Positions 1 through 64,000 of a DNA stretch of 64,000 nt are shown here, piece by piece. Numbering within the stretch: the first letter of the stretch is position 1; each line of letters starts with the position of its first letter. Source of the DNA: Phycisphaeraceae bacterium D3-23 (GTDB lineage Bacteria > Planctomycetota > Phycisphaerae > Phycisphaerales > Phycisphaeraceae); NCBI GenBank assembly GCA_039555135.1, contig CP114179.1:2604001-2668000 (forward strand), read 5' to 3'. Below the pieces are notes generated by a model that made no database searches, was not told where the DNA came from, and saw only the letters and a list, made by a program, of their open reading frames with translations. The position numbers and the translations under genes are program-made.

Positions 1-1
1 G

Positions 2-433
2 TGGGACCACCACGCCTACCAGGGCGGATCGACCGGCACGTTCGCCAACATGCTCAGCCACGTCTCGCAGTCCGTCCGCGCTTTCCACGACGACCTTGGG
101 CCGCTCATGGACAAGACCGTCGTGCTGGTCATGTCCGAGTTTGGCCGAACCGTCCGCGAGAACGGCAACAACGGCACGGACCACGGCCACGGCGGGTTCA
201 TGATGGCCGTCGGCGGACCCGTCAAGGGGAACCGGCTCTACGGCAGCTACAACGGGCTCAACCGCCGCGACCTCTACCAGGGCCGAGACCTCCCCGTCAG
301 CGTCGACTTTAGAAGCGTCTTCGCCGAGTCGCTCTTCGCGCTCTACGGCTTCAACAGCGACCAGCACCAGTTCTTCCCCGACTACGAGGCCAACGAACAC
401 CGCGTCGGCTTCCTCAACCCCGTCGCGGGCTGA
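2..433 (+). CDS. DUF1501 domain protein, C-terminal part
   Basis: The open frame enters from the left edge and stops at a TGA. The visible 143 residues match the end of DUF1501 proteins, a planctomycete-abundant family with a sulfatase-like fold: a WDHH stretch, then VLVMSEFGRT, then TDHGHGG, and a closing FPDYEANEHRVGFL region. Family members are usually 400-500 residues, often with a Tat signal, and often sit beside DUF1800 or cytochrome-domain partners. Only the last third is here, so export and neighbours cannot be judged. The enzymatic role of the family is not established; the histidines and aspartates retained here are those expected of a metal-binding alkaline-phosphatase-like core. 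Confidence 0.85.
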   Translation, partial: WDHHAYQGGSTGTFANMLSHVSQSVRAFHDDLGPLMDKTVVLVMSEFGRTVRENGNNGTDHGHGGFMMAVGGPVKGNRLYGSYNGLNRRDLYQGRDLPVSVDFRSVFAESLFALYGFNSDQHQFFPDYEANEHRVGFLNPVAG

Positions 434-460
434 CGCATCGCCACAACAACCCGCCCCCCC

Positions 461-489
461 GAAGCCCACGTTCATTGAACGTGGGCTTC
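461..489. repeat. REP-like palindrome, family B copy 1
   Basis: 29-bp palindrome with arms GAAGCCCACG / CGTGGGCTTC around TTCATTGAA. Seven copies exist in the window (461, 8099, 13424, 15222, 15616, 15872, 24559). This copy lies just after the DUF1501 stop and is in the reverse orientation to the others, judging from the flanking CGGGG. It could also act as a transcription terminator, although no T-run follows. Confidence 0.85.
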
Positions 490-560
490 TTCATTCACAC
501 CAACCTGCTAGAATGCCGCGTTCCCCGTATTCCACCGGAATCCCCCCGGAGCTCCCCGCT

Positions 561-959
561 ATGCACATGAAGGCGTCCGACACGCCGCTGGGCCCCCGCA
601 CCGTGCCCGTCACGATCGAGATGGAAGACCCCGAGTCCCTCGGCCAGGCCGAGAAGGAAGTCCAGCTCAACGGCGCGGTCGGCGAGTCCATCCTCGAGCT
701 CGCCCTGGCCAACGACATCGCCATCGAGCACGCCTGCGGCGGGGTGACGGCCTGCTCGACATGCCACGTCCATGTTGAAGATGGGGAAGATGCGTTCGAC
801 GAGCCCGAGGACGAGGAGCTCGACCGCGTCGAGGAGGCCCCGGGCAACGACATGACCAGCCGGCTGTCGTGCCAGTGCCGGATCATCAAGGAGGGCGTCC
901 CGATCACGATCCGCGTGCCCGCCTGGAACAGAAACGCCGTAAAAGAAGTGCCCCACTAG
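561..959 (+). CDS. fdx: 2Fe-2S ferredoxin, ISC/adrenodoxin type
   Basis: A 132-residue plant/vertebrate-type ferredoxin. The four cluster ligands are visible in HACGGVTACSTCHVHV and LSCQC: a C-x5-C-x2-C triplet followed 36 residues later by the fourth Cys, the spacing of Isc-type ferredoxins (Fdx). It should be a cytosolic one-electron carrier for iron-sulfur cluster assembly or a reductase. The acidic middle (EDGEDAFDEPEDEELDRVEEAPGND) is the usual partner-docking face. An in-frame ATG at 513 exists, but 561 has a GGAG about 9 nt upstream and removes a proline-rich leader unlike the family. There is no isc operon next to it. Recognition of the family is secure; the partner is unknown. Confidence 0.92.
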   Translation: MHMKASDTPLGPRTVPVTIEMEDPESLGQAEKEVQLNGAVGESILELALANDIAIEHACGGVTACSTCHVHVEDGEDAFDEPEDEELDRVEEAPGNDMTSRLSCQCRIIKEGVPITIRVPAWNRNAVKEVPH

Positions 960-966
960 GTTTTTT

Positions 967-992
967 GGGGTAGGGTAGTAGGGTCTTGGGGG
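967..992 (+). other. G-quadruplex-forming tract
   Basis: Four runs of three or more G separated by loops of 2-5 nt (GGGGTAGGGTAGTAGGG, then TCTT, then GGGGG). It lies 8 nt after the ferredoxin stop on the coding strand, so it would be in the 3' end of that mRNA. Confidence 0.6.
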
Positions 993-1168
993 TGCGGGGG
1001 GAGTGCGCCGTCTGTGCCTGTAGCAACGGTACGGCACGACGCCGAGGGTTGAGTCCGCAACGACCCAGATGGCCGTAGGCGGATACCAGAGAAGTCGGGG
1101 GATTTTGTGCGTGCCGCCGCGAGGGAGCGGGGCATGGGGTTCGGTTCGCGTTTCGTTGGAGAAGAGCG

Positions 1169-1771
1169 TTGCCACATCCATCGGAGATGCACAACCACAA
1201 GGTCGCGGCCGCGATGCCGAAGATCGTGTTCTGGCTCATGGTCATCGCGCTCGTCGGGTTCGTCGGCTACATCGTCATGAAGCCCACGATCGAGCGCATC
1301 CAGGGCGCCAAGGCCGCGCAGGAACTCGCCAACCTCCGCGCGATCCACGCCGCCTGCCTCGCCTACGCCATCGACCACGACCGTGCGCTCCCCGACCACG
1401 CCGCGCAGCTCATGGGCCCGGGCGTGGACTACCTCGACCCCGCCAACGACCAGCACATCTTCCGCTCCCCCTTCGACACCGACGCCAACAACGCCATCGC
1501 GCTCGCGCAAAACGAGCCCACGCCGGCCGACTGGTACACCTACGGCAGCTACCGCTTTTACCCCACCGCCGGCGTCGACGACAAAACCATCACCGCCCCC
1601 CACGACTTCATCCTCGCCCACGGCCCAACCCACGGCAGCCCCCCCAAGATCACCGCCATCTTCCTCGACGGCCACATTGAAGTCCTCAGCCAAGATGAAC
1701 TCGAAGCGTTCATCGCCGAGCAGCCGGAACTGATCGCGGTAGTTGAGGTAGACGACGAGCCGGATTGGTAG
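1169..1771 (+). CDS. Single-pass membrane protein resembling a pseudopilin
   Basis: 200 residues. One hydrophobic helix (about residues 20-37, VFWLMVIALVGFVGYIVM) is followed directly by an amphipathic stretch AAQELANLRAIHAACLAYAIDHDRALP. That is the helix-then-globular layout of type II secretion pseudopilins. The late FLDGHIEVLS resembles the DG tail of planctomycete prepilin-like proteins. The prepilin peptidase signature (G-F-T-L-I-E) is absent, so it is not obviously processed like a pilin. The start is uncertain: TTG 1169 has GGAGA at good spacing, while ATG 1187 has its GGAG directly abutting. Function is not recognised beyond the fold resemblance. Confidence 0.65.
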   Translation: MPHPSEMHNHKVAAAMPKIVFWLMVIALVGFVGYIVMKPTIERIQGAKAAQELANLRAIHAACLAYAIDHDRALPDHAAQLMGPGVDYLDPANDQHIFRSPFDTDANNAIALAQNEPTPADWYTYGSYRFYPTAGVDDKTITAPHDFILAHGPTHGSPPKITAIFLDGHIEVLSQDELEAFIAEQPELIAVVEVDDEPDW

Positions 1772-1788
1772 GCGGGAGGACTTCCAAC

Positions 1789-1870
1789 GTTTAGCCGCCC
1801 GCCCAACGGGCGGCGCGTGTCTTCCCCCCCAGTTGCGAAAACGCGGGCCCCGTTGGGGCACCGGCTAAAC
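1789..1870. repeat. Long inverted repeat, family C copy 1
   Basis: Begins GTTTAGCCGCCCGCCC and ends GGGGCACCGGCTAAAC, so the outer arms GTTTAGCCG / CGGCTAAAC pair. Inside, CCGCCCAACGGGCGG is a second hairpin. The full form recurs at 36435; single arms occur at 29729, 31510 and 60226. It lies between convergent genes. Confidence 0.75.
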
Positions 1871-1884
1871 GTGTTGACGCATGC

Positions 1885-4800
1885 CTAACTCAACAACCGC
1901 TCCAAATCATCCCGCGTCAGGTTCGCGATGATGTTTTCTTCGCCGCCGACGATGGCCTCGGCCAGGTCGCGCTTGCGGCCCTGGAGCTCGAGGATCCGCT
2001 GCTCGACCGTGTCCTCACAGATCATGCGGTACGCGAACACCGGCTTGGTCTGGCCGATGCGGTGGGTGCGGTCGATGGCCTGGGCCTCGACGGCCGGGTT
2101 CCACCACGGGTCCATGATGAAGACGTACTCGGCCGCGGTCAGGTTGAGCCCGACGCCGCCGGCCTTGAGCGAGATCAAGAACACCGGCAGGTCCGGGTCG
2201 GTCTGGAAACGCTTGACGACGTCCGCGCGGTTGCGGGTCTGGCCGTCGAGGTAGGCGTACTTGATCCCGCGCTCGTCGAGGCGTTTGCGGATCAGCCCAA
2301 GCATCGAGGTGAACTGGCTGAAGACGAGCGCCTTGGAGCCCTCGTCGATGATCTCGTCGAGTCGCTGTTCGAGCTCGTCAAGCTTCGCGCTCGGGGCGTT
2401 GAGCGTGTCGAACTGCATCGCGGCGGCGGTCTTGTCGATCAGCGCCGGGTGGCACGCGGCCTGGCGCAGGCGCAGGAGCGCTTCGAGCACCATGAACGCC
2501 GCCCGGCCAAGCCCCTTGCCCGAGCCCCCGGCCGCGCCGTTGCGCGCCGACTTGCCGCGGTTGTCGGGCGCATCGAGCTGACGCAGCAGGTTGCCACGGA
2601 AGTAGGTACGAAGCTCGTCGTAGACCTTGCGCTGGGCGGGCTCCATCTCGCAGATGATCGTCTGCTCGGTCTTCGCGGGCAGGTCGGTGAGCACCTGCTG
2701 CTTGGTCCGTCGGAGGATGAACGGGCGGATCGCCCCGGCGACCTGGATCAGCGCGTCGCGGCTGGGCTGGCCGTCGTCCTCCTTCTTGTCGCTGCTTGCT
2801 TCGGCGCGCTGGGCGGCGGCGTTGGCGGCCTGCTCGGCCTGGAGCCCCTCGGGCGGCAGCGCGCCGGGCATCGCCGTCAACGCGCCGCTCTTCGCGGCCG
2901 GGCCCGCCTGGCCGCGTCGGCCCGCGCTGCCGGTCGCGCCGCGGATCAGCTCGGCGAACTTCGCGCTCGAGCCGAGCATCCCCGGGTTCAGGTACTCGAA
3001 GATCGACCAGAGGTCGCCCAGGTGGTTCTCGATCGGCGTACCGGTGAGCGCGAGCTTGTGCCGGGCGTTGAGCAGCCGCGCGGCCTTGGCGGACTGGCTC
3101 TGCGGGTTCTTGATCGCCTGGGCCTCGTCGAGCACGGCGTAGTCAAACTCGATCGTGCTCAGGAAGTCGATGTCGCGTCGCATCAGCCCGAAGCTCGTCA
3201 CGATCAGGTCGTAGTCGCCGAAGCTTTCGCGGTGCTGCTCGCGGTCCGGGCCGGTGTACGCCAGGACCTTGAGCTCGGGCGTGAACTTGCTGGCCTCGTC
3301 GATCCAGTTAAAGATCACGCTGCGCGGGACGATGATGATGTTCGGGGAGGGAGCAGGGGCCGGGGGGCCAAGGGGCCGAGTGTCGGAGTCCGTAGGGCTT
3401 TGGGCTTCATCACTTGGCCCCTCGGCCCCCTGGCCCCTTGACCACTCGTCGGTGTACTCGGGCAGCCCGAGCTTGCGGCCCTGCAGCATCGCGAGGACCT
3501 GGATCGTCTTACCCAGGCCCATATCGTCGGCGAGGATGCCGCCCATCCCGAAGCGGCGCAAGAACCCGAGCCAGCCCAGCCCGCGTTTCTGGTACGAGCG
3601 CAGCTTGCCATCGAAGTGGTTTGACGGGTCGATGGGCTTGACGCCGTCGAACGCGCGGATCTGTTCGCGGACGCGCTGGAAGGTCTCGTCGATGCTGACC
3701 AGCTCGCGCTCGCCCAGCAGCGCGTCGAGCATCGCGGCCTGGGAGGAGCGGAAGCGGAGGTGGTCGCCGTTGAGCTGGCCCATCGCGGTGAGGAGGCCGT
3801 GCTCTTCGAGCCACTGCTGGGGGAGCAGGCCCTGGCTTCCGTCGCCGAGCGTGACCATGTGTCGGCCCGCGCGTGCGGCGGCGAGGATGTCGGGCAGGGC
3901 GACTTCCTGCTCGCTGCCGTCTTCGCCGGTGAATTTGACGTTGCCGCGCAGCTCGAACCAGTCGATGCCGGACGTGATCGACAGCGAGGGCGGCCCGGCG
4001 GTGCGGACGGCCTGCTGGTCGGCGGCGATCATCCAGCCGGCGTTGAGCAGGTCCGCGACGGCGGGGGGCATCAGCCGAACGGGCAGCAGCATCGTGTCGC
4101 CCGACGGGGTCTCGATATGGCGCATGCCCAGCGAGGCGCAGCGCTGGATGGCTTGTCGCTCGGCCCGTCGGTTGCGACGGATCAAGCGCGTGCCATCTTC
4201 GGGCAGCGCATCGGGGTCGGCCTCTTCAACAGTCACCGAGTCGGCGACTGGATCAGCCGTCGCCATCGCGGTTTCGGAAGGGTCGGACGCGCCGGCTTCG
4301 GTGACAGCGCTCTTGCTTTCGTCGCCAGGGTCGCTGCCTTCGGAGACAGGCGCATCACCCGCGGCGCCCGCGGCCCCGGCCTGATCGGCGTTTACGGTGT
4401 CGGTGAGGACGGGCACGAACCGGCCCGGCTGCACGGGGCTGACGCGCTGCTCGCCGTAGGCAAACCACAGCCGGGCGACGAGGTGGTTCTTTGCGGTCGT
4501 CGGTGCCAGCTCGAGCGCGGGCGTCGAGTTCGGGCTGTGCAGGTCCAGGTGCGGCACGGGGTCCACGGTCTGCTCGGCCCGGCCAAGCCCCTCGGGCAGG
4601 TCGATCTCCGGCAGGTGCGGCAGCAGGTACAGCCGATCGAGGAACCGCTCGACATCCGCCTCGGGCACGCGCATCACGGGGCGTTCGACTTCGTCGTCGG
4701 TGAAGCGTTCGTCGCGGAACTGCGTGACCCAGCGCCAGGCCTCACGGTCGTCGAAGGCGGAGACCTTGCCGCTGTGGATCAGCAGCCCGTCGGGTCCGCC

Positions 4801-5892
4801 GAGCACGAGCCGGGGCTCCTCGATACCGATGCGTCGGCCGGCGCGGCGGGCTTGGATATCGATCAGCAGGTCGCGCGGCGTGGGGTCGTTATCTTCCTCG
4901 TCGTCGTCGTCGATACGCGCCGCCGACAGGTCCGCTGCGGCCTCGTCGTCGGCATCGTCCGCGGCGATGGGGGTGTCGGCGGGGAGTTCGCCGTCGCTAT
5001 TCTTTTCGTCGTACACGCCGTGCAGGTGCAGGGTCCACGCGGCCTCGCCCGCTTCGCCGTCGTCCCACGTGAGGCCGACGAGTTCGCCGCCGCTGTTGCC
5101 CAGCGGGTCGCCGTCATCGAGGACGCAGCGGCCGGTCGCGATCATCTGTTTGAGCAGCCGGCGTTGCGCGTGGGGGCGCGACGCGGTACATCGCGTGCGA
5201 CCGCGGCAGCAGGTACGCATCGGCCGACTCTTGTTCGGTGACCCACGTCGCGCCGAGCATCAGCGCGCAGATCTCGCGGTCGACCGGGTCGGTCAGGGCC
5301 TTGACGGTCTCGGTCGAGATCTTGAACGGCTTGGGCTTGCCCCAGCCCGACGCGGTCGCGACGCGTTGGCGCAGCTCGATCACCAGCCCGTTGTGGCGTG
5401 CGCTGGCGCGCGGCAGGAGGACGTAGCACACCTGGCGCTGCACGGGGAAGACGCCCATCGCCTCTTCCTGCGCATCCGCAGCCGAGGGGCGCAAGAGAGA
5501 CAGCCGGCCCATCCACATCGGCTCGGCCGAGCGCGTCGGGCGGCGCGCGCCTTCGCGTTTGCGCGCGCCTTGGGCGGCTGGGGCTTGAGCTTCACGACCT
5601 CCGAGACCGACGCCCCCGGGCCTGCGGGCTCGTGCACGAGGTGCAACAGCGTCGCCCACAGGTGCTCGCAGAACTCGCCCTTCGCGGCCTGCGCCGAGTC
5701 GCACTCGATGATGGCTTGTCGGCCGTCACTCTTGAGCGAGACGGTGACGAGCTCGTCGCCCTGCACCTGGGCGCGCAGCAGTTCGCCGTCCTCGGGCTCG
5801 AGGCGTTGGACCTTGCGCTCGAGCTGGAGGGCCCGGCCCCGCATGCGTGCTTTGCTATGAAAGTATGGCGACCATGCCGTCAGCTGCGTCAT
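1885..5892 (-). CDS. SNF2-family DEAD/DEAH-like helicase with N-terminal SWIM-like finger; reading frame interrupted twice
   Basis: The helicase core is intact in one frame (5220 down to 1885): DDMGLGKT (Walker A, near 3505-3531), DEAQ, LTGTPIENHLGDLW, FILRRTK, VFSQFTSML, GGVGLNLT and HRIGQTKPV motifs place it with bacterial SNF2/Rad54-like ATPases. The N-terminus starts at ATG 5892 (GGGGAG 5 nt upstream) with a SWIM-like FCEHLWATLLHL, then the frame shifts in an Ala/Arg-rich stretch near 5540-5560. It continues in another frame until a C5 run at 5172-5176 on this strand restores the first. The two shifts compensate, so about 130 residues are out of frame, and unshifted translation stops at 5380. 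Two low-complexity insertions lie inside the core; one is a dispersed repeat (3343-3441). This is either two sequencing errors or a decaying gene. Confidence 0.88.
3343..3441. repeat. G/C-tract inverted repeat, family D copy 1, inside the SNF2 gene
   Basis: Purine-rich GGGGCC/CCAAGGGGCCGAG arm pairs with CTTGGCCCCTCGGCCCCC. A second member at 25472 lies between xth and ruvA and shares the 19-mer CACTTGGCCCCTCGGCCCC. Here it is in frame and encodes a Gly/Pro/Asp-rich linker between helicase motifs I and Ia. Confidence 0.75.
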
Positions 5893-6017
5893 CGAACTCC
5901 CCAATGGGCGGTACAAAAATCCCGAATCGGTAACAGTAGCCGCATCAACGTTCCTTGGCAATCCCCGGGCCGAGGATCGGCTAAAGTTGTCGGGCGAACC
6001 GCGTCTGAGGCCCGCCC

Positions 6018-6959
6018 GTGACCAGTGAAACCCTGAACAACATGACCCCGGCGACCTGGGTCCTGCTCGCGCTGACCGCCGGGATGCTCGGCCTGCTCTG
6101 GGCCGGGGGGGCGATGACGCCCAAGGCCCTGCAGCGCGGGCCCAAGCGCGACGTCGGGATGGGCGTCGGCGACGTCCTCGCGGCGTTCGGGCTCTACGCG
6201 CTGGGCATGGTCCTCGCCGGGCTGGTCGGCGGGGTGTGGATGCAGGCGGTCGGGGCCCAGACGTTCGAGGAGATGTCCCTGCTCGACATCGCGCGATTCT
6301 CATTGGTCAGCTCGATCGTCATGTTCGGCCCGGGGATCGCCTACCTCGTCTGGCGTTTGCAACGCGGCGGCAACCTCCGCCTGGGCGGGGTCGTGCCGCG
6401 CCATCCGATCCGAGACATAGGCGTCGCGGCGATTGCGCTGCCCGTCGCCTTCCTCGGCGCGATCGCGCTCGGGCTCATCACCCTCATCGTCTTCGAGCTC
6501 TTCGGCTACACCACGCCGGACCACGGCCACGTCGTCCTCGAGATGCTCGCCAACAACGACTCGCCCACCGTCCTGCTGTTCATGTCGATCTCTGCGGTCG
6601 TCCTCGCGCCGCTCACCGAAGAGTTCTTCTTCCGCGGGTTCGTGCAGACGGCCGTGCAATCGACACTCGGACACCAACGCCGGTGGACGAGCATCTTCAT
6701 CACCGCGAGCTTCTTCGGCGTGATCCACCTGGGCTCGGTCCCGCCGCCGATGGTTGCGCCGCTGATCCTGCTGGGCGTCATCTTCGGGTGGGTTTATGAG
6801 CGCACGGGCTCGATCTGGTGCGCCGTGCTGGTCCACGCGGGGTACAACGGGATCAACGTGCTGCTGAACCAGGCGCAGCACGCGGGGGGCGAAACGGAAA
6901 ACGCGCAAGTCATCGGGTGCCACATCGCGCAGCTATGTGCCGGGCTACCCGTCGCGTAG
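6018..6959 (+). CDS. CPBP-family intramembrane glutamic endopeptidase
   Basis: 313 residues from a GTG start, with about eight hydrophobic segments. The ABI/CPBP catalytic signature is visible: LTEEFFFRGF (E201, E202, R206), then FFGVIHL (H237) and LVHAGYNGIN (H273). The family (Rce1-like) cleaves membrane-associated substrates; the substrate here is unknown. The last 14 residues (300-313) and the stop codon are encoded by a dispersed palindromic repeat (6915-6992), so the native C-terminus was probably different. It diverges from the SNF2 gene across about 125 nt and faces the HDOD gene across a shared terminator. Confidence 0.9.
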   Translation: MTSETLNNMTPATWVLLALTAGMLGLLWAGGAMTPKALQRGPKRDVGMGVGDVLAAFGLYALGMVLAGLVGGVWMQAVGAQTFEEMSLLDIARFSLVSSIVMFGPGIAYLVWRLQRGGNLRLGGVVPRHPIRDIGVAAIALPVAFLGAIALGLITLIVFELFGYTTPDHGHVVLEMLANNDSPTVLLFMSISAVVLAPLTEEFFFRGFVQTAVQSTLGHQRRWTSIFITASFFGVIHLGSVPPPMVAPLILLGVIFGWVYERTGSIWCAVLVHAGYNGINVLLNQAQHAGGETENAQVIGCHIAQLCAGLPVA

Positions 6960-6992
6960 TCTGACGGCACACAGCTGCGCTGTGTGGCACCC
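6915..6992. repeat. GGGTGCCACA inverted repeat, family A copy 1
   Basis: Outer arms GGGTGCCACA / TGTGTGGCACCC with inner GCAGCT / AGCTGC pairing. It is a shorter, diverged member of the family also at 13023, 26257, 29618, 30388 and 33562. It overlaps the 3' end of the CPBP protease gene. Confidence 0.75.
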
Positions 6993-7005
6993 GCTGGCGC
7001 AATGA

Positions 7006-7042
7006 AAAACCCACGGGTAAAATCCGTGGGTTTCGCTTTTTT
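7006..7042. terminator. Bidirectional intrinsic terminator
   Basis: AAACCCACGG / CCGTGGGTTT stem with a 7-nt loop, an A-run before it, and CGCTTTTTT after it. It sits between the convergent CPBP and HDOD genes and can serve both. Confidence 0.8.
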
Positions 7043-7058
7043 GTGTTGAGATCGCGTG

Positions 7059-7976
7059 TTAGGCCGGGGCCTGGAAGATGCCTTTGGCCTCGTCGATCGC
7101 GGCGGGGAGCTGCTTGCTGACCTCCTCGATCATCGCCGGGGTGAGCTTGAGTTCTTCGAGCAGCGCGGGGTCGATCGAGTCGTGCTCGGTGCCGAGCGTG
7201 AAGCCCATGTCGAGCTGCTTGGTGACCATGTCGGCGACGTAGACCAGCCCGGTCAGCGCGCGGTGGTTGCCTGCGAGCTCGTTGGGGCGGTGGTGGAAGC
7301 CGGTGACGTATTGGAAGTTGATCGGGAACTTCCAGAGCTTGCACAGCCCCTGGCCAAACTGCTCGTGGTTCGCCCCGATACAGCGGGTCTCGGCCTCACG
7401 CAGCGTGATGCTCGGGTCGCTCTGGGCCAGCTCGAGGGCCTGAATAAACTGCGCGCGCTTGGCCTGCACCTCGACCATAATCCCGAGGTCGTGGATGAGC
7501 CCGGCCAGGAACGCCTCGTCGGGCAGCCCGAGCGAGACCTTCTGGGCGAAGAGGCGCGTCGCGGTCGCCGAGGCGATCGCGTTGGTCCACAGCTCGCGTG
7601 CATCAAAGTTCTCGGCGATCTTGCCGCCACGGAACAGCTTGGCCAGCGACGCGGCGATGGCGATGTTCTTGACCGCGTTGAGGCCGAGCAGCACGATCGC
7701 GCGGTTGATCGAGCCGATCTGCCCCGGCAATCCGTAGAACGCGGAGTTCACGACCTTCAGGATACGTGCCCCCAGCGCGGGGTCGTTGCTGATGACCTTG
7801 TTGAGGTCCTGGGCGGTGGAGTCGGGGTCCTCGACCAGCTGGATGATCTTCATCGTCACCTCGGGGAGCGTGGCGATGTGGCTGATCTCTCGGATGGCGC
7901 TGTCGACGATCTGCTCGGGTGGGAGCGTCGGGGTCTCGGCGGTGTCGGTCGTCGGGGGCGTGGTCGGTTCGGACAT
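7059..7976 (-). CDS. HDOD domain protein
   Basis: 305 residues. After a Thr/Pro-rich leader of about 25 residues comes a full HDOD domain: ISHIATLPEVTMKIIQLVEDPDS near the start, then VISNDPALGARILKVVNSAFYG and LAGLIHDLGIMV. HDOD is a degenerate HD-phosphohydrolase-like domain used in signalling and stress regulation. The HD pair is retained (LIHDLG), but HDOD proteins usually lack the rest of the metal site. No GGDEF, EAL or receiver domain is fused. The start ATG 7976 has a GGAG about 9 nt upstream; the longer open frame to 8108 would be an Arg/Pro-rich extension running toward a REP and is rejected. Confidence 0.88.
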   Translation of the reverse strand: MSEPTTPPTTDTAETPTLPPEQIVDSAIREISHIATLPEVTMKIIQLVEDPDSTAQDLNKVISNDPALGARILKVVNSAFYGLPGQIGSINRAIVLLGLNAVKNIAIAASLAKLFRGGKIAENFDARELWTNAIASATATRLFAQKVSLGLPDEAFLAGLIHDLGIMVEVQAKRAQFIQALELAQSDPSITLREAETRCIGANHEQFGQGLCKLWKFPINFQYVTGFHHRPNELAGNHRALTGLVYVADMVTKQLDMGFTLGTEHDSIDPALLEELKLTPAMIEEVSKQLPAAIDEAKGIFQAPA

Positions 7977-8098
7977 TGTGCAGCTCCAGCGCGGTGGGAA
8001 GATCGCTACTGGAGCATCGACGCGGGGCGAGGCCGACTTGAGCGCTGGCGCGGGGCGGGCGGAGTTTTCCGGTTGTGCGGGGGTCCGGTAAGCGGTGG

Positions 8099-8128
8099 GA
8101 AGGCCCACGTTCAGTGAACGTGGGCTTC
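8099..8128. repeat. REP-like palindrome, family B copy 2
   Basis: Arms GCCCACGTTC / GAACGTGGGC with a one-base irregularity (AAGG instead of AAG) and the CGGGG tail typical of the family. It lies between the HDOD and polX genes. Confidence 0.8.
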
Positions 8129-8156
8129 GGGGGATGTGCGTTGATGTCGCGGGATG

Positions 8157-9947
8157 TTAGCCGCGCGTCGAGGCGATCCACTGCTTGAGCCCGGCGGCGG
8201 TCATGCAGTTGACGACGTCTTGCGCCGTGGCGCCGGCGCGCCTTGCGGTGAGGACGCCATAGGGAAGCTGATAGGTGTCGCCTTCGCCGTGGGCATCCGT
8301 ATTGATGGCGAGCTTGCAGCCGGCGGCGAGCGCGGCGCGGGCGTGGGTGTCGCGCAGGTCGAGCCGCCAGTGGTTGGCGTTGATCTCCATCGCGACCCCG
8401 CGATCGGCAGCGGCCTTGACGAGCGCATCGATGTCCGGGCTCAGCCCCTCGCGCTTGAGGACCAGCCGGCCCGTCGGGTGGCCCATGATCGTGACGTACG
8501 GGTTCTGGATCGCCTTGAGCAGACGCGCGGTCGCCTTCCTGGGCTCTTGCGAGAGCGCGGCGTGTGGAGAAGCGACGACAACATCCAGCTCCGCGAGCAG
8601 CTCGTCGGGGTAGTCGAGCGAGCCGTCGGGCAGGATATCGACCTCGCTGCCCGCCAAGACGGTGATGGTGCCTTCGAGCTTCTTCGCGACCTTGCGCACC
8701 GCCTCGATGTGCTTGACGAGGCGGTCGCTATCGAGCCCGTTGGCCTGGTACTGGCTCTTGGAGTGGTCGGTGATGGCGACGGTGTGGTGGCCACGCTTGG
8801 CGAAGGCGCGAGCGTTTTCTTCAATCGACCAGACGCCGTCGCTGGCGGTGGTGTGGGTGTGCAGGTCGGCCTTGATGTCTTTCAGCTCAAGCAGCTTGGG
8901 CAACTCATCGTTGTCCGCAAGCGCGATCTCGCCGCGGTCCTCGCGCAGCTCCGGGGCGATCCACGCGAGGTCGAGCGCCTTGTAGATGTCTTCTTCGGTC
9001 TTCGTCGCGACATCGTCGCCCTCAGCTAACGCACGGGGGTGGCCACCCCCGTGCTTTACCTTGTCCGCATCTTTGACGCTCAGCGCGTACTCGTTGAGCG
9101 TGTAGCCCATCGACAGCGCGCGCTCGCGTAGCTTGACGTTGTGTTCTTTGCTGCCGGTGAAGTACATCAGCGCCGCGCCGTAGTGCTTGGGCTCGACGAC
9201 GCGGAGGTCGATCTGGATCGCGCCGGTGCCGTCGCTCGTGCGGACGGAGGATTTCGTGTCGCCGTGGCCCAGTACTTCGTCGACCATATCCATGCCGATG
9301 AACGCATCCATCAGACAGTGGTGGTACTTCTTTTCAGCACCCACAACGACGTCGATGTCTCCAATCGTTTCTTTCCCACGCCGCAAAGACCCGGCGTAGT
9401 CGATGAGCGTCACATCGCACTCGGATTTCAGCACCTCGATGACATGCAACGCCAGCGGCAGCGCCCGCCCCAGGTGCGTCCGCCCGCCCTGCTTCGCAAG
9501 AAAAGCGATGCCCTTGCTCAGGTTCTCCAGCTTCTTCTTGCCCATCCCCTTGAGCTCGGCCAGCGACCCGTCCGCGATCCCCGCCTCCAGGTCCGCGACC
9601 GACTCGACCCCCGCCTCACGCCAGAGCTGCGCCACACCCTTGGGGCCAAGCCCGGGGATGTCCAGCATGTCCAGCAGCCCGGCCGGGATGTTGTCGAGCA
9701 TCTGCTGGTGCTCGTCGATCTTCCCGCTCTCAACAAACTCCGCGATCTTCTCGGCGAGCCCCTTGCCCACCCCATCGATCGACGTCAGCTCGCCCGGCTC
9801 AACCATCGCGACGTCGCGCGTCAGCTCCTTCATCACCCGCGCCGCCTTCTGGTAGGCGTTGGTCTTGAAGCGGTTGCCATCGACGATCTGGTTGACATCC
9901 GCCATCTGCTGAAAGATCGCGGCAAGCGTGCTGTTGGTGCTGGGCAT
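8157..9947 (-). CDS. polX: DNA polymerase/3'-5' exonuclease PolX
   Basis: 596 residues with the classic bacterial PolX order: an N-terminal 8-kDa-type helix-hairpin-helix region (IDGVGKGLAEKI, IPGLGPKGVAQLW), a family X nucleotidyltransferase palm (AGSLRRGKETIGDIDVVV, residues 185-202, with the metal-binding D-x-D), and a PHP phosphoesterase domain from about residue 362 (DLHTHTTASDG, ITDHS, GHPTGR, INTDAHG). It is a repair polymerase with a manganese-dependent exonuclease/phosphatase domain. Residues about 296-310 (KVKHGGGHPRALAEG), in the linker between palm and PHP, are encoded by a perfect palindrome (9027-9058) unlike the family. It is divergent from gcvP. Confidence 0.93.
   Translation of the reverse strand: MPSTNSTLAAIFQQMADVNQIVDGNRFKTNAYQKAARVMKELTRDVAMVEPGELTSIDGVGKGLAEKIAEFVESGKIDEHQQMLDNIPAGLLDMLDIPGLGPKGVAQLWREAGVESVADLEAGIADGSLAELKGMGKKKLENLSKGIAFLAKQGGRTHLGRALPLALHVIEVLKSECDVTLIDYAGSLRRGKETIGDIDVVVGAEKKYHHCLMDAFIGMDMVDEVLGHGDTKSSVRTSDGTGAIQIDLRVVEPKHYGAALMYFTGSKEHNVKLRERALSMGYTLNEYALSVKDADKVKHGGGHPRALAEGDDVATKTEEDIYKALDLAWIAPELREDRGEIALADNDELPKLLELKDIKADLHTHTTASDGVWSIEENARAFAKRGHHTVAITDHSKSQYQANGLDSDRLVKHIEAVRKVAKKLEGTITVLAGSEVDILPDGSLDYPDELLAELDVVVASPHAALSQEPRKATARLLKAIQNPYVTIMGHPTGRLVLKREGLSPDIDALVKAAADRGVAMEINANHWRLDLRDTHARAALAAGCKLAINTDAHGEGDTYQLPYGVLTARRAGATAQDVVNCMTAAGLKQWIASTRG
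9027..9058. repeat. Perfect 24-bp palindrome inside polX
   Basis: GCACGGGGGTGG followed by its exact complement (9031-9054), flanked by TAA/TTA that extends the symmetry. It is in frame, adds about ten residues to PolX, and contains no stop in the coding frame. Confidence 0.8.
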
Positions 9948-10061
9948 AGTGCAGATTCTAGCGTCACATTTCGGCCTGGTTGCTTCAGCAACCCGGCGTA
10001 AGAAAGCCCTACAATGCCCCGCCCCAAACGCTTTCAAACTCCCGCCCACGGAACCCCCGCC

Positions 10062-13010
<2,949 letters not shown>

Positions 13011-13022
13011 GACTATTCGCGC

Positions 13023-13122
13023 GGGTGCCACACAACTGGCCGCAGGCCTGCTGTGTCCGATGCGCGTGACACATTCGTTTTGCCGGCACACAGCAGCCCT
13101 GCGGGCAGTTGTGTGGCACCCC
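13023..13122. repeat. GGGTGCCACA inverted repeat, family A copy 2
   Basis: 100-bp element with long arms: GGGTGCCACACAACTG...GCCTGCTGTGT on the left and ACACAGCAGCCC...CAGTTGTGTGGCACCCC on the right, around a roughly 30-nt unrelated centre. It lies between gcvP and the amphi-Trp gene. Confidence 0.85.
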
Positions 13123-13153
13123 GGAAGATTCACCCAACCAAGGAGCCCCAACC

Positions 13154-13369
13154 ATGGCCGACCGTGACATCGAGAAGACCTACAGCAACAGCGAGTTCGT
13201 CGCCAAGCTCCGCCGGCTGGCGGACAGCATCGAGACCGGCGAGAACTTCGAGATCCAGATCGCCAACGAGCGTATCTACGTCCCCGACCGCGCGACGTTC
13301 AACATCGAGCACGAACGCGAGGGCGACGAGCATGAGGTCGAGTTCCAGATCAAGTGGTCGGGCGAGTAG
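13154..13369 (+). CDS. Amphi-Trp domain protein
   Basis: 71 residues: EFVAKLRRLADSIETGENFEIQIANERIYVPDRATFNIEHEREGDEHEVEFQIKW. This is the small all-beta amphi-Trp domain, including the closing hydrophobic strand ending in Trp. Proteins of this family are widespread in planctomycetes and archaea, and their function is unknown. The start ATG 13154 has AGGAG 9 nt upstream, inside the tail of a family A repeat's downstream flank. It stands alone between gcvP and a lipoprotein gene. Confidence 0.85.
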   Translation: MADRDIEKTYSNSEFVAKLRRLADSIETGENFEIQIANERIYVPDRATFNIEHEREGDEHEVEFQIKWSGE

Positions 13370-13411
13370 CCACACTCTCGGGTTTTTGCCTGAGTAGACA
13401 CCCAGCCCAGC

Positions 13412-13464
13412 CCCCAAAGAGAGGAAGCCCACGCTCGCCGAGCGTGGGCTTCCTCTCTTTGGGG
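13412..13464. repeat. Extended palindrome containing REP family B copy 3
   Basis: A 53-bp near-perfect palindrome: CCCCAAAGAGAGG / CCTCTCTTTGGGG flanks a central family B core GAAGCCCACGCTCG / CGAGCGTGGGCTTC (13424-13452). Only this copy has symmetric flanks, so it can form a very stable hairpin and may terminate the amphi-Trp transcript. Confidence 0.85.
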
Positions 13465-13551
13465 TAGCGCACGGTTCGGATATCTGCGCCCTGCGGGTAC
13501 AATGCCAGTTCACTTCAAGCGACCTCACGCAACACACTCAGGGGCCTACTT

Positions 13552-15210
13552 ATGACACGCCGCTTCCCGATCGCACTTACCGCGCTGCTCGTCGCGAGCT
13601 GCTTTGTCGTCGGCTGCCGATCCAACTCGCAGGCCCGGCTCTACGACGGGTTTGGCAACTACGAACGCCCGATCCAGACCGAGTCCGACAGCGCGCAGAC
13701 CTGGTTCAACCAGGGCATGCAGCTGCTCTACGGCTTCAACCACGACGAAGCCATCCGCACCTTCGAGGTGGCCGCGAAGAAAGACCCAAACTCACCCATG
13801 CCCTACTGGGGCATCGCCTACGCGCACGGCATCAACATTAACGACCCCGTCATGACCGAGGAGCGATCGATGCTCGCCCGCGCCGCGGCCGACGAGGCGA
13901 TGGCCCGTATCGACAACGGCACCCGCGTCGAGCAGGCGCTGGTCCGCGCAGTCGATGCGCGTTACGCGTATCCCGCCCCCGAGGACCGCACCGAGCTCGA
14001 CTGGGCCTATGCCCACGCGATGCGGGCCGCCTACCGCGCGTTCCCGACCGACCCGGACGTCGGCGCGCTGTATGCGGAGTCGATGATGAACCTCCAGCCG
14101 TGGGACTACTGGGAGAAGGGCGGCGCGCCCAAGGGGCGGATCCTCGAGATCGTGAGCGTGCTCGAGTACGTGATGTCGCACACGCCCGACCATCCCGGCG
14201 CGAACCATTTTTACATCCACGCCGTCGAGGCCTCGCGCGACCCGGACCGCGCCGTCCCCGCGGCCGATCGCCTGCGGGGGCTGGTGCCGGGGTCGGGGCA
14301 CCTGGTGCATATGCCCTCGCACATCTACGTCCGGGTCGGGCGGTACGCGGACGCGGTCGAATCCAACGCCCAAGCCACCGCAGCCGACCGGGCCTACCTC
14401 GCGCTCGCACCCGAGCCGCGATTCTATTCCTTGTACGTCGCGCACAACCTGCATTTCCTGGCGTACGCCGGGATGATGTCGGGGCAGTATGAGGTCGCGC
14501 TCGACGCCGCGCGGGCGCTGGAGCGCGACGTGCCCGAGCAGGCGTTGCGTGAGATGGCGCCGATGGTGGACGGGGCGATGCCGACGACGCTGCATGTGAT
14601 GATCCGTTTCGGCAAGTGGGAAGACATCTTGGCCGAGCCCGCGTACCCCGGGTGGCGTTTGATGAGCACCGTGTCGTACCACTACGCAAGGTCGATCGCG
14701 TACTCGGCGACGGGCCGGACGGACGCCGCCCGCGCGGAGATGGCGTTGTTTCAGCAGGCGGCCGCGGCCGTGCCCGAGGAGTGGTACGTCATGCTGAACC
14801 CGGTGGGCAACGTACTGCCGATCGCGCACGCGATGGTCGAGGGCGAGCTGCTCTACCGCGAAGGTAAAAAGGAGGAGGCGTACGCGCTCTTGCGTGAAGG
14901 CGCGGCGGCGGAGGACGCGCTCATCTACGACGAGCCGCCGGGCTGGATGTTGCCGGTGCGTCACGCGCTGGGCGCGCTGCTCATGGCGGACGGCAAGTAC
15001 GAAGAAGCCGAGCAGGTCTACCGCGAGGACTTGCAGCGCAACCGCAACAACGGCTGGGGGCTCCTGGGCCTGCAGCAATCCCTGCTGGCGCAGGGCAAAA
15101 ACGAGGAGGCCGCCGCGCTCGAAGGCCGAGTCGAGACGGCTTGGGCGGACGCCGACGAGCGCCCGACCAGTTCGTGCTACTGCGAGCCGGGGGCAGTCGC
15201 GGCGGAGTAG
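13552..15210 (+). CDS. TPR-repeat lipoprotein
   Basis: 552 residues with a lipoprotein signal (MTRRFPIALTALLVASCFVVGC, lipobox VVGC, Cys22). The mature part is a chain of TPR-like helical hairpins: AQTWFNQGMQLLYGFNHDEAIRTFEVAAKKDP at the start and VRHALGALLMADGKYEEAEQVYREDLQRN near the end, with HTPDHPGANHFYIHAVEAS and LVHMPSHIYVRVGRYADAVESN in the middle. Those histidine-bearing segments are typical of a secreted TPR family common in planctomycetes. It probably anchors in the outer membrane and binds a protein partner; no enzymatic motif is visible. It ends near a CYC cluster. The next gene downstream is the REP transposase unit. Confidence 0.85.
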   Translation: MTRRFPIALTALLVASCFVVGCRSNSQARLYDGFGNYERPIQTESDSAQTWFNQGMQLLYGFNHDEAIRTFEVAAKKDPNSPMPYWGIAYAHGININDPVMTEERSMLARAAADEAMARIDNGTRVEQALVRAVDARYAYPAPEDRTELDWAYAHAMRAAYRAFPTDPDVGALYAESMMNLQPWDYWEKGGAPKGRILEIVSVLEYVMSHTPDHPGANHFYIHAVEASRDPDRAVPAADRLRGLVPGSGHLVHMPSHIYVRVGRYADAVESNAQATAADRAYLALAPEPRFYSLYVAHNLHFLAYAGMMSGQYEVALDAARALERDVPEQALREMAPMVDGAMPTTLHVMIRFGKWEDILAEPAYPGWRLMSTVSYHYARSIAYSATGRTDAARAEMALFQQAAAAVPEEWYVMLNPVGNVLPIAHAMVEGELLYREGKKEEAYALLREGAAAEDALIYDEPPGWMLPVRHALGALLMADGKYEEAEQVYREDLQRNRNNGWGLLGLQQSLLAQGKNEEAAALEGRVETAWADADERPTSSCYCEPGAVAAE

Positions 15211-15221
15211 TGGTAATCGGG

Positions 15222-15250
15222 GAAGCCCACGCTCGACGAGCGTGGGCTTC
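15222..15250. repeat. REP-like palindrome, family B copy 4
   Basis: Arms GAAGCCCACGCTCG / CGAGCGTGGGCTTC around A. It lies 36 nt upstream of the RAYT start and could shape or attenuate its transcript. Confidence 0.9.
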
Positions 15251-15286
15251 GGGGCTCCGCTTCACCGCTATAAAAGGGGGCTTGCA

Positions 15287-15865
15287 ATGCCGGGCTGGAA
15301 CAACTGGTATCACTGCATCGTCACGACCTACGGCATGTGGCTACCCGGCGACCCACGCGGGTTTCGCACCCGTGACCACCGCGAACACATCGAAGGCGAC
15401 TACAAGTCGCCACCCCCAGCCGGCAAGTATGCGCAGCGTCATCAAGACGCAAAGGACCGCATGAATCGGCCTGCGGTTCGACTTTCCGCGGACGCGATCA
15501 AGGCCGTCCTGGAAGAGGTTCGGCAGTCGTTCGAACAACACCACATCGAAGGACTCGCGCTCAGCGTCAGCCCGACGCACATGCACCTGCTTGCCAAGTT
15601 CCCGATGGAACGCAAAAAGCCCACGCTCGACGAGCGTGGGCTTCGGACGTCATCGGTCGACGACCCGGTGCGTCACCTGGTCGGGCAGATCAAGCAGTGG
15701 TCCAGCAAACGCCTGATCCGCGACGGTTTGCTGGATGCCGGGGCGTGGGGTAAACGCGGGAAAATCGTTCCGATCACAGACCGCAAGCATCAGGTCAACA
15801 CCTACCGCTACATCGCGGCGCACCAGCGTGAAGGGGCGCTCGTGTGGTCTGCGATCAATGAGTAA
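15287..15865 (+). CDS. REP-associated tyrosine transposase (RAYT, Y1/IS200-like)
   Basis: 192 residues. The N-terminal WYHCIVTTYGMWLPGDPRGF and the HUH triad SPTHMHLLAKF (H98, H100) identify the Y1 transposase fold; the candidate catalytic Tyr lies in QVNTYRYIAAHQ (Y173 or Y175). RAYTs cut and join single-stranded REP DNA and are single-copy domesticated relatives of IS200/IS605. Residues about 110-120 (KKPTLDERGLR) are the in-frame translation of a complete family B REP, lying between the HUH motif and the DPVRHLVGQIKQWSSKRL helix, where relatives have a short loop. There is no Shine-Dalgarno of note (AAAAGGGGG lies 7 nt upstream). The frame is open and intact. Confidence 0.92.
   Translation: MPGWNNWYHCIVTTYGMWLPGDPRGFRTRDHREHIEGDYKSPPPAGKYAQRHQDAKDRMNRPAVRLSADAIKAVLEEVRQSFEQHHIEGLALSVSPTHMHLLAKFPMERKKPTLDERGLRTSSVDDPVRHLVGQIKQWSSKRLIRDGLLDAGAWGKRGKIVPITDRKHQVNTYRYIAAHQREGALVWSAINE
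15616..15644. repeat. REP-like palindrome, family B copy 5, inside the RAYT reading frame
   Basis: Core identical to the flanking copies. It is in frame, encoding KPTLDERGLR, so the transposase mRNA carries the REP hairpin. Confidence 0.92.
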
Positions 15866-15871
15866 ACGAAG

Positions 15872-15900
15872 GAAGCCCACGCTCGACGAGCGTGGGCTTC
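15872..15900. repeat. REP-like palindrome, family B copy 6
   Basis: Six nt after the RAYT stop; identical to copy 4 including the CGGGGCT tail. Probably also the terminator between RAYT and the convergent M42 gene. Confidence 0.9.
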
Positions 15901-15924
15901 GGGGCTTTCTGGCTCAAGAGCCGA

Positions 15925-16989
15925 CTACTTCACCGTCCCCAGATACGCCGCGAGGAGGTCGCGGCAGCCGGCGATGTCGTCTTTGTGGATCATCTCCGTC
16001 ACCGTGTGGATGTAGCGGGTCGGGCAGCTCAGTGTGATGGCTTTGCAGCCGCCGGCGTTGCGTTGCATCCCGCCGGTGTCGGTGCCGCCGGCCGCGAGGA
16101 TCGAGCGTTGGTACTTGATCTTCTTCTGCTTGGCGGTTTTTTCGAACGCCTCGACGAGGTCGTAGTCGCCGATCGCGGAGCCGTCCATGACGGTGATCGC
16201 CGCGCCCTCGCCGAGCCTGGTGCAGGCGTCTTGCGCGGGCACGCCGGGCGTGTCGATCGCGAGGGTGACGTCGATGCCGATGCCGATGTCGGGCTTGACG
16301 GTGTACGCCGAGGCGACCGCGCCGCGCAAGCCCACTTCTTCCTGCACGGTGAAGACGCAGTGGATCTCGCAGTCGTGGTGCTTGAGTTTTCGGCAGGCCT
16401 CGATCGCGATCCAGCACGCGGCGCGGTCGTCCATCGCCTGGCTCACCATGTGGTCGCCGACGTAGTAGACCGGCGCGTTGATGACGACCATGTCGCCGAT
16501 TTTCGTCTTCTTCTTGACCTCTTCCGCCTTGAGCCCGGTGTCGACGATGAACTCGCGGACCAGCGGGACCTTCTTGCGTTCTTCAGGCGGTGCGACATGC
16601 ACAGGTTTGCCGCCGGGGTTCATGATGCCGGTGATGTCTTTCTTTGGGTCGTTGGGGTCGGGGCAGATCGTGACCGCGCGAGCGAAGAGGTTACGGGTAT
16701 CGAACCCGCCGACGGGGTTGAGGTACAAGAACCCCTTGTCGTCGATGTGCGACACGAGGAAGCCGATCTGGTCCATGTGCGCCGCGAGCATGACGCGGGT
16801 CGGGCTCTTCTTCGCCTTTCCAGTTTTGGGCGACGCCTTTTTCACCGCGATGACCGAGCCCAGCGGGTCGACCTTCACCGAGTCGAAGATGCCTTTGATC
16901 TCGTTCATGATGAGCTTGCGGACGCGGTGCTCACGGCCCGGGACGCCGGCGGTGGTGGTCAGTTTTTCGAGGAGTTTGAGGGTGGCCAA
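15925..16989 (-). CDS. M42-family metallopeptidase (glutamyl aminopeptidase/endoglucanase-M-like)
   Basis: 354 residues from a TTG start with GGAG about 9 nt upstream. Di-metal site motifs in order: AAHMDQIG (H71, D73), QAMDDRAA (D187/D188), VQEEVGLRG (E217/E218), GIDVTLAIDTP, GGTDTGGMQ and CPTRYIHT. This is the complete M42 set, so it should be a cytosolic oligomeric aminopeptidase acting on short peptides. A Lys-rich insertion (KKASPKTGKAKKSP, residues 50-63) lies before the first metal ligand. It converges on the RAYT unit; upstream is the hairpin at 17030. Confidence 0.92.
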   Translation of the reverse strand: MATLKLLEKLTTTAGVPGREHRVRKLIMNEIKGIFDSVKVDPLGSVIAVKKASPKTGKAKKSPTRVMLAAHMDQIGFLVSHIDDKGFLYLNPVGGFDTRNLFARAVTICPDPNDPKKDITGIMNPGGKPVHVAPPEERKKVPLVREFIVDTGLKAEEVKKKTKIGDMVVINAPVYYVGDHMVSQAMDDRAACWIAIEACRKLKHHDCEIHCVFTVQEEVGLRGAVASAYTVKPDIGIGIDVTLAIDTPGVPAQDACTRLGEGAAITVMDGSAIGDYDLVEAFEKTAKQKKIKYQRSILAAGGTDTGGMQRNAGGCKAITLSCPTRYIHTVTEMIHKDDIAGCRDLLAAYLGTVK

Positions 16990-17029
16990 GGGTGGGGCTC
17001 CGTTCGTTGGGAAGTTCGTGGATGGATAG

Positions 17030-17080
17030 TAGCCGTGTTGCTACGCAACGCTGGTCCGGCGTTGCGTAGCAACGCGGCTA
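17030..17080. repeat. Near-perfect 51-bp inverted repeat
   Basis: TAGCCGTGTTGCTACGCAAC pairs with GTTGCGTAGCAACGCGGCTA around GCTGGTCCGGC, with one mismatch. Its edge TAG/CTA supplies the stop codon of the pterin dehydratase gene (17078-17080). Only one copy is in the window, but the form is that of a dispersed element. Confidence 0.8.
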
Positions 17081-17371
17081 TTGAATGACTGAGACCTTCT
17101 CGATCGCCTGCGCGAGATCGACATCTTTCTGCGTCACCTTGTCGCCTGCGTCGTGGGTACACAGGTCGATCTTCACGGTGCTATAGACGTTGAAGAGTTC
17201 GGGGTGGTGGCTGCGTTCTTCGGCTTCGAGCCCGATACGGACGATGAACGCGAGCGCTTCGCGGAAGTCGCCGAGCTTGTAGTGCTTGTGCAGCTTATCA
17301 CCTTGTCTCGACCAGCCGGGCAGGTCGGCGAGTGCGTCGGTGATCTGGTCGTCGGTGAGAGGTTCGGGCAT
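17078..17371 (-). CDS. phhB: 4a-hydroxytetrahydrobiopterin dehydratase (pterin carbinolamine dehydratase)
   Basis: 97 residues, full family length. The motif EERSHHPELFNVYSTVKIDLCTHDAGDKVTQKDVDLAQAI carries the E-x-x-x-H-H-P-x triad of PCD enzymes and the G-x-T-x-x-D helix. It dehydrates 4a-hydroxy-tetrahydropterin formed by aromatic amino-acid hydroxylases; a molybdopterin-linked role is also proposed for stand-alone bacterial copies. No phenylalanine hydroxylase is in the window. ATG 17371 has GGAG 8 nt upstream. The stop codon is contributed by the edge of a hairpin repeat. Confidence 0.93.
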   Translation of the reverse strand: MPEPLTDDQITDALADLPGWSRQGDKLHKHYKLGDFREALAFIVRIGLEAEERSHHPELFNVYSTVKIDLCTHDAGDKVTQKDVDLAQAIEKVSVIQ

Positions 17372-17442
17372 GGCGGGGCTCCGGCAACGTTGCGGGTAGA
17401 CTGCGGGGGCAACAGTGTAGCCGGGCGACGACGGAGCGAGCG

Positions 17443-18318
17443 ATGGCTGGGACGATGCGGCTCGATGTCCACGACTGGGACCTGCACGCGGCCGGCCCAC
17501 TGCTGGTGTTTATCCCCAGCGGCAAGACCAAGGCCCGGCAGTACCTCATCACGCTCGTCGCGGCGGTGATCGCGGCCGGCGTCATGTTTTACTGGGGCGT
17601 CCCGCCGGGCGGTCGGCCGGCGAAGCAGCAGCGCGAAGTCGTTGCGCAGGCCGAGCAAGCCGTCGAGCAGTCCGAGGACCGCCTGAAGATGTTCGAGAAC
17701 AGCGGGTCGGTCGGCGAACTCCACCGGGCGCAGGTCGAGGGCGCTCGCCGGCAGCTGGACGCAAGCCGCGCAACGCTTGCGCAACAACGCGAACGGCTCC
17801 GACTCATGCCCAAACGCCTGGGCCCGACGGGCAGCGCGCTGTTCTGGTCCGCGCTCGCCTTGCTCGGCCTCATCGGGCTGGGCTACCCGCAGCTCGCGCG
17901 CTTCGAACGCCTCGTCATCCGCGAAGACCGCGGCGTCATCCAAATCAAACACCGGCTCCAGCCCTGGGCCGCCCGCCGGCTCGACCCCAAGCGCATCGCG
18001 GCGATCGGCCTCCACGCCCGGCGCGTCGTCACCGTCCACCGCGACACCGACTCGGGGCCACGCCAGGTCACCGGCCAGGGCTGGGTCTGGAGCGTCGTCC
18101 TCCTCAACGCCCAAGGCGACGCCGGCCAACCCGCCGTCGAACTCCTCTGCGACCACGAGCACTACCTCGACAACGACCCGGGCACCCTCACCCGCCGTGT
18201 GCGCGACACCGCCGGTTACTTCGAGCGCCTCACCGGGCTCAAGGCACAAGGCGTCGTTACCTCAGACGCCTCCCCCGAACTGACGCACGGCCACCGCGCG
18301 TACAAGCGGTCGAACTAG
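17443..18318 (+). CDS. Hypothetical membrane protein with coiled coil
   Basis: 291 residues, not recognised. Two hydrophobic segments (about residues 34-53, LITLVAAVIAAGVMFYWGV, and 128-150, ALFWSALALLGLIGLGY) enclose a roughly 75-residue charged coiled coil (REVVAQAEQAVEQSEDRLKMFEN ... LDASRATLAQQRERLRLMPKR). The second helix leads into a C-terminal beta-rich domain (RLVIREDRGVIQIKHRL...). The coiled coil would then lie on the outer side with both termini in the cytoplasm. The start ATG has GGAG at good spacing. It is divergent from phhB and convergent with holB. Confidence 0.75.
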   Translation: MAGTMRLDVHDWDLHAAGPLLVFIPSGKTKARQYLITLVAAVIAAGVMFYWGVPPGGRPAKQQREVVAQAEQAVEQSEDRLKMFENSGSVGELHRAQVEGARRQLDASRATLAQQRERLRLMPKRLGPTGSALFWSALALLGLIGLGYPQLARFERLVIREDRGVIQIKHRLQPWAARRLDPKRIAAIGLHARRVVTVHRDTDSGPRQVTGQGWVWSVVLLNAQGDAGQPAVELLCDHEHYLDNDPGTLTRRVRDTAGYFERLTGLKAQGVVTSDASPELTHGHRAYKRSN

Positions 18319-18349
18319 GCCCAATAGATGTTGAATGAAACACGGGGTT

Positions 18350-18375
18350 GGCCTGGTGACTTAAGTCACCAGGCC
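18350..18375. terminator. 26-bp perfect palindrome between convergent genes
   Basis: GGCCTGGTGACTT followed by its complement. Just after it, TAAGCCACC occurs twice in tandem. It separates the stops of the coiled-coil membrane protein and holB and probably ends both transcripts, although no T-run follows. Confidence 0.6.
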
Positions 18376-18388
18376 TAAGCCACCGGTA

Positions 18389-19576
18389 CTAAGCCACCAG
18401 CCCGGGTTCGAGCAGCGCCGCGGTGATCGACGCGCCGAGCCCCGCGCACACGAGGTTCAGGTTCACGTTCGCGCCAAGCTGCTGCTCGGCCTCGCCGACC
18501 GCCGATATCACCGCGAGCCAGGGCGACAGGGCCGTCTCCGACGCGCCCGGCGTCTCGGGGTCGCACGACTCGGCCAGCTGCGCCATCCGCCGACGCGCGA
18601 AGTTCGCGATCATCGAGCCCATCAGCGCGGCCGCGCGCCGATTGGCCGCGAGCTTCGAGGCGTTCTTGTGGTCGCCGACCCAGCGCTTGGCGAACCCATC
18701 GACACGTTCCGCAATCGCCGCGCCCAGCTGCGCCTCGGGCCGGCCGCCCTGGGCCATGCGGTGGATCGGCGACAGCACCGACTGGCCCCACTCCGACAGG
18801 TCGTAGCGCACCGCGAGCGCTGCCCGGCCGATGCTGCCCTGCGCAAAACCAATCACCCACTTGCGCGTCTTCTCGTCGAGCGGGCCCGTGCCATCGCCGG
18901 CCGTATCGCCCTCGCCGCCGCGCGTGTGGCGGTCCAGCCAGCGCCCGACCTCGTCGTCCGTCAGCGGCACGAACGGCACGCGCTGGCTCCGGCTGCGGAT
19001 CGTCGGCAAGAGATCGTCCTCACGCGACGTCACCAAAATCAGGTACGTCCCCTCGGGCGGCTCTTCGAGTGTCTTGAGGATCGCGTTCTGGCCGACGCCG
19101 TCGAGCAGCTCGGCCTCGTCGACGATGAACACCTTGCCGTGGCCCAGCTTAGGCGCGAGGTAGGCCGGGCCGATCAGCTTCGAGCGGATGATGCTGATGG
19201 GGATGTTGCTCTGTTTCGATTCGCGGATGCTCCTGCTGTCGTCGAACAGCGCGAGCTCTTTGACGATCAGATGCAGGTCGGGGTGGGGCGACGACAGCGC
19301 GGCGGCCGGGTCGTCGGGGTCCGCCGCGTCGCGCTCGGCGAGGTCGTCGAGGTTTTTCAAGAGCCCACACGAGGCGCACGCATCGCAGGCGGACGTGTTG
19401 CCCATGAAGTCCGTGGCGGGGCTGTGGCAGAGCAATCGCTTGGCGAGCGCCCCGGCCGTGGTAAACTTACCGACGCCGGCGGGCCCGTGGAAGATCTGCG
19501 CGTGGTGGACGCGCCCGGTCGCGAGCTGCGATTCGAGGAGCGACTTAGCGCGTTGCTGGCCGATGATGCGTTGCAC
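18389..19576 (-). CDS. holB: DNA polymerase III delta' subunit (clamp loader)
   Basis: 395 residues from a GTG start (MQRIIGQQRAKSLLESQLATGRVHHAQIFHGPAGVGK). The AAA+ Walker A GPAGVGKFT is complete, unlike many delta' subunits. The zinc module CDACASC follows, then VFIVDEAELLDGVGQNAILKTLEEPPEGTYLILVT (Walker B and the family signature) and the sensor LLPTIRSRSQRV. It assembles with gamma/tau and delta to load the beta clamp. A charged insertion DRHTRGGEGDTAGDGTGPLDEK lies after the AAA domain. It diverges from the lipoprotein gene at 19632 across 55 nt. Confidence 0.9.
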   Translation of the reverse strand: MQRIIGQQRAKSLLESQLATGRVHHAQIFHGPAGVGKFTTAGALAKRLLCHSPATDFMGNTSACDACASCGLLKNLDDLAERDAADPDDPAAALSSPHPDLHLIVKELALFDDSRSIRESKQSNIPISIIRSKLIGPAYLAPKLGHGKVFIVDEAELLDGVGQNAILKTLEEPPEGTYLILVTSREDDLLPTIRSRSQRVPFVPLTDDEVGRWLDRHTRGGEGDTAGDGTGPLDEKTRKWVIGFAQGSIGRAALAVRYDLSEWGQSVLSPIHRMAQGGRPEAQLGAAIAERVDGFAKRWVGDHKNASKLAANRRAAALMGSMIANFARRRMAQLAESCDPETPGASETALSPWLAVISAVGEAEQQLGANVNLNLVCAGLGASITAALLEPGLVA

Positions 19577-19631
19577 GGGCTACGATTGTAGTGCAAGTCC
19601 GACCCGACCCAATCGCCAGGAGATGATGACG

Positions 19632-20339
19632 ATGAAGCTTGACCTGAAGACCTTGCTCGCCATGCCCGTCCTCGCGATCGCACTGGGCGTGGGCTGCGAC
19701 AACAACAAGGCCCCGTCGACGCAGGACGGCCGGACCGGCCCCACGACCGCCGAGCAGGACACGGTGGCCACGCCAGACCTCGATGACCCTGCGCCGCTCA
19801 CAGACGACAGCAACGATACCCGCGCCGACCCCACCCCCGTCGTCGGCGGCGACCACGCGACCGACCCGCCCACGCCCTACCTCGACGCGCCGCCCGTCCC
19901 GCAGCGTGATCCGTCGCCCGCCGCAAACCGGCGAAGCCCATTCCCCGAAGAGGGCGAAGACTTCCGTGGCCCGCTCCCCGCGACGCGCCTGAGCGACCAC
20001 GACCCGTTTGAAAACCTCATCGACCCTGAAGACATCCCCGACGTCGTCCCGTGGGAACAGGCCGGCGACTACGTCGGCCACGAGATCACCGTCGAAGGCC
20101 GGATCGTCAACATCGGCCAGACCCGCAACGCCGACGTCTTCTTCCTCAATTTCCACGAGGACTGGCGCGGCAAGTTTTACATGGTGATCTTCGACGACCT
20201 GGCCGACACCCTCGACCAGACCGTCGCCGAGATGTTCGAGGGCAAGCTCGTCCGTGTCCAAGGCCTGGTCGAGCCCCACCGCGGCCGACCGCAGATCAAG
20301 ATCGAGTCGATGGACCAGGTCGAATTTGTGGAGGAGTAG
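19632..20339 (+). CDS. Lipoprotein with C-terminal OB-fold-like domain
   Basis: 235 residues. Lipobox LGVGC at Cys22 after MKLDLKTLLAMPVLAIA; then about 115 residues rich in Asp, Pro and Thr, probably unstructured; then VPWEQAGDYVGHEITVEGRIVNIGQTRNADVFFLNFHEDWRGKFYMVIFDD...VRVQGLVEPHRGRPQIKIESMDQVEFV. That tail has the strand pattern of an OB-fold (YhcR/tOB-like nucleic acid or ligand binder). Three ATGs compete; 19632 has AGGAG 9 nt upstream, while 19623 abuts it. The function is unknown; the OB-like reading is tentative. Confidence 0.8.
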   Translation: MKLDLKTLLAMPVLAIALGVGCDNNKAPSTQDGRTGPTTAEQDTVATPDLDDPAPLTDDSNDTRADPTPVVGGDHATDPPTPYLDAPPVPQRDPSPAANRRSPFPEEGEDFRGPLPATRLSDHDPFENLIDPEDIPDVVPWEQAGDYVGHEITVEGRIVNIGQTRNADVFFLNFHEDWRGKFYMVIFDDLADTLDQTVAEMFEGKLVRVQGLVEPHRGRPQIKIESMDQVEFVEE

Positions 20340-20399
20340 GCGACGCAAGGCGTCCGGTTAGAACTCCGATTTCAGCCGGATCTAAACCCACACGTTCGT

Positions 20400-20430
20400 A
20401 AAGCCCGGCCGAGGCTTCGGCCGGGCTTTC
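20400..20430 (+). terminator. Strong GC hairpin after the OB-fold lipoprotein
   Basis: AAAGCCCGGCCGA / TCGGCCGGGCTTT stem with a 4-nt loop, ending in a short T-run. Confidence 0.8.
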
Positions 20431-20493
20431 GCATGCCCACCCTCTAATCCCCCTCACTGTGCCGACCAAACCCAGTTGGTATCATCGCAACGC

Positions 20494-21348
20494 ATGCCGC
20501 AGGACAAAGACCCCTACAACGCGCGGATCGTCGAGCGACGCCTGTTGCACGAGACGCTGGGCATCTTCCGCATCGCCTATGAAGACGCCGACGTCCCCGA
20601 CTTTGAGCCAGGCCAGTTCACCAACCTCGGGCTCGTCGCGCCGCCCCAGGCGCAACCCACAACCAACGGCATGGATGTCGAGGGCCCGCAGGCCCAGCGC
20701 CGCCGGCCCGGCCGGGTCCGCCTGACCCGGCGCGCCTACTCGATCTGCTCGCCGCCCAACGAAAAACGCTGGCTCGAGTTCTACATCATCGCCGTCGACG
20801 AAGGCGCATTGACGCCGCGCTTCTTCGACCTCCAGGTCGGCGACCGCCTGTTCATGGACCCCAAGGTCAAGGGCCGGTTCACCCTCGACGGCGTGCCCGA
20901 CGGCAAAGACCTCGTCACCGTCGCCACCGGCACGGGCATCGCGCCGTTCCTCTCCATGTACCACCAGTACAAAGACGAACCCAACCGATGGAACCGCTTC
21001 GTCTTCATCCACGGCGTCCGGCTGGCCAAGGACCTGGGCTACCGCGACGAGCTCTTGCAGATCGTCAAGGACGACCCGCGCGTCCACTACCTGCCCATGG
21101 TCAGCCGAGAGCCCGACAGCGCATGGGCCGGGCTCCGCGGCCGCGTCACGAGCATCTTCCAGGCGGGGCAGTACGAACAGATCATCGGCGCCCCGCTCAC
21201 CCCAGAGCAGTGCCACATCTTCCTCTGCGGCAACCCCGCGATGATCGACCAGTTGGAGGAAGAACTCACCGCCGACGACGGCCCGGGCTTCGTCGCACAG
21301 ACGCCGCGCGTGAAGGACGGGAACTTGCATTTTGAACGGTACTGGTAG
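20494..21348 (+). CDS. fpr: Ferredoxin--NADP+ reductase, bacterial Fpr type
   Basis: 284 residues. FAD-binding RRAYSICSPP, NADP-binding ATGTGIAPFLSMY, LCGNPAMID and a C-terminal HFERYW identify the subclass I bacterial FNR (Azotobacter/E. coli Fpr-like). It moves electrons between NADPH and ferredoxin or flavodoxin and may work with the Isc-type ferredoxin at 561, though they are 20 kb apart. Compared with relatives there is an extra Arg/Gln-rich loop (NGMDVEGPQAQRRRPGRVRLT) in the FAD domain. Start ATG 20494 is preferred over TTG 20476. Confidence 0.92.
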   Translation: MPQDKDPYNARIVERRLLHETLGIFRIAYEDADVPDFEPGQFTNLGLVAPPQAQPTTNGMDVEGPQAQRRRPGRVRLTRRAYSICSPPNEKRWLEFYIIAVDEGALTPRFFDLQVGDRLFMDPKVKGRFTLDGVPDGKDLVTVATGTGIAPFLSMYHQYKDEPNRWNRFVFIHGVRLAKDLGYRDELLQIVKDDPRVHYLPMVSREPDSAWAGLRGRVTSIFQAGQYEQIIGAPLTPEQCHIFLCGNPAMIDQLEEELTADDGPGFVAQTPRVKDGNLHFERYW

Positions 21349-21513
21349 GGGCGGGGGAGTGGTCCAGTGGCCACTCGCCCACATGGCCACTTCTCCCTGT
21401 CATCTTTACAAATCCAAAAAACTGCGAAACAAACCTTGGCCTCGCCGCGTTTGATTCCTACAGTTGACCCATAGACCTGAACACCCACGACCTGCTAACG
21501 AGGGGAAGACGTT

Positions 21514-21924
21514 TTGACTGGACTGTTTGTGCTGGACACCGTGCTCTGGACGGTGGGGCTGACCGTGTTGTTTGAGCTGGTGACGGTGCTGTTCCGCTTC
21601 GGGTTCAAGCTCGAGGCGACGCGCGACACCGCGAAGTACGTCGCCCGCTGGACCCGCGGCATCCGCATCCACCACGGCTACTGGGGCGTCCCGCTGGCCC
21701 TCATCGGCGCGGGGCTGCTGCTGACCCCGGCCGCGCCGGGCGTGGGGCTCGCGTTCTGGATGCTCGTGCTCGGGCTGGCGCTCATCAAGAGCGACCTCAT
21801 CCACCACTTCCTCGTGCTCTGGCCCATCACGGGCAGCCACGACTTCCACCTCCGCTACCCCAGTCATGGACGCGTGGACTACGTGCCCGACCCGATCCCC
21901 GTGCCCGCCAGCGGAACGCGGTAG
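21514..21924 (+). CDS. Small hypothetical membrane protein
   Basis: 136 residues from a TTG start with AGGGGA about 8 nt upstream. Three hydrophobic helices (residues 3-28, 55-70 and 72-90) and a His-rich rim (IRIHHGYWG, DLIHHFLVLWPITGSHDFH). Not recognised. The arrangement of histidines near the membrane edge could bind metal or heme, but nothing further supports that. Confidence 0.65.
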   Translation: MTGLFVLDTVLWTVGLTVLFELVTVLFRFGFKLEATRDTAKYVARWTRGIRIHHGYWGVPLALIGAGLLLTPAAPGVGLAFWMLVLGLALIKSDLIHHFLVLWPITGSHDFHLRYPSHGRVDYVPDPIPVPASGTR

Positions 21925-21946
21925 GCCGAGCGCAAGCCCTATTCTC

Positions 21947-22030
21947 GACAGGATGACAGGATTTGCAGGATGAACAGGATCAGAATCTATTCTGGCATCC
22001 TGTCTATCCTGAAAATCCTGTCATCCTGTC
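21947..22030. repeat. CAGGAT-type long inverted repeat
   Basis: Left arm GACAGGATGACAGGAT plus TTGCAGGATGAACAGGATCAG; right arm CTGGCATCCTGTCTATCC and TGAAAATCCTGTCATCCTGTC. Repeats built from the unit ACAGGAT are familiar in environmental bacterial genomes. It is AT-richer than its surroundings. The rest of 21925-22255 holds no gene I can support. Confidence 0.8.
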
Positions 22031-22255
22031 AAAACCGCCTTTTTCAGCCATCCAATCCCCCGGTTTTTCCTTGATTCCACGCCGAATAATCGGATAATGG
22101 ATGGGTGTCAATCTGGGCAGACCTGATGCCGTGTGGCCGACTCGGCCCGCATCATGGTTACGCCGCAGTGGGTTTCAGATTCACCTCTTCGTCGGCCTGG
22201 TCGGGTCGGCAGTTGTCCTCTTGGAGGGGGCGCCCATCTTGGAAAGGGGCCGCCT

Positions 22256-22828
22256 GTGGTAAGCAAGGCAGACTCGTGTCGCGTGGACCTGGCGTACACG
22301 CTGGGCGGCGACGACCGCATCGAAGGGCTGTGCCCGTACTGGTCCCGCGCGGCGCGCGACCGCATGGGGCTCCGGCTTGACGAGGACTGTGTGCTGGGTC
22401 GCCCGGTGTGGGATTTCATCAATGGCGGGGCCACGCTCCGCCTCTACGACGCCCTGATCTGGCACGTCCGCATCACCGGCAAACGCGCGAGCTTCCGCTA
22501 CCGCGGCGACTGCCCCGGCGCGATCCGCTACATGCGCATGACCCTCACGCCCGGCACGGGACGACGCATCCACCTGCGCAGCGAACTGCTCCACGACCAG
22601 CCCACCGCCCGGGCCGTCTTCTTCACCCACGTCGGCTACCGCCAGTGCCCGGACCTGATGCAGTGCTCGCTGTGCCACAAGCTCGAGGCCGACGGCCGAT
22701 GGTTCACCCTCAGCGAAGCCCTCGAACACACCACCTTGATCGACGAGCTCTTCCCCACCGAGATCGGCGACACCGTCTGCGACTCGTGCCGGACGAAGCT
22801 GGAGCTGCAGTTGGGGGTGGTGTTGTGA
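22256..22828 (+). CDS. Conserved-looking hypothetical with PAS-like fold and four-cysteine finger
   Basis: 190 residues from a GTG with GGAAAGG upstream. The N-terminal two thirds (GLCPYWSRAARDRMGL...VLGRPVWDFINGGATLRLYDALIWHVRITGKRASFRYRGDCPGAIRYMRMTLTP) has the helix-strand rhythm of a PAS sensor. The C-terminus has CSLCHKLEADGRWF...VCDSCRTKLELQ, two CxxC pairs that should bind zinc. No kinase or output domain is attached. The PAS reading is from pattern only. It stands just left of the inverted-repeat-bounded four-helix-bundle cassette. Confidence 0.6.
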   Translation: MVSKADSCRVDLAYTLGGDDRIEGLCPYWSRAARDRMGLRLDEDCVLGRPVWDFINGGATLRLYDALIWHVRITGKRASFRYRGDCPGAIRYMRMTLTPGTGRRIHLRSELLHDQPTARAVFFTHVGYRQCPDLMQCSLCHKLEADGRWFTLSEALEHTTLIDELFPTEIGDTVCDSCRTKLELQLGVVL

Positions 22829-22834
22829 ATACCA

Positions 22835-23293
22835 ATGACCAATGCCCAAGCCTAAATGACCAACAGCCAGAACCGGTGGGTCACGCTTTACCGGCACTGC
22901 TGCGATAAATGCTTGCGAAGATGCGGGCAAGCTCGTCGGCCTCCTTCCAGAGTTTGCGCAGTTCGTCTTTTTGCGCATCTGGGACTGCTTGTCCTATCAT
23001 CCGCAGCCAGTGCTTCGATTCACGAGACTCACGCGAACACAGGCTGATGCGATACCGAAACTCTTTTTTCGACCCCGCCTCGTCAGCCTCGGCGTAGTTC
23101 GCGCCGACACTAGTTGCCGCCCGCACCATTTGCCGGATCAGCGGGTCCGTGACCGCGTCAAGCTGAATCGTCCGAGCGAAACGTACAGAGGATTCCCCAA
23201 ATTTCGCGGTTCTTTCCGCTAAGTCGTACTTCGGATCATCCTCGGCCATCAAGGCATCCCATCATTGGACATTTAGGCTTGGACATTGGTCAT
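22835..23293. mobile_element. Four-helix-bundle cassette with 29-bp terminal inverted repeats
   Basis: Left end 22835-22863 (ATGACCAATGCCCAAGCC + TAAATGACCAA) and right end 23265-23293 are inverted copies matching at 27 of 29 positions. Between them is a single gene on the minus strand and almost nothing else. No transposase is inside. The cassette is less GC-rich than its neighbours. Confidence 0.7.
22881..23249 (-). CDS. Four helix bundle protein (23S rRNA intervening-sequence / Avd-like family)
   Basis: 122 residues predicted as four amphipathic helices: YDLAERTAKFGESSVRFARTI, PLIRQMVRAATSVGANYAEADEAGSKKEFRYRISLCSRESRESKHWLRMI, then QKDELRKLWKEADELARIFASIYRS. The SVGANYAEAD and ESKHWLRMI motifs are those of the family first found in 23S rRNA intervening sequences and related to the Avd accessory protein of diversity-generating retroelements. 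Members form pentameric barrels that may bind nucleic acid; the role of free-standing copies is unknown. There is no reverse transcriptase nearby. The gene is framed by terminal inverted repeats. Confidence 0.9.
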   Translation of the reverse strand: MAEDDPKYDLAERTAKFGESSVRFARTIQLDAVTDPLIRQMVRAATSVGANYAEADEAGSKKEFRYRISLCSRESRESKHWLRMIGQAVPDAQKDELRKLWKEADELARIFASIYRSSAGKA

Positions 23294-23298
23294 TTCAT

Positions 23299-24525
23299 TT
23301 AATGCAAGAACAGCCGGAGCCCCGACAGCGCCATGACCATGCCGTGGTCGTTGGCGGCGGCGGTGACGAGGTCGTCCCTTGCCGAGCCGCCGGCGTGGAG
23401 GACGTACTTCACGCCGCTGCGCTTGGCGCGGTCGAGGTTGTCGCGGAAGGGGATGAACGCGTCGCTCGACAGCGCGAGGTCGCCGAAGGACGCGCACCAC
23501 GCGAGCGCTTCGTCGCGGGTGATCGGGTCGGGGTCGCTTACCAGCACCGCGCGCAGCTCCGCCAGCTCGGTGTCGTCGAGCTCGTGGTAGCGGGTGAACT
23601 GGTCGAGCGCGTTGACCTTCTCGGGCCGGCCCGTGCCGGGCTTGAACTGGTCGATCAGCGCGAGCGACTTGGGGTGCTGCTTGAGCAGGAAGCGGTCGGC
23701 CTTGTCGCACGCCAGGCGGGTACACGCGATGCGCGACTGCTGGCCCGCGCCGATGCCCACGGCCTGCCCGCCCAGCGCGACGCCGATCGAGTTGCTCTGC
23801 GTGTGCTTGATCGTGGCCGTCGCCACGAGCAATGCCTCCACAGCATCCCCGGGAAGTTGCGTATTGGTTGTCACGACGTTCTTCAAGAGCGCCGTGTCGA
23901 TCACGCAGTCGTTGTAGTCTTGCTCCATCGTCAGCCCGAAGCAGGTGCGCGACTCGACATGCTTACCCGGGTCGTACGCCGGGTCGATCTGCAGCATGAC
24001 GTACTTGCCGCCCTTCTTCGCGGCGAGCAATTCGCGGGCCGCGTCGTCGTAGCCGGGCGCGATGATGCCGTCGGACACCTCGGGCTTGATGAGTTTGGCG
24101 AGGGAGAGATCGACGGGCTCGCTCACCGCGATGAAGTCGCCGAACGACGCGACCCGGTCGGAGGACCGCGCCCGCGCATACGCCGCGGCGATCGGCGAGT
24201 AGTCGTGGTCGTTGGGCGACGGGTAGAAGTGTGCCTTGCAGAAGTCGGCGTCGAGCGTGTCACCTTCACCGTTCATTCCGGGGGACACCGCTGCGCCGGC
24301 CGGGGAGACGTGCTTGAACGAGGCGGCCGCGGGCTTGCCGGTCGCGCGCTTGAGGTCGCGGACCAGCTCCCAGGCGCGCAAGGCGTCGAGCGCGTTGATG
24401 TAGCTGGGCGAGCCGTTGACGACGTTCAGCGGGTTGTCGCCCTCGCCGGCGTAGCGGATCGCGGCGTGGGGCTGGTTGGGGTTGCAGCCGTATTTGAGTG
24501 GGATCGTGGTGGGCATGCGCGGCAT
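23299..24525 (-). CDS. purH: AICAR formyltransferase domain protein (PurH C-terminal half, stand-alone)
   Basis: 408 residues. It matches the AICAR transformylase half of PurH: SFKHVSPAGAA (the catalytic Lys-His pair), DFIAVSEPVDLSLAKLI, EVSDGIIAPGYDDAARELL, TNTQLPGDAVEALLVATATIKHTQSNSIGVALGGQAVGIGAGQQSRIACTRLAC and DAFIPFRDNLDRAKRSGVKYVLHAGGSARDDLV. The usual N-terminal IMP cyclohydrolase (MGS-like) domain of about 200 residues is absent, so this protein can only do the formyl transfer to AICAR, and cyclisation must be encoded elsewhere. Start ATG 24525 or 24516; neither has a clear ribosome-binding site. Confidence 0.88.
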   Translation of the reverse strand: MPRMPTTIPLKYGCNPNQPHAAIRYAGEGDNPLNVVNGSPSYINALDALRAWELVRDLKRATGKPAAASFKHVSPAGAAVSPGMNGEGDTLDADFCKAHFYPSPNDHDYSPIAAAYARARSSDRVASFGDFIAVSEPVDLSLAKLIKPEVSDGIIAPGYDDAARELLAAKKGGKYVMLQIDPAYDPGKHVESRTCFGLTMEQDYNDCVIDTALLKNVVTTNTQLPGDAVEALLVATATIKHTQSNSIGVALGGQAVGIGAGQQSRIACTRLACDKADRFLLKQHPKSLALIDQFKPGTGRPEKVNALDQFTRYHELDDTELAELRAVLVSDPDPITRDEALAWCASFGDLALSSDAFIPFRDNLDRAKRSGVKYVLHAGGSARDDLVTAAANDHGMVMALSGLRLFLH

Positions 24526-24558
24526 GGTAACGGATGGTGCGCGGGGGATGTGCGCGGG

Positions 24559-24587
24559 GAAGCCCACGTTCAATGAACGTGGGCTTC
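24559..24587. repeat. REP-like palindrome, family B copy 7
   Basis: Arms GAAGCCCACGTTC / GAACGTGGGCTTC around AAT, with the CGGG tail. It sits between the divergent AICAR formyltransferase and exonuclease III genes, i.e. in their promoter region. Confidence 0.85.
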
Positions 24588-24621
24588 GGGCGCGTGCGGC
24601 ATGACGCGTTACACTTCGTGC

Positions 24622-25473
24622 ATGCGGATTACCACCTGGAATGTCAACGGCCTGCGCGCCGCGTTGCGCAAGGGATTTGCCGAGCACGTCGAGCGCATCG
24701 CGCCGGACGTGCTCATGCTGCAAGAGGTCCGCGCGCTGCCCGAACAGCTCCCGGATGAATGGCAGGACCCCGACGGCTGGCACGTGCTGTGGAACCCCGC
24801 GCAGAAGAAGGGCTACGCCGGCACCGCGATCCTGTCGCGGCATCCGATCGAGACACACGAGGTCGGGCTCACCAAGACGGACAAAGACCCCGAGGGCCGA
24901 CTGCTCACCGCGACCGTCCGGGGTGTCAGCGTCGGCTGCGTGTACCTGCCGTCGGGTTCGTCGGGCGAGCACCGCCAGGTCGAAAAAGAGAAATGGATGA
25001 AGCGCTTCAAGCCCTGGGCCGACCGGCAACGCAGACGCGATGCGCCCTTCCTCTTCGGCGGCGACCTCAACATCGCGCACACCGAACGCGACATCTTCTA
25101 CGCCAAGGGCAACGCCAAGACCTCCGGCTTCCTCCCGCATGAACGCGACTGGCTGGGCAAGGTCCTCACCACCGGCTGGCGCGACCTGGTCCGGGAAGAC
25201 TACGACACGCTCCTGGACGACGAAGGCGAGCACCACGGCGACGTCGTCGCACGCTACGGCGTCGAGGGCGAAGGCATCGACCCCGCCAAGCACGGCCCGT
25301 ACTCCTGGTGGTCCAACCGCGGCAGCGCACGACACAACAACCGCGGCTGGCGCATCGACTACCTCTTAGCCAACGAGCAGGCGGCCGCGCTATTCAAGGC
25401 CGCACACATCGACCGAGCCGCCGGCCTCGCGTGCAGCGACCACGCGCCGGTGTCGGTGGACCTGGATGTTTGA
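24622..25473 (+). CDS. xth: Exodeoxyribonuclease III
   Basis: 283 residues, EEP-fold nuclease. Motifs in order: ITTWNVNGLRAALRKG (Asn metal ligand region), DVLMLQEVRA (catalytic Glu), GGDLNIAHTERDIF (Asp/Asn), WWSNRGSARHNNRGWRIDYLLAN and CSDHAPVSVDLDV (catalytic Asp-His). It is an AP endonuclease / 3' exonuclease in base excision repair. ATG 24622 gives the family start (MRITTWNVNG). Its stop codon overlaps the first bases of the family D repeat, and ruvA follows 103 nt later. Confidence 0.93.
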   Translation: MRITTWNVNGLRAALRKGFAEHVERIAPDVLMLQEVRALPEQLPDEWQDPDGWHVLWNPAQKKGYAGTAILSRHPIETHEVGLTKTDKDPEGRLLTATVRGVSVGCVYLPSGSSGEHRQVEKEKWMKRFKPWADRQRRRDAPFLFGGDLNIAHTERDIFYAKGNAKTSGFLPHERDWLGKVLTTGWRDLVREDYDTLLDDEGEHHGDVVARYGVEGEGIDPAKHGPYSWWSNRGSARHNNRGWRIDYLLANEQAAALFKAAHIDRAAGLACSDHAPVSVDLDV

Positions 25474-25565
25474 GGGGAAGGGGCCGAGGGGTCGAGGGGT
25501 CAAGTGAAAAGCAATCCGACTCTACACTTGGCCCCTCGGCCCCTTCCCCCTTGGCCCCTTCCCCT
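25472..25565. repeat. G/C-tract inverted repeat, family D copy 2
   Basis: GAGGGGAAGGGGCCGAGG arm pairs with CCTCGGCCCCTTCCCCC; centre about TCAAGTGAAAAGC...CTCTACACTTG. It shares CACTTGGCCCCTCGGCCCC with the copy inside the SNF2 gene (3343). Confidence 0.75.
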
Positions 25566-25576
25566 ATCATCCCCCC

Positions 25577-26234
25577 ATGATCGCAAGCGTCACCGGCACA
25601 CTCACCGACCTCTTAGGCGAAACCGCCTACCTCGACCCCGGGCATGGGCTGGTGTACGAGGTCCTTTTGCCCGCGTTCGCGGCGCATCGGCTGGCGGTGT
25701 CGGTCGGGCAGCCCGTCACGCTGCACACGCTGCACTTCATGGAATCGAACAACCAGGGTGCGACGTACCTGCCGCGCCTGGCGGGGTTTTTGTCGGTCGA
25801 CGACCGCGCGTTCTACGAGCTGTTTGTGACCTGCAAGGGGATCGGGCACAAGCGGGCGCTGCGGGCGATGGTGCTGCCGACGCACCAGCTCGCGCTGGCG
25901 ATCGCGGACCGGGATGTGAAGACCCTGCAGACGATGCCGGAGGTCGGCAAGAAGACGGCCGAGACGATCGCGGTGACGCTGCGGGACAAGGTCGAGCGCT
26001 TCATCACCCCCGGAAGTGGTGCGGCCGGTACGACGGATGCGGACACCGGCGATGATTCTGGGGGGGTGGCCGGCGACGTCGCTGCAGCGCGGCGCGATCG
26101 AGGTGTTGTTACAACTGGGCGAGCAGCGCGCTCAGGCAGTGGTGTGGATCGACGAGGCGTTGTCGCAGGACGACCCGCCGACGGAGGTCGATCAGCTTGT
26201 CGCGGCGGTGTACCGGATCAAGGGCGGGGGGTAG
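25577..26234 (+). CDS. ruvA: Holliday junction branch migration protein RuvA, frameshifted in a G7 run
   Basis: The first frame gives domains I and II: MIASVTGTLTDLLGETAYLDPGHGLVYEVLLP, then helix-hairpin-helix ELFVTCKGIGHKRALRAM and LQTMPEVGKKTAETIAVTLRDKV. After seven Gs at 26060-26066 it runs into nonsense. The +0 frame from there encodes the missing domain III, LQRGAIEVLLQLGEQRAQAVVWIDEALSQDDPPTEVDQLVAAVYRIKGGG, ending at TAG 26232. Six Gs would give one continuous protein of normal RuvA length with a Gly/Asp-rich linker. RuvA binds junctions as a tetramer; domain III contacts RuvB. ruvB and ruvC are not adjacent. A sequencing error or slippage is likelier than loss. Confidence 0.88.
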
Positions 26235-26256
26235 GGCAGGGTTTTTGAGAATCAAT

Positions 26257-26358
26257 GGGTGCCACACAACTGCCCGAAGGGCTGCTGTGTGCGCGTGATC
26301 CACCGCGCCTGCGTCCCGCACACAGCAGCCCTGCGGACAGTGCAGTTGTGTGGCACCC
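26257..26358. repeat. GGGTGCCACA inverted repeat, family A copy 3
   Basis: Left arm GGGTGCCACACAACTGCCC...GGGCTGCTGTGTG, right arm CACACAGCAGCCCTGCGGAC...GCAGTTGTGTGGCACCC, centre about 24 nt. It lies between the convergent ruvA and the gene at 26376. Confidence 0.85.
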
Positions 26359-26375
26359 AACGATAGATCGTGCGG

Positions 26376-27173
26376 CTACCGCCGGGGCCGATCACCTTCG
26401 GGCGGGCCGTCGGGGCCGGGCGGCCCGCCGCGTCCGGGGCCGCGCCCGCCGCGGGGGTCGCGGTCGACAAGGCTGGCGGTGCGTTCGTCGATGTGCTGCT
26501 GTTTTTCTTCCTCGGCCTGGACGAGCTGTTCTTCCAATTCGCTGAGGCGGTCGCGCAGCTCCTGGATCTCCAGCCGGCGGATCGCCATGCGGATATCGAA
26601 CATGGCCTCGACCTTCTCGCGGATCTGTTGGGTGAGGTCTGCGATCGCCGCCTGGTCGTCTTCGCGCTGTGCCTCGCGGAGGGCGCGGATCAGCGGGACC
26701 GAGTCGCGCATGACCTGGATGCTCTGGACGTGCAGCTCGAATCGGGCCGGGTCGTCCGCGTGCATCTCGATCAATTCGTGGACGCGCGGAAACTCCTCGG
26801 TGATCTTGCGGATCGTCAGCTCGGGGTTGTCCGCGCGGGTGGTGCGTAGTTCCTCGGCCAGTTCGGGCTTGACCCGGTCGATGATCTCGATGGCGTGGTC
26901 GAGCTGGTCCTCGGTGAGCCGCCAACGGCGTCCGCCCCGGTCCCCGCGCTCGCCCCGCCCACGGTCGCCGCGGTCTGCTTGGTCGTCGGGGCCGCGATCA
27001 CCGCGGTCGCCGCGTGGTCCGTCGCCGGGGCCACGGTCGCCGCGTCGGTCGCCGTCGGGCGGGGCGTCGCCCTGGCGGGGCGGGTCGGCGCGGTCGCCGT
27101 GGTCCGGCTGCGCGATCGCGGCGGGGCCGGCAAGCAGCGCGGTCAGCATCAGGATCGTGGGCAGTCGTTTCAA
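26376..27173 (-). CDS. Secreted Arg/Asp/Gly-rich protein with helical CpxP/Spy-like core
   Basis: 265 residues from a TTG (GGAG 7 nt upstream). Signal peptide KRLPTILMLTALLAGPAAIAQ, then an extreme low-complexity stretch of GDRG/GPDD-type repeats (residues about 25-75), then a long helical segment RWRLTEDQLDHAIEIIDRVKPELAEELR...LEIQELRDRLSELEEQLVQAEEEKQQHIDERTASLVDRDP and a Pro/Gly/Arg tail. The helical core with LTEDQ start resembles Spy/CpxP-type periplasmic sensors, but the LTxxQ motifs are incomplete. It is last in a sigma / anti-sigma-like operon, suggesting a periplasmic stress role. Confidence 0.7.
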   Translation of the reverse strand: MKRLPTILMLTALLAGPAAIAQPDHGDRADPPRQGDAPPDGDRRGDRGPGDGPRGDRGDRGPDDQADRGDRGRGERGDRGGRRWRLTEDQLDHAIEIIDRVKPELAEELRTTRADNPELTIRKITEEFPRVHELIEMHADDPARFELHVQSIQVMRDSVPLIRALREAQREDDQAAIADLTQQIREKVEAMFDIRMAIRRLEIQELRDRLSELEEQLVQAEEEKQQHIDERTASLVDRDPRGGRGPGRGGPPGPDGPPEGDRPRR

Positions 27174-27252
27174 GGGTCGGCTCCGGGTGAATCCGGTGGG
27201 TGTACCAGACGCTTCGCGGTTTCGGCGTCGGCGTGGGGGCGTGTGTCGTGGA

Positions 27253-27831
27253 CTAGAACAGCATGGCGATGGACTCGTCGTCGGGCGCAAGCTCTTGCCA
27301 GAGTTCGCGTTGGAAGTCGTCGTCCCCGCCCCAGATCGGCTCGTCGCTGACGTTGAGGATGCGGTCTTGCAGGGTGTCGATCTCGGTGTCGAGTTCGGTA
27401 TCCGTTTCGAGTGATGCGAGGGATTCCTCGGCCGCGACGATTTCGGCGGCGTCCGGGTCGACCGCGATCGTATCGGTGTTTGTTGCCGGGCCCATCGTGA
27501 AGTAGAACACGAGCCCGGTGGCCAGGACGATCGCGGCGGCGGCGGCGTACCCGCCCCACGCGCGGCGCGGGCCGATCGTCGCGAGGACGCTGGGGGCGTC
27601 GTGCTCGGCGCCAGCCGTGTCGAGGTCGAGCTTCGCGAGGATGCGCGTTTCTAGACCGGCGGGTGCTTCGTGTGGCGCGAGCGCTTCGTCGAGCAGCGTG
27701 TTCATCGCCGGGTCGGTCAGCGCGAGGATCCGGCCCTGCAGGTCGGCGGGCACATCGCCGGCGTCGAGCGCCTGGTCGAGCAGCGCGTCGAGTTGCGGGT
27801 CGGTATCGGGTGGGGGGGGAGTGGGGTTCAT
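27253..27831 (-). CDS. Anti-sigma-factor-like single-pass membrane protein
   Basis: 192 residues. The cytoplasmic N-terminus (PQLDALLDQALDAGDVPADLQGRILALTDPAMNTLLDEALAPHEAPAGLETRILAKLDLD) holds two copies of an L-x-x-L-L-D-x-A-L / ILA-L repeat; one TM helix follows (GGYAAAAAIVLATGLVFYFTM), then an acidic exterior. No HxxxCxxC zinc motif is present, so it is not a ZAS-type anti-sigma factor. The call rests on position: it starts 62 nt after the ECF sigma gene and has the usual topology. No good ribosome-binding site at ATG 27831, so coupling to the upstream gene is possible. Confidence 0.7.
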   Translation of the reverse strand: MNPTPPPPDTDPQLDALLDQALDAGDVPADLQGRILALTDPAMNTLLDEALAPHEAPAGLETRILAKLDLDTAGAEHDAPSVLATIGPRRAWGGYAAAAAIVLATGLVFYFTMGPATNTDTIAVDPDAAEIVAAEESLASLETDTELDTEIDTLQDRILNVSDEPIWGGDDDFQRELWQELAPDDESIAMLF

Positions 27832-27892
27832 GGCTTGGGTGGGGTTTGGGGGTTCAAGGCACCGGGCCGCTGAAGCGGCCTCGGCCAAGGGA

Positions 27893-28576
27893 TCAGGCGG
27901 TGCGGGTTTGGGGGGTGGTGTTGGTTTCGTGGTTCATGGGCGCGGGGTTCAGGATCTTTTTCAGCTTGCCCAGCGCGCGGTGGCCCCGGGCGAGGACGGT
28001 GCCCAGGGGCTGGTCCAGCGACTCGGCGATCTGTGCGAAGCTCAGCCCGGCTGTGTGCCGGAGGTGGAGGACTTCCTGGTCCTGCTCGGGGAGGGTGGCG
28101 ATCGCGGCGCGGAGCCGATCGACCTGCTCGCTGTGGTCGCAGGCGTCGAATGGTCCGGCGGGTGCCGAGGGTGCGCCTGAGATGACCTGCTGCTCGGCGG
28201 CCGCCCATCCGCTGGGTGCCGACTGACCGCCGCCCGCGCTGGCCGCGGGGCTCATATCCATCGGCCGGGCTTGTCGCCCGCGCCGTCGCATCTCGTCTCG
28301 GAGGTTATTCATCGCGATCCTGAACAGCCAGGGCTCAAACCGCCCCTGCTCCTGGTACCCGCCCGACTGGCCGGGCTTATTCGTCAGCTTCTGGACGATC
28401 TTGACGAACGTATCCTGTGTCAATTCTTCCGCTAAATCCCTGTCTTTACATTGCTTAAACAACAATCCAAACACCCGTCGGCTGTAGGATTCGACCAGCA
28501 CCGCCCACGCCTCGCCGTTACCATCCGCGGCGGCGGCCAGGGTCCGATTCAGCGGGCTATCGGGCGGTTGGGCCAT
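27893..28576 (-). CDS. ECF-type RNA polymerase sigma factor
   Basis: 227 residues. Region 2: WAVLVESYSRRVFGLLFKQCKDRDLAEELTQDTFVKIVQ...GRFEPWLFRIAMNNLRDEMRRR; region 4: LRAAIATLPEQDQEVLHLRHTAGLSFAQIAESLDQPLGTVLARGHRALGKLKKIL. A long linker (about residues 101-150, Ala/Gly/Ser/Pro-rich) separates them. It should direct polymerase to its own promoter and a stress regulon, held by the membrane protein encoded next. It is divergent from the phosphoesterase at 28716; the intervening 140 nt would hold both promoters. Confidence 0.9.
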   Translation of the reverse strand: MAQPPDSPLNRTLAAAADGNGEAWAVLVESYSRRVFGLLFKQCKDRDLAEELTQDTFVKIVQKLTNKPGQSGGYQEQGRFEPWLFRIAMNNLRDEMRRRGRQARPMDMSPAASAGGGQSAPSGWAAAEQQVISGAPSAPAGPFDACDHSEQVDRLRAAIATLPEQDQEVLHLRHTAGLSFAQIAESLDQPLGTVLARGHRALGKLKKILNPAPMNHETNTTPQTRTA

Positions 28577-28715
28577 ATCACTTCCGGTCCACTAGGGTAA
28601 CGCCCATCGCGGCATCACTATTGCCGGCCGCGCGGGGCGATGAACACGATTCAAGGCACGCCAACACCCCTTCATCGGTTGGCAGCCCGCCCCGACTTCC
28701 AGCATACTGCATTGT

Positions 28716-29612
28716 ATGCCCACCCAGCCCTTCACCCTCCCCGGCAGCGACCTCGACCTGGCCGACCCCGCCGTCGTTGCCGGCCTGCTCCGCCAGGCCG
28801 CCCTGGCCAACCGGGCCGACCCCGCCCGCCGGGGCTGCTGCGCCTATGTCGACGCGCCGAACCACCTCCTGATGACCGGCGACCTCCACGACAACACTCG
28901 CGGGCTCATGCAGGCGGTCAAACTCGCCAAGCTCACAAAATCCAAGTCCCAGCGCATCGTCCTCCACGAGATCGTCCACGGCCCGTCGCGCGTCAACAGC
29001 ATGGACCTCTCCATCCGCACCCTCGCCCGGGCGTGCAGCGTCAAGCTCGCCTACCCCGAGCAGGTCTACATGATGCTCTCCAACCACGAGCTCGCGCAGC
29101 GCCGGCAGGAGCACGTCTTCAAGGACGGCGGCAGCGACATCGACGCGTTCAACGACGGGCTCGACCACCTCTACGCCGACGAGGCGGGCGACGTCCACGC
29201 CGCGTTCGATGCGTACGTCGACTCGCTCCTGCTCGCGGTCCGCTGCGGCAACGGCGTGATGTGTGCGCACTCCCTGCCCAGCCCGCGGAAGATCGACGTG
29301 TTCGACCCGGGCGTGCTCGACCGTGAGCTGACGGAAGAGGACTACGCGGCCGAGGGCTCGGCGCACCTGATGGTGTGGGGCCGGCACCAGACGCTGAAGG
29401 TCGCGACGGAGCTGGCCGACACGTGGGGCGTCGAGACGTTTTTGCTGGGCCATCAGCCGGCCGACATGGGCTGGGAAGAGATGGCGCACAACGGGCTGAT
29501 CCTGGCGAGCGACCACGAACACGCCTGCGCTCTGCCGCTGGACCTCGAAGAGCAGCTCGACCGCGATGAGCTGACGCAGTACATCGTGCCGCTGGGCGCG
29601 GTGCGGGTGTAG
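28716..29612 (+). CDS. Calcineurin-like metallophosphoesterase
   Basis: 298 residues. Motifs: LLMTGDLHDNTRGL (GDxHD, metal ligands), MMLSNHELAQ (GNHE-like, with Ser for Gly), GVMCAHSLPSP and TFLLGHQPADMG (GH). The first motif D-x-H of PPP enzymes is partly altered (AYVDAPNHLLMTGD). It belongs with the serine/threonine phosphatase-like metallophosphoesterases; the substrate cannot be told. No signal peptide, so cytosolic. An Arg/Lys-rich RQEHVFKDGGSDIDAFNDG insertion follows NHEL. Confidence 0.82.
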   Translation: MPTQPFTLPGSDLDLADPAVVAGLLRQAALANRADPARRGCCAYVDAPNHLLMTGDLHDNTRGLMQAVKLAKLTKSKSQRIVLHEIVHGPSRVNSMDLSIRTLARACSVKLAYPEQVYMMLSNHELAQRRQEHVFKDGGSDIDAFNDGLDHLYADEAGDVHAAFDAYVDSLLLAVRCGNGVMCAHSLPSPRKIDVFDPGVLDRELTEEDYAAEGSAHLMVWGRHQTLKVATELADTWGVETFLLGHQPADMGWEEMAHNGLILASDHEHACALPLDLEEQLDRDELTQYIVPLGAVRV

Positions 29613-29617
29613 GGTTT

Positions 29618-29729
29618 GGGTGCCACACAACTGGCCTGCTCGGAGGGCTGCTGTGTGCAGCGCCACATTGAACTCCTTTGTCAGTACGCACACAGCAGGC
29701 CTGCGGACAGGCCAGCGGTGTGGCACCCA
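29618..29729. repeat. GGGTGCCACA inverted repeat, family A copy 4
   Basis: 112-bp member: GGGTGCCACACAACTGGCC...GGGCTGCTGTGTG and CACACAGCAGGCCTGCGGAC...GCCAGCGGTGTGGCACCC. It abuts a family C arm at its right edge, so two families are nested here. Confidence 0.85.
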
Positions 29730-29757
29730 CGCGCCGCCCGTTGGACGGCGGCTAAAC
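29729..29757. repeat. Family C single arm
   Basis: ACGCGCCGCCCGTTGGACGG then CGGCTAAAC; reverse orientation, directly joined to family A copy 4. Confidence 0.65.
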
Positions 29758-29797
29758 TATGATGATCGCAACCTTTTCAAACCCCAAGGAGCTTCCC

Positions 29798-30376
29798 ATG
29801 ACCCGCCTCATCGCCGCCGCCGCCCTGTGCTCGACCTTCGCCTTCGCCCCCGGCTGCTGCCACACCGGCAAGAAGCACGACGGCGACGCCATGCACGGCC
29901 AGAAAGAAAAAATCACCCACGCCATCTGCATCCTCAGCGCGACCGACGGCAACGCCGTCACCGGCTGGGTCAAGTTTGAACAGACCGCCCAGGGCACCCG
30001 CGTCACCGCCGAGGTCGCCGGGCTCACCCCCGGGCTCCACGGCTTCCACGTCCACCACCTCGGCGACATCTCCGCGCCCGACGGCACCGCCACCGCCGGC
30101 CACTACAACCCCCACGGCGTCGACCACGGCCTCCCCGGCGAGGGCGAAGGCCACGGCCACATGGAGGTCGGCGGACACGTCGGCGACCTGGGCAACCTCG
30201 ACGCCAATGCGCAAGGCCGAGCCACCTACGACGTTACCTACAAGGACCTCAAACTCCACTTTATCCTCGGCCGCAGCATCATCGTCCACCGCGACGAAGA
30301 CGACGGCGGACAACCCACCGGCAACGCCGGCCCACGCATCGCCCAAGGCGTCATCGGCATCGACGCCGCAGAGTAA
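29798..30376 (+). CDS. sodC: Cu-Zn superoxide dismutase, lipoprotein form
   Basis: 192 residues with AAGGAG 8 nt before ATG. A lipobox-like FAPGC (Cys20) suggests membrane anchoring on the outer side. Metal ligands are in place: GLHGFHVHHLGD (H84, H86), AGHYNPHGVDHG (H102, H106/H110), GGHVGDLGN (H127, D130), SIIVHRDEDD (H164), and the substrate-guiding Arg in GNAGPRIAQGVIG. Both Cys of the conserved intrasubunit disulfide are missing (DGTATAG replaces GCTSAG; RIAQG replaces RLACG). A His/Gly/Glu-rich loop (PGEGEGHGHMEVGGH) is expanded. It dismutates superoxide in the periplasm. Confidence 0.92.
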   Translation: MTRLIAAAALCSTFAFAPGCCHTGKKHDGDAMHGQKEKITHAICILSATDGNAVTGWVKFEQTAQGTRVTAEVAGLTPGLHGFHVHHLGDISAPDGTATAGHYNPHGVDHGLPGEGEGHGHMEVGGHVGDLGNLDANAQGRATYDVTYKDLKLHFILGRSIIVHRDEDDGGQPTGNAGPRIAQGVIGIDAAE

Positions 30377-30387
30377 GCACGCCCTCC

Positions 30388-30430
30388 GGGTGCCACACAA
30401 CGGCCCTGTCCGCAGGGCTGCGGTGTGCGA
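30388..30430. repeat. GGGTGCCACA solo arm, family A copy 5
   Basis: GGGTGCCACACAACGGCC + CTGTCCGCAGGGCTGCGG + TGTGCG. It corresponds to one arm of the full element (as in 29618) with no matching second arm. Confidence 0.7.
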
Positions 30431-30465
30431 ATCACAACAACAACACCGACTCAAAATACCCCATG

Positions 30466-30503
30466 CCCACGGCGTTGCGATAGCAATGCCGTGGGTTTTC
30501 TTT
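30466..30503 (+). terminator. Intrinsic terminator after sodC
   Basis: CCCACGGCGTTGC / CAATGCCGTGGG stem followed by TTTTCTTT. Confidence 0.8.
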
Positions 30504-30556
30504 ACAAATCAAGCAACGACAAACGCACACACGATTTCAATCGAAAACACAACGCG

Positions 30557-31444
30557 CTACTCCCCGCCTGATTCTGCCCCCGCAAACAAATCCAGAATGC
30601 TCTCGTACGGCACGCAGTTGTGAAACACCATCTGCAGGTTCTCCTGCCGGCCGTTCTCCGTGTTGTAGTACACGCTCGTCGTCGTCGTCACCATGCCGAC
30701 TACCTGCCCGCGGTCGTTGAGGATCGGCCCGCCCGACGAGCCCTTGGCGTAGTCGGCCGTGATCTGCATGCGGCGCGTGCCCGCGCCGCGTCGGCGGGGC
30801 TCCATGAAAAACCGCGAGACCTCGCCGGAGGTGTAGCAGTAGAACCGGCCGTCGGGATGCGTGATCGCGTGGACCCGCTCGCCGACGACCGCGTCGCGCG
30901 CGATCGGCAGCGCGGTGTAGGGGCCATGCTCGGGCGACAGGCGTACCAGCGCCACGTCGTCCTGCTCGTTCGACGCGAGCACCTCGACGATCGGTACGAC
31001 CCGGCCGTCGTGCGTCCGCGCGACCATCGTCAGGTTGTCCGTGTTCTTGACGACGTGGTGGTTCGTCACCGCCAGGCCGTCCTCGCTGATGATGAAGCCC
31101 GACGCGCAATTCGCGTGGTAGTTGTCGCAGCTGCCACAGAGGTAAAGCCCCGCCACGACCAGCACGCCGTCGGCCGCACGCTCGTAGACACCCTCGCCGT
31201 CGTCGTCCTGCTCGACCAACACACCCTCGGCCGGGGCGTCGAGCGCCGCCGTCCGACGACGCAGCTGCGTCTGCAACTCGGCGTTGTCCGTCGAGGCCTC
31301 GGCCTCAATCAACACGGTCGCTTCACGCTCGATGCCGCTGACGATCGAGCGGTCGTCGATGTAGTCCTCGCCGCCCGCCGCGTCGTTCAACGGGACCAGC
31401 GCGAACGCGAGCAGGGCGGTCATCGGCAACAGTCGTTTCAGCAT
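30557..31444 (-). CDS. Secreted trypsin-like serine protease
   Basis: 295 residues: signal peptide LKRLLPMTALLAFALVPLNDAAGG, a helical spacer (residues 35-70), then a chymotrypsin-fold domain. Triad visible as TNHHVV (H130), EQDDVALVRL (D163) and KGSSGGPIL (S237, oxyanion GSSG). It is of the trypsin_2/DegP-protease type but has no PDZ domain, so it is not a full HtrA. Upstream of the fold is CGSCDNYHANC (C103, C106, C113), an unusual Cys-rich knot. The convergent neighbour is sodC. It probably acts in the periplasm; the substrate is unknown. Confidence 0.88.
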   Translation of the reverse strand: MLKRLLPMTALLAFALVPLNDAAGGEDYIDDRSIVSGIEREATVLIEAEASTDNAELQTQLRRRTAALDAPAEGVLVEQDDDGEGVYERAADGVLVVAGLYLCGSCDNYHANCASGFIISEDGLAVTNHHVVKNTDNLTMVARTHDGRVVPIVEVLASNEQDDVALVRLSPEHGPYTALPIARDAVVGERVHAITHPDGRFYCYTSGEVSRFFMEPRRRGAGTRRMQITADYAKGSSGGPILNDRGQVVGMVTTTTSVYYNTENGRQENLQMVFHNCVPYESILDLFAGAESGGE

Positions 31445-31509
31445 CGTAGGCCTCGTGGGGTGCGGGCTGTTTTTACGCCGACGGCCGTGTCCGTGTTCAT
31501 CCCAACGCC

Positions 31510-31539
31510 GTTTAGCCCTCGCTCCCACGGGCGGCGCGT
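31510..31539. repeat. Family C partial copy
   Basis: GTTTAGCCCTCGCTCCCACG + GGCGGCGCGT: the left arm and inner hairpin only, diverged. It lies between the divergently placed protease and the trxB 3' end. Confidence 0.6.
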
Positions 31540-31617
31540 CGGGTCTGGGGCCCTGCGCGTCATCCTTCCGGCGACAGCGAACGGCGGGTCGTAAACCGTA
31601 AGGCAAAAACCGTATCC

Positions 31618-32643
31618 CTACTCCTGTTCCGCCAGCCAGCGCTCCGCGTCGATCGCGGCCTTGCAGCCCATGCCCGCGGCCGTGACCGCCTGGCGGTACA
31701 CGTGGTCGGACACATCGCCCGCCGCGAACACACCCTCGATCTCGGTCGTCGAGCGGTACGGGTCTTTCAAGAGCAGGTAGCCCGCGTCATCCAGCGGGAG
31801 CTGGCCATCGAGAAACTTCGTGATCGGTGTGTGCCCGATCGCGAGGAACAACCCGCCCAACTCCATCTCGCTCTCCTCGTCCGTCTGGTTCTGGATGAGC
31901 TTGACGCCCGTGATTTTCTTGTCGCCGAGCACCTCGGTGACCTCGGTGTTCCAGTGGATCTCGATCTTCGGGTTGTCCTTGGCGCGCTGGGCCATGATCT
32001 TGCTTGCCCGCATCTCGTCGCGGCGGACAAACATGTGGACCTTGCTCGCGAACTTGGTCAGGTAGGTCGCCTCTTCGACCGCGCTGTCGCCCGCGCCCAC
32101 GACGCCGAGTTCCTGGTCGCGGAACATCGGCAATGCGCCGTCGCACACCGCGCAGGCGCTCACGCCGCCGCCGCTGGTCGCGAGCTTCTGCTCGTTCTCC
32201 TGGTTGAGCCAATTCGCCTTCGCGCCGGTCGCGATGATGACCGACTGGGCCAACACCTCGTACCCGCCATCGCCCTTCACATGGAAAGGGCGCTTGGACA
32301 GATCGACGCTCTCGACGTCCTGAAAGATCGAAAACAGCTTGCCGCTGATGTCTTTGCCGTTGACAGGCCCCTCGTCCGTCACGACGCGCGTATCAAAGCG
32401 CGCAGCCTGCTCAAAAAATTTCTGCATCATGTCCGGCCCGGTCACGCCGTCGGGAAACCCGGGGTAGTTCTCGACCTCCGTCGTGAGCATCAGCTGCCCG
32501 CCGGCCAGCAGCGAGCCCGCAGAACGCCCGGCAAACACGAGGGGGTTGAGCTGTGCACGGGCGGCGTAGATCGCGGCCGTCCACCCTGCGGGGCCCGAGC
32601 CGATGATGACGGTTTGTTCGATAGGGAGGTCGGTTTGATTCAT
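31618..32643 (-). CDS. trxB: Thioredoxin-disulfide reductase
   Basis: 341 residues. FAD-binding [27 protein letters not shown] (GxGxxG, residues 15-20), the redox pair CAVCDG (C164, C167), the NADPH-binding [33 protein letters not shown], and the final [34 protein letters not shown]. This is the canonical low-Mr thioredoxin reductase layout. It regenerates reduced thioredoxin from NADPH in the cytosol. No thioredoxin gene is adjacent. It is downstream of nothing co-directional within 120 nt, so probably transcribed alone. Confidence 0.96.
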
Positions 32644-32661
32644 GGCGGGATTGTAGCGGGG

Positions 32662-32765
32662 CGGGGGTTGGGAGTTGGGGTGTGTATCAAAACAACGCGC
32701 AGCCGCGCGACACTATTCCGCCTGCCCCCTCAACCCCAATCCCCAACTCCCAATTCCCAACCCCT
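32662..32765. repeat. GTTGGGAGTTGGGG inverted repeat
   Basis: GGGGGTTGGGAGTTGGGG left arm pairs with CCCCAACTCCC and AATTCCCAACCCC; the centre contains AACGCGCAGCCGCGCGACAC. It lies between the trxB start and the stop of the prepilin-like gene, whose TAG it touches. Confidence 0.7.
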
Positions 32766-33570
32766 ACCACGCCGTCCACGTCGCCAACCCGTATCGCGTG
32801 CCCGGGCCGTCGGAGGTGTCCACGTTGACCACGGGCGCGTCGCCGATCGTCAACCATATCGTCTCGCCGTCGGGCGGCGCGAGCGGGGCCGCGTGGCCAT
32901 CGAGGTATGCGAGGTTTGCCCGGTCCGCATGGCGGAAGTGTCCCGCGCCCGTCACGCGCCCGGGCCGACGGTACGACACGCTGTGCGGCTCGTAGAACTG
33001 CGCGGCGTTGAAGTCTTGGTGTACCGCGTCCGCAAACGCGAACACACCGCTGGGGGCTTCCACCGCCTCCAGCCGCACGCCTTCACGACCCAGCGGGAAG
33101 GGCCAGGCCAGCCCGCCGTTGTACCCATAGTGCGCCGAGCCTTCCGCGAACTTGGGCACAAACCCCGCGTCGCCGCGCGGGAACGCCGGGCACGCCAGCG
33201 CCCCCGCGATGTCGTCGCCCAGGTAGTCCGCCAACGGCCCGCGCGCCTTGTCGAGCGGCCGATGCTCGCCCGTGCCCGGCCCACCCGTCTCATGGCCAAA
33301 CCACCACTGCACGCCGCCGGCCTCCTGCACGCCGAACGGCATCAGCGGACCGCCGTGCTCCGTCGCGTAGTTCAAGAGCGCCGCAGCGGTCTGGCGCTCG
33401 TTGCTCAGACACACCGACGCCCGCGCCGAGCGGCGCGATGCGCTCAGCGCCGGCAGCAGCACCGCGATCAGCAGCGCCACGATCGACACGACCACCAACA
33501 GCTCGATGAGCGTGAACGCATGAACCGGATGTGACGTGCCGCGTGTGATCGCGTGCTCCTTGGGTGCCAC
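32764..33570 (-). CDS. Prepilin-type N-terminal cleavage/methylation protein with H-X9-DG tail
   Basis: About 268 residues. HAFTLIELLVVVSIVALLIAVLLPALSASRRSARA is a textbook type IV prepilin/pseudopilin signal with the Glu at +5. The C-terminal GHFRHADRANLAYLDGHA is the H-X9-DG motif typical of the very numerous planctomycete pseudopilin-like family. The start is unusual: the first canonical codon is GTG 33570, which lies in a family A repeat. A perfect AAGGAG instead sits 6 nt before an ATC at 33549, and no ATG/GTG/TTG follows before FTLIE. It is exported and cleaved by prepilin peptidase; function unknown. Confidence 0.82.
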   Translation of the reverse strand: MAPKEHAITRGTSHPVHAFTLIELLVVVSIVALLIAVLLPALSASRRSARASVCLSNERQTAAALLNYATEHGGPLMPFGVQEAGGVQWWFGHETGGPGTGEHRPLDKARGPLADYLGDDIAGALACPAFPRGDAGFVPKFAEGSAHYGYNGGLAWPFPLGREGVRLEAVEAPSGVFAFADAVHQDFNAAQFYEPHSVSYRRPGRVTGAGHFRHADRANLAYLDGHAAPLAPPDGETIWLTIGDAPVVNVDTSDGPGTRYGLATWTAW

Positions 33571-33655
33571 AACACTGCCCGGTCCGCCGGGCTGCTGTGT
33601 GCGGCTTCGCAAAATCGGTCGATGAATCTCACAACGCAGGACTGCGGACAGGCCG
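33562..33655. repeat. GGGTGCCACA repeat, family A copy 6 (degenerate)
   Basis: Left arm GGGTGCCACAACACTGCCC...GGGCTGCTGTGTGCGG is good; the right arm CACAACGCAGGACTGCGGAC + AGGCCGGGTCC has decayed. It abuts the prepilin-like gene start. Confidence 0.65.
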
Positions 33656-33671
33656 GGTCCTATCTGAAAAT

Positions 33672-33731
33672 GGTGGCACGGCCGTCTCGGTCGTGGTTTG
33701 CGACGCATCACCGGGGGACGCCCGTGCCACC
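33672..33731. repeat. GGTGGCACGG inverted repeat
   Basis: GGTGGCACGGCCGTC pairs with GACGCCCGTGCCACC around a 30-nt centre. It lies directly beside family A copy 6, downstream of the PEP-CTERM gene. Confidence 0.65.
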
Positions 33732-33778
33732 TGCCCTTCAGACAAAACCTCGTGGTGCGGCGCCCGACATACCGGGAG

Positions 33779-34387
33779 CTACCCGCGCGTTCGCCGCCGC
33801 CGCCCCACCCACCACACGCCGCCGACCAGCAGCGCCGCCGTCCCGGGCTCGGGCACCGCCAGCGGCGCTGCCGCGCTGCCGTACCGGAACCCCACCGCCG
33901 AGCCGTCCGCCACCGCGACATCCGACGCCCCGATATCGGGCACCGTCCAGCCGGTGGGCGTGTTCGCGGTCGTCGTGCCCGACCAGAAGTGCCAGTAGTC
34001 CTCGCCGCCGGCGTAGCCCAGGTCGCTGCTTGTGCCGTAGCCGAAGCCGTCGAAGAAGCTGCCAAACGCGAACGTCTTGAAGACGACGTCGAGCGCTGCG
34101 AAATCGCCGAAGTCGCTGGGCGGTACAAACGACGCGTCGCTGCCGTCGAGCGCCCGCCCGCCGGTGGCGTCGGCGACGAAGAGCACGAGGTCTTCGCCGC
34201 TCCACTGCGCCGCCGCCGCGTCGAACGTCACGCCGAAGCTGACGTGCGCATCATCGCTAAAGTGCACCACCAGCTCGGCGTAGTCGCCGCCACTGCCCGT
34301 CGATAGATCGACATCCGCCGCACCGGCAGTCATCGACAGACCCACCGCGACAGCCGCCACGCCACAACGCAATCCAATACACAACAT
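33779..34387 (-). CDS. PEP-CTERM protein controlled by a cobalamin riboswitch
   Basis: 202 residues, ATG with GGAG 9 nt upstream. Signal peptide IGLRCGVAAVAVGLSMTAGAA, a beta-rich middle, and a C-terminal VPEPGTAALLVGGVWWVGRRRRTRG sorting tag (VPEPG 178-182, TM, basic end) recognised by exosortase. The segment YWHFWSGTTT...GWTVPDIGASDVAVADGSAVGFRYG (131-170) resembles, as I recall it, the YW-x-Y-W/DG-x-x-x-x-W-x-Y module of exported proteins encoded with cobalamin transport genes (DUF4430/intrinsic-factor-C-terminal-like). A full cobalamin riboswitch lies 104 nt upstream, so a role in B12 capture at the cell surface is a reasonable inference. No transporter is adjacent. Confidence 0.8.
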   Translation of the reverse strand: MLCIGLRCGVAAVAVGLSMTAGAADVDLSTGSGGDYAELVVHFSDDAHVSFGVTFDAAAAQWSGEDLVLFVADATGGRALDGSDASFVPPSDFGDFAALDVVFKTFAFGSFFDGFGYGTSSDLGYAGGEDYWHFWSGTTTANTPTGWTVPDIGASDVAVADGSAVGFRYGSAAAPLAVPEPGTAALLVGGVWWVGRRRRTRG

Positions 34388-34490
34388 GACAAAACACTCC
34401 CGGCCCCAAACGCGGGGGCCATACGGATAACGCCCGGCCTGCTCGGCCCGACGCAAACACCCCACGCCCGGAACATCCGGGACACAGGCA

Positions 34491-34744
34491 GGTCTTCCGG
34501 CTTCGGCCCATCGCGTCCGACCCGCCTTCCCGCCTCGCCCGTTGCAGGCGAGGCAGTGGCATCAAGTCGTACACGCCCCCGGAACGCTGTGTTCTCGAAA
34601 GAACAACTTCCGGGGGGGGCCGTCACGGCGGCGCGACCGCGGGGGAGTCTCCAACCGTGCCAGCCAAACAAACGGCCACGGCGGATCACCCCACTTCCCT
34701 TTTCACCCGCGGCGTTGATTGGCAAGCAACGCCGAAGGCACCTG
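34491..34744 (-). promoter_or_regulatory. Cobalamin (adenosylcobalamin-type) riboswitch
   Basis: On the minus strand the class consensus appears in order: AGGTGCC near 34744, then GGTGAAAAGGGAAGTGGGGT and GATCCGCC, a long variable arm with its own hairpin (CCGGAAGTTG...CGTTCCGG), then GCCACTGCC, GGCGGGAAGGCGGG, and the 3' signature GAAGCCGGAAGACCTGCCTG ending near 34491. About 254 nt, within the class size range given the insert. It reads into the PEP-CTERM gene at 34387; a CCCGG/CCGGG hairpin lies between. When B12 binds, expression should fall. Confidence 0.9.
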
Positions 34745-34825
34745 GGGGTGTGAGCGCGCAGCGTACCGCCGCCCGGCTTCCGCGTCAAGAATCAATCCGT
34801 TTATCCGGATGAATGGATGAGGCGC

Positions 34826-35839
34826 CTAGCCCGGGTTGGCCGCCTCGTACGCCGCGGCCTCCTGCTCGAGCTGCTCGATCTCCCGGCGCAAGTCCTCAAG
34901 GGCTTGTGCCGTGCCGGCATCCGACGGGCCGGGGGACAGCGGCCCGCCGTCCTGCGCCATGAGCCCGAGCGGTGTCGTCAGCAGCACCAGGTCGTCTCGG
35001 CCGCGCGGGGTCTGGCCCCACGGGCCGTTGGGGTCGGGCCGGACCACCCACGTTGCTTTCTCGCCCGGCGCGAGCCCCTCGGGGTCGGCGTACGACACCT
35101 CGGCATCGACCCACGGCTCCTGGGCGTCCGGGCTCGTCACCGTGCCTTGAAAGTCCGCGCCGTACACCGGCTGGTCGAGCATGTTCGTCACACGAAGCGT
35201 CAGCACCGGCACGTCGCGCCCCTCCCACGCGCCCCACGCGACCGAGCGCTCGGTCACCAGCAGCATCCCGGGCGCCGGGCCGGCCTGTTCCATGCCGATG
35301 GCCTGCACCTCGAGCGCCGCGACCTGGCCCCGCAGGAGTTCGAGCCGGGCGACCGCCGCGTGGTACTCCACGTCGTTCATAAACTTCGTGCCCGCGTGCT
35401 GCAGCGCCGTCGTCGTCAGCATCGACACCCCCACCCACACCCCCACCGACAACACACACGCCACACCCCCCGCGATCGGTAGCCCGATGCCCCGGCCCTT
35501 GGTCGTCAGCGCCAGGATCCCGCCGATCGTCGCCAGCACAAAACCGATCACCGCGAACGGGACGCTGATGCACCCGATGAACGGGATCCAGCTCGCCAAC
35601 AGCGCAATCACACCCAGCACCAGCGACGCCACCCCCAGCCCCGTCGCCGCGCCGTTGCCCGTCGGCTGCGCCGGCTGGAGCGTCGCGGCGGCATACGGCG
35701 CCGGCTGCGCAGCGGGGGGCGCCGACGCGCCCGGCACCGTCATCGCAACCCCGCACTGCTTGCACTGCGTCGCCTTCCCGGCATAACGGTCCTCTACGCT
35801 GTACGGCTTCTGACACGACGGGCAAGTAAAGGCAATCAT
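34826..35839 (-). CDS. Zinc-ribbon membrane protein (DUF4190-like) with C-terminal extracytoplasmic domain
   Basis: 337 residues. The N-terminus MIAFTCPSCQKPYSVEDRYAGKATQCKQCGVAMTVP is a two-CxxC zinc ribbon of the MJ0042/FHA-associated kind. A Pro/Ala linker leads to ATGLGVASLVLGVIALLASWIPFIGCISVPFAVIGFVLATIGGILAL, two TM helices in the DUF4190 pattern, then a third (GVACVLSVGVWVGVSM). The last 190 residues form a beta-rich domain with VLTLRVTNMLDQPVYGADFQGTV, like a domain of translocated proteins, and a terminal coiled coil ALEDLRREIEQLEQEAAAYEA. Common layout in planctomycetes; function unknown. ATG 35839 is preferred over GTG 35842. Confidence 0.75.
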   Translation of the reverse strand: MIAFTCPSCQKPYSVEDRYAGKATQCKQCGVAMTVPGASAPPAAQPAPYAAATLQPAQPTGNGAATGLGVASLVLGVIALLASWIPFIGCISVPFAVIGFVLATIGGILALTTKGRGIGLPIAGGVACVLSVGVWVGVSMLTTTALQHAGTKFMNDVEYHAAVARLELLRGQVAALEVQAIGMEQAGPAPGMLLVTERSVAWGAWEGRDVPVLTLRVTNMLDQPVYGADFQGTVTSPDAQEPWVDAEVSYADPEGLAPGEKATWVVRPDPNGPWGQTPRGRDDLVLLTTPLGLMAQDGGPLSPGPSDAGTAQALEDLRREIEQLEQEAAAYEAANPG

Positions 35840-35929
35840 CACGGGATTCCGGGGAGATGGAGAAGATGCCGCGCCAGACTACGCAACCCCTTCCGCGTCC
35901 GCAAGCAATATGCCGATGGAGACACAATA

Positions 35930-35959
35930 GACACGCCCCGGCGGGGGCCGGGGCGTGTC
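35930..35959. terminator. GC-rich hairpin between two minus-strand genes
   Basis: GACACGCCCCGG / CCGGGGCGTGTC with a CGGGGG-type loop, 25 nt after the SPW-protein stop. No T-run, so possibly Rho-assisted. Confidence 0.65.
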
Positions 35960-35984
35960 GCAGAGTTGGGTCCGGGTGAACGGG

Positions 35985-36365
35985 TTAGGCCGTGACCACC
36001 GGGTGCGGCGCTGTGGCTTCGGGCTTGTGGAGCGAGACCACGGTGAGGACCGCCGCGCCGTTGGCGAGGTAGTAGACCAAGTCGAGGCCTTCAAAGCCCA
36101 GCAGGAACGGTGCCGTCACAAACGTGACGCCGACCGCCGCATCAACCGCGATGTGCAGCGTGTACGGCAGCACGCGGACCACGCCCAGCATATGGTCGGT
36201 CAGCAGCGTCAGCACCAGCGCCGCGGCGCCGACCACGACGCTCAGCCAGAGCGCCAGCACGTGCGACCCGCCGAGCCCGAGCAGGAACGGCGCGGCGAGC
36301 AAAACAACAGCAACAGGGTAGTCAAGGAACGCGTGGATCTTCTTAGTTACGAATCGGGGGTCCAT
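35985..36365 (-). CDS. SPW-repeat-like integral membrane protein
   Basis: 126 residues made of two similar halves, each a pair of TM helices: FLDYPVAVVLLAAPFLLGL...ALWLSVVVGAAALVLTLLTDHMLG and AVDAAVGVTFVTAPFLLGFEG...VYYLANGAAVLTVVSLHK. The duplicated D-x-x-V-G/A-V-x-L-x-x-A-P-F-L-L-G-x matches the SPW repeat family. Such proteins are small stress-associated membrane proteins without known activity. ATG has GGAG 8 nt upstream. Probably monocistronic. Confidence 0.8.
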   Translation of the reverse strand: MDPRFVTKKIHAFLDYPVAVVLLAAPFLLGLGGSHVLALWLSVVVGAAALVLTLLTDHMLGVVRVLPYTLHIAVDAAVGVTFVTAPFLLGFEGLDLVYYLANGAAVLTVVSLHKPEATAPHPVVTA

Positions 36366-36434
36366 GGGAAAGCTCCATGTGGATGGGTAGGTAAAGAAAC
36401 GGACAGCGATACGAATCGACTCGAGATGAGTCTC

Positions 36435-36507
36435 GTTTAGCCGCCGCCCAACGGGCGGCGCGTAGGCCGGCGCAACCCGCGCGCTGTCCGATGGGCAGCG
36501 GCTAAAC
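36435..36507. repeat. Long inverted repeat, family C copy 2
   Basis: GTTTAGCCGCCGCCCAACGG...CGCGCTGTCCGATGGGCAGCGGCTAAAC: same outer arms (GTTTAGCCG / CGGCTAAAC) and inner GCCGCCCAACGGGCGGC as copy 1 at 1789, different centre. Confidence 0.8.
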
Positions 36508-36887
36508 GGGTTGGCTGTTGGTTAGTAGGAAACCGCCCCGCGCTAGAACAGCGTGAGTCCCATCCCGTTGAGGTGCGCGTGCAACACATCCCGCTGGTCA
36601 CAGCGGGGCCGCGAACACGCCCGGGCGGAATGGGTGGGGGAGGTCTGCATAAGCATCTCGGACGAACCGGCCGCCTGAGAGATCAATCCTCAGAGGTGGC
36701 GTTGTATTCCTTGCGTCTGCCGATTCAAGCCAAGTGGAAGACCCGGATCGGCGCAGCCGGATTTGAAAAGAAAGAAACGCCTGGTGGCCGGGGTCGGCGC
36801 AGCCGCCCCGGAACGCGACGCCATAATCGACGTACCCCCAGCCCGTTCCCGGGGGTCGCCGCGCTCCACCCCGGACAGCAGATAGGG
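36508..36887. other. Gene-free stretch
   Basis: 380 nt with no supported gene on either strand. On the minus strand a short frame ending at the TAG near 36543 reads CDQRDVLHAHLNGMGLTLF, which looks protein-like but is not extendable upstream, so it may be a remnant. From about 36700 base composition falls toward that of the following low-GC gene. Confidence 0.5.
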
Positions 36888-37361
36888 TTATTCTCCACTC
36901 CTGTCAACGGACTCGATCCAATCAACCGTGATTTTTGACAGCGATACTTCGAATGGGCTTTGCTCAACCCATGCGTAACGATTAAATAATGGGGACTGCG
37001 CTACGATTTCGGTAAGCACGTCTCGGACGACCCCGGCCGCACGATTCATGCTTGCTGCACTATGCTTCCTGAAGATTTTGTTCTTCGGCGAGACGATCAG
37101 TATCCAGTAGTCCCCCACGCCCGGATCGCTGAAGTGGTAAAGGCACAACTCTACTCGGACAGGACTGACTTCAACCTCAAGGTACCAGCCCCAATCCTCC
37201 ATGACAGGGCCGCAATACTCTTTGATCTGTGGATGCGGCAAGAGGCGTGCATACAGCCACCCTGCGCAGTCGGCACCTAAAAACCAATGGTCGATCTGCT
37301 CGTCCGGCTGGTTCGCGAAAAACAGGTCAGACTGGGAAACAAGGTAGAGCATGATGGTCAA
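36888..37361 (-). CDS. Hypothetical protein, low-GC island gene
   Basis: 157 residues, not recognised. Mixed alpha/beta with SDLFFANQPDEQIDHWFLGADCAGWLYARLLPHP, PVMEDWGWYLEVEVSPVRVELCLYHFSDPGVGDYWILIVSPK and a final amphipathic helix. No signal peptide or membrane segment. Codon use and base composition are clearly less GC-rich than all neighbours, which points to recent transfer. The start is TTG 37361 (GAGG 5 nt upstream) or ATG 37352. Small orphan proteins with an EDWGW-type strand sometimes belong to immunity or accessory families, but I cannot place this one. Confidence 0.6.
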   Translation of the reverse strand: MTIMLYLVSQSDLFFANQPDEQIDHWFLGADCAGWLYARLLPHPQIKEYCGPVMEDWGWYLEVEVSPVRVELCLYHFSDPGVGDYWILIVSPKNKIFRKHSAASMNRAAGVVRDVLTEIVAQSPLFNRYAWVEQSPFEVSLSKITVDWIESVDRSGE

Positions 37362-37400
37362 GCGATCCTCTGTGAATGGCCTACCGAGTTCAACACAATC

Positions 37401-38996
37401 CTAATAAGCCCCGCGCCGCACCAGCACCGTCATGATCGTCTTGGTCAGCAGCGAGATGTCCAGCCAGACGGACCAGTTTCGCACGTAGTACGTATCCATG
37501 CGGACGCGCTCGTCGTAGCTGACATCGTTCCTTCCCGACGTCTGCCAGATGCCGGTAATGCCGGGGCTGACCTGCTGGTAGAGCTCGTAGACCGGGCCGT
37601 ATTTCTCGACCTCGTCATCGACGATCGGGCGCGGGCCCACGAGGGACATGTCGCCCTTGACGACATTGAGGAGCTGGGCGAACTCGTCGAGGCTGGTCTT
37701 GCGTAGGAACTTGCCGACGGCGGTGATGCGGGGGTCGTCCTTGAGCTTGTGGTCGCGTTCCCACTGGCCGCGCAGCTCGGGGTGGTCGGCGAGGTATTGC
37801 GCGAGCTTGGTGTCGGCATCGGGGACCATCGACCGGAACTTGACGATGGTGAAGTGTTGGCCGTCACGGCCCAGCCGGCGCTGCTTGTAGGTGACGGGCC
37901 CGGGCCCGCCGGTGGGGTCGAGCTTGATCGCCAGCGCGATGCCCGTGAACAGGGGCAGCAGCAGCGGGGCGGCGAGCGCGATGAGCAGGAGGTCGATGCA
38001 GCGCTTGAGCGCGCGTCGGCCGGGGTTCAAAAGCCGGTGGCGGACCTGTAATCCGAGCACGCCGTTCATATCGACGGCGCTGACCCACAGGCTCGAGAAC
38101 CCCGCGATCTGCGGGACGACCATGAGCCGGTCGAACGCCTGGCTGAGGTCGAACATCAGCCGTTCGGCGCGGGCCGGGTCGAGGTCGGCCTGGGCGAGGA
38201 TGGCGAATTTGATGTGCAGGTGCTGGGAGAGCTCGGCCGCGTCTTCGTACCCGCCGGCGACGGGGATGCCGCAGACGGCGCTGCCGGGCTCGTGGGTGTC
38301 GTCGAGGATCGCGACGGGCCGAAGCCCCAGCGCGGGCTGGCGGAGCAGGCGCTGGATGACGCCCTGCGCCGCATCCCCGCCGCCGAGGATGACGACGGGC
38401 CGGCCCCACCAGGACTGGCGTTTGAACAGGTGGCGCACGACCCCGCGGAACGACGGCAGGGCGACGAGCGTAAACGCCCAGGCGAGCAGCAGCACCCCGC
38501 GCGAGAAGGTCGGCCCCTGCGCGGTGAGGAACGTCGCGGCCGCGGCCATGAGGTAGCCCAGCGTCGCGACCGTGAACTGCCGGCGAAGCTCATCCGCCGC
38601 GGGCAGCATCACCGATGCGTAGAGCTTATTGAACGCGCCGCCGATGAGCAGGATCAGCAGAAACGGCCAGCCCACGCGCAGATAAAACACCGGGTCGTAC
38701 GCGCCGCCCGCCATCCAGTAGCCGTAGACCGCGGCGGCGTAGGCGGACGTCACGGCGAGCGTGTCGGCACCGAGCAGCAGCAGCTTCACGCGGTTGGGCT
38801 TGCCCTGCAGGTCGATCGCGACGGGGTGCGGCTTCGTGCTGGCTTGCGGTGTAGAGGATGCCGACTGGTCACGGTCGAGGAAGCGATCGACGGCCGCGCG
38901 GATCGTGCGCGTCTCACCGGACGACGGCGTCGCCATCGGTGGTGCATGCGGCAACGCGCCGCCGAGCGCCGCGTGTTGTTCGCTTGGTTGGGTCAC
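37401..38996 (-). CDS. Undecaprenyl-phosphate sugar phosphotransferase (WbaP type)
   Basis: 531 residues. The N-terminal half has four to five TM helices (KLLLLGADTLAVTSAYAAAVYGYWM ... ALPSFRGVVRH) and a CoA-binding-like Rossmann domain (GRPVVILGGGDAAQGVIQRLL). The C-terminal third is the bacterial sugar transferase: RRALKRCIDLLLIALAAPLLLPLF, VTYKQRRLGRDGQHFTIVKFRSM, KTSLDEFAQLLNVVKGDMSLVGPRPIVDDEV and SPGITGIWQTSGRNDVSY. It starts glycan assembly by moving a sugar-1-phosphate (often galactose) to undecaprenyl phosphate. The start GTG 38996 overlaps the upstream glycosyltransferase stop (GTGA), hence translational coupling. Confidence 0.92.
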   Translation of the reverse strand: MTQPSEQHAALGGALPHAPPMATPSSGETRTIRAAVDRFLDRDQSASSTPQASTKPHPVAIDLQGKPNRVKLLLLGADTLAVTSAYAAAVYGYWMAGGAYDPVFYLRVGWPFLLILLIGGAFNKLYASVMLPAADELRRQFTVATLGYLMAAAATFLTAQGPTFSRGVLLLAWAFTLVALPSFRGVVRHLFKRQSWWGRPVVILGGGDAAQGVIQRLLRQPALGLRPVAILDDTHEPGSAVCGIPVAGGYEDAAELSQHLHIKFAILAQADLDPARAERLMFDLSQAFDRLMVVPQIAGFSSLWVSAVDMNGVLGLQVRHRLLNPGRRALKRCIDLLLIALAAPLLLPLFTGIALAIKLDPTGGPGPVTYKQRRLGRDGQHFTIVKFRSMVPDADTKLAQYLADHPELRGQWERDHKLKDDPRITAVGKFLRKTSLDEFAQLLNVVKGDMSLVGPRPIVDDEVEKYGPVYELYQQVSPGITGIWQTSGRNDVSYDERVRMDTYYVRNWSVWLDISLLTKTIMTVLVRRGAY

Positions 38997-40108
38997 TGCT
39001 GGAACCGCTCCCACGCCCCTTTGACGTAGCTCTCGATCTCCTCCAAAAACCGCTGGCGGGAGAAGGCCTCCGCGTGCCGACGGATCGCGGCCGGGTCGAA
39101 ATCCCCCGCCCGCCGCAGGAATATGCTAACCGCATCGGCGATCGCCCGCGCCGACTGATCGTGGAAGTGGACCCCCGTGACGCCGTCCACCACGGTCTCG
39201 CTTGTCCCTCCCCGCGACAGCGCGACCACCGGGGCCCCGGCCGCCATCGCCTCGACCGGCGTGATGCCGAAGTCCTCATCGGCCGCGAAGACAAACGCCT
39301 TGCACCGCGCCATGTGGTCCGCGACCGTGGCGTCGTCGGCCGCGCCCAGCAGCTTGATGTTTGGCTTGCCCGCCGAGAGCGCCTTGCACCGCGCCATGCC
39401 CGGGCCGTCGCCGATCACGACGAGTTCTTCGCCGCGGAGCGCAAACGCCTCGACGACGGGCTCGACCTGTTTGTACGGCACCATCCGCGAGACGATCAGG
39501 AAGAAATCTTCGCGCGTCCGCGTCGCATCGAACCGCTCGACCTCGACCGGCGGGTAGACCACCGTCGCCTCACGCCGATAGGTCTTGTTGATGCGGCGGG
39601 CGACCGTTTTTGAATTCGCGAGGAAGTGGTCGACACGCATCGCGCTCAGTGCATCCCACTGGCGTAGCTTGTGTAGCTGCTTGCGGACGTAGGGCTTCGC
39701 GATCTTCTTGATACCCGTGAGCGCATCGACGTAGTCGTGCGTCAGGTCCCACGCGTACCGCATCGGCGAGTGCACGTAGCTGATGTGCAGCTGGTCGGCC
39801 CGGGTCAGCGCGCCCTTGGCGACGCAGTGGCTCGACGAGAACACGACGTCCGCGCCGCGCACATCGAGCGTCTCGATCAGCCGCGGCATCCAGGGCAGGA
39901 ACGCCGGGCGAAAACGCCGGCCCCCCGGGAGTTTTTGTAGCGCGGTTGTATGGATGTCGCGCCCTTCGAGAGGCGTTCCCTTGAACTGCGCAGGATCGTG
40001 GACGAGCGTGTGGATCGGCGCGTCGGGGTACAGCTCCACCACGGCCGCGAGGACCTTCTCCGACCCGGCGTAGGCCTGCAGCCATTCATGGACGAGCGCG
40101 ACACGCAT
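38993..40108 (-). CDS. Family 4 glycosyltransferase (WbaZ-like)
   Basis: 371 residues, GT-B fold. N-terminus MRVALVHEWLQAYAGSEKVLAAVVELYPDAPIHTLV and HISYVHSPMRYAWDLTHDYV are typical of WbaZ-type GT4 enzymes. The donor-binding half has FLIVSRMVPYKQVEPVVEAF and ADEDFGITPVEAMAAGAPVVALSRGGTSETVVDG (E-x7-E). Probably adds the second or third sugar onto the lipid-linked primer made by the downstream WbaP-like enzyme, with which it overlaps by 4 nt. It is divergent from the GT at 40168 across 59 nt. Confidence 0.9.
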   Translation of the reverse strand: MRVALVHEWLQAYAGSEKVLAAVVELYPDAPIHTLVHDPAQFKGTPLEGRDIHTTALQKLPGGRRFRPAFLPWMPRLIETLDVRGADVVFSSSHCVAKGALTRADQLHISYVHSPMRYAWDLTHDYVDALTGIKKIAKPYVRKQLHKLRQWDALSAMRVDHFLANSKTVARRINKTYRREATVVYPPVEVERFDATRTREDFFLIVSRMVPYKQVEPVVEAFALRGEELVVIGDGPGMARCKALSAGKPNIKLLGAADDATVADHMARCKAFVFAADEDFGITPVEAMAAGAPVVALSRGGTSETVVDGVTGVHFHDQSARAIADAVSIFLRRAGDFDPAAIRRHAEAFSRQRFLEEIESYVKGAWERFQQ

Positions 40109-40167
40109 CGGCAGATTGTAGAGGGATTTCGCTTGACGCCGATGCGGCGGACCGCGATGCTCATCGG

Positions 40168-41175
40168 ATGCCCAACCTCATGGCCGACCAGCGCTGGATC
40201 GGGGACCACGGCATCGGCCGATTCGCGCGCGAAGTGATCGCGCGCCTCGGCGACACCACGCCCGTGCCTACCGATCGGCCGCCGCTGCACCCGCTCGACC
40301 CCTGGCTGCTCCGCCGTGCACTCAAACGTGTCAGGCCTGAGCTCTACTTCACGCCCGGCTTCAACGCGCCCGCGCCCTGCGATACGCCGATCGCGATCAC
40401 CGTCCACGACCTCATCCACCTCGACGTCCCCGAAGAATCGGGGTTCACCAAACGCTGGTACTACAAGCGCATCGTCGGCCCAGCCGTGCAACGCGCCCGC
40501 GTCGTCTTCACCGTCTCCGAGTTCTCCAAACGTCGCATCGTCGAGCACTTCGAGGTCGACGCCGACCGCGTCCGCGTTGTCGGCAACGGCGTGTCCGATT
40601 GCTTCACACCCCATGGCGAAACGGCGCACCACAGCGACCATGCCCACCACCGCCACGGCCGATACCTGCTCTACGTCGGCAACCATAAGCCCCACAAAAA
40701 CGTGCCCGCACTCATCGACGCCTTCGCCCACGCGGAGCTCGACCCCGAGGTCGGGCTCGTCATCACCGGCCGACCCGACGATGCACTGATGGGACAGATC
40801 AAAGACGCCGGCGTCGACGGCCGGGTCCGCTTCATCGAAAAACTCACCGATACCGAGCTCGCCGGCTGGTACCGCGGCGCACTCGCGCTGGCCTGCCCGT
40901 CACGCTACGAGGGCTTCGGCATGCCCGTGCTCGAAGCGATGGCCTGCGGCACGCCCGTCGTCTGCAGCCCCGCCGAGGCGCTGAGCGAAGTCGCCGGCGA
41001 CGCCGTGTTGCAGGCCAACCCCGACGACCGCGCCGCCTTCGCGCAGGGGCTCGCAAGCATCGCCGAGGACGAAGCCCTGCGCAGCGACCTCACCGCCAAA
41101 GGGCTCGACCGTGCCGCGCGGTTTACCTGGGACAACGTCGCCAAGCAGGTCCGCAGCGCACTCAACATCGACTAA
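40168..41175 (+). CDS. Family 4 glycosyltransferase
   Basis: 335 residues. MPNLMADQRWIGDHGIGRFAREVIARL (G-I-G-R acceptor loop), ITVHDLIHLDVPEES, FTVSEFSKRRIVEHFEV, LYVGNHKPHKNVPALIDAFAH and CPSRYEGFGMPVLEAMACGTPVVCSPAEALSEVAG (E-x7-E with the GFGMP motif) define a GT4 mannosyltransferase-like enzyme. One of only two plus-strand genes in the polysaccharide locus. Acceptor and donor unknown. Confidence 0.9.
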   Translation: MPNLMADQRWIGDHGIGRFAREVIARLGDTTPVPTDRPPLHPLDPWLLRRALKRVRPELYFTPGFNAPAPCDTPIAITVHDLIHLDVPEESGFTKRWYYKRIVGPAVQRARVVFTVSEFSKRRIVEHFEVDADRVRVVGNGVSDCFTPHGETAHHSDHAHHRHGRYLLYVGNHKPHKNVPALIDAFAHAELDPEVGLVITGRPDDALMGQIKDAGVDGRVRFIEKLTDTELAGWYRGALALACPSRYEGFGMPVLEAMACGTPVVCSPAEALSEVAGDAVLQANPDDRAAFAQGLASIAEDEALRSDLTAKGLDRAARFTWDNVAKQVRSALNID

Positions 41176-41225
41176 GGCTCCCCCGGTCCCCCCGGTCTGG
41201 TTGCCTCAGCAGCCAGGCGATCCCC

Positions 41226-42050
41226 CTACTCCCCCGCGCATTCCGCCTCGACCCCGTCGCCCTCCAACGCCTCGGGCTCGGGCCCCCGTTTGCGAAAGGG
41301 GTGCAACAAGTGCCCGAGGTAGTTCGATGCCGTGGGCTCCTCAACCCCAAAACTCTCGGGCTCGCGGTCGGGGCAGCGGTAGGTGCCAAACAGCAGGTCC
41401 ATCACCGGGGAGATGTTTGCGTAGTTGCCGGCCCGGCGGTCCTTGTCGTGGTGCCAGTGGTGCAGCTCCGGCGCGCCGATCAAGACACGCAGCGGGCCGA
41501 TCGGCAGGCGAACGTTCGAGTGGATGTAGATCGCCCAGACCCCGCGGAACGCGACGAGCCCGGCAAGCGTTTCGATCGGGAACCCCAACAAAAACACCGG
41601 CAGGTTGATCAGCCCAACGGTGTAGACCGTGTCCAGCGGGTGCTCGCGGTGCGCCGCCAGCCAGTCCAGGTGCTCGGCCGAGTGGTGGATCGAATGGAAC
41701 CGCCAGAGCAGCGCGTTGTTGTGCTGCAGGCGGTGGCCCCAGTAGATGAAGAAGTCGCTGAGCAGCACGACCTCGACCGCCTGCAGCCACCACGGCTGGC
41801 CCGCGACCGCGGCGCGGAAGCCGGTGGGCACGGCCAGGTGAATCCAACCCCCCACATGCGCGAGCAGCCACAACACCGCGCCGTTCCACAGGAGGTACTG
41901 GCCCAGGAAGAAGCACAGGTCCGTCCACCACGCCGGCCGAAAAAACCGCTGCCCGCGCTTGGCCGGAAACGCCCACTCCAGCGGGCGAAACACCACCACC
42001 AGGAAGAAGAACCCGAACCCGCTGGTCAGGATGGCGACCGGCCACGTCAT
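41226..42050 (-). CDS. Sterol desaturase / fatty acid hydroxylase family protein
   Basis: 274 residues with four hydrophobic stretches and the three di-iron His boxes: HRLQH (106-110), HSIHHSAEH (119-127) and LHHWHHDK (about 210-217), plus DFFIYWGHR. Members hydroxylate or desaturate membrane lipids. Its position between glycan genes, overlapping the upstream lipoprotein-like gene by ATGA, suggests modification of a lipid carrier or co-expressed envelope lipid; the substrate is unknown. A Glu-rich tail (EPEALEGDGVEAECAGE) is unusual. Confidence 0.88.
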   Translation of the reverse strand: MTWPVAILTSGFGFFFLVVVFRPLEWAFPAKRGQRFFRPAWWTDLCFFLGQYLLWNGAVLWLLAHVGGWIHLAVPTGFRAAVAGQPWWLQAVEVVLLSDFFIYWGHRLQHNNALLWRFHSIHHSAEHLDWLAAHREHPLDTVYTVGLINLPVFLLGFPIETLAGLVAFRGVWAIYIHSNVRLPIGPLRVLIGAPELHHWHHDKDRRAGNYANISPVMDLLFGTYRCPDREPESFGVEEPTASNYLGHLLHPFRKRGPEPEALEGDGVEAECAGE

Positions 42051-42457
42051 TCGTCAGAGGCCGGCGGGGGATCGAAAACACCGGGGAAGGTTTCGAAGTC
42101 AACGCCGTCGTAGGGTGCTTCGGGCTCGTCCTCCTCCGGTTCGAAGCCCGGGAAGTCACGGAGGTCGAATTCCATCGGGAACGACTTCGAGCCGGGCATC
42201 AGGCGGGTGCGATCGAGCAGACCCTCGGGCGTAACGATCTGCGCGGACTTGGAGCTGGGGATCACCAGCCAGTCGGTGTTCGGCGGGGACACCGCCCGCG
42301 ACTTCGAGCCCGATAGCAACGCACCCTCACGGTCCGCCGCATCGGTCTGCGCGTCGCCGGAGGTACGCGACTGGCAGGCGACGTACAGCGACAGACACGC
42401 CGCCGAGAACAGCACGATCGTGACGCGGAGGATTTTGATGTGCAGCTTACTTTTCAT
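42047..42457 (-). CDS. Small putative lipoprotein
   Basis: 136 residues. KIRVTI-type basic start, hydrophobic ILRVTIVLFSAACLSLYVAC with a lipobox-like YVAC (Cys28), then an acidic, Pro-rich, probably extended tail (FEPEEDEPEAPYDGVDFETFPGVFDPPPASDE). GSKS occurs twice (SGSKSRA, PGSKSFP). Not recognised. The ATGA overlap with the hydroxylase downstream implies a joint function. Confidence 0.65.
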   Translation of the reverse strand: MKSKLHIKILRVTIVLFSAACLSLYVACQSRTSGDAQTDAADREGALLSGSKSRAVSPPNTDWLVIPSSKSAQIVTPEGLLDRTRLMPGSKSFPMEFDLRDFPGFEPEEDEPEAPYDGVDFETFPGVFDPPPASDE

Positions 42458-42561
42458 CGGACACCCCGTGTCGGCAGGCCGGACATCGGCCCGACGTCGA
42501 CTTCATTGGATTCTAACCCGTCGGACGCACGGCTCCAAGGGTTGTTCCATAAAACGTTTGG

Positions 42562-43740
42562 CTATATTGCCACGCCCAACGCCCCAAGCATCAGGTCCAG
42601 GCGCCCGTCCCAGTCTGCGGCCTGCGCATACGCGATCCGTTGCGCGCGTCCCGCCTCATCGTTTCGCTTCGCAAGCGCTTCCCGCACCGCCGCGACAAAC
42701 CCACCCGCATCCGCACACAGCGCCGCCGGCGGTTCGACCCGCTCCAGCTCCGCCCAACGCGTCGCGACCACCGGCAGCCCGCTGGCCAGATACTCGTACA
42801 GCTTGATCGGGCTCACGCCATCGACCAACGCGTTGCGCTTGAACGGGATCAGCCCGACATCCGCGTGCTGCAGGTAGCCCGGCAGCGCATCGTAGGGCCG
42901 ACGCCCGAGCAGCTTCACGTTCGACAGCGCACGCAGCGCCGACACGTCCGTATCCACCGGCCCGATCACAACAAACGTGACGCCCGGCAGCTGCGCGGCT
43001 GTGTCGCTCAACAGACCGGCATCAAACCACGAGGCGATCGCGCCGACGTACACCGCGATCGGTGCGTCGATGTCTGCGAACTCGGCGGGCGGTGCGGGCG
43101 GCGCATCGTGTTTGTCTCGAAGAAAATGCCCGACATCCGCGCCGTTGGGCACATAGGTCGCCGCCTGCGGCTTCGCTCGCAGCACGTGTTCCTCCAGTGT
43201 CGCTGCGGTGTAGACCACGTGATCGACGCGCGGGATCAATGCGTGCTCGCGCTGAACCATTGCGTGAGATACTGCAGGGAACGCTTCGAGCCGGTCGGTC
43301 ACACGCAGCACGGACGTGTCGTGGGTGATGTGGTCGAGCCAAATCCCCTGACGCACGGCATCCACCACGAGCAGGTCCACCTGCCCAAACCCCTCGCGTT
43401 TGAGCTTGCGCACTACACCGGGCAGCGTGAAGCGGTGCCAGTGGTCCAGCGTAAAACGCGAGCGTAGCCCCGGCGGTGTCGCGTGGGGCAGCAGCGTCAT
43501 CGGCGAGTAGTGGAACAGGTTCCCCTCGACATCCCGTCCGCCCCCGGCCCACCAGTCGCGCAGGCGATCGAACGCTTCGCCCCGGCCCTGACTGCGCAAT
43601 AGATGCAGCGGCGACACCGGCTCCGACACGAACGCGACCTCCCACCCGCGCTGGGCCAGGCGACGCGCGTAGTGGTTCGCGCCAACCCGCAGCGGCGTTT
43701 CCCAATACGCATTGGCCGCCCAAAGGCAACGCTTGGTCAT
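42562..43740 (-). CDS. Glycosyltransferase, GT-B fold
   Basis: 392 residues. MTKRCLWAANAYWETPLRVGANHYARRLAQRGWEVAFVSEP at the N-terminus, VVYTAATLEEHV and TYVPNGADVGHF before the hinge, and a C-terminal half with VYVGAIASWFDAGLL, VKLLGRRPYDALPGYLQHADVGLIPFKRNALVDGVSPIKLYEYLASGLPVVATRWAELE. That SPIKLYEYLASGLPVV is the donor-site motif of the GT4-like/GumH-type group. Start ATG 43740 overlaps the heparinase-like stop (ATGA). Confidence 0.88.
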   Translation of the reverse strand: MTKRCLWAANAYWETPLRVGANHYARRLAQRGWEVAFVSEPVSPLHLLRSQGRGEAFDRLRDWWAGGGRDVEGNLFHYSPMTLLPHATPPGLRSRFTLDHWHRFTLPGVVRKLKREGFGQVDLLVVDAVRQGIWLDHITHDTSVLRVTDRLEAFPAVSHAMVQREHALIPRVDHVVYTAATLEEHVLRAKPQAATYVPNGADVGHFLRDKHDAPPAPPAEFADIDAPIAVYVGAIASWFDAGLLSDTAAQLPGVTFVVIGPVDTDVSALRALSNVKLLGRRPYDALPGYLQHADVGLIPFKRNALVDGVSPIKLYEYLASGLPVVATRWAELERVEPPAALCADAGGFVAAVREALAKRNDEAGRAQRIAYAQAADWDGRLDLMLGALGVAI

Positions 43741-45935
43741 GCGCCGCCTTTCATGCAAACGATCGAGCACACGCACTGGGCCGGGCCATACAAGCGATAG
43801 GTCAGGCGTGGGCTCTCGACCAGCGGCTCACCGTACGATGCGCTGTAGACGTCGCAATCAATCTCGATCGGCGCGTCGTGTGAGATCGTCAGCCGCAGTA
43901 CGATGTCGTTCTTGCGGAGCATGATGGCCCCACCCTCGCGTGTGACCGCGACACCCGCCGCCAGGTGCAACACCGCGTAACGCCCGGCCAACGCCGTGGG
44001 CAGGTCCCCGACCTCGAGTTCGTTAGGCCAGCAACGAAACTCGCGCTGCGTCGGCGTTCCGAACAATCGGTGTTGGCCCACCAGCCCGGTGTTCGAATGC
44101 CCAAGCAGCTGCGACCGCGCACGATCCGGCATCCGGAACAGGCCATCACGCCGCAGCTGTGCGTACCGTCGGACGCCGTTATCGATCGACACCGCGTTGT
44201 GTCGGGCAACGTGACGCATCTTGTCTCGAAGCGTCGGGTCGCTCGTGTAGCAGCCCGTGCCCGGGTCGATGACGATGGGTTCGCCATCGACGTAGAGCAC
44301 AAAGGAAAGCTGGTCGTCGTGCGCGTGCCCGCCATTGCCGTCTTGCCCGACCTCGCCGCAGCGGACGATCGTGGTCAATCGGCCGTGCTTGTAGAGGAAC
44401 AGTCCCATGCCGGAATAGGCGGTCTGTTCGGTGCAGGATGCGGGCTCGGGACGCTTGAACGATGCGTTCCCCAGTATGGCTCGGACAACGCTGGTTTCCA
44501 TCGCCTGGGGGGTGTCGTTGTGCGAAGCAGGGCCCGTCCCCGCCTTAAACCAACCGTCCACCGCGTCGATCAGGTGCCGGTGGTTGCGTAGGTCTTCGCG
44601 CAGGGTCCCATCGCTGTCGTGCATCACGGCGGGCAGGAGCTTAAAAAATCGCCCGCTGTCGTTGTCGCCGATCTGTGGGTCCCGGCCGTGGCGGTCGAGG
44701 ATGTCATCCGTGAAGCGGGCCAGGCGTGCAAGCCGATCAATCACCGATTCGGGGATCACTGTCTCACCCGTCTCGATGCGACGCGCTTGCAACACGGGCG
44801 ACGGCTCGCCGGGCCGGTAGGCGAGCCATTGATCCTCGGTCAGCGCCGTCCGGCGTGCCTGCGTCGCGCGTTGCAACACCGCGAGTCCATACACGACCAT
44901 CTCCGCCGACAGCCGGTGGTAGCTCGTCGACGCCTCGAAGTTCGAGCCGTCTTCGTGGAACTGGCGCAGGGTCTCGGCGACCAACTCGCGCGACGCGAAG
45001 TGCAGGTACGCGTCCGCCGTGTCGTCGGCCGGGAGGTACGCCGACGCGATCAGCAACCCCGCGACATCCGCGAGGTAGTGGTTCCCGCGCACCGTCTCGT
45101 CCCACTCCAGGTTCGCCGCGAGGTGGTCGGCGTGCTCACGCACACTGCGCGCAAACACCCGTGTAAACGCGGCGTCGAACACCGCGCCCAGCGCACGGAA
45201 CAGATCAAACGTCAACACCCACCCCGCGACACGGATGCCGACATCCATCGCGCAGTTCCAGTTGACCCCGAACCGTGGCGGGTTGTGTGCGATGAAATCC
45301 AGCACCTGATTCCGGAACGCGGCGAGATATCGCTCGGCGGGTGCGGGCATCGCATCACTTTCGTCTGTCGCGTTGTTGGCCAGCGCATACCCCCACGCCA
45401 GCATCGGCAGGTGCTGCATCCGAGCCAGCTCCCACGGCAGCTTCACATCAATCCCCTGTCCCACGACCTGCGGCTGGTCCCGGTACCACACCCTCGCATC
45501 CCAACGATGTTTCGCGGCCGACTTGAAGTCGATATGCCAGTCGATCGGTGTGTAACCGTCGGGCAGCAGCGACAGGGTCCGCTCCGCCTCGGCCCGATTC
45601 GGTTCGCTGACTTCGAGCCCGTGTGTGTTGACGACGTGGGTCCAGCCCGAGCCCAGCAGGTCGAACTCGTGCGCCAGCGCTCGGCGCGCGAGTTCCGCGA
45701 TGGCTTCACGATGCGGAAGCAGCATCGCAGTGTCGACCGGATCGATCAGCCGGGCAAGTGGTGCATATTGTTCTTCCGCCACTTCGGCTACGGCGCGATA
45801 CGTCGACCGCGTCGCGTCCCGTCGACGCTGCCGTGCATCGGTCTGTCGGCCGCGCAGCTTCCGCCTCACCTTCGCCAGCAGCTCGCCCGGCGGCATCGTC
45901 GCCGCTCGCCTGAGTTGTCGCAGACCATCACGCAT
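43737..45935 (-). CDS. Heparinase II/III family protein
   Basis: 732 residues. The alpha/alpha-toroid half carries PIDWHIDFKSAAKHRWDARVWYRDQPQVVGQGIDVKLPWELARMQHLPMLAWGY and WDETVRGNHYLADVAGLLIASAYLP, then FHEDGSNFEASTSYHRLSAEMVVYGL (Y-H-R catalytic region). The beta-sandwich half has GHAHDDQLSFVLYVDGEPIVIDPGTGCYTSDPTLRDKMRHVARHNAVSIDN (the H-x-H-x-D lyase motif). No signal peptide, so unlike secreted lyases it is probably cytoplasmic, as alginate- or heparinase-like proteins in O-antigen clusters often are. Likely uronic-acid polymer editing or turnover. Confidence 0.87.
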   Translation of the reverse strand: MRDGLRQLRRAATMPPGELLAKVRRKLRGRQTDARQRRRDATRSTYRAVAEVAEEQYAPLARLIDPVDTAMLLPHREAIAELARRALAHEFDLLGSGWTHVVNTHGLEVSEPNRAEAERTLSLLPDGYTPIDWHIDFKSAAKHRWDARVWYRDQPQVVGQGIDVKLPWELARMQHLPMLAWGYALANNATDESDAMPAPAERYLAAFRNQVLDFIAHNPPRFGVNWNCAMDVGIRVAGWVLTFDLFRALGAVFDAAFTRVFARSVREHADHLAANLEWDETVRGNHYLADVAGLLIASAYLPADDTADAYLHFASRELVAETLRQFHEDGSNFEASTSYHRLSAEMVVYGLAVLQRATQARRTALTEDQWLAYRPGEPSPVLQARRIETGETVIPESVIDRLARLARFTDDILDRHGRDPQIGDNDSGRFFKLLPAVMHDSDGTLREDLRNHRHLIDAVDGWFKAGTGPASHNDTPQAMETSVVRAILGNASFKRPEPASCTEQTAYSGMGLFLYKHGRLTTIVRCGEVGQDGNGGHAHDDQLSFVLYVDGEPIVIDPGTGCYTSDPTLRDKMRHVARHNAVSIDNGVRRYAQLRRDGLFRMPDRARSQLLGHSNTGLVGQHRLFGTPTQREFRCWPNELEVGDLPTALAGRYAVLHLAAGVAVTREGGAIMLRKNDIVLRLTISHDAPIEIDCDVYSASYGEPLVESPRLTYRLYGPAQCVCSIVCMKGGA

Positions 45936-45938
45936 CGT

Positions 45939-47561
45939 TCAGCCGTTCAGTAGCGACGCGAGTCTATCCACGATGCGCTGCGTGTGCCGGTGCCAGGTGT
46001 GCTCACGCTCCGCCTGCACGCGCCCGGCCTGCGCTAACCGCTCCCGCAGCGGCGCATCATCGATCACCCGGCCCAGCGCTCCCGCCAACGCATCCACATC
46101 GCCCGGCTCCACCAGCAGCGCCGTCTCCCCCTCCACCAGCACCTCGCCGATCTGCCCAAGCCGCGACGCAACCACCGCCCGGCCCATCGCCAGGTACTCG
46201 AAGAGCTTCGTGGGCGAACCGAAAAACGCCGACCCGTCCGGGTTGGGAACGTGCGGTGAGACCAGCACATCACACGCCGCCAGATAGCCCGGCCCTTCTT
46301 CCTGCGGCACGCGCCCCGTCAGATGCACCACACCCGACAGGCCCAGCGCCGCAACACGCTCCTCAACGAATGCAAACTCCGGCCCATCCCCGACCATCAC
46401 ACACGCCAGCGCTCCGCGCAGCGCCGGACGGTCCGCCAGCAGCTTCGCCACCGCCTCGACCAGCACCGGCGCACCGTGCCAGCGGTCGAACGTCCCGATG
46501 AAACCCAGCACGGTTTTACCCTGTAAACCCAGCGATTCCCGCGCGAGTCCTCCATCCACGTCGGGCCGATAGCGGTCGGTATCCACCCCGTTCGGATTGA
46601 CCAGCACACGCTCGGGCAAAGCACCAAGCCCCACCGCCTGCTCGCGCATCGCTTCGCTGACGACGACAACCAAGTCGGCGTGCCTCAGGTTCATGGACTC
46701 GATGCGCTGCGCGATCCGTTCGTATCGAAGCGGCCCGCCGGACCAATTGCGCGCGATCCATGTCTCCGACCCGTTGAACTCGATCACCAACGGCAGACTA
46801 CGCTCGACCGCGAGGCGCAGCCCCGTGTAGTTGTTCAGGCTGTACCGCTGATACACCATGCCTGCGTCAATCGCGTCCACCGCCTGATCCACCTGTTCGG
46901 TGTACGCCATGTTCGCGGCCAGCGCGATTCGCTCGACGTGTTCCCAGTGGTGTCGGCCCGGATCAAGCAGGAGGTGTTCGATGGCGTCATCCACTGTCGG
47001 TAGCGTGTCTGTGGTGAGCCAAAGCGGATCGGCAACCCACGCCCGCAGCGTATTGAGCACACCCGCCACGTGGCCGACGCTGCCACCGGCGGTAAGCCCG
47101 AAGGTCAGGTCGGTGCGCAGATATACAGGCCGTCGTTCTCGGGCGAGGCCTGCCACAGCGCGATTCGCAAAACGATCTTCGATACGGCCTAACTCATCGT
47201 TCGCTTTGCGCATCAGCGCAGGAGCGTTGAGCCGATCGCCCACCGCGCCCCAGCACACACCCAGAAGATGCCAGAGCCCGATCTCTCGCGCATGCAGTCT
47301 TTCATCGACAATCCGGCACATGCCCCGCGTGATCCCGCGCAGCAATAGCGCCGTCGCGAACGGGCGGTGCACACGGTCGATGTGGCGTACCACCATGAAC
47401 ACGCCGGCATATCGACGTAGCTGAGATCGCTTGCCACGATCGGACAGCCGCTGCTGGAATCGCTGCCATGTCAAGACCTCTGTCCCCTGCATCGGGCTGG
47501 GACGGCTACGTGTTCCGCGTAACAACAGGAGCTCGGGGCGGCGGTCCTCGGGATCACCCAT
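45939..47561 (-). CDS. Family 4 glycosyltransferase, long form
   Basis: 540 residues. The first 150 residues are an extra helical/basic region (MVVRHIDRVHRPFATALLLRGITRGMCRIVDERL...); the GT-B part starts near TDLTFGLTAGGSVGHVAGVLNTL. Motifs: LVIEFNGSETWIARNW, LVVVVSEAMREQAVGLG, VLVNPNGVDTDRYRPD, LGFIGTFDRWHGAPVLVEAV and SPHVPNPDGSAFFGSPTKLFEYLAMGRAVVASRLGQIGEVL. The start overlaps the previous gene's stop by 8 nt (ATGGGTGA). The N-terminal extension may anchor the enzyme to the membrane or a partner. Confidence 0.88.
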   Translation of the reverse strand: MGDPEDRRPELLLLRGTRSRPSPMQGTEVLTWQRFQQRLSDRGKRSQLRRYAGVFMVVRHIDRVHRPFATALLLRGITRGMCRIVDERLHAREIGLWHLLGVCWGAVGDRLNAPALMRKANDELGRIEDRFANRAVAGLARERRPVYLRTDLTFGLTAGGSVGHVAGVLNTLRAWVADPLWLTTDTLPTVDDAIEHLLLDPGRHHWEHVERIALAANMAYTEQVDQAVDAIDAGMVYQRYSLNNYTGLRLAVERSLPLVIEFNGSETWIARNWSGGPLRYERIAQRIESMNLRHADLVVVVSEAMREQAVGLGALPERVLVNPNGVDTDRYRPDVDGGLARESLGLQGKTVLGFIGTFDRWHGAPVLVEAVAKLLADRPALRGALACVMVGDGPEFAFVEERVAALGLSGVVHLTGRVPQEEGPGYLAACDVLVSPHVPNPDGSAFFGSPTKLFEYLAMGRAVVASRLGQIGEVLVEGETALLVEPGDVDALAGALGRVIDDAPLRERLAQAGRVQAEREHTWHRHTQRIVDRLASLLNG

Positions 47562-48399
47562 CGGGTCCCGCCTTCACCGCGTGGGCCGTGATGTACCAGC
47601 CAAACCGATGCTCGCACCACCGCGCAAGCCCGCGCGGCGCGAGTCGGTATACGTGCTTCAACACGCGGTACCCCGGCAGGTCGCGCCCCGGCAGCTTGCG
47701 GACCCACAGCCCGCGCAGCTCAAACCCCGCATCACGCAGGATGCGCTGGAGTTCACTGCGTGAGTAGACATCGACCAGCACATCCGCGCCAGCGCCGGTC
47801 TGCTCGATCCGTGACCGCTGGTGCGCGAGGGATCGCCGGAGGAAGCCGCCCTTGAGGACCCACTCGAACAGCACGATCGAGAGCCAGTAGTGGGCCGAGT
47901 GTTTGTGGTAGAGCACGACCCAGAACGCGCCCCCGGCAGCAAGCACGCGCTGCGCCTCGCGAAACGCGGCCGGCATATCTGGGGTGTGGTGCAGCACGCC
48001 GTTAGAAAAGACGACGTCGAACGATGCGTCGGCAAACGGGAGCGCCTCGCCGTCGCTGCGCATCACGGGCGGGTGGTGGCCGAAGTGCGCGAGGTGTTGG
48101 CGCGTCCGCGCAGGGTTCTTCGGGGCGTAGTCGATCCCGGTGTAGGCCGCGCCGTGTTCGCACAGATGGAACGCATCAAACCCGGCCCCGCAGCCGACCT
48201 CGAGGACGCGCATGTCTTCAAAATCATCCCACGGGATCAGTGTCTTGATGAACGGGATTTCGTCGTCGAGCCGGGCGCGGTAGGCCTTCTCGAAAAAGGG
48301 TTTGCTGCCGACCTCGTCGTCGGGCGCGTGCGACCACCCGGCGGGGTTGGCGTCCCACGTCTGCTGCGTCGCGTCCTTGAGCGTCGGCCCCTGCGTCAT
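47554..48399 (-). CDS. Class I SAM-dependent methyltransferase
   Basis: 281 residues. MRVLEVGCGAGFDAFHLCEHGAAYTGIDYAPKN is the SAM-binding motif I, with SFDVVFSNGVLHHTPDMPAAFREAQRVLAAGGAFWVVLYHKHSAHYW (motifs II-III) after it. The C-terminus adds a helical segment that relatives use for sugar or lipid substrates. Start ATG 48399 overlaps the next upstream stop (ATGA); the stop overlaps the long GT gene. Probably O-methylates a sugar of the glycan. Confidence 0.87.
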   Translation of the reverse strand: MTQGPTLKDATQQTWDANPAGWSHAPDDEVGSKPFFEKAYRARLDDEIPFIKTLIPWDDFEDMRVLEVGCGAGFDAFHLCEHGAAYTGIDYAPKNPARTRQHLAHFGHHPPVMRSDGEALPFADASFDVVFSNGVLHHTPDMPAAFREAQRVLAAGGAFWVVLYHKHSAHYWLSIVLFEWVLKGGFLRRSLAHQRSRIEQTGAGADVLVDVYSRSELQRILRDAGFELRGLWVRKLPGRDLPGYRVLKHVYRLAPRGLARWCEHRFGWYITAHAVKAGPDG

Positions 48400-49226
48400 C
48401 CCGCGCCCGCCTCGCGCTGCGCGACAGGTGCCGATACCGCAGCGCCCTCTGCCTGGGCCGGCAGCTTTGTCGGCGTCGCGGTGAAGTACCACGTCGAGAC
48501 CGCCCAGCTCGGCAGCACCTCCGCCACCGCGTTGTTCGCCTTCATCACGCCCTGCCCCCGCAGCACAAACGCCGACGCTGACGCGCCCATGAAACAGCCC
48601 TTGCGGAAATCATCGACCGCAAACCCGCCCTGCGCCAAGGTCTGCATGATCGACGCGCGTGTGTAGAACTGCACGTGGCCGCACGCCGCGTTGTACGGCA
48701 GTTCGCCATCCGACGGCTTGCCGCGCACGGCGTGCTTGCACCGGCGCAGACCGCCGTGGACTCGGGACAGCGCCCAGCCCAGCCCGGTGTACTTGCCGAT
48801 GCGTTTCTCCATCTCGAACGGGCCGTACCCGTTGGGCACCGACCCGATCAGCCAGCCGTGGCCCGCGATCAGCGGCCGATGGCTGCGCAGCACCTCGACC
48901 GGGTCGTCGAGGTGCTCGAGCACATCCGAATACACCAGCGCGTCGTAGGGCCCGTCGTTGGGCGTGTGCCCGAGGAACCGCCCGCGGACCTTGGCCTTGC
49001 GTTTGCCGAAGCGCTGCGCGGCGTGTTCGAGCGACGGCCGGTGGAAGTCGACGCCGGTGTAGTCGTGGCCCTTGCGGATCATGTACTGCGACACCGCCTC
49101 GCCGTTGCCGCAGCCGAAGTCCAGCACGCGCACGCGTCGGCCGAGCCGGTCCTGCAAGTCGTCGAGTCGGTCGAGCAGGTAGCGCAGCTTCTTCGTGTGG
49201 CCGTAGATGTTTTCGGGGGGGAGCAT
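48396..49226 (-). CDS. Class I SAM-dependent methyltransferase
   Basis: 276 residues. RVRVLDFGCGNGEAVSQYMIRKGHDYTGVDFHRPSLEHA, then YDALVYSDVLEHLDDPVEVLRSHRPLIAGHGWLIGSVPNGYGPFEME are the classic motifs. The YGPFEMEKRIGKY and CGHVQFYTRASIMQTLAQGGF segments are shared with polysaccharide-locus methyltransferases. 133 nt separate it from the upstream GT gene, the largest gap in this part of the run, so a secondary promoter is possible. Confidence 0.87.
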   Translation of the reverse strand: MLPPENIYGHTKKLRYLLDRLDDLQDRLGRRVRVLDFGCGNGEAVSQYMIRKGHDYTGVDFHRPSLEHAAQRFGKRKAKVRGRFLGHTPNDGPYDALVYSDVLEHLDDPVEVLRSHRPLIAGHGWLIGSVPNGYGPFEMEKRIGKYTGLGWALSRVHGGLRRCKHAVRGKPSDGELPYNAACGHVQFYTRASIMQTLAQGGFAVDDFRKGCFMGASASAFVLRGQGVMKANNAVAEVLPSWAVSTWYFTATPTKLPAQAEGAAVSAPVAQREAGAG

Positions 49227-49359
49227 GGTGGTAGTAAGGGTTTGCGCCTCGGACCCAGGGCAACATGGAGCAACCTATGGGTCTGAAGGCCTCGTTTCCG
49301 CGTACCAGTTTCGGATGTCTCTTCAATTCAGTCACGCGCTGCGGCCCAGGTCCGAGGCC

Positions 49360-50730
49360 CTAGCGCCTAACCACTCGCCCCAGTGTATCCCGAAAACGCC
49401 GACGCACGACGGCCGCGTCGTGGTGCTCAGCCGCGAGCGCCGCCGCCTCCACCGCGAGCTGCTCGCGCAGAGCGCCGTCGCCGAGGAGCCGGGCGATCGC
49501 ATCATCCAGCGGGCCGCCCGTGCTGGCGTCGGGGGGCGTGCGCTGGTCCACGACCAGTCCCCAGCCGTCGTCGAGCGCCGCGGCGACCTGCGCGACGGTG
49601 CGCGGGCCGTACACCAGCGTGGGCGTGCCGCTGGCGAGGTAGGCGGGCACCTTGGTCGGCATCGAGAGGCCGATGAACCGGGCCGACGCGTCGTCGAAGT
49701 TCGCTGGCAGCAGGAGCAGGTCCGCCGATGTGATCGCCTCAAAAAACGCGCGGTCGTCGTCGAGCGCATCGTGAAACATGCAGCCGGCGTGCTGCTCGAC
49801 CTGCTCCGCATACGCACCAAACAGCGACCGCGCCGCGTGGACGTGCAGCTCGACCGGCGTCCCCGACGCGTTGAGCCGGGCGACCGCGGCGCAGCAATCC
49901 AGCAGCGACCGGTCCTGCGCGGCCGTGTAGATCGATCCGGCATAGAGCAGCCGTGGCGGGTCGTTGCGTAGGGCGTCCGCCCGTTGGTGGCGCTCGGCGA
50001 TGGCTTGAAAATCGACAGCGTTGTGGAACGCGGCGAACGGCTGGCCGTAACGCTGCGCATACGCCTGGGCCATCGCGTCGCAGATCGCCAAGCGGTCGTC
50101 CGCACGATCGACCAGACGCCCAAAGCCCGCACGGTAGCCCTCGTTGAAACGTTTGCCATAAAGCCCGGTGCGCGTCGGCTGGGTCACACCGTCGTCCATG
50201 CAGTGCAGCACGACCGGCAGGTTAGACGCCTCGGCGACCTGCTCGACCAGGTCGATCATCACGCAGTCGCCGAGGATGGTGTAGACGACGTCGGGCCTGA
50301 ATGCTTCGATCCACTTGCGCAGCCGATCCGACAGCACGCCGCGCTCGGGCGGGCCCGCGGTGCCGAGCAGGCGCTTGGCGAACCGCTGCGCAGCCGAGCC
50401 CCGACGCTGCGGCATCAACGCGCTCGGCGGCCCCTGGCGCAGGACTTCGCCGCCCGCTTCGCGCACAGGCGCAACCCAAGACCAGGGCCATCCGCGCCGC
50501 CGCTCCGCCGTGCCGAGTGTGAAGTAACGCTCGCACACCTCAAACGACACCGGCACCGTATCCGTCGTCACACACGCCAGCCGATCCTTGGGCCAGCCCC
50601 GAAACAGGTTGCTGAACGTGACGCCGCCGCCCGTCACGCCGTTGAATGCACAGGGCGTGATAAACAACACGCGCGGCCACGTGTCGGGCGTTGCAGGATC
50701 ACCGTCGGTTCTTTGTATCGGCTCACCCAT
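49360..50730 (-). CDS. Glycosyltransferase, GT-B fold
   Basis: 456 residues. RVLFITPCAFNGVTGGGVTFSNLFRGWPKDRLACVTTD at the N-terminus and PRLLYAGSIYTAAQDRSLLDCCAAVARLNASGTPVELHVHAARSL with ADLLLLPANFDDASARFIGLSMPTKVPAYLASGTPTLVYGPRTVAQVAAAL in the donor half. The SMPTKVPAYLASGTPTLVYGP motif is typical of capsular GT4-like enzymes. ATG 50730 overlaps the upstream GT stop by 8 nt with the same ATGGGTGA arrangement seen at 47554-47561. Confidence 0.88.
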   Translation of the reverse strand: MGEPIQRTDGDPATPDTWPRVLFITPCAFNGVTGGGVTFSNLFRGWPKDRLACVTTDTVPVSFEVCERYFTLGTAERRRGWPWSWVAPVREAGGEVLRQGPPSALMPQRRGSAAQRFAKRLLGTAGPPERGVLSDRLRKWIEAFRPDVVYTILGDCVMIDLVEQVAEASNLPVVLHCMDDGVTQPTRTGLYGKRFNEGYRAGFGRLVDRADDRLAICDAMAQAYAQRYGQPFAAFHNAVDFQAIAERHQRADALRNDPPRLLYAGSIYTAAQDRSLLDCCAAVARLNASGTPVELHVHAARSLFGAYAEQVEQHAGCMFHDALDDDRAFFEAITSADLLLLPANFDDASARFIGLSMPTKVPAYLASGTPTLVYGPRTVAQVAAALDDGWGLVVDQRTPPDASTGGPLDDAIARLLGDGALREQLAVEAAALAAEHHDAAVVRRRFRDTLGRVVRR

Positions 50731-52045
50731 CGCCCGCTCCTCCCCGCAAGCCGTGACCAAGCCCCGCGAAGGCGCGGATACGATTTTCATACAACGCGAT
50801 CAGCCGCTTCGCGACCACCGGATACGCGTATTCTGATTCACACAGCGCTCGCCCGCGGTCTGAAAGCGCCGACCGGCGCGGCAGATCGGTCAACAGTGCA
50901 AACAACGCCGACCCCAACGCATCCACATCGCCCGGCGGCACGAGCACCCCCGTCTCCCCATCGCGCACGGCGTCCGCCACACCCGATGTGTCGTACGCCA
51001 CGCCCGGTGTCCCGCAAGCCGACGCCTCGCTGAACACTTGGCCAAACGTCTCAACCTTCGACGCGCCGATAAAGATGTCGGCCGCGCTGTACGCCATCGC
51101 GAGTTTCGCATCGTCATCGATCTGGCCAAGCGAAACGACACGCAGCTTCGCCGACGCCTGCATCGCATCGAGCACATCAGCCGACGCGCCAGCCGCGAGC
51201 AGTGTCAGGCCATCGGGCAAACGCTCGGCCGCCCCACGGGCCGCCTGCAAAACAGCTACGCCGCCTTTGCGTGGATGCGACAGCGACACCGCCGAGAACA
51301 TCACCACCGGCCGATCCTGCGGCACACCCAGCCACCGACGCGCGTCACCCTTGTCCGCCGGGCTAAACACCTCGACATCCAGCGCATAAGGTATTCGCAC
51401 AATCTCGCGGTCCCGTGTGATCGGTGCCTCTCGCAGCCATCGCTCGGTAAACGCGGACTGCGAAAGCATCGCCGGCCGCGCGATCGCGACGACCCCGCGC
51501 TTCTGCTCCCAGAGCCAGCGGGATGTGTTACGCATCAACGGGTACCACTCGTCCTGGCTGGGATCGATGCACCGCGACGCGCCCGTCCAGCACTGACACC
51601 CCGTCATCTGCGGGAAGTAGCAGTGCCCCGTCGTCGGCCAAAGGTCGTGCGCCGACCAGACCAGCGGCGCAGCCCGGGCGAGCCGCGGCAGGATCTTGAT
51701 GGGGAAGAATCCACCGTGCAGGTTGTGCAGGTGGATCACGTCCGCCTGCTGGACCCACGGGTGTTGCACAAACCGTCTACCCCAGGGCAGCAGGTGGTAC
51801 TCGCGCCCCGTCCAGCGCTCGGCCTTGTGCGCGAGCTTGCGTACGGCCTTCCCTCGCAGCGATCGCATTGCCGGAACCTGTTCCACATGTTCGTCATCGA
51901 CACTTTGATGGCCACACAGGATGCGCGAGTCGACGCCCGCGCCGCACAGCGCTTCGTGCATCCGCCATTGCGCCCGTGCCGCGCCGCCGACGCGGTCGGC
52001 CGTGCCGATATGCACCACACGCAGCGGTCGGCCATCGGACGTCAT
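50723..52045 (-). CDS. Glycosyltransferase (colanic acid WcaC-like GT4)
   Basis: 440 residues. RVVHIGTADRVGGAARAQWRMHEALCGAGVDSRILCG, ADVIHLHNLHGGFFPIKILPRLARAAPLVWSAHDLWPTTGHCYFPQMTGCQCWTGASRCID (the HDxWxxTGHC...C-x-C...C pattern characteristic of WcaC-type enzymes), and the donor motif DIFIGASKVETFGQVFSEASACGTPGVAYDTSGVADAV. Overlaps the upstream gene (ATGA at 52042). Confidence 0.9.
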   Translation of the reverse strand: MTSDGRPLRVVHIGTADRVGGAARAQWRMHEALCGAGVDSRILCGHQSVDDEHVEQVPAMRSLRGKAVRKLAHKAERWTGREYHLLPWGRRFVQHPWVQQADVIHLHNLHGGFFPIKILPRLARAAPLVWSAHDLWPTTGHCYFPQMTGCQCWTGASRCIDPSQDEWYPLMRNTSRWLWEQKRGVVAIARPAMLSQSAFTERWLREAPITRDREIVRIPYALDVEVFSPADKGDARRWLGVPQDRPVVMFSAVSLSHPRKGGVAVLQAARGAAERLPDGLTLLAAGASADVLDAMQASAKLRVVSLGQIDDDAKLAMAYSAADIFIGASKVETFGQVFSEASACGTPGVAYDTSGVADAVRDGETGVLVPPGDVDALGSALFALLTDLPRRSALSDRGRALCESEYAYPVVAKRLIALYENRIRAFAGLGHGLRGGAGDG

Positions 52046-53706
52046 ACCTCAAGCCCGCCGAGCAGGTCGGGTTCGGTGCATTCGACCGCCCACCTGCTGA
52101 AGCGTTGCAGGTCCGCGCCGCTAACAAACGCCTCGACATCCGCCGCGTTGACTTCGAGCTGGGGGTGGAGGTGTGTTGGCACCTCGCCGTGCGGGTAGCT
52201 GAGTGTGAACGACGAAAACACAAGCGGACGCAGGCCAAAGATGCCCTGCGCATGGCGACGCGCGAGCGCGACCTGCGCCTCCGTCATCGCGGGGACGTCC
52301 TGGATCGACGCGATACGGTCGAGGTACTGCTCCTTCGTGTCGCTGTCGACCGTGAACCCGAGCCCGGCATACCGGCCTGTCCCCGCAGTCAGGACCGTCG
52401 TCCCGAACATCGGCAGCTCCATGCCCACCGTCCCACGGACCGTCAGCGCGTAGTCCGCGACGCCCCAGAGCGAGGCCGTGTTCACCGGGGCGTCGGGCTC
52501 AATCATCTGCACATGCGCGGGCAGCGCGCCCAGCGCATCGCGCAGCAGCACGTGCTCCGCCAGCTCTCCCTCGTAGCCATCGAGCGCAAGCCGCCAGACG
52601 TTGACCGGGTGCAGCTTGACCAGCCAGTTGACTTGATCGTTGGCACACGCCGAGCGGACCGACTCGACCAGCCACTGCGCGTAGTCGGGGAACAGGCCTT
52701 TGCCATAGAAAAAAGTCGCGTCCCAGAGGATGTGCGAGAAGATCACGGCCGTCTTCTTGTCGGGGTCGAGCCCGAGCTGCTGCACCAGCGCGTCGCGCTC
52801 GACGATGCGCTTGCCCGCCTGCAAGTTGTGTCGGCGGTTGTAGTCGCCCGTTTCGTACTTCGTGCGGAAGTCGTCAAGGAACACATCATCCTCGGGCAGG
52901 TCCATCGCGCGGACGCTGTCCCACGTCGGGGCCGCGAGGGAGATCGGGTGGGCGGTGCGTGTCTCCCATGTGTAGCGTTTGAAGTGCAGCGCGTGGTCGA
53001 TATGCGAGCCCAGCCACTGGACGGTGTTGAGCCCGCGCGACAGCGCCACATCGAACAGGTCACCAAACGGCGTGTAGCCACGCTCACAGAACAGGACGAG
53101 CGCGGGGTCGGTGTTGTCATAGAGCTTGTGCGCCGCGTCGGTCGCGAGCATCCCGTCGACGAGCGCATCGCGGAAGCGGTCTCGCGTCTCGCCCTGTTCG
53201 AGGTCGATCCTCCCCGCGTGCGCCTGGCGGACGACAAGCGAGAGCGCGTGCTCGCCGAGCACCGAGCCGCGGTAGTCGTAGCCGAGCATCTCTTCGAAGG
53301 CAGGGTGCTGGCTTAGGAAGTGGTCGACCGCTTCCTCGTGTTCGTCCCGCCGGGCGGGGTCAATGAATGACTTCCAGTCCAGACGATCGCCGAGGCCGAA
53401 GGCCTCGTAGACATGCCGGGCCGGTGTGTCCTCTGTCGGGACAAGCAGACGGATGCGCATGCCTTGGGCCTGGAGTGCTTTGCAGAGTACGCCCTCGGTC
53501 TTCGCGGTCGGCAGGTGGGCGTGGAGCGCGACGATGACGGCCGTGCCCGCCTCACGCTTCGCCGAAGGTGTGGCGGACAAGACCGGCGAAATGCGCTCGG
53601 CGAACGCCTCGGCGTCGGCCCACTGCTCACGCTGCTTCGTGCTCATGGGCCTCAGGCCCATCGCCGTCGCGAGCCGCTTCGCGGTTTGTTTGATCGTTGG
53701 CCTCAT
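52042..53706 (-). CDS. Capsule polysaccharide biosynthesis-like protein
   Basis: 554 residues. Not a standard GT4. N-terminal LHAHLPTAKTEGVLCKALQAQGMRIRLLV, then a central region, and a C-terminal half with KTAVIFSHILWDATFFYGKGLFPDYAQWLVESVRSACANDQVNWLVKLHPVNVWR and GVADYALTVRGTVGMELPMFGTTVLTAGTGRYAGLGFTVDSDTKEQYLDRIA. LVKLHP...RGTVGMELPMFGTTVLTAG is the signature of Capsule_synth (KpsS/KpsC-like) and related GT-B enzymes that bind CMP-sugars. It starts 4 nt inside the stop of the CMP-sialate synthetase gene, so a CMP-nonulosonate or Kdo transferase role is attractive but inferred. Confidence 0.75.
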   Translation of the reverse strand: MRPTIKQTAKRLATAMGLRPMSTKQREQWADAEAFAERISPVLSATPSAKREAGTAVIVALHAHLPTAKTEGVLCKALQAQGMRIRLLVPTEDTPARHVYEAFGLGDRLDWKSFIDPARRDEHEEAVDHFLSQHPAFEEMLGYDYRGSVLGEHALSLVVRQAHAGRIDLEQGETRDRFRDALVDGMLATDAAHKLYDNTDPALVLFCERGYTPFGDLFDVALSRGLNTVQWLGSHIDHALHFKRYTWETRTAHPISLAAPTWDSVRAMDLPEDDVFLDDFRTKYETGDYNRRHNLQAGKRIVERDALVQQLGLDPDKKTAVIFSHILWDATFFYGKGLFPDYAQWLVESVRSACANDQVNWLVKLHPVNVWRLALDGYEGELAEHVLLRDALGALPAHVQMIEPDAPVNTASLWGVADYALTVRGTVGMELPMFGTTVLTAGTGRYAGLGFTVDSDTKEQYLDRIASIQDVPAMTEAQVALARRHAQGIFGLRPLVFSSFTLSYPHGEVPTHLHPQLEVNAADVEAFVSGADLQRFSRWAVECTEPDLLGGLEV

Positions 53707-54425
53707 ATCACTCTTGTTCCATGCGCGTTCCACGCCAGCAACGCCTCGGCGATCACCAGATCGATCGGCTCGTCGATATCCACCGACCGCTCCCGCGGCA
53801 TCAACAGCCCGACGCAGTGCTCACCGTACAGCGAACCCGCACGCAGCGTCGCGGTCTTCGTCATCAACACCGCCGGGCCATTCCGCGCCACGAGCGCCGG
53901 CTTGTCCTGACGACGCGTCACACCATCGCCCGACGCTTCGAGATAGGGCGACAGCAGACAGTCCGGATCGCACCGCATCACCGACACCGGGTTGCAGTGA
54001 TGCGGCACCGGCACGACCGATACCACCGCGTCCCCGCCTGATTCTGCAAGCAAATCCGCACCCGCATCAACATCCTTCGCCACCCGCAGCGGCGAGGTCG
54101 GCTGCAGCAGACACACCGCGTCGGGCGGCGGATCGCCTTGTTTTTGCAGCGACTCCAGCAGGTCTGTCAGCACCGGGAGGATCGGCGTGTCGTCCTGCGC
54201 CAGCGCGGCGGGCCGCATCGCCGGCACTTCCACACCCGGGTGCTTCAACACATGTTTAGCGATCGCGGGGTCGTCCGTCGAGACGATGATGCGCGACAGA
54301 CACTGCGCACCGACCGCGGCCTCGATCGTGTAGTCGATCAGCGGCCGTCCCGCGAGGGGCGCGAGGTTCTTGCCGGGGATCCCCTTGGATCCGCCGCGGG
54401 CCGGGATGACGCCGAGGATGTCCAT
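53703..54425 (-). CDS. neuA: Acylneuraminate cytidylyltransferase (CMP-sialic acid synthetase)
   Basis: 240 residues. MDILGVIPARGGSKGIPGKNLAPLAGRPLIDYTIEAA is the CTP-binding loop; IIVSTDDPAIAK, AVCLLQPTSPLR and RERSVDIDEPIDLVIAEALL follow, all standard for CMP-NeuAc/Leg/Pse synthetases. It activates a nonulosonic acid with CTP. The start shares one base with the stop of the epimerase gene (TGATG). It cannot be told from sequence whether the substrate is neuraminic, legionaminic or pseudaminic acid. Confidence 0.92.
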   Translation of the reverse strand: MDILGVIPARGGSKGIPGKNLAPLAGRPLIDYTIEAAVGAQCLSRIIVSTDDPAIAKHVLKHPGVEVPAMRPAALAQDDTPILPVLTDLLESLQKQGDPPPDAVCLLQPTSPLRVAKDVDAGADLLAESGGDAVVSVVPVPHHCNPVSVMRCDPDCLLSPYLEASGDGVTRRQDKPALVARNGPAVLMTKTATLRAGSLYGEHCVGLLMPRERSVDIDEPIDLVIAEALLAWNAHGTRVI

Positions 54426-55582
54426 CAGTACGTGATCGTCTTCTGCACGTTGACCTGTGCCGCCGCAAGCACGTCCGCGATCTTGCTGCCCGCCGAGCCG
54501 TCGCCGTAGAGCGTGTCGCGGTCGTACTTGCCGTGCACGACCTGCTTTTGCACAGCCGCGACGATCGCGTCCGTGTCGTGGTCGGCATCGATGATGTTTT
54601 TCCCGCGCTGGCGTTTCACTTGGCGTGAACCGAGGTTCACCGCCGGCGTGCCGATGAACGCGCCCTCGCGGATCGCGCTTGAGCTGTTGCCGATCAGGCA
54701 GGCGCAGCGGTCCATCAGGTGGACGTAGACGTGCATCGGTAGGTTGATGAATACGTGCAGAAACTCGGGCGCACGGGTCTCGCGGAACTGGCGGATGCCC
54801 TTGGCGATGTCATCGCTGCCCGCGTCGATGTTGGGCCAGAGCATGACCGTCGGCATCGCGAGCTTTTGAAGCGCATCGAGCGTCGCACCGATCTGCCGTC
54901 TGCCGTCGCCGTACTCGGTCGTGACCGGGTGCTGCGAGACGAGCAGGAACGGCAGGTTCAGGTCGAGTGTTTTGCCTACGCCGCCGAAGTCGTCGAACAC
55001 GCGGTTGAGGTCTTCGTACGGCTCGTCGTTGAGAATACGGTCGACCTCGTCGATGCGCGGGCAGCCGACGTTGTAGACCGTGGAGGGGTCTTCGCCGAGC
55101 TTGATGATGCGCTGGGCCGCGTCTTCGTTTGCGGGGAAGTGGATGTGTGCGAACTTCGTGACGGCGTGGCGGATCGACTCGTCGATCGTGCCGGTGACCT
55201 CGCCGCCCATGGTGTGCGCGAGCGGGATGTTCATGTACGCGGCCGCGATCGCCGTGGACATCGTCTCGAAGCGGTCGCCGATGGTAACGACGACATCGGG
55301 CCGGATGTTGTCGAAGATGTTGGCGAGTTCCATGAGCCCGAGGCCGGTGGACTTGGCCATGGTCGCGGGGTTTTCGCCCTCGACGATCATGTAGTAGGTG
55401 TGGTCGATGCCGAAGCCGTCACGCCGGATCTGGTCGACGACCGCGCCGAAACGGGGGAGCAGGGCGGACGCGCCGACGACGGTGACGAGCTCGAGGTCGG
55501 CATGGTCCTTGACGTGCTGCATCGCGGAGCGGATGCTCGCGTAGTTCGCGCGGGAGCCGACGACAATACAGATCTTTCGCAT
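54425..55582 (-). CDS. neuC: UDP-N-acetylglucosamine 2-epimerase (hydrolysing)
   Basis: 385 residues. KICIVVGSRANYASIRSAMQHV, NIRPDVVVTIGDRFETMSTAIAAAYMNIPLAHTMGGEVTGTIDESIRHAVTKFAHIHFPANEDAAQRII (the catalytic E-x-T-G-T-x-D-E/H stretch) and LIGNSSSAIREGAFIGTPAVNLGSRQ(V)KR are those of NeuC/LegG hydrolysing epimerases. It makes ManNAc (or its 6-deoxy diacetamido analogue) for NeuB. The absence of LegB/LegC/LegH-type genes nearby favours the simple ManNAc route. It is followed by neuA with 1-nt overlap; 81 nt separate it from the upstream gene. Confidence 0.92.
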   Translation of the reverse strand: MRKICIVVGSRANYASIRSAMQHVKDHADLELVTVVGASALLPRFGAVVDQIRRDGFGIDHTYYMIVEGENPATMAKSTGLGLMELANIFDNIRPDVVVTIGDRFETMSTAIAAAYMNIPLAHTMGGEVTGTIDESIRHAVTKFAHIHFPANEDAAQRIIKLGEDPSTVYNVGCPRIDEVDRILNDEPYEDLNRVFDDFGGVGKTLDLNLPFLLVSQHPVTTEYGDGRRQIGATLDALQKLAMPTVMLWPNIDAGSDDIAKGIRQFRETRAPEFLHVFINLPMHVYVHLMDRCACLIGNSSSAIREGAFIGTPAVNLGSRQVKRQRGKNIIDADHDTDAIVAAVQKQVVHGKYDRDTLYGDGSAGSKIADVLAAAQVNVQKTITY

Positions 55583-55663
55583 ATCGGTGGGGCCTGGGGC
55601 ACGCTCGTCATCGAGCCGGACGCGACAGGATAGCCGCGATCCGCGTCGGCGGTCGGAGGCGGG

Positions 55664-56872
55664 TTAGTGCGATTCATCGGACACGTTTATCGCGGTCTCC
55701 GCCACGTCGCGCAGCTCGGCCTGTTCCCGGCGCAAGCGTCGGCACAGCTCGCGGTACCCGGCGTAATGCCCCTTGAGTCGGGCGAGCCCGTGCGCAGCCG
55801 ATCGACGAACCGCGGCCTTGACGCAACGCGGGAAACAGGCCGAGGCCGCCGAACGCAACGCGCCCCGTGTCGGGCGATCCGACGCCTCCGGCAATCGCCA
55901 GTCCAGGTGCGACCGGCGCGGGCCGAGCTTACAGGCCGAGACATCTGCAACCGTCGTCACATGGATCGGTGACTCGCCGCGTGCATCCTCGCGTTTCACC
56001 GCCGCGTGGCAGCGCTGGTAGTAGAGCCCCATCATCTCGCCGCGCCGGTGCCAGACCGGGCGTTTGCAGTTGCCCTCGGAGAGCGCGAAGTGCTCCTGCA
56101 TTGCAAGTCGGTGGGGCGGGCGCTGCGATAGGGCCGCGACTTCGCCGGGCGACAGCGGGTTAAGGATCAGCGCGTCGGAGTCTTGACGCTTACCCAAGCC
56201 CGTCGCGGTTTTTGCGCCGGCGCTATGCGAGGTCACCCACGGGATGATGGCCATGTTCGGTCTGGCGTCGGCGTACAGCCGATACCCGCGTTTGAGCCAG
56301 TACGCCGAGTTGAGCGCGAGGTTCGACCCGCCGTGCGCGTGGACCACGCCGTAGTCCGCGCGCTCGCGCACGACGCGCATGTTCCAGAACGCGGTCGTGT
56401 TGAACCCCTGGATCGTGCGGTACGCCCGTGCGCTGCGCACGTACTCCATCGTGTCGCGGTAGTCGTTGAGTCGGCGGTACAGCAGCGGCTGGAGCTGCAC
56501 CGCGTCCGGGCAGGCGGCGAAGAGCGTGTCGAGCTCGTTGAGTTGGCCCGGCTTTTGCCAGACCAGTTGCGTGTCGTCTTCGAGGAACAGGCAGTGGTCG
56601 TAGCCGCCCTCGACCGCGAGCGATAGCGCATCCGCCATGTTGCGGTAGAGGCCCTGTAGGCCGATGGCGTCGCTACGCTCGCGCGTCTGTGTTTTCCAGT
56701 TAGGAAACTCTGATGCAACCAGGATAAGCGCCTCGGCCGCGCCACCCACCCAGCTCCCGTCATCCAACACGATCCCGTCACACCCCGGCAAGAACCGCTC
56801 GACCGAGCGCACCGCGTTGAGCATCAGCGCCGGCCGGTTGAACGTGAACAGGCAGACCAGACACCGGCTCAT
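55664..56872 (-). CDS. GT-A-type glycosyltransferase (family 2-like)
   Basis: 402 residues. MSRCLVCLFTFNRPALMLNAVRSVERFLPGCDGIVLDDGS is a GT2-like nucleotide-binding start; GGYDHCLFLEDDTQLVW gives the D-x-D metal motif. The C-terminal 150 residues are basic and helical (RSAASACFPRCVKAAVRRSAAHGLARLKGHYAGYRELCRRLRREQAELRDVAE), probably for membrane or partner binding. ATG 56872 overlaps the methyltransferase stop (ATGA). It sits between neuB and neuC, so it likely belongs to the nonulosonate-bearing repeat. Confidence 0.8.
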   Translation of the reverse strand: MSRCLVCLFTFNRPALMLNAVRSVERFLPGCDGIVLDDGSWVGGAAEALILVASEFPNWKTQTRERSDAIGLQGLYRNMADALSLAVEGGYDHCLFLEDDTQLVWQKPGQLNELDTLFAACPDAVQLQPLLYRRLNDYRDTMEYVRSARAYRTIQGFNTTAFWNMRVVRERADYGVVHAHGGSNLALNSAYWLKRGYRLYADARPNMAIIPWVTSHSAGAKTATGLGKRQDSDALILNPLSPGEVAALSQRPPHRLAMQEHFALSEGNCKRPVWHRRGEMMGLYYQRCHAAVKREDARGESPIHVTTVADVSACKLGPRRSHLDWRLPEASDRPTRGALRSAASACFPRCVKAAVRRSAAHGLARLKGHYAGYRELCRRLRREQAELRDVAETAINVSDESH

Positions 56873-57861
56873 GACGCAGGCCCATCGATCGGCTGTGTCG
56901 CGACAAAGTCCGGCGTGTCGCCTTTCAGCGTGTACGGCGAGATGTGCGGCGAACGCTCCGCGTCCCCATCGTCCAGCCGCTCCAACGCATCGAAGTGCTT
57001 CCGCACCTCCCGGCAAAGCGTCGGCTCCGTCGGGCACGACACGTGGAACGGGTTCGTCGGCTTCACCGACACCTCGTGCGTCAGCAGCAACATCCCATCG
57101 GGGGCAAGCAGCCCGCGGATCTTTGTCAAACAATCGTGCAGGTCGATGCAGTGGAGCATCGTGTGGAAGCAGACCACCGCGTCATAAGGCCCACTCTCCA
57201 GGAACGGGCCGGTGAAGTGGGCGTGGATGTTGCCTTCGAGGAACCGCACCTCGGGCATATGGTCTTCAATCGTGCGTCGCGAGACGTCGGAGATGTCGAT
57301 CGCCGAGCAGTCGCTCTCGAACATCGCGCGGAAGAGCTGGATGTAGAAGCAGAAGTTAGGCCGGATGAACAGCACGCGCTTGGGCGTCCGGCCGGCACGC
57401 TCGAAGTACGCACGCCAGTTGGCGATACGCTTGGCGACGTACACCCGCTCGAAGTTGTCGAGGTAGTCCCGCGGCACGGGGTACTGCATGAACGCCTCGT
57501 CCGAGACGGTGAGGTCTTTGTCCGCGCAGATGGTGAGGTACTCGGCGACCTGGTCGGGGGTCAGCCGGTGGTAGTCCTGGAAGAACCCGCAGGCGTTGCA
57601 TCGCCCCAGGGCACGCTCGGTGATCGCACGCGCGATGTCACGCGGGAACGGCCCGGGCGAGAAGTCGGGCGATGTGGCGATGGCATAAAACGTCGCGTCG
57701 TCCGAGCCGCACGCCATGCACGGCGCATTCGGCTTGGCGACATGCGCCAGCCCACGCCCGCGCAGCCGCCACGACAACCGGTTGAGCCAGAGCCGATCGC
57801 CCGACGGCTTGGCGGTGAGCTTGAGCTGCGCCTCGATCGCGGCGACCCCGTCACGCGTCAT
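56869..57861 (-). CDS. Zinc-finger class I methyltransferase
   Basis: 330 residues. CMACGSDDATFYAIATSPDFSPGPFP...GRCNACGFFQDYHRLTPDQVAEYLTICADKDL is the N-terminal C-x-x-C/C-x-x-C zinc domain of sugar C- or O-methyltransferases. RVLFIRPNFCFYIQLFRAMFESDCSAIDISD and YDAVVCFHTMLHCIDLHDCLTKIRGLLAPDGMLLLTHEV are degenerate SAM motifs (the usual G-x-G-x-G is IRPNFCF), so catalysis should be checked. Overlaps neuB (ATGA). Confidence 0.8.
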   Translation of the reverse strand: MTRDGVAAIEAQLKLTAKPSGDRLWLNRLSWRLRGRGLAHVAKPNAPCMACGSDDATFYAIATSPDFSPGPFPRDIARAITERALGRCNACGFFQDYHRLTPDQVAEYLTICADKDLTVSDEAFMQYPVPRDYLDNFERVYVAKRIANWRAYFERAGRTPKRVLFIRPNFCFYIQLFRAMFESDCSAIDISDVSRRTIEDHMPEVRFLEGNIHAHFTGPFLESGPYDAVVCFHTMLHCIDLHDCLTKIRGLLAPDGMLLLTHEVSVKPTNPFHVSCPTEPTLCREVRKHFDALERLDDGDAERSPHISPYTLKGDTPDFVATQPIDGPAS

Positions 57862-58865
57862 CGTAGGTCTTCCCGTTTGAGCAGCGTATCGGCCGCGATG
57901 TCGTTGGCAGCGACCTGGCCGACGACCTGTGCGACGTCACACGCCGGGATGCCCGTGCCCGGCTTACGGACGTCGAGCATGTCGCGCGTCAGAGTCGTCC
58001 CCGCGGGGATCGCCACGCACGCCACAACGGACTTTTCGAATACCGCTTTCATCTCGCGGTAGGGCGACAGGTCGTCCTTATCGATGTCGTGCCGCATCAT
58101 CGTCTCGATCGCGCGGACGCCGCGCACGAGATCGGCAAACTCATTGGGCTCAAGCGCGAGCGGCGCGTCGCTGCCGTACATCGCCCGGCTGAACGTCAGG
58201 TGTTTCTCGATCACGACTGCGCCCTGTGCGACCGCCGCAAAACTGCTGTACACATCGGGCGTGTGGTCGCTCAGGCCGACCGGCCTGCCATACCGCTGGG
58301 CCATCTCGCGCATGACGTTGAGCCCGACGCGCTCGGGCGGGCAGGGGTACGCCGAGCTGCACTGCATCACCGTCAGGCCACCGGCCACGTGCGACTCGGT
58401 AAACACCGCGACCGCCGCGTCGAGCTCGGCCCAGCTGCTCATCCCGCTGCTGAGCAGGACGGGCTTGCCCGTCGCGGCGATATGTTCGAGCAGCGGGATG
58501 TTCGTCACCTCGCCCGAGGGCACTTTGTAGGCCGGCATCCCGATCGCTTCGAGCAGGTCGACCGCGGCGACGCTGAAGGGCGACGAGAGCAGCGCGATCC
58601 CCGTGTCGTTGGCGTGGGTCTTGAGCCCGCCCCACTGCGCGGGGGTGAAGCCGGTACGCCGGAAGTAGTCGTAGCGCGGCTCGCCCGTAAAGTAGCCGGG
58701 CGACGGCGCATCGCGCAGCGTCTCGTGCTCGGGCAGGTGCGTCTGGAACTTCACGCTGTCCGCGCCGACGCGCGCGGCGAGTTCGATGAGCTTGAGCGCA
58801 TTGCCAAAGCTGCCGTCGTGGACGGACCCGACCTCGGCGATGATGTGGACGTGCGGCGCGGACAT
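57858..58865 (-). CDS. neuB: N-acetylneuraminate synthase (nonulosonic acid synthase)
   Basis: 335 residues. HIIAEVGSVHDGSFGNALKLIELAARVGADSVKFQTHLPE, YKVPSGEVTNIPLLEHIAATGKPVLLSSGMSSWAELDAAV, VMQCSSAYPCPPERVGLNVMREMAQRYGRPVGLSDHTPDVYSSFAAVAQGAVVIEKHLTFSR make the TIM barrel. The C-terminal SAF (antifreeze-like) domain is MKAVFEKSVVACVAIPAGTTLTRDMLDVRKPGTGIPACDVAQVVGQVAANDI. It condenses ManNAc or a diacetamido analogue with phosphoenolpyruvate. Longer upstream frame to 58982 is rejected; ATG 58865 gives the family start. First of the neuB-...-neuC-neuA set. Confidence 0.93.
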   Translation of the reverse strand: MSAPHVHIIAEVGSVHDGSFGNALKLIELAARVGADSVKFQTHLPEHETLRDAPSPGYFTGEPRYDYFRRTGFTPAQWGGLKTHANDTGIALLSSPFSVAAVDLLEAIGMPAYKVPSGEVTNIPLLEHIAATGKPVLLSSGMSSWAELDAAVAVFTESHVAGGLTVMQCSSAYPCPPERVGLNVMREMAQRYGRPVGLSDHTPDVYSSFAAVAQGAVVIEKHLTFSRAMYGSDAPLALEPNEFADLVRGVRAIETMMRHDIDKDDLSPYREMKAVFEKSVVACVAIPAGTTLTRDMLDVRKPGTGIPACDVAQVVGQVAANDIAADTLLKREDLR

Positions 58866-58885
58866 GCCCGCATGATATCGCACAT

Positions 58886-60154
58886 CTACGCCCACTCGCG
58901 GATCGGCCTGCCGTGGTACGCCGACCACGTCTCGGCCAGCAGGTGTTCGAGCAACGCGGCCGCGTAGTCCGGCTGGTAACACGCCTCGTACACCGCGCGC
59001 CCGGCCTGCCCCAGCCGATCGCCTAGGGCGGGGTCGTCATGCAACCGGCGGAGCTGCGCCGCAAGGTCGTCGCCGGTCGATCCCAGCAGCAGGTTGCCAC
59101 CGTGCGCCAGCTCGGCGATGCCCAGCGTGTTCGCCTCGTGTGCGACCACCGGGCAGCCAAACGCGAAACCCTGGATGATCCGCACCCGAGAGCCCGTCCG
59201 CGCAGGCACCGGCACAAACAACGCATCGCAATTCAGAAAATCATCGTCCGGCGGAAACACCGGCCCGGCCAGCTCCACGTTCGGGTGGTCGCGCAGCGGC
59301 TTGAGATAACGCGCCTCGATCGAGTCGTATCGGCCGACGATCCGCATCCGCCAGTCGATGCCCGCGAAGTGCCGGCCCATCGCCGGGAGGACTTCATCCA
59401 CCAGCAGCGGGAGCTGCGTGCGGTTGCTCGTCGAGCGCAGGTGGCCGATGAGCAACGCGGTGAACGGCCTGCTCGCATCGCGCACAAACGGGAGCGCCCG
59501 TATCTTTGCCGGCTCGGGCACGGGTGTCGATAGAAACACCGCCTGCTTGAGCCCGTGCGCGTGCGCCCGCTGGACGTAGTGCTGCCCCATGTATGCCAGC
59601 CGGTCAAACCCCGCGAGCATCCGACGCTCGGCCCGGTCGGTCGCGTCGATCAGGCGTCGCTGCTTCATCCGATACACCGCCGACGCATCGGGCGGCGGGT
59701 TGAAGTCCAACTCGGTCTGCAGGTTGATGTGATATCCCTCCGCCTGGATCGCGAGCTTGGGCACACCCTTCACCGCAGAGGCGTAGCTCGCCGCGACGCA
59801 GGACTGCGCAACGACGATGTCGGGCTTGACCTCCGCCACGATCGGCGCGACCTTCGCCGCCGTCGCGAGGTCGGGGATGAGCGCGGTGTCGTCGAGCCCG
59901 AGCATGCCGCGCAGGCGTCGGCCGCGTGAGACTTCGAGGCGTTCATAGGTCACGGTGCGCACTTCGACACCGCGCTCGGCCCAGCCGCGCGTGAGCGCTT
60001 CGCCGCGCTCGGGGTCGAAGTCGTGCTTGCCGACGACCGCGATCATGGTCAGCTTGTACCGCCCAGCCAGCCGGTCGAGGTAGCACGTCATCCAGTTGCC
60101 CCCGCCGCCGGTGAACGGGTCGGGGATCGCGACGGTGATGAGGCCGAGGTGCAT
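58886..60154 (-). CDS. Glycosyltransferase, GT-B fold
   Basis: 422 residues. MHLGLITVAIPDPFTGGGGNWMTCYLDRLAGRYKLTMIAVVG, PDIVVAQSCVAASYASAVKG, RAERRMLAGFDRLAYMGQHYVQRAHAHG, then the donor half TALLIGHLRSTSNRTQLPLLVDEVLP and LNCDALFVPVPARTGSRVRIIQGFAFGCPVVAHEANTLGIAELAHGGNLLLG. The TGSRVRIIQGFAFGCPVVA motif resembles the GT4/wzy-locus group. Start codon is preceded on the mRNA by a C-rich tract (the complement of a G4 motif) and no ribosome-binding site, so initiation may be weak or leaderless. Confidence 0.87.
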   Translation of the reverse strand: MHLGLITVAIPDPFTGGGGNWMTCYLDRLAGRYKLTMIAVVGKHDFDPERGEALTRGWAERGVEVRTVTYERLEVSRGRRLRGMLGLDDTALIPDLATAAKVAPIVAEVKPDIVVAQSCVAASYASAVKGVPKLAIQAEGYHINLQTELDFNPPPDASAVYRMKQRRLIDATDRAERRMLAGFDRLAYMGQHYVQRAHAHGLKQAVFLSTPVPEPAKIRALPFVRDASRPFTALLIGHLRSTSNRTQLPLLVDEVLPAMGRHFAGIDWRMRIVGRYDSIEARYLKPLRDHPNVELAGPVFPPDDDFLNCDALFVPVPARTGSRVRIIQGFAFGCPVVAHEANTLGIAELAHGGNLLLGSTGDDLAAQLRRLHDDPALGDRLGQAGRAVYEACYQPDYAAALLEHLLAETWSAYHGRPIREWA

Positions 60155-60205
60155 GGGGGGGTCGGGTCTGGGGTTGGGGTGCCGGGTCTAGGGTAGGGGG
60201 TCGGG
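60155..60205 (+). other. Multi-run G-quadruplex tract before a start codon
   Basis: Eight G-runs of three or more (GGGGGG, GGG, GGGG, GGGG, GGG, GGG, GGGGG, GGG) with loops of 2-4 nt on the plus strand, directly adjoining the start codon of the minus-strand GT gene. It shares GGGTAGGG with the tract at 967. Confidence 0.65.
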
Positions 60206-60225
60206 TGCGTCTTGGCGCGTCGCAA

Positions 60226-60258
60226 TGTTTAGCCGCTCCCCAACGGGGAGCGCGTTGT
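60226..60258. repeat. Family C partial copy
   Basis: GTTTAGCCGCTCCCCAACGG + GGAGCGCGTTGTC: left arm and inner hairpin (GCTCCCC / GGGGAGC, with compensatory changes) only. The compensatory substitutions keep the hairpin, which argues that the fold matters. Confidence 0.65.
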
Positions 60259-60290
60259 CTTGGCGTGCGACGGTCGCGCTGTTGATCGCG

Positions 60291-61175
60291 TCACGCGATC
60301 CGCCGGAGCATCCACAGCAGCCGGCCCATCCCTTTGATTTTGATGAGTCTGGGCGAGGCGTTGATCAGTTTCAGCCGGGCTTTCTCGCGCCATCGTGCCC
60401 CGACGCCGGGCGGCCTGGTGCGTCGCTTGCCGGTCTTCTTGTAGAGCGTCGTCGTCGCGAAGTCGGACCACACGCGCTCGAGCCCGAGCCGGGCGAGCAG
60501 GCGGTCGAGGTTATCGACCGACAGGTACCAGCGGTGGGGGAAGTAGACCTCACCGACGATGCCGTCGGGCCGGGCCCCCGCGACGATGCGGTTGATGAGC
60601 GGGACGGCGACGCACAGCAGGCCGCCGTCTTTCAGGAGCGCCGCCATTTCGCCGAGCGTTTCGTGGGGGGCGACGTGGTGCTCGACGCTGTGGTAGGTCA
60701 CGACGGCGTCGTAGGTTTTTTCGGCCTGCGTATCGTGACGCAGTAAGCCCGTCCCGATCGCGTAGTCCAGCGCCTCGTCGCTCAGGTCGTGGCCGAACAC
60801 GCGGTGGCCCCGTTCAATCAGAAAGTTTGTCACGCCCCCGCACCCGCACCCGAAGTCCAGCACGTCGCTGCCCGGCGACAGCCGATCCGCCAGCGGGAAC
60901 AGGTGCTTCTGCTCTGTCGCACGGTCGGCAAATCGTGCTGCAAAACCCTGGTTGTAGCCCGGCTGCAGATAATCCTCGGCGTAGTACCGCCCGGCATCTT
61001 TCGCCCGCAGGTACGGGTTGAGCAGCAGCGTCCCGCACGACCGACACATCACCGTGTCCAGCGCCTGGCCAAAACGGTCCACCGACGCGACCGGCAAAAA
61101 CGCATCGCCCCCGCACCAGCACGGCGTCTCTACCAGCTCGTACCGCGTCGGGATGGGGTAATGCGTGCGCGACAT
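60291..61175 (-). CDS. Zinc-finger class I methyltransferase
   Basis: 294 residues. Zinc domain PCWCGGDAFLPVASVDRFGQALDTVMCRSCGTLLLNPYLRAKDAGRYYAEDY; SAM motif SDVLDFGCGCGGVTNFLIERGHRVFGHDLSDEALDYA; YDAVVTYHSVEHHVAPHETLGEMAALLKDGGLLCVAVPLINRIVAG. Methyltransf_23-type with the zinc ribbon, as in deoxysugar methyltransferases. It heads its own short transcript and diverges from the methyltransferase at 61250 (74 nt). Confidence 0.87.
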   Translation of the reverse strand: MSRTHYPIPTRYELVETPCWCGGDAFLPVASVDRFGQALDTVMCRSCGTLLLNPYLRAKDAGRYYAEDYLQPGYNQGFAARFADRATEQKHLFPLADRLSPGSDVLDFGCGCGGVTNFLIERGHRVFGHDLSDEALDYAIGTGLLRHDTQAEKTYDAVVTYHSVEHHVAPHETLGEMAALLKDGGLLCVAVPLINRIVAGARPDGIVGEVYFPHRWYLSVDNLDRLLARLGLERVWSDFATTTLYKKTGKRRTRPPGVGARWREKARLKLINASPRLIKIKGMGRLLWMLRRIA

Positions 61176-61249
61176 CGGCGGGATTATGGTGAGCCGACGC
61201 GCGACAAGCAAACCACCCGACCACGCGCGGCCGGTATAGTGCCCGTGAC

Positions 61250-62107
61250 ATGGCAAAACCCCTCCTCGTCAACCTCGGCTGCGGCGACCGGTTCCACCGC
61301 GACTGGCTCAACCTCGACCTGACATCGTGCGCTCCCGAGGTCACGGCGTGTGACCTGCGACACGGCATCCCGCTCGGCGACAACACCGCCGACGCCTGCT
61401 ATAGCTCGCACATCCTCGAACACCTCCGCCCATGTGACGGCCATGCGTTCATCGCCGAGCAGTGCCGTGTGCTCAAGCCCGGTGGCGTCATCCGCGTCGC
61501 CATCCCCGACCTCGAAACGATCTGCCGCAACTACATCCAACACCTCGACCGCCTGCTCGCCGGCGACGCGCAGGCCGAAGCCGACTACGACTGGACGATG
61601 CTCGAACTCTACGACCAGACCACCCGTGACAAGCCCGGCGGCGAGATGGCGCGTCGACTCCTGGCGGGCGAGGTGTCCAACCGCGACTACGCCGTGAGTC
61701 GGCAGGGCCCGATGATCGAGGCGTTCTTCGAGCAGGCCGCGGGCAACGTGCAAGCGGACGAGCCCCGGCCACTATTGTCACGGCTCAGGCCCGGCAAGCT
61801 GCTCGCGAAGCTCCGCCGGGCGGGCTCACGGTTTGATGTGCGCATGATTGCCGGGCGCGAGGCGCTGGAAGCGTATGACGCGGGGCTCTTCCGCGCCACG
61901 GGCGAGGTCCACCACGCGATGTACGACCAATTCTCGCTGGCGCGCCTGCTCCAGGCCGCCGGCTTCGAATCACCCCGTGTCATGGCCGCCGACGCCAGCG
62001 CGATCCCGGACTTCGTCGAGTTTCAACTCGACACCAACTCCGACGGCAGGGTCGTCAAGCCCGACTCGCTGTTTATGGAAGCCCGAAAGCCCCGCGCGTC
62101 GGTCTAG
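61250..62107 (+). CDS. SAM-dependent methyltransferase
   Basis: 285 residues. LLVNLGCGDRFHRDWLNLDLTSCAPEVTACDLRHGIPLGDNTADACYSSHILEHLRPCDGHAFIAEQCRVLKPGGVIRVAIPDLETICRNY is the common polysaccharide-locus methyltransferase of the LNLD/HILEHL type. The C-terminal half has an Arg-rich region (RLRPGKLLAKLRRAGSRFDVRMIAGREALEAYDAGL). Its TAG stop overlaps the stop of the convergent asparagine synthetase by three bases (CTAG). Confidence 0.87.
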   Translation: MAKPLLVNLGCGDRFHRDWLNLDLTSCAPEVTACDLRHGIPLGDNTADACYSSHILEHLRPCDGHAFIAEQCRVLKPGGVIRVAIPDLETICRNYIQHLDRLLAGDAQAEADYDWTMLELYDQTTRDKPGGEMARRLLAGEVSNRDYAVSRQGPMIEAFFEQAAGNVQADEPRPLLSRLRPGKLLAKLRRAGSRFDVRMIAGREALEAYDAGLFRATGEVHHAMYDQFSLARLLQAAGFESPRVMAADASAIPDFVEFQLDTNSDGRVVKPDSLFMEARKPRASV

Positions 62108-63792
62108 ACCGAGTCGGGCGCAGACAGCGGGGCGGTTGGCGCGGCGTCTTCGCTATGATCGAGCAACAGCCCCGCGCGTTGCGAGATCAGCGCATTCCAT
62201 CGCTTGCGGTCGACGCCGGGCTCGCCGAAGACCCAGCGGTTGACCGGCGCGGGAAGCCCGTGCTTCTCCTTGCGTTGTACGACGCCGAGGTCGTCTCCGA
62301 CGATCTCCCGTAACGCGCGGCGCAGCAGCCACTTGCCCTGGCCATCGCGGTACTTCAGCGACGGGTGCAGTTTCGTCGCGAGGTCGACGACGCGGTGGTC
62401 GAGGAACGGGTTGCGCATCTCTAATCCGTTGGCCATGCTCATGCGGTCTGCCATCGCGAGCAGCGGCTGGAGGAAGACGCCCGACTCGACCCGGCAGATG
62501 TTCTCGGAGAGCGACGCCCCCTCGCGCCAGCGCGGGCGAAGCAATTCGACCAGCGCAACCGCGGCCTGCAGCCCGTCGCGCGACGCCATCCTGGCATAAC
62601 GCTCAAGCCCCGAGCCGAAATACCGCCGTACCAAAGGCCCATACGCCCCGTCCGCCTCTTGCCCGATCCGCGCCTGCTCCCGCAGCAGCACGCCCGTCCG
62701 GTGGTAGCCGTTGAATAGCTCGTCCGCGCCCTCGCCCGACAGCCCGACCTCGAACCCGTCCGCCCGCGCCGCGCGCGACAGCATGAACAGCGGCAGCAGG
62801 CTGAAGCTCCCCACCGGCATCTCGATCGACCGCGCGATCGTATCGAGGTGGGCCAAAAGGTCCTCTCGCGTCGGCACGATCACCGACGCGTCAAACCCGA
62901 ACCGCTCCGCCATCTCCCGAACGTATGGTCGCTCGTCGATCGTGTCGGCGTACTCCTCGAAATGCACGGTGTACGTCTTCTCGCTCCGCACCACCGCCTG
63001 GATCAGCGACGAATCAATCCCGCCCGACAGAAACGTCGTCACCGGCACGTCCGCAAGCTTGCGCAGCTCGCATGCGCTCGAAAACACATCGAGGAATTGC
63101 GACAATGCCTCGCGCTCGTCGTCGAGTGATTCATCAAACGCGGGCAGGCGCCACCACGTGTGCTTCGTCAGTTCGCCGGACCTGAGATCCACCGTGAGCG
63201 ACTGGCCCGGCAGGGCGCTGAGCACCGCCTGCCCATCCGCCTGCCACGGTGTCACCGCGTCGAAGTAAAACTCCAACTGATGGTGCAGCACGCTCCGGGC
63301 ACCCGCCAGCTTCGCCAGCGCCTTGACCTCCGACGCGAACGCGAATCGTCCGTCGCCATCATGTGTGTAGAACAACGGCTTTTTGCCCATGCGGTCGCGC
63401 GCAAGGAAGAGCGTGTCGCCCCGGTGCACCGCGAAGGCGAACATGCCGTTGAACCTGTCCAGGCAGCTCGGTCCCCATTCGAGGTACGCCGCGAGGACGA
63501 CCTCGGTATCGGTCTGCGTCGCGAACACCCGGCCCAGCGCCTCAAGCTCGGCGCGCAGGTCGCGCCAGTTGTACACCTCGCCGTTGTACAGGAGCGTCGC
63601 GCCGTCGATCGTGAGTGGTACCGGGACATCGTGGCGATCGACGATGCTCAGCCGGGTCTGCCCCAGCCGCATGGCTCGGCCGTGTGGGTCGGTGACATCG
63701 ACCATCCCCTGCTGGTCGGGCCCGCGGTGGCGCAGGCGTTCGCCCGCGTCGGGCGCGAGCCGGTCGAGATGTCCGCCGTAGATACCGCACAT
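62104..63792 (-). CDS. asnB: Asparagine synthase (glutamine-hydrolysing)
   Basis: 562 residues. Class II glutaminase domain with nucleophile Cys2 (MCGIYGGHL), RHRGPDQQG, LYNGEVYN and DTEVVLAAYLEWG; then the synthetase domain with PP-loop TTFLSGGIDSSLIQAVV, ADELFNGYHR, RMSMANGLEMRNPFLDHRVVDLA and KWLLRRAL. Typical AsnB length about 600; the C-terminus is slightly short. Such genes in polysaccharide loci probably amidate a uronic acid rather than aspartate, which is inference. It lies beside the ABC exporter gene. Confidence 0.92.
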   Translation of the reverse strand: MCGIYGGHLDRLAPDAGERLRHRGPDQQGMVDVTDPHGRAMRLGQTRLSIVDRHDVPVPLTIDGATLLYNGEVYNWRDLRAELEALGRVFATQTDTEVVLAAYLEWGPSCLDRFNGMFAFAVHRGDTLFLARDRMGKKPLFYTHDGDGRFAFASEVKALAKLAGARSVLHHQLEFYFDAVTPWQADGQAVLSALPGQSLTVDLRSGELTKHTWWRLPAFDESLDDEREALSQFLDVFSSACELRKLADVPVTTFLSGGIDSSLIQAVVRSEKTYTVHFEEYADTIDERPYVREMAERFGFDASVIVPTREDLLAHLDTIARSIEMPVGSFSLLPLFMLSRAARADGFEVGLSGEGADELFNGYHRTGVLLREQARIGQEADGAYGPLVRRYFGSGLERYARMASRDGLQAAVALVELLRPRWREGASLSENICRVESGVFLQPLLAMADRMSMANGLEMRNPFLDHRVVDLATKLHPSLKYRDGQGKWLLRRALREIVGDDLGVVQRKEKHGLPAPVNRWVFGEPGVDRKRWNALISQRAGLLLDHSEDAAPTAPLSAPDSV

Positions 63793-63862
63793 GGGGAGGT
63801 GGCTCGGTCCTTGGGGAGTCGATACGAACGCGGCATTGTAGAGGAAATGAGGGGATGTTCGA

Positions 63863-64000
63863 TCACGCCTGCCAGTCGATCCCCTGCTCGCGGGAGAGGG
63901 CGTGGAACACGCCCCCCATGGCGTCGACGTCGCGCATCGTGCCCTGCTCGACGATCGTGCCCTGGTCCATGACGAGCACGCGGTCGCAGTTGGCGATGGT
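63863..64000 (-). CDS. ABC transporter ATP-binding protein, C-terminal end
   Basis: The last 45 residues of a gene entering from the right: TIANCDRVLVMDQGTIVEQGTMRDVDAMGGVFHALSREQGIDWQA. This is the H-loop-distal end of an ABC ATPase (DRVLVMDQGTIVEQG, then a FHAL-S-x-Q helix), of the MsbA/HlyB/lipid-exporter type. It suggests that the glycan or its lipid carrier is exported by an ABC protein just outside the window, upstream of asnB on the same strand. Confidence 0.82.
   Translation of the reverse strand, partial: TIANCDRVLVMDQGTIVEQGTMRDVDAMGGVFHALSREQGIDWQA

Follow-up and report, generated by a model that had tools for sequence, protein, structure and literature searches.

The locus described here raises a simple question: why should a cobalamin riboswitch stand directly before the gene of a surface protein, in a 64,000-nucleotide stretch (the window) of the genome of Phycisphaeraceae bacterium D3-23? 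The original prediction had taken the protein for an exosortase-anchored B12 scavenger with no B12 transport or synthesis gene nearby, and our analysis supports that reading, in which cobalamin binding is the inferred part. As to the neighbourhood, four families agree with it, since the matches of PF02310, PF01032 and PF07715 all lie outside the window and PF02654 has none in the genome. We regard the locus as probably a riboswitch-controlled two-gene unit, whose exosortase-anchored surface protein, judging largely from its predicted structure, would catch B12 or other cobamides for a B12-dependent Phycisphaerae host.

Riboswitches of the class RF00174 are cobalamin sensors. All the core elements predicted on the minus strand are in the sequence, and the covariance model places the aptamer at 34470-34760 of that strand (46.4 bits, gathering threshold 31.5, E 1.8e-8, model positions 1-189 of 189); a poor score in such a search had been named as a reason to abandon the prediction, and the score obtained is over the cut-off. 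It is lower than that of most relatives because of long insertions. The match is the only one in Rfam at the gathering threshold within the window, and the only one to RF00174 across the whole genome of 4,619,879 bases (4.62 Mb). Since the upstream reading frame ends at 34826, the aptamer was assigned as leader to the gene that follows it. Between the two, at 34421-34401 of the same strand, a hairpin that resembles a terminator or could mask the start, followed by T-rich sequence (TGTTTT inside the ten bases after it), ends 13 nt before the ATG and is a candidate for the expression platform of the unit, weak by itself because the region holds four terminator-like sites against a mean of 1.8 in shuffled sequences. 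Free folding of 34382-34475 gave a pairing different from the hairpin, and the fold is not unusual (z -1.58).

The first gene runs on the minus strand from ATG 34387, and not from the GTG of the longest open reading frame, to a stop at 33779. Its product is a PEP-CTERM protein of 202 amino acids with a predicted fold like that of the transcobalamin beta domain, as assigned from the open reading frame, TIGR02595, homologues and a model. The sorting tail (33782-33856), recognised by TIGR02595 and by motif scan, consists of VPEPG, a hydrophobic stretch and an Arg-rich end, and the sorting tag foreseen by the original prediction exceeds the TIGR02595 PEP_CTERM cut-off (22.2 bits versus 16), though not that of Pfam PF07589 (14.0 versus 20.7). 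An N-terminal signal peptide, judged by eye, makes export likely for this putative surface protein; PEP-CTERM proteins are in general envelope proteins. By motif scan this is the sole PEP-CTERM-like tail in the 64 kb, and it lies beside the sole pseudopilin-like frame.

That frame, missing from the original prediction, is the second gene (32764-33570, minus strand), with a GTG start at 33570 and its stop side at 32764, and is recognised as a pseudopilin by TIGR02532 (20.8 bits, cut-off 16.3) and PF07963 (25.7 bits, cut-off 21.2). An H-x9-DG stretch can be read in its translation; TIGR04294 is not one of the 15 families that were listed for this gene, and is over the cut-off in one relative (locus L046). 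The pseudopilin is probably co-transcribed with the first gene. Four copies of a dispersed 46-nt repeat with hairpin potential were also seen inside a 9.5-kb part of the window (29616-29661, 29681-29726, 30386-30431 and 33560-33605), with 61-80% identity to the first copy; they sit between apparent genes, one of them overlapping the start of the pseudopilin gene.

Comparison with a sister species, the one other genome of the genus that was examined, gives a first impression of what is conserved. Riboswitch, pseudopilin and the next genes stand there in the same order, the flanking and following DNA being 81-84% identical to that of the window and the leader region 70%, and the pseudopilin, in the same place, is 75% identical in amino acids. 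The sister's first protein aligns to residues 94-202 only, at 33%, and was not found by the domain profile. Because the binder slot differs while the control element and the pseudopilin are kept, the slot seems to change fast.

How general is the association of riboswitch and domain? An initial search with residues 20-177, from which the sorting tail was left out because it would have collected unrelated PEP-CTERM proteins, matched 18 of 298 Phycisphaerae genomes, own genome included; RF00174 over the cut-off stood upstream at 11 of 17 homologue loci, and the six loci lacking it all belonged to one family (f4). Among GTDB contigs 28 loci were recovered, in records named as Phycisphaerae or other Planctomycetota, as Kiritimatiellae (five) or Deltaproteobacteria (one), or in unplaced MAGs (two), and 26 have a riboswitch upstream on the same strand; eight of the 28 are records already among the first loci, and the other 20 give 18 of 20. 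Both misses seem to be cut by contig ends: in L061 the domain match starts at contig base 3, and in L051 the contig edge falls at the start of the BtuH-fold gene, before which the riboswitch would be expected.

A wider profile search detected the domain in 93 of 397 Phycisphaerae genomes, and RF00174 in 364, most of which carry one or two matches. After merging of the split rows of two genomes (G093 and G215), the domain occupies 94 places, in a list whose weakest entries stand at E 8e-4 and some of whose matches are partial. Among the best 150 RF00174 places, a riboswitch (two of them sub-threshold) lies 146-1460 bases upstream of 33 of the 94. For the remaining 61, three at contig ends (G109, G214, G327) were left out before counting, and the upstream DNA of the other 58 held 33 matches over the cut-off, 14 sub-threshold ones, six weaker ones and none in five cases. 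Altogether, then, the 91 assessable places comprise 64 with RF00174 over the cut-off upstream, 16 with sub-threshold clan matches, six with weaker ones and five with none; the 16 mix scales, 14 being at E <= 0.01 and two, from one genome, at E 4.6e-4 and 6.3e-4. All 53 cobalamin-clan matches in the 58 upstream stretches are on the coding strand. Chance placement, despite one or two matches per genome, is ruled out by this orientation together with the 64 of 91 places, bearing in mind that the 397 genomes are related and do not represent independent events.

The relatives of family f4 have mainly short AdoCbl-type (RF01482) leaders under the gathering score. None of L013-L018 has a riboswitch at the Rfam gathering threshold, and five of the six have a sub-threshold AdoCbl-type or RF00174 match upstream; the sixth, L017 in genome G102, has no match upstream even when sub-threshold ones are included. 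Six f4 loci (L077, L078, L080, L081, L083 and L084) seem to carry two cobalamin leaders, a canonical RF00174 before a BtuH-fold-like protein, followed by a pseudopilin where the stretch reaches that far, and a short AdoCbl-like leader before the transcobalamin-like gene; G102 is without the second. Further arrangements were observed outside this family. In four Kiritimatiellae MAGs (L043, L054, L055, L059) the riboswitch is followed by a BtuH-fold gene and a pseudopilin, with the transcobalamin-like gene last; a MAG named Deltaproteobacteria (L047, JAJDAN010000070.1) holds riboswitch and domain gene; and downstream of the riboswitch at L067 and L068 (G218 and G179) a second cobalamin riboswitch precedes a frame named by reading as NrdD-type (anaerobic-ribonucleotide-reductase-like).

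These riboswitches upstream of homologues were one of two ties that the original prediction had looked for, the other being a link of homologues to cobalamin genes, and that too was found: CobS adjoins one domain locus (L049, confirmed), a CobO/BtuR-type adenosyltransferase follows another (L062), and in a third genome (G011) a FecCD permease lies about 2 kb from the domain on the same contig. On the strand opposite to the L049 locus, 3727-9426 (minus strand) contains frames that, by reading, look like genes for cobalamin assembly and of BtuC type.

What, then, does the protein resemble? The conserved domain (residues 26-175; 33863-34312, minus strand), delimited by alignment, model and fold matches, ends across relatives in a Trp-rich stretch, and Trp132, Trp135, Trp147 and Tyr169 are invariant in all 27 aligned sequences, although the window protein diverges from the other 26 (27-38% identity). 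No Pfam family was matched with confidence by any of the 27, and a PDB sequence search with the domain gave nothing credible. The AlphaFold model, built on the 27-row alignment, reached a pLDDT of 89.2 and a pTM of 0.86. Foldseek against the PDB placed in its three top rows 5no0, a transcobalamin beta domain, and 3u7z with two of its chains, at E 0.018-0.12 only and with none at E <= 0.001. VIA-align, which re-scores Foldseek's own matches only, gave the predicted model Z 10.7-11.7 for 14 entries of the transcobalamin family (transcobalamin, haptocorrin and intrinsic factor), with 100-107 aligned residues at 9-16% identity. Haptocorrin 4kki and bovine transcobalamin 2bb6 stand at 11.7, intrinsic factor 2pmv at 11.6, and 5np4, the isolated beta domain with cyanocobalamin, at 10.9 (rmsd 2.4, 100 aligned). 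Next comes 3u7z (Z 9.9, rmsd 2.5, 96 aligned), and the fold that follows this group is an unrelated ubiquitin-like one at Z 5.6. The single domain is thus predicted to share the fold of the transcobalamin, haptocorrin and intrinsic-factor beta domains, and most likely it would bind the corrin through the conserved Trp/Tyr cluster.

Several established families were considered as a home for the domain and rejected. The original prediction had compared it with a DUF4430-like module; the likeness is upheld by the predicted fold, whereas the filing under DUF4430 (PF14478, as we take it) is not, as none of the 27 members lists DUF4430 at E <= 5, a search in which very weak matches could be lost to the HMMER filters. 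SCO2322 (NF040672) gives the window protein 17.6 bits against a cut-off of 85. For DUF4465/BtuJ, PF14717 has no match in the protein nor in the whole of its genome. A filing of the first protein under BtuG or BtuH is opposed by the profile searches, with no Pfam propeller match.

The company kept by the domain in other genomes also points towards cobalamin. A second type of protein, with a BtuH/BtuG1 fold, occurs separately or fused in 22 of the 28 loci. VIA-align gives its model (pLDDT 88.7) the best fit to two C-terminal regions, that of BtuG1 (8blw; 26% identity, Z 13.8) and that of a B12-binding lipoprotein (7biz; 29% identity, Z 13.6) which we take to be BtuH2 of PMC8941943; carbohydrate-binding modules come below them at Z 9.5. 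A PDB sequence search with the partner did not list BtuH or BtuG1 at E <= 1; since the sequence profile did not reach them, the link consists of fold together with 26-29% structurally aligned identity. In the window itself the partner profile (A4) found nothing at E <= 1. The pseudopilin, by motif scan, is present in 17 of the 22 riboswitch loci whose downstream stretch measures 2.5 kb or more, and no pseudopilin frame occurs outside those downstream stretches in the 26 loci scanned.

We further looked at 20 genomes without the domain, chosen from the listed RF00174 places. Six have a DUF4465 protein in the riboswitch unit, its identity being checked individually for four of them, and the remaining units hold other surface proteins, among which two of four scanned candidate propellers matched propeller families. 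By reading, a pseudopilin is present in 14 of the 20 loci and a BtuF-type frame in three (L110, L112 and L114, with L112 confirmed by PF01497); one unit has a BtuB-like receptor (TIGR01779, 337.6 bits, under the cut-off). DUF4465 was detected in 63 of the 397 genomes, and coincides with the transcobalamin-like domain in one genome where 14.8 would be expected (Fisher p 2.3e-7, with phylogeny not taken into account). In genomes with a listed riboswitch, 12 of 17 DUF4465 places have it upstream and five do not. According to one report, six newly tested DUF4465 members retained B12 during purification, one of them from Mucisphaera calidilacus, which also belongs to the Phycisphaerae (PMC13398666).

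The rest of the genome tells us what the host might need. MetH is over the cut-off, and CobS, found in one of 21 genomes searched, has no match here. The host therefore probably cannot make B12, as far as this one missing family tells, and a B12-dependent MetH in a genome where CobS is not found would most simply call for uptake. One strong FecCD permease is encoded; the best among its equivalog models is BtuC (160 of 461 bits, under the cut-off), and the binding protein beside it scores best with TIGR04281 (87.2 bits), BtuF giving only 39.7 of 234; the ABC system appears BtuC-like and may serve B12. The single TonB receptor looks like a heme receptor by its sequence scores (heme-type 231.8 bits, under the cut-off; BtuB 111 of 599.7). 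An exosortase is present (TIGR02602, 115.3 bits over 105.55), with two further matches under the cut-off.

A sequence of events can be pictured from these elements. At low intracellular cobalamin the riboswitch, as expected of its class, would leave the unit on; the first product would be exported, its PEP-CTERM tail processed by the genome's exosortase, and the protein displayed on the envelope. There the beta-domain-like fold would hold the corrin through the Trp/Tyr cluster, and the pseudopilin, more speculatively, might help to present or move the captured cobamide, which would then pass to the BtuC-like ABC system encoded elsewhere and on to MetH.

Other readings of the same unit have to be weighed against this one. 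A surface protein under B12 control might bind nothing of the kind and be an envelope protein or adhesin, produced when B12 is limiting and built on a common beta-grasp scaffold, as could fit a match of fold only, at 9-16% identity, the want of a credible sequence link in Pfam or PDB, and the general nature of PEP-CTERM proteins. We hold this to be unlikely, because the Z scores of the transcobalamin family stand about 5 units above those of other beta-grasp folds, the partner genes of relatives have the BtuH/BtuG1 fold, all 27 aligned sequences keep the aromatic cluster unchanged, and DUF4465, whose members bind B12 according to PMC13398666, is found in some of the alternative units. There is only a slight chance that the riboswitch chiefly serves the pseudopilin, with the PEP-CTERM protein as a passenger: of the two genes the pseudopilin is indeed the more conserved between the two species (75%, against 33% over a part of the other), and it recurs at 17 of 22 loci with the domain and, as judged by reading, at 14 of the 20 without it, yet other surface proteins including DUF4465 mostly occupy the first-gene place in those 20, and five of the 22 loci have the domain gene with no pseudopilin by motif scan.

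The ligand might also be another tetrapyrrole or a metal (heme, cobalt, a siderophore), taken up in a manner that depends on B12 status. The close fold match 3u7z is titled a putative metal-binding protein and the genome's one TonB receptor is heme-like; against these stand a riboswitch class that senses cobalamins, the cobalamin carriers that make up the remaining close fold matches, and the BtuH fold of the relatives' partner, so we consider such a ligand very improbable. PEP-CTERM proteins can be matrix-associated, and a cobamide binder could thus act as a vesicle or matrix scavenger, for hoarding, denial or particular analogues and not for uptake by the same cell. Bacteroides DUF4465 proteins BtuJ1/2 work on vesicles, although those vesicles deliver cobamides to cells (PMC12751083). 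With MetH and no CobS match making uptake the simplest need, and with a BtuF-type gene in some domain-negative riboswitch units (L110, L112, L114), hoarding or denial is in our opinion improbable. A surface binder that collects cobamides for its own cell, under riboswitch control, remains our preferred reading.

Related arrangements in other members of the class suggest a form of bacterial B12 collection that has gone unrecognised, often operating without the usual outer-membrane receptor. Any TonB plug was detected in 167 of the 397 class genomes, so that at least 197 of the 364 riboswitch-bearing ones (364 less 167) have none detected, and for these the passage of cobalamin through the outer membrane needs explaining; among the 93 domain-bearing genomes a plug went undetected in 43, of which 25 are at least 95% complete. 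As a tentative and rather doubtful extension, one could think of a BtuB-independent cobamide route in Phycisphaerae, in which a riboswitch cassette supplies a surface binder, in many cases together with a protein of BtuH fold, and a dedicated pseudopilin stands in for the TonB receptor. The binder in such a route would bear an exosortase tag or a dockerin, and would be transcobalamin-beta-like, DUF4465 or of another kind; that the pseudopilin takes the receptor's place in capture or outer-membrane passage is speculative. What makes the conserved cassette worth pursuing is that it offers named candidates for bringing so large a molecule as cobalamin across the outer membrane and a likely function for an unnamed domain in 93 of 397 genomes, that it would join the fold of the vertebrate B12 carriers to bacterial B12 uptake, and that it would tie a pseudopilin to vitamin supply.

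Known systems resemble this unit in part, each in a different part. Transcobalamin, haptocorrin and intrinsic factor (5np4, 2bb6, 4kki, 2pmv) share their beta-domain fold with the single domain predicted here. In that family an alpha6/alpha6 barrel precedes the beta domain, whereas the window protein, 202 amino acids with one folded domain of about 150, has no alpha-barrel; it is moreover bacterial, carries a PEP-CTERM tail, stands under riboswitch control, and is a putative binder at 9-16% identity. We take 3u7z (RUMGNA_00854) to be a DUF4430 protein, similar in fold to the window domain with no Pfam DUF4430 match in the 27 members. With SCO2322, presumably an actinobacterial, B12-linked family, the likeness is a weak similarity of the Trp-rich stretch (six of 27 members at E <= 1, best 0.019), and the window protein reaches E 0.0038 over its full length, yet only 17.6 bits of the 85 required. 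The title of entry 5np4 describes the isolated human transcobalamin beta domain solved with cyanocobalamin. In the tentative extension given above, the bacterial transcobalamin-beta-like protein may be a separate branch of the fold that serves B12 transport in animals. In open-licence PMC text DUF4430 and cobalamin come together in two papers, one of them about vertebrate B12 binders (PMC4350170), and a cobalamin riboswitch comes together with PEP-CTERM in one paper, about a denitrifying reactor. Among the open-licence PMC titles listed we found no description of this cassette, and in open-licence PMC text nothing on SCO2322 nor on a transcobalamin-like protein with a cobalamin riboswitch.

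The proposed manner of working resembles that of the surface binders of Bacteroides. According to PMC12751083 and PMC8941943, BtuG, BtuH and BtuJ (DUF4465) are riboswitch-controlled surface binders in B12 loci, several kinds occurring in one organism. The BtuH/BtuG1 C-terminal fold returns as the partner in relatives of the window locus, and DUF4465 in the domain-negative units. The Bacteroides binders are lipoproteins that accompany BtuB, whereas the window protein is PEP-CTERM-tagged and comes with a pseudopilin, in a group where 43 of 93 domain-bearing genomes are without a detected TonB plug. The window domain itself, neither BtuG nor BtuH nor DUF4465, would by analogy work as the surface B12 binders of Bacteroides do.
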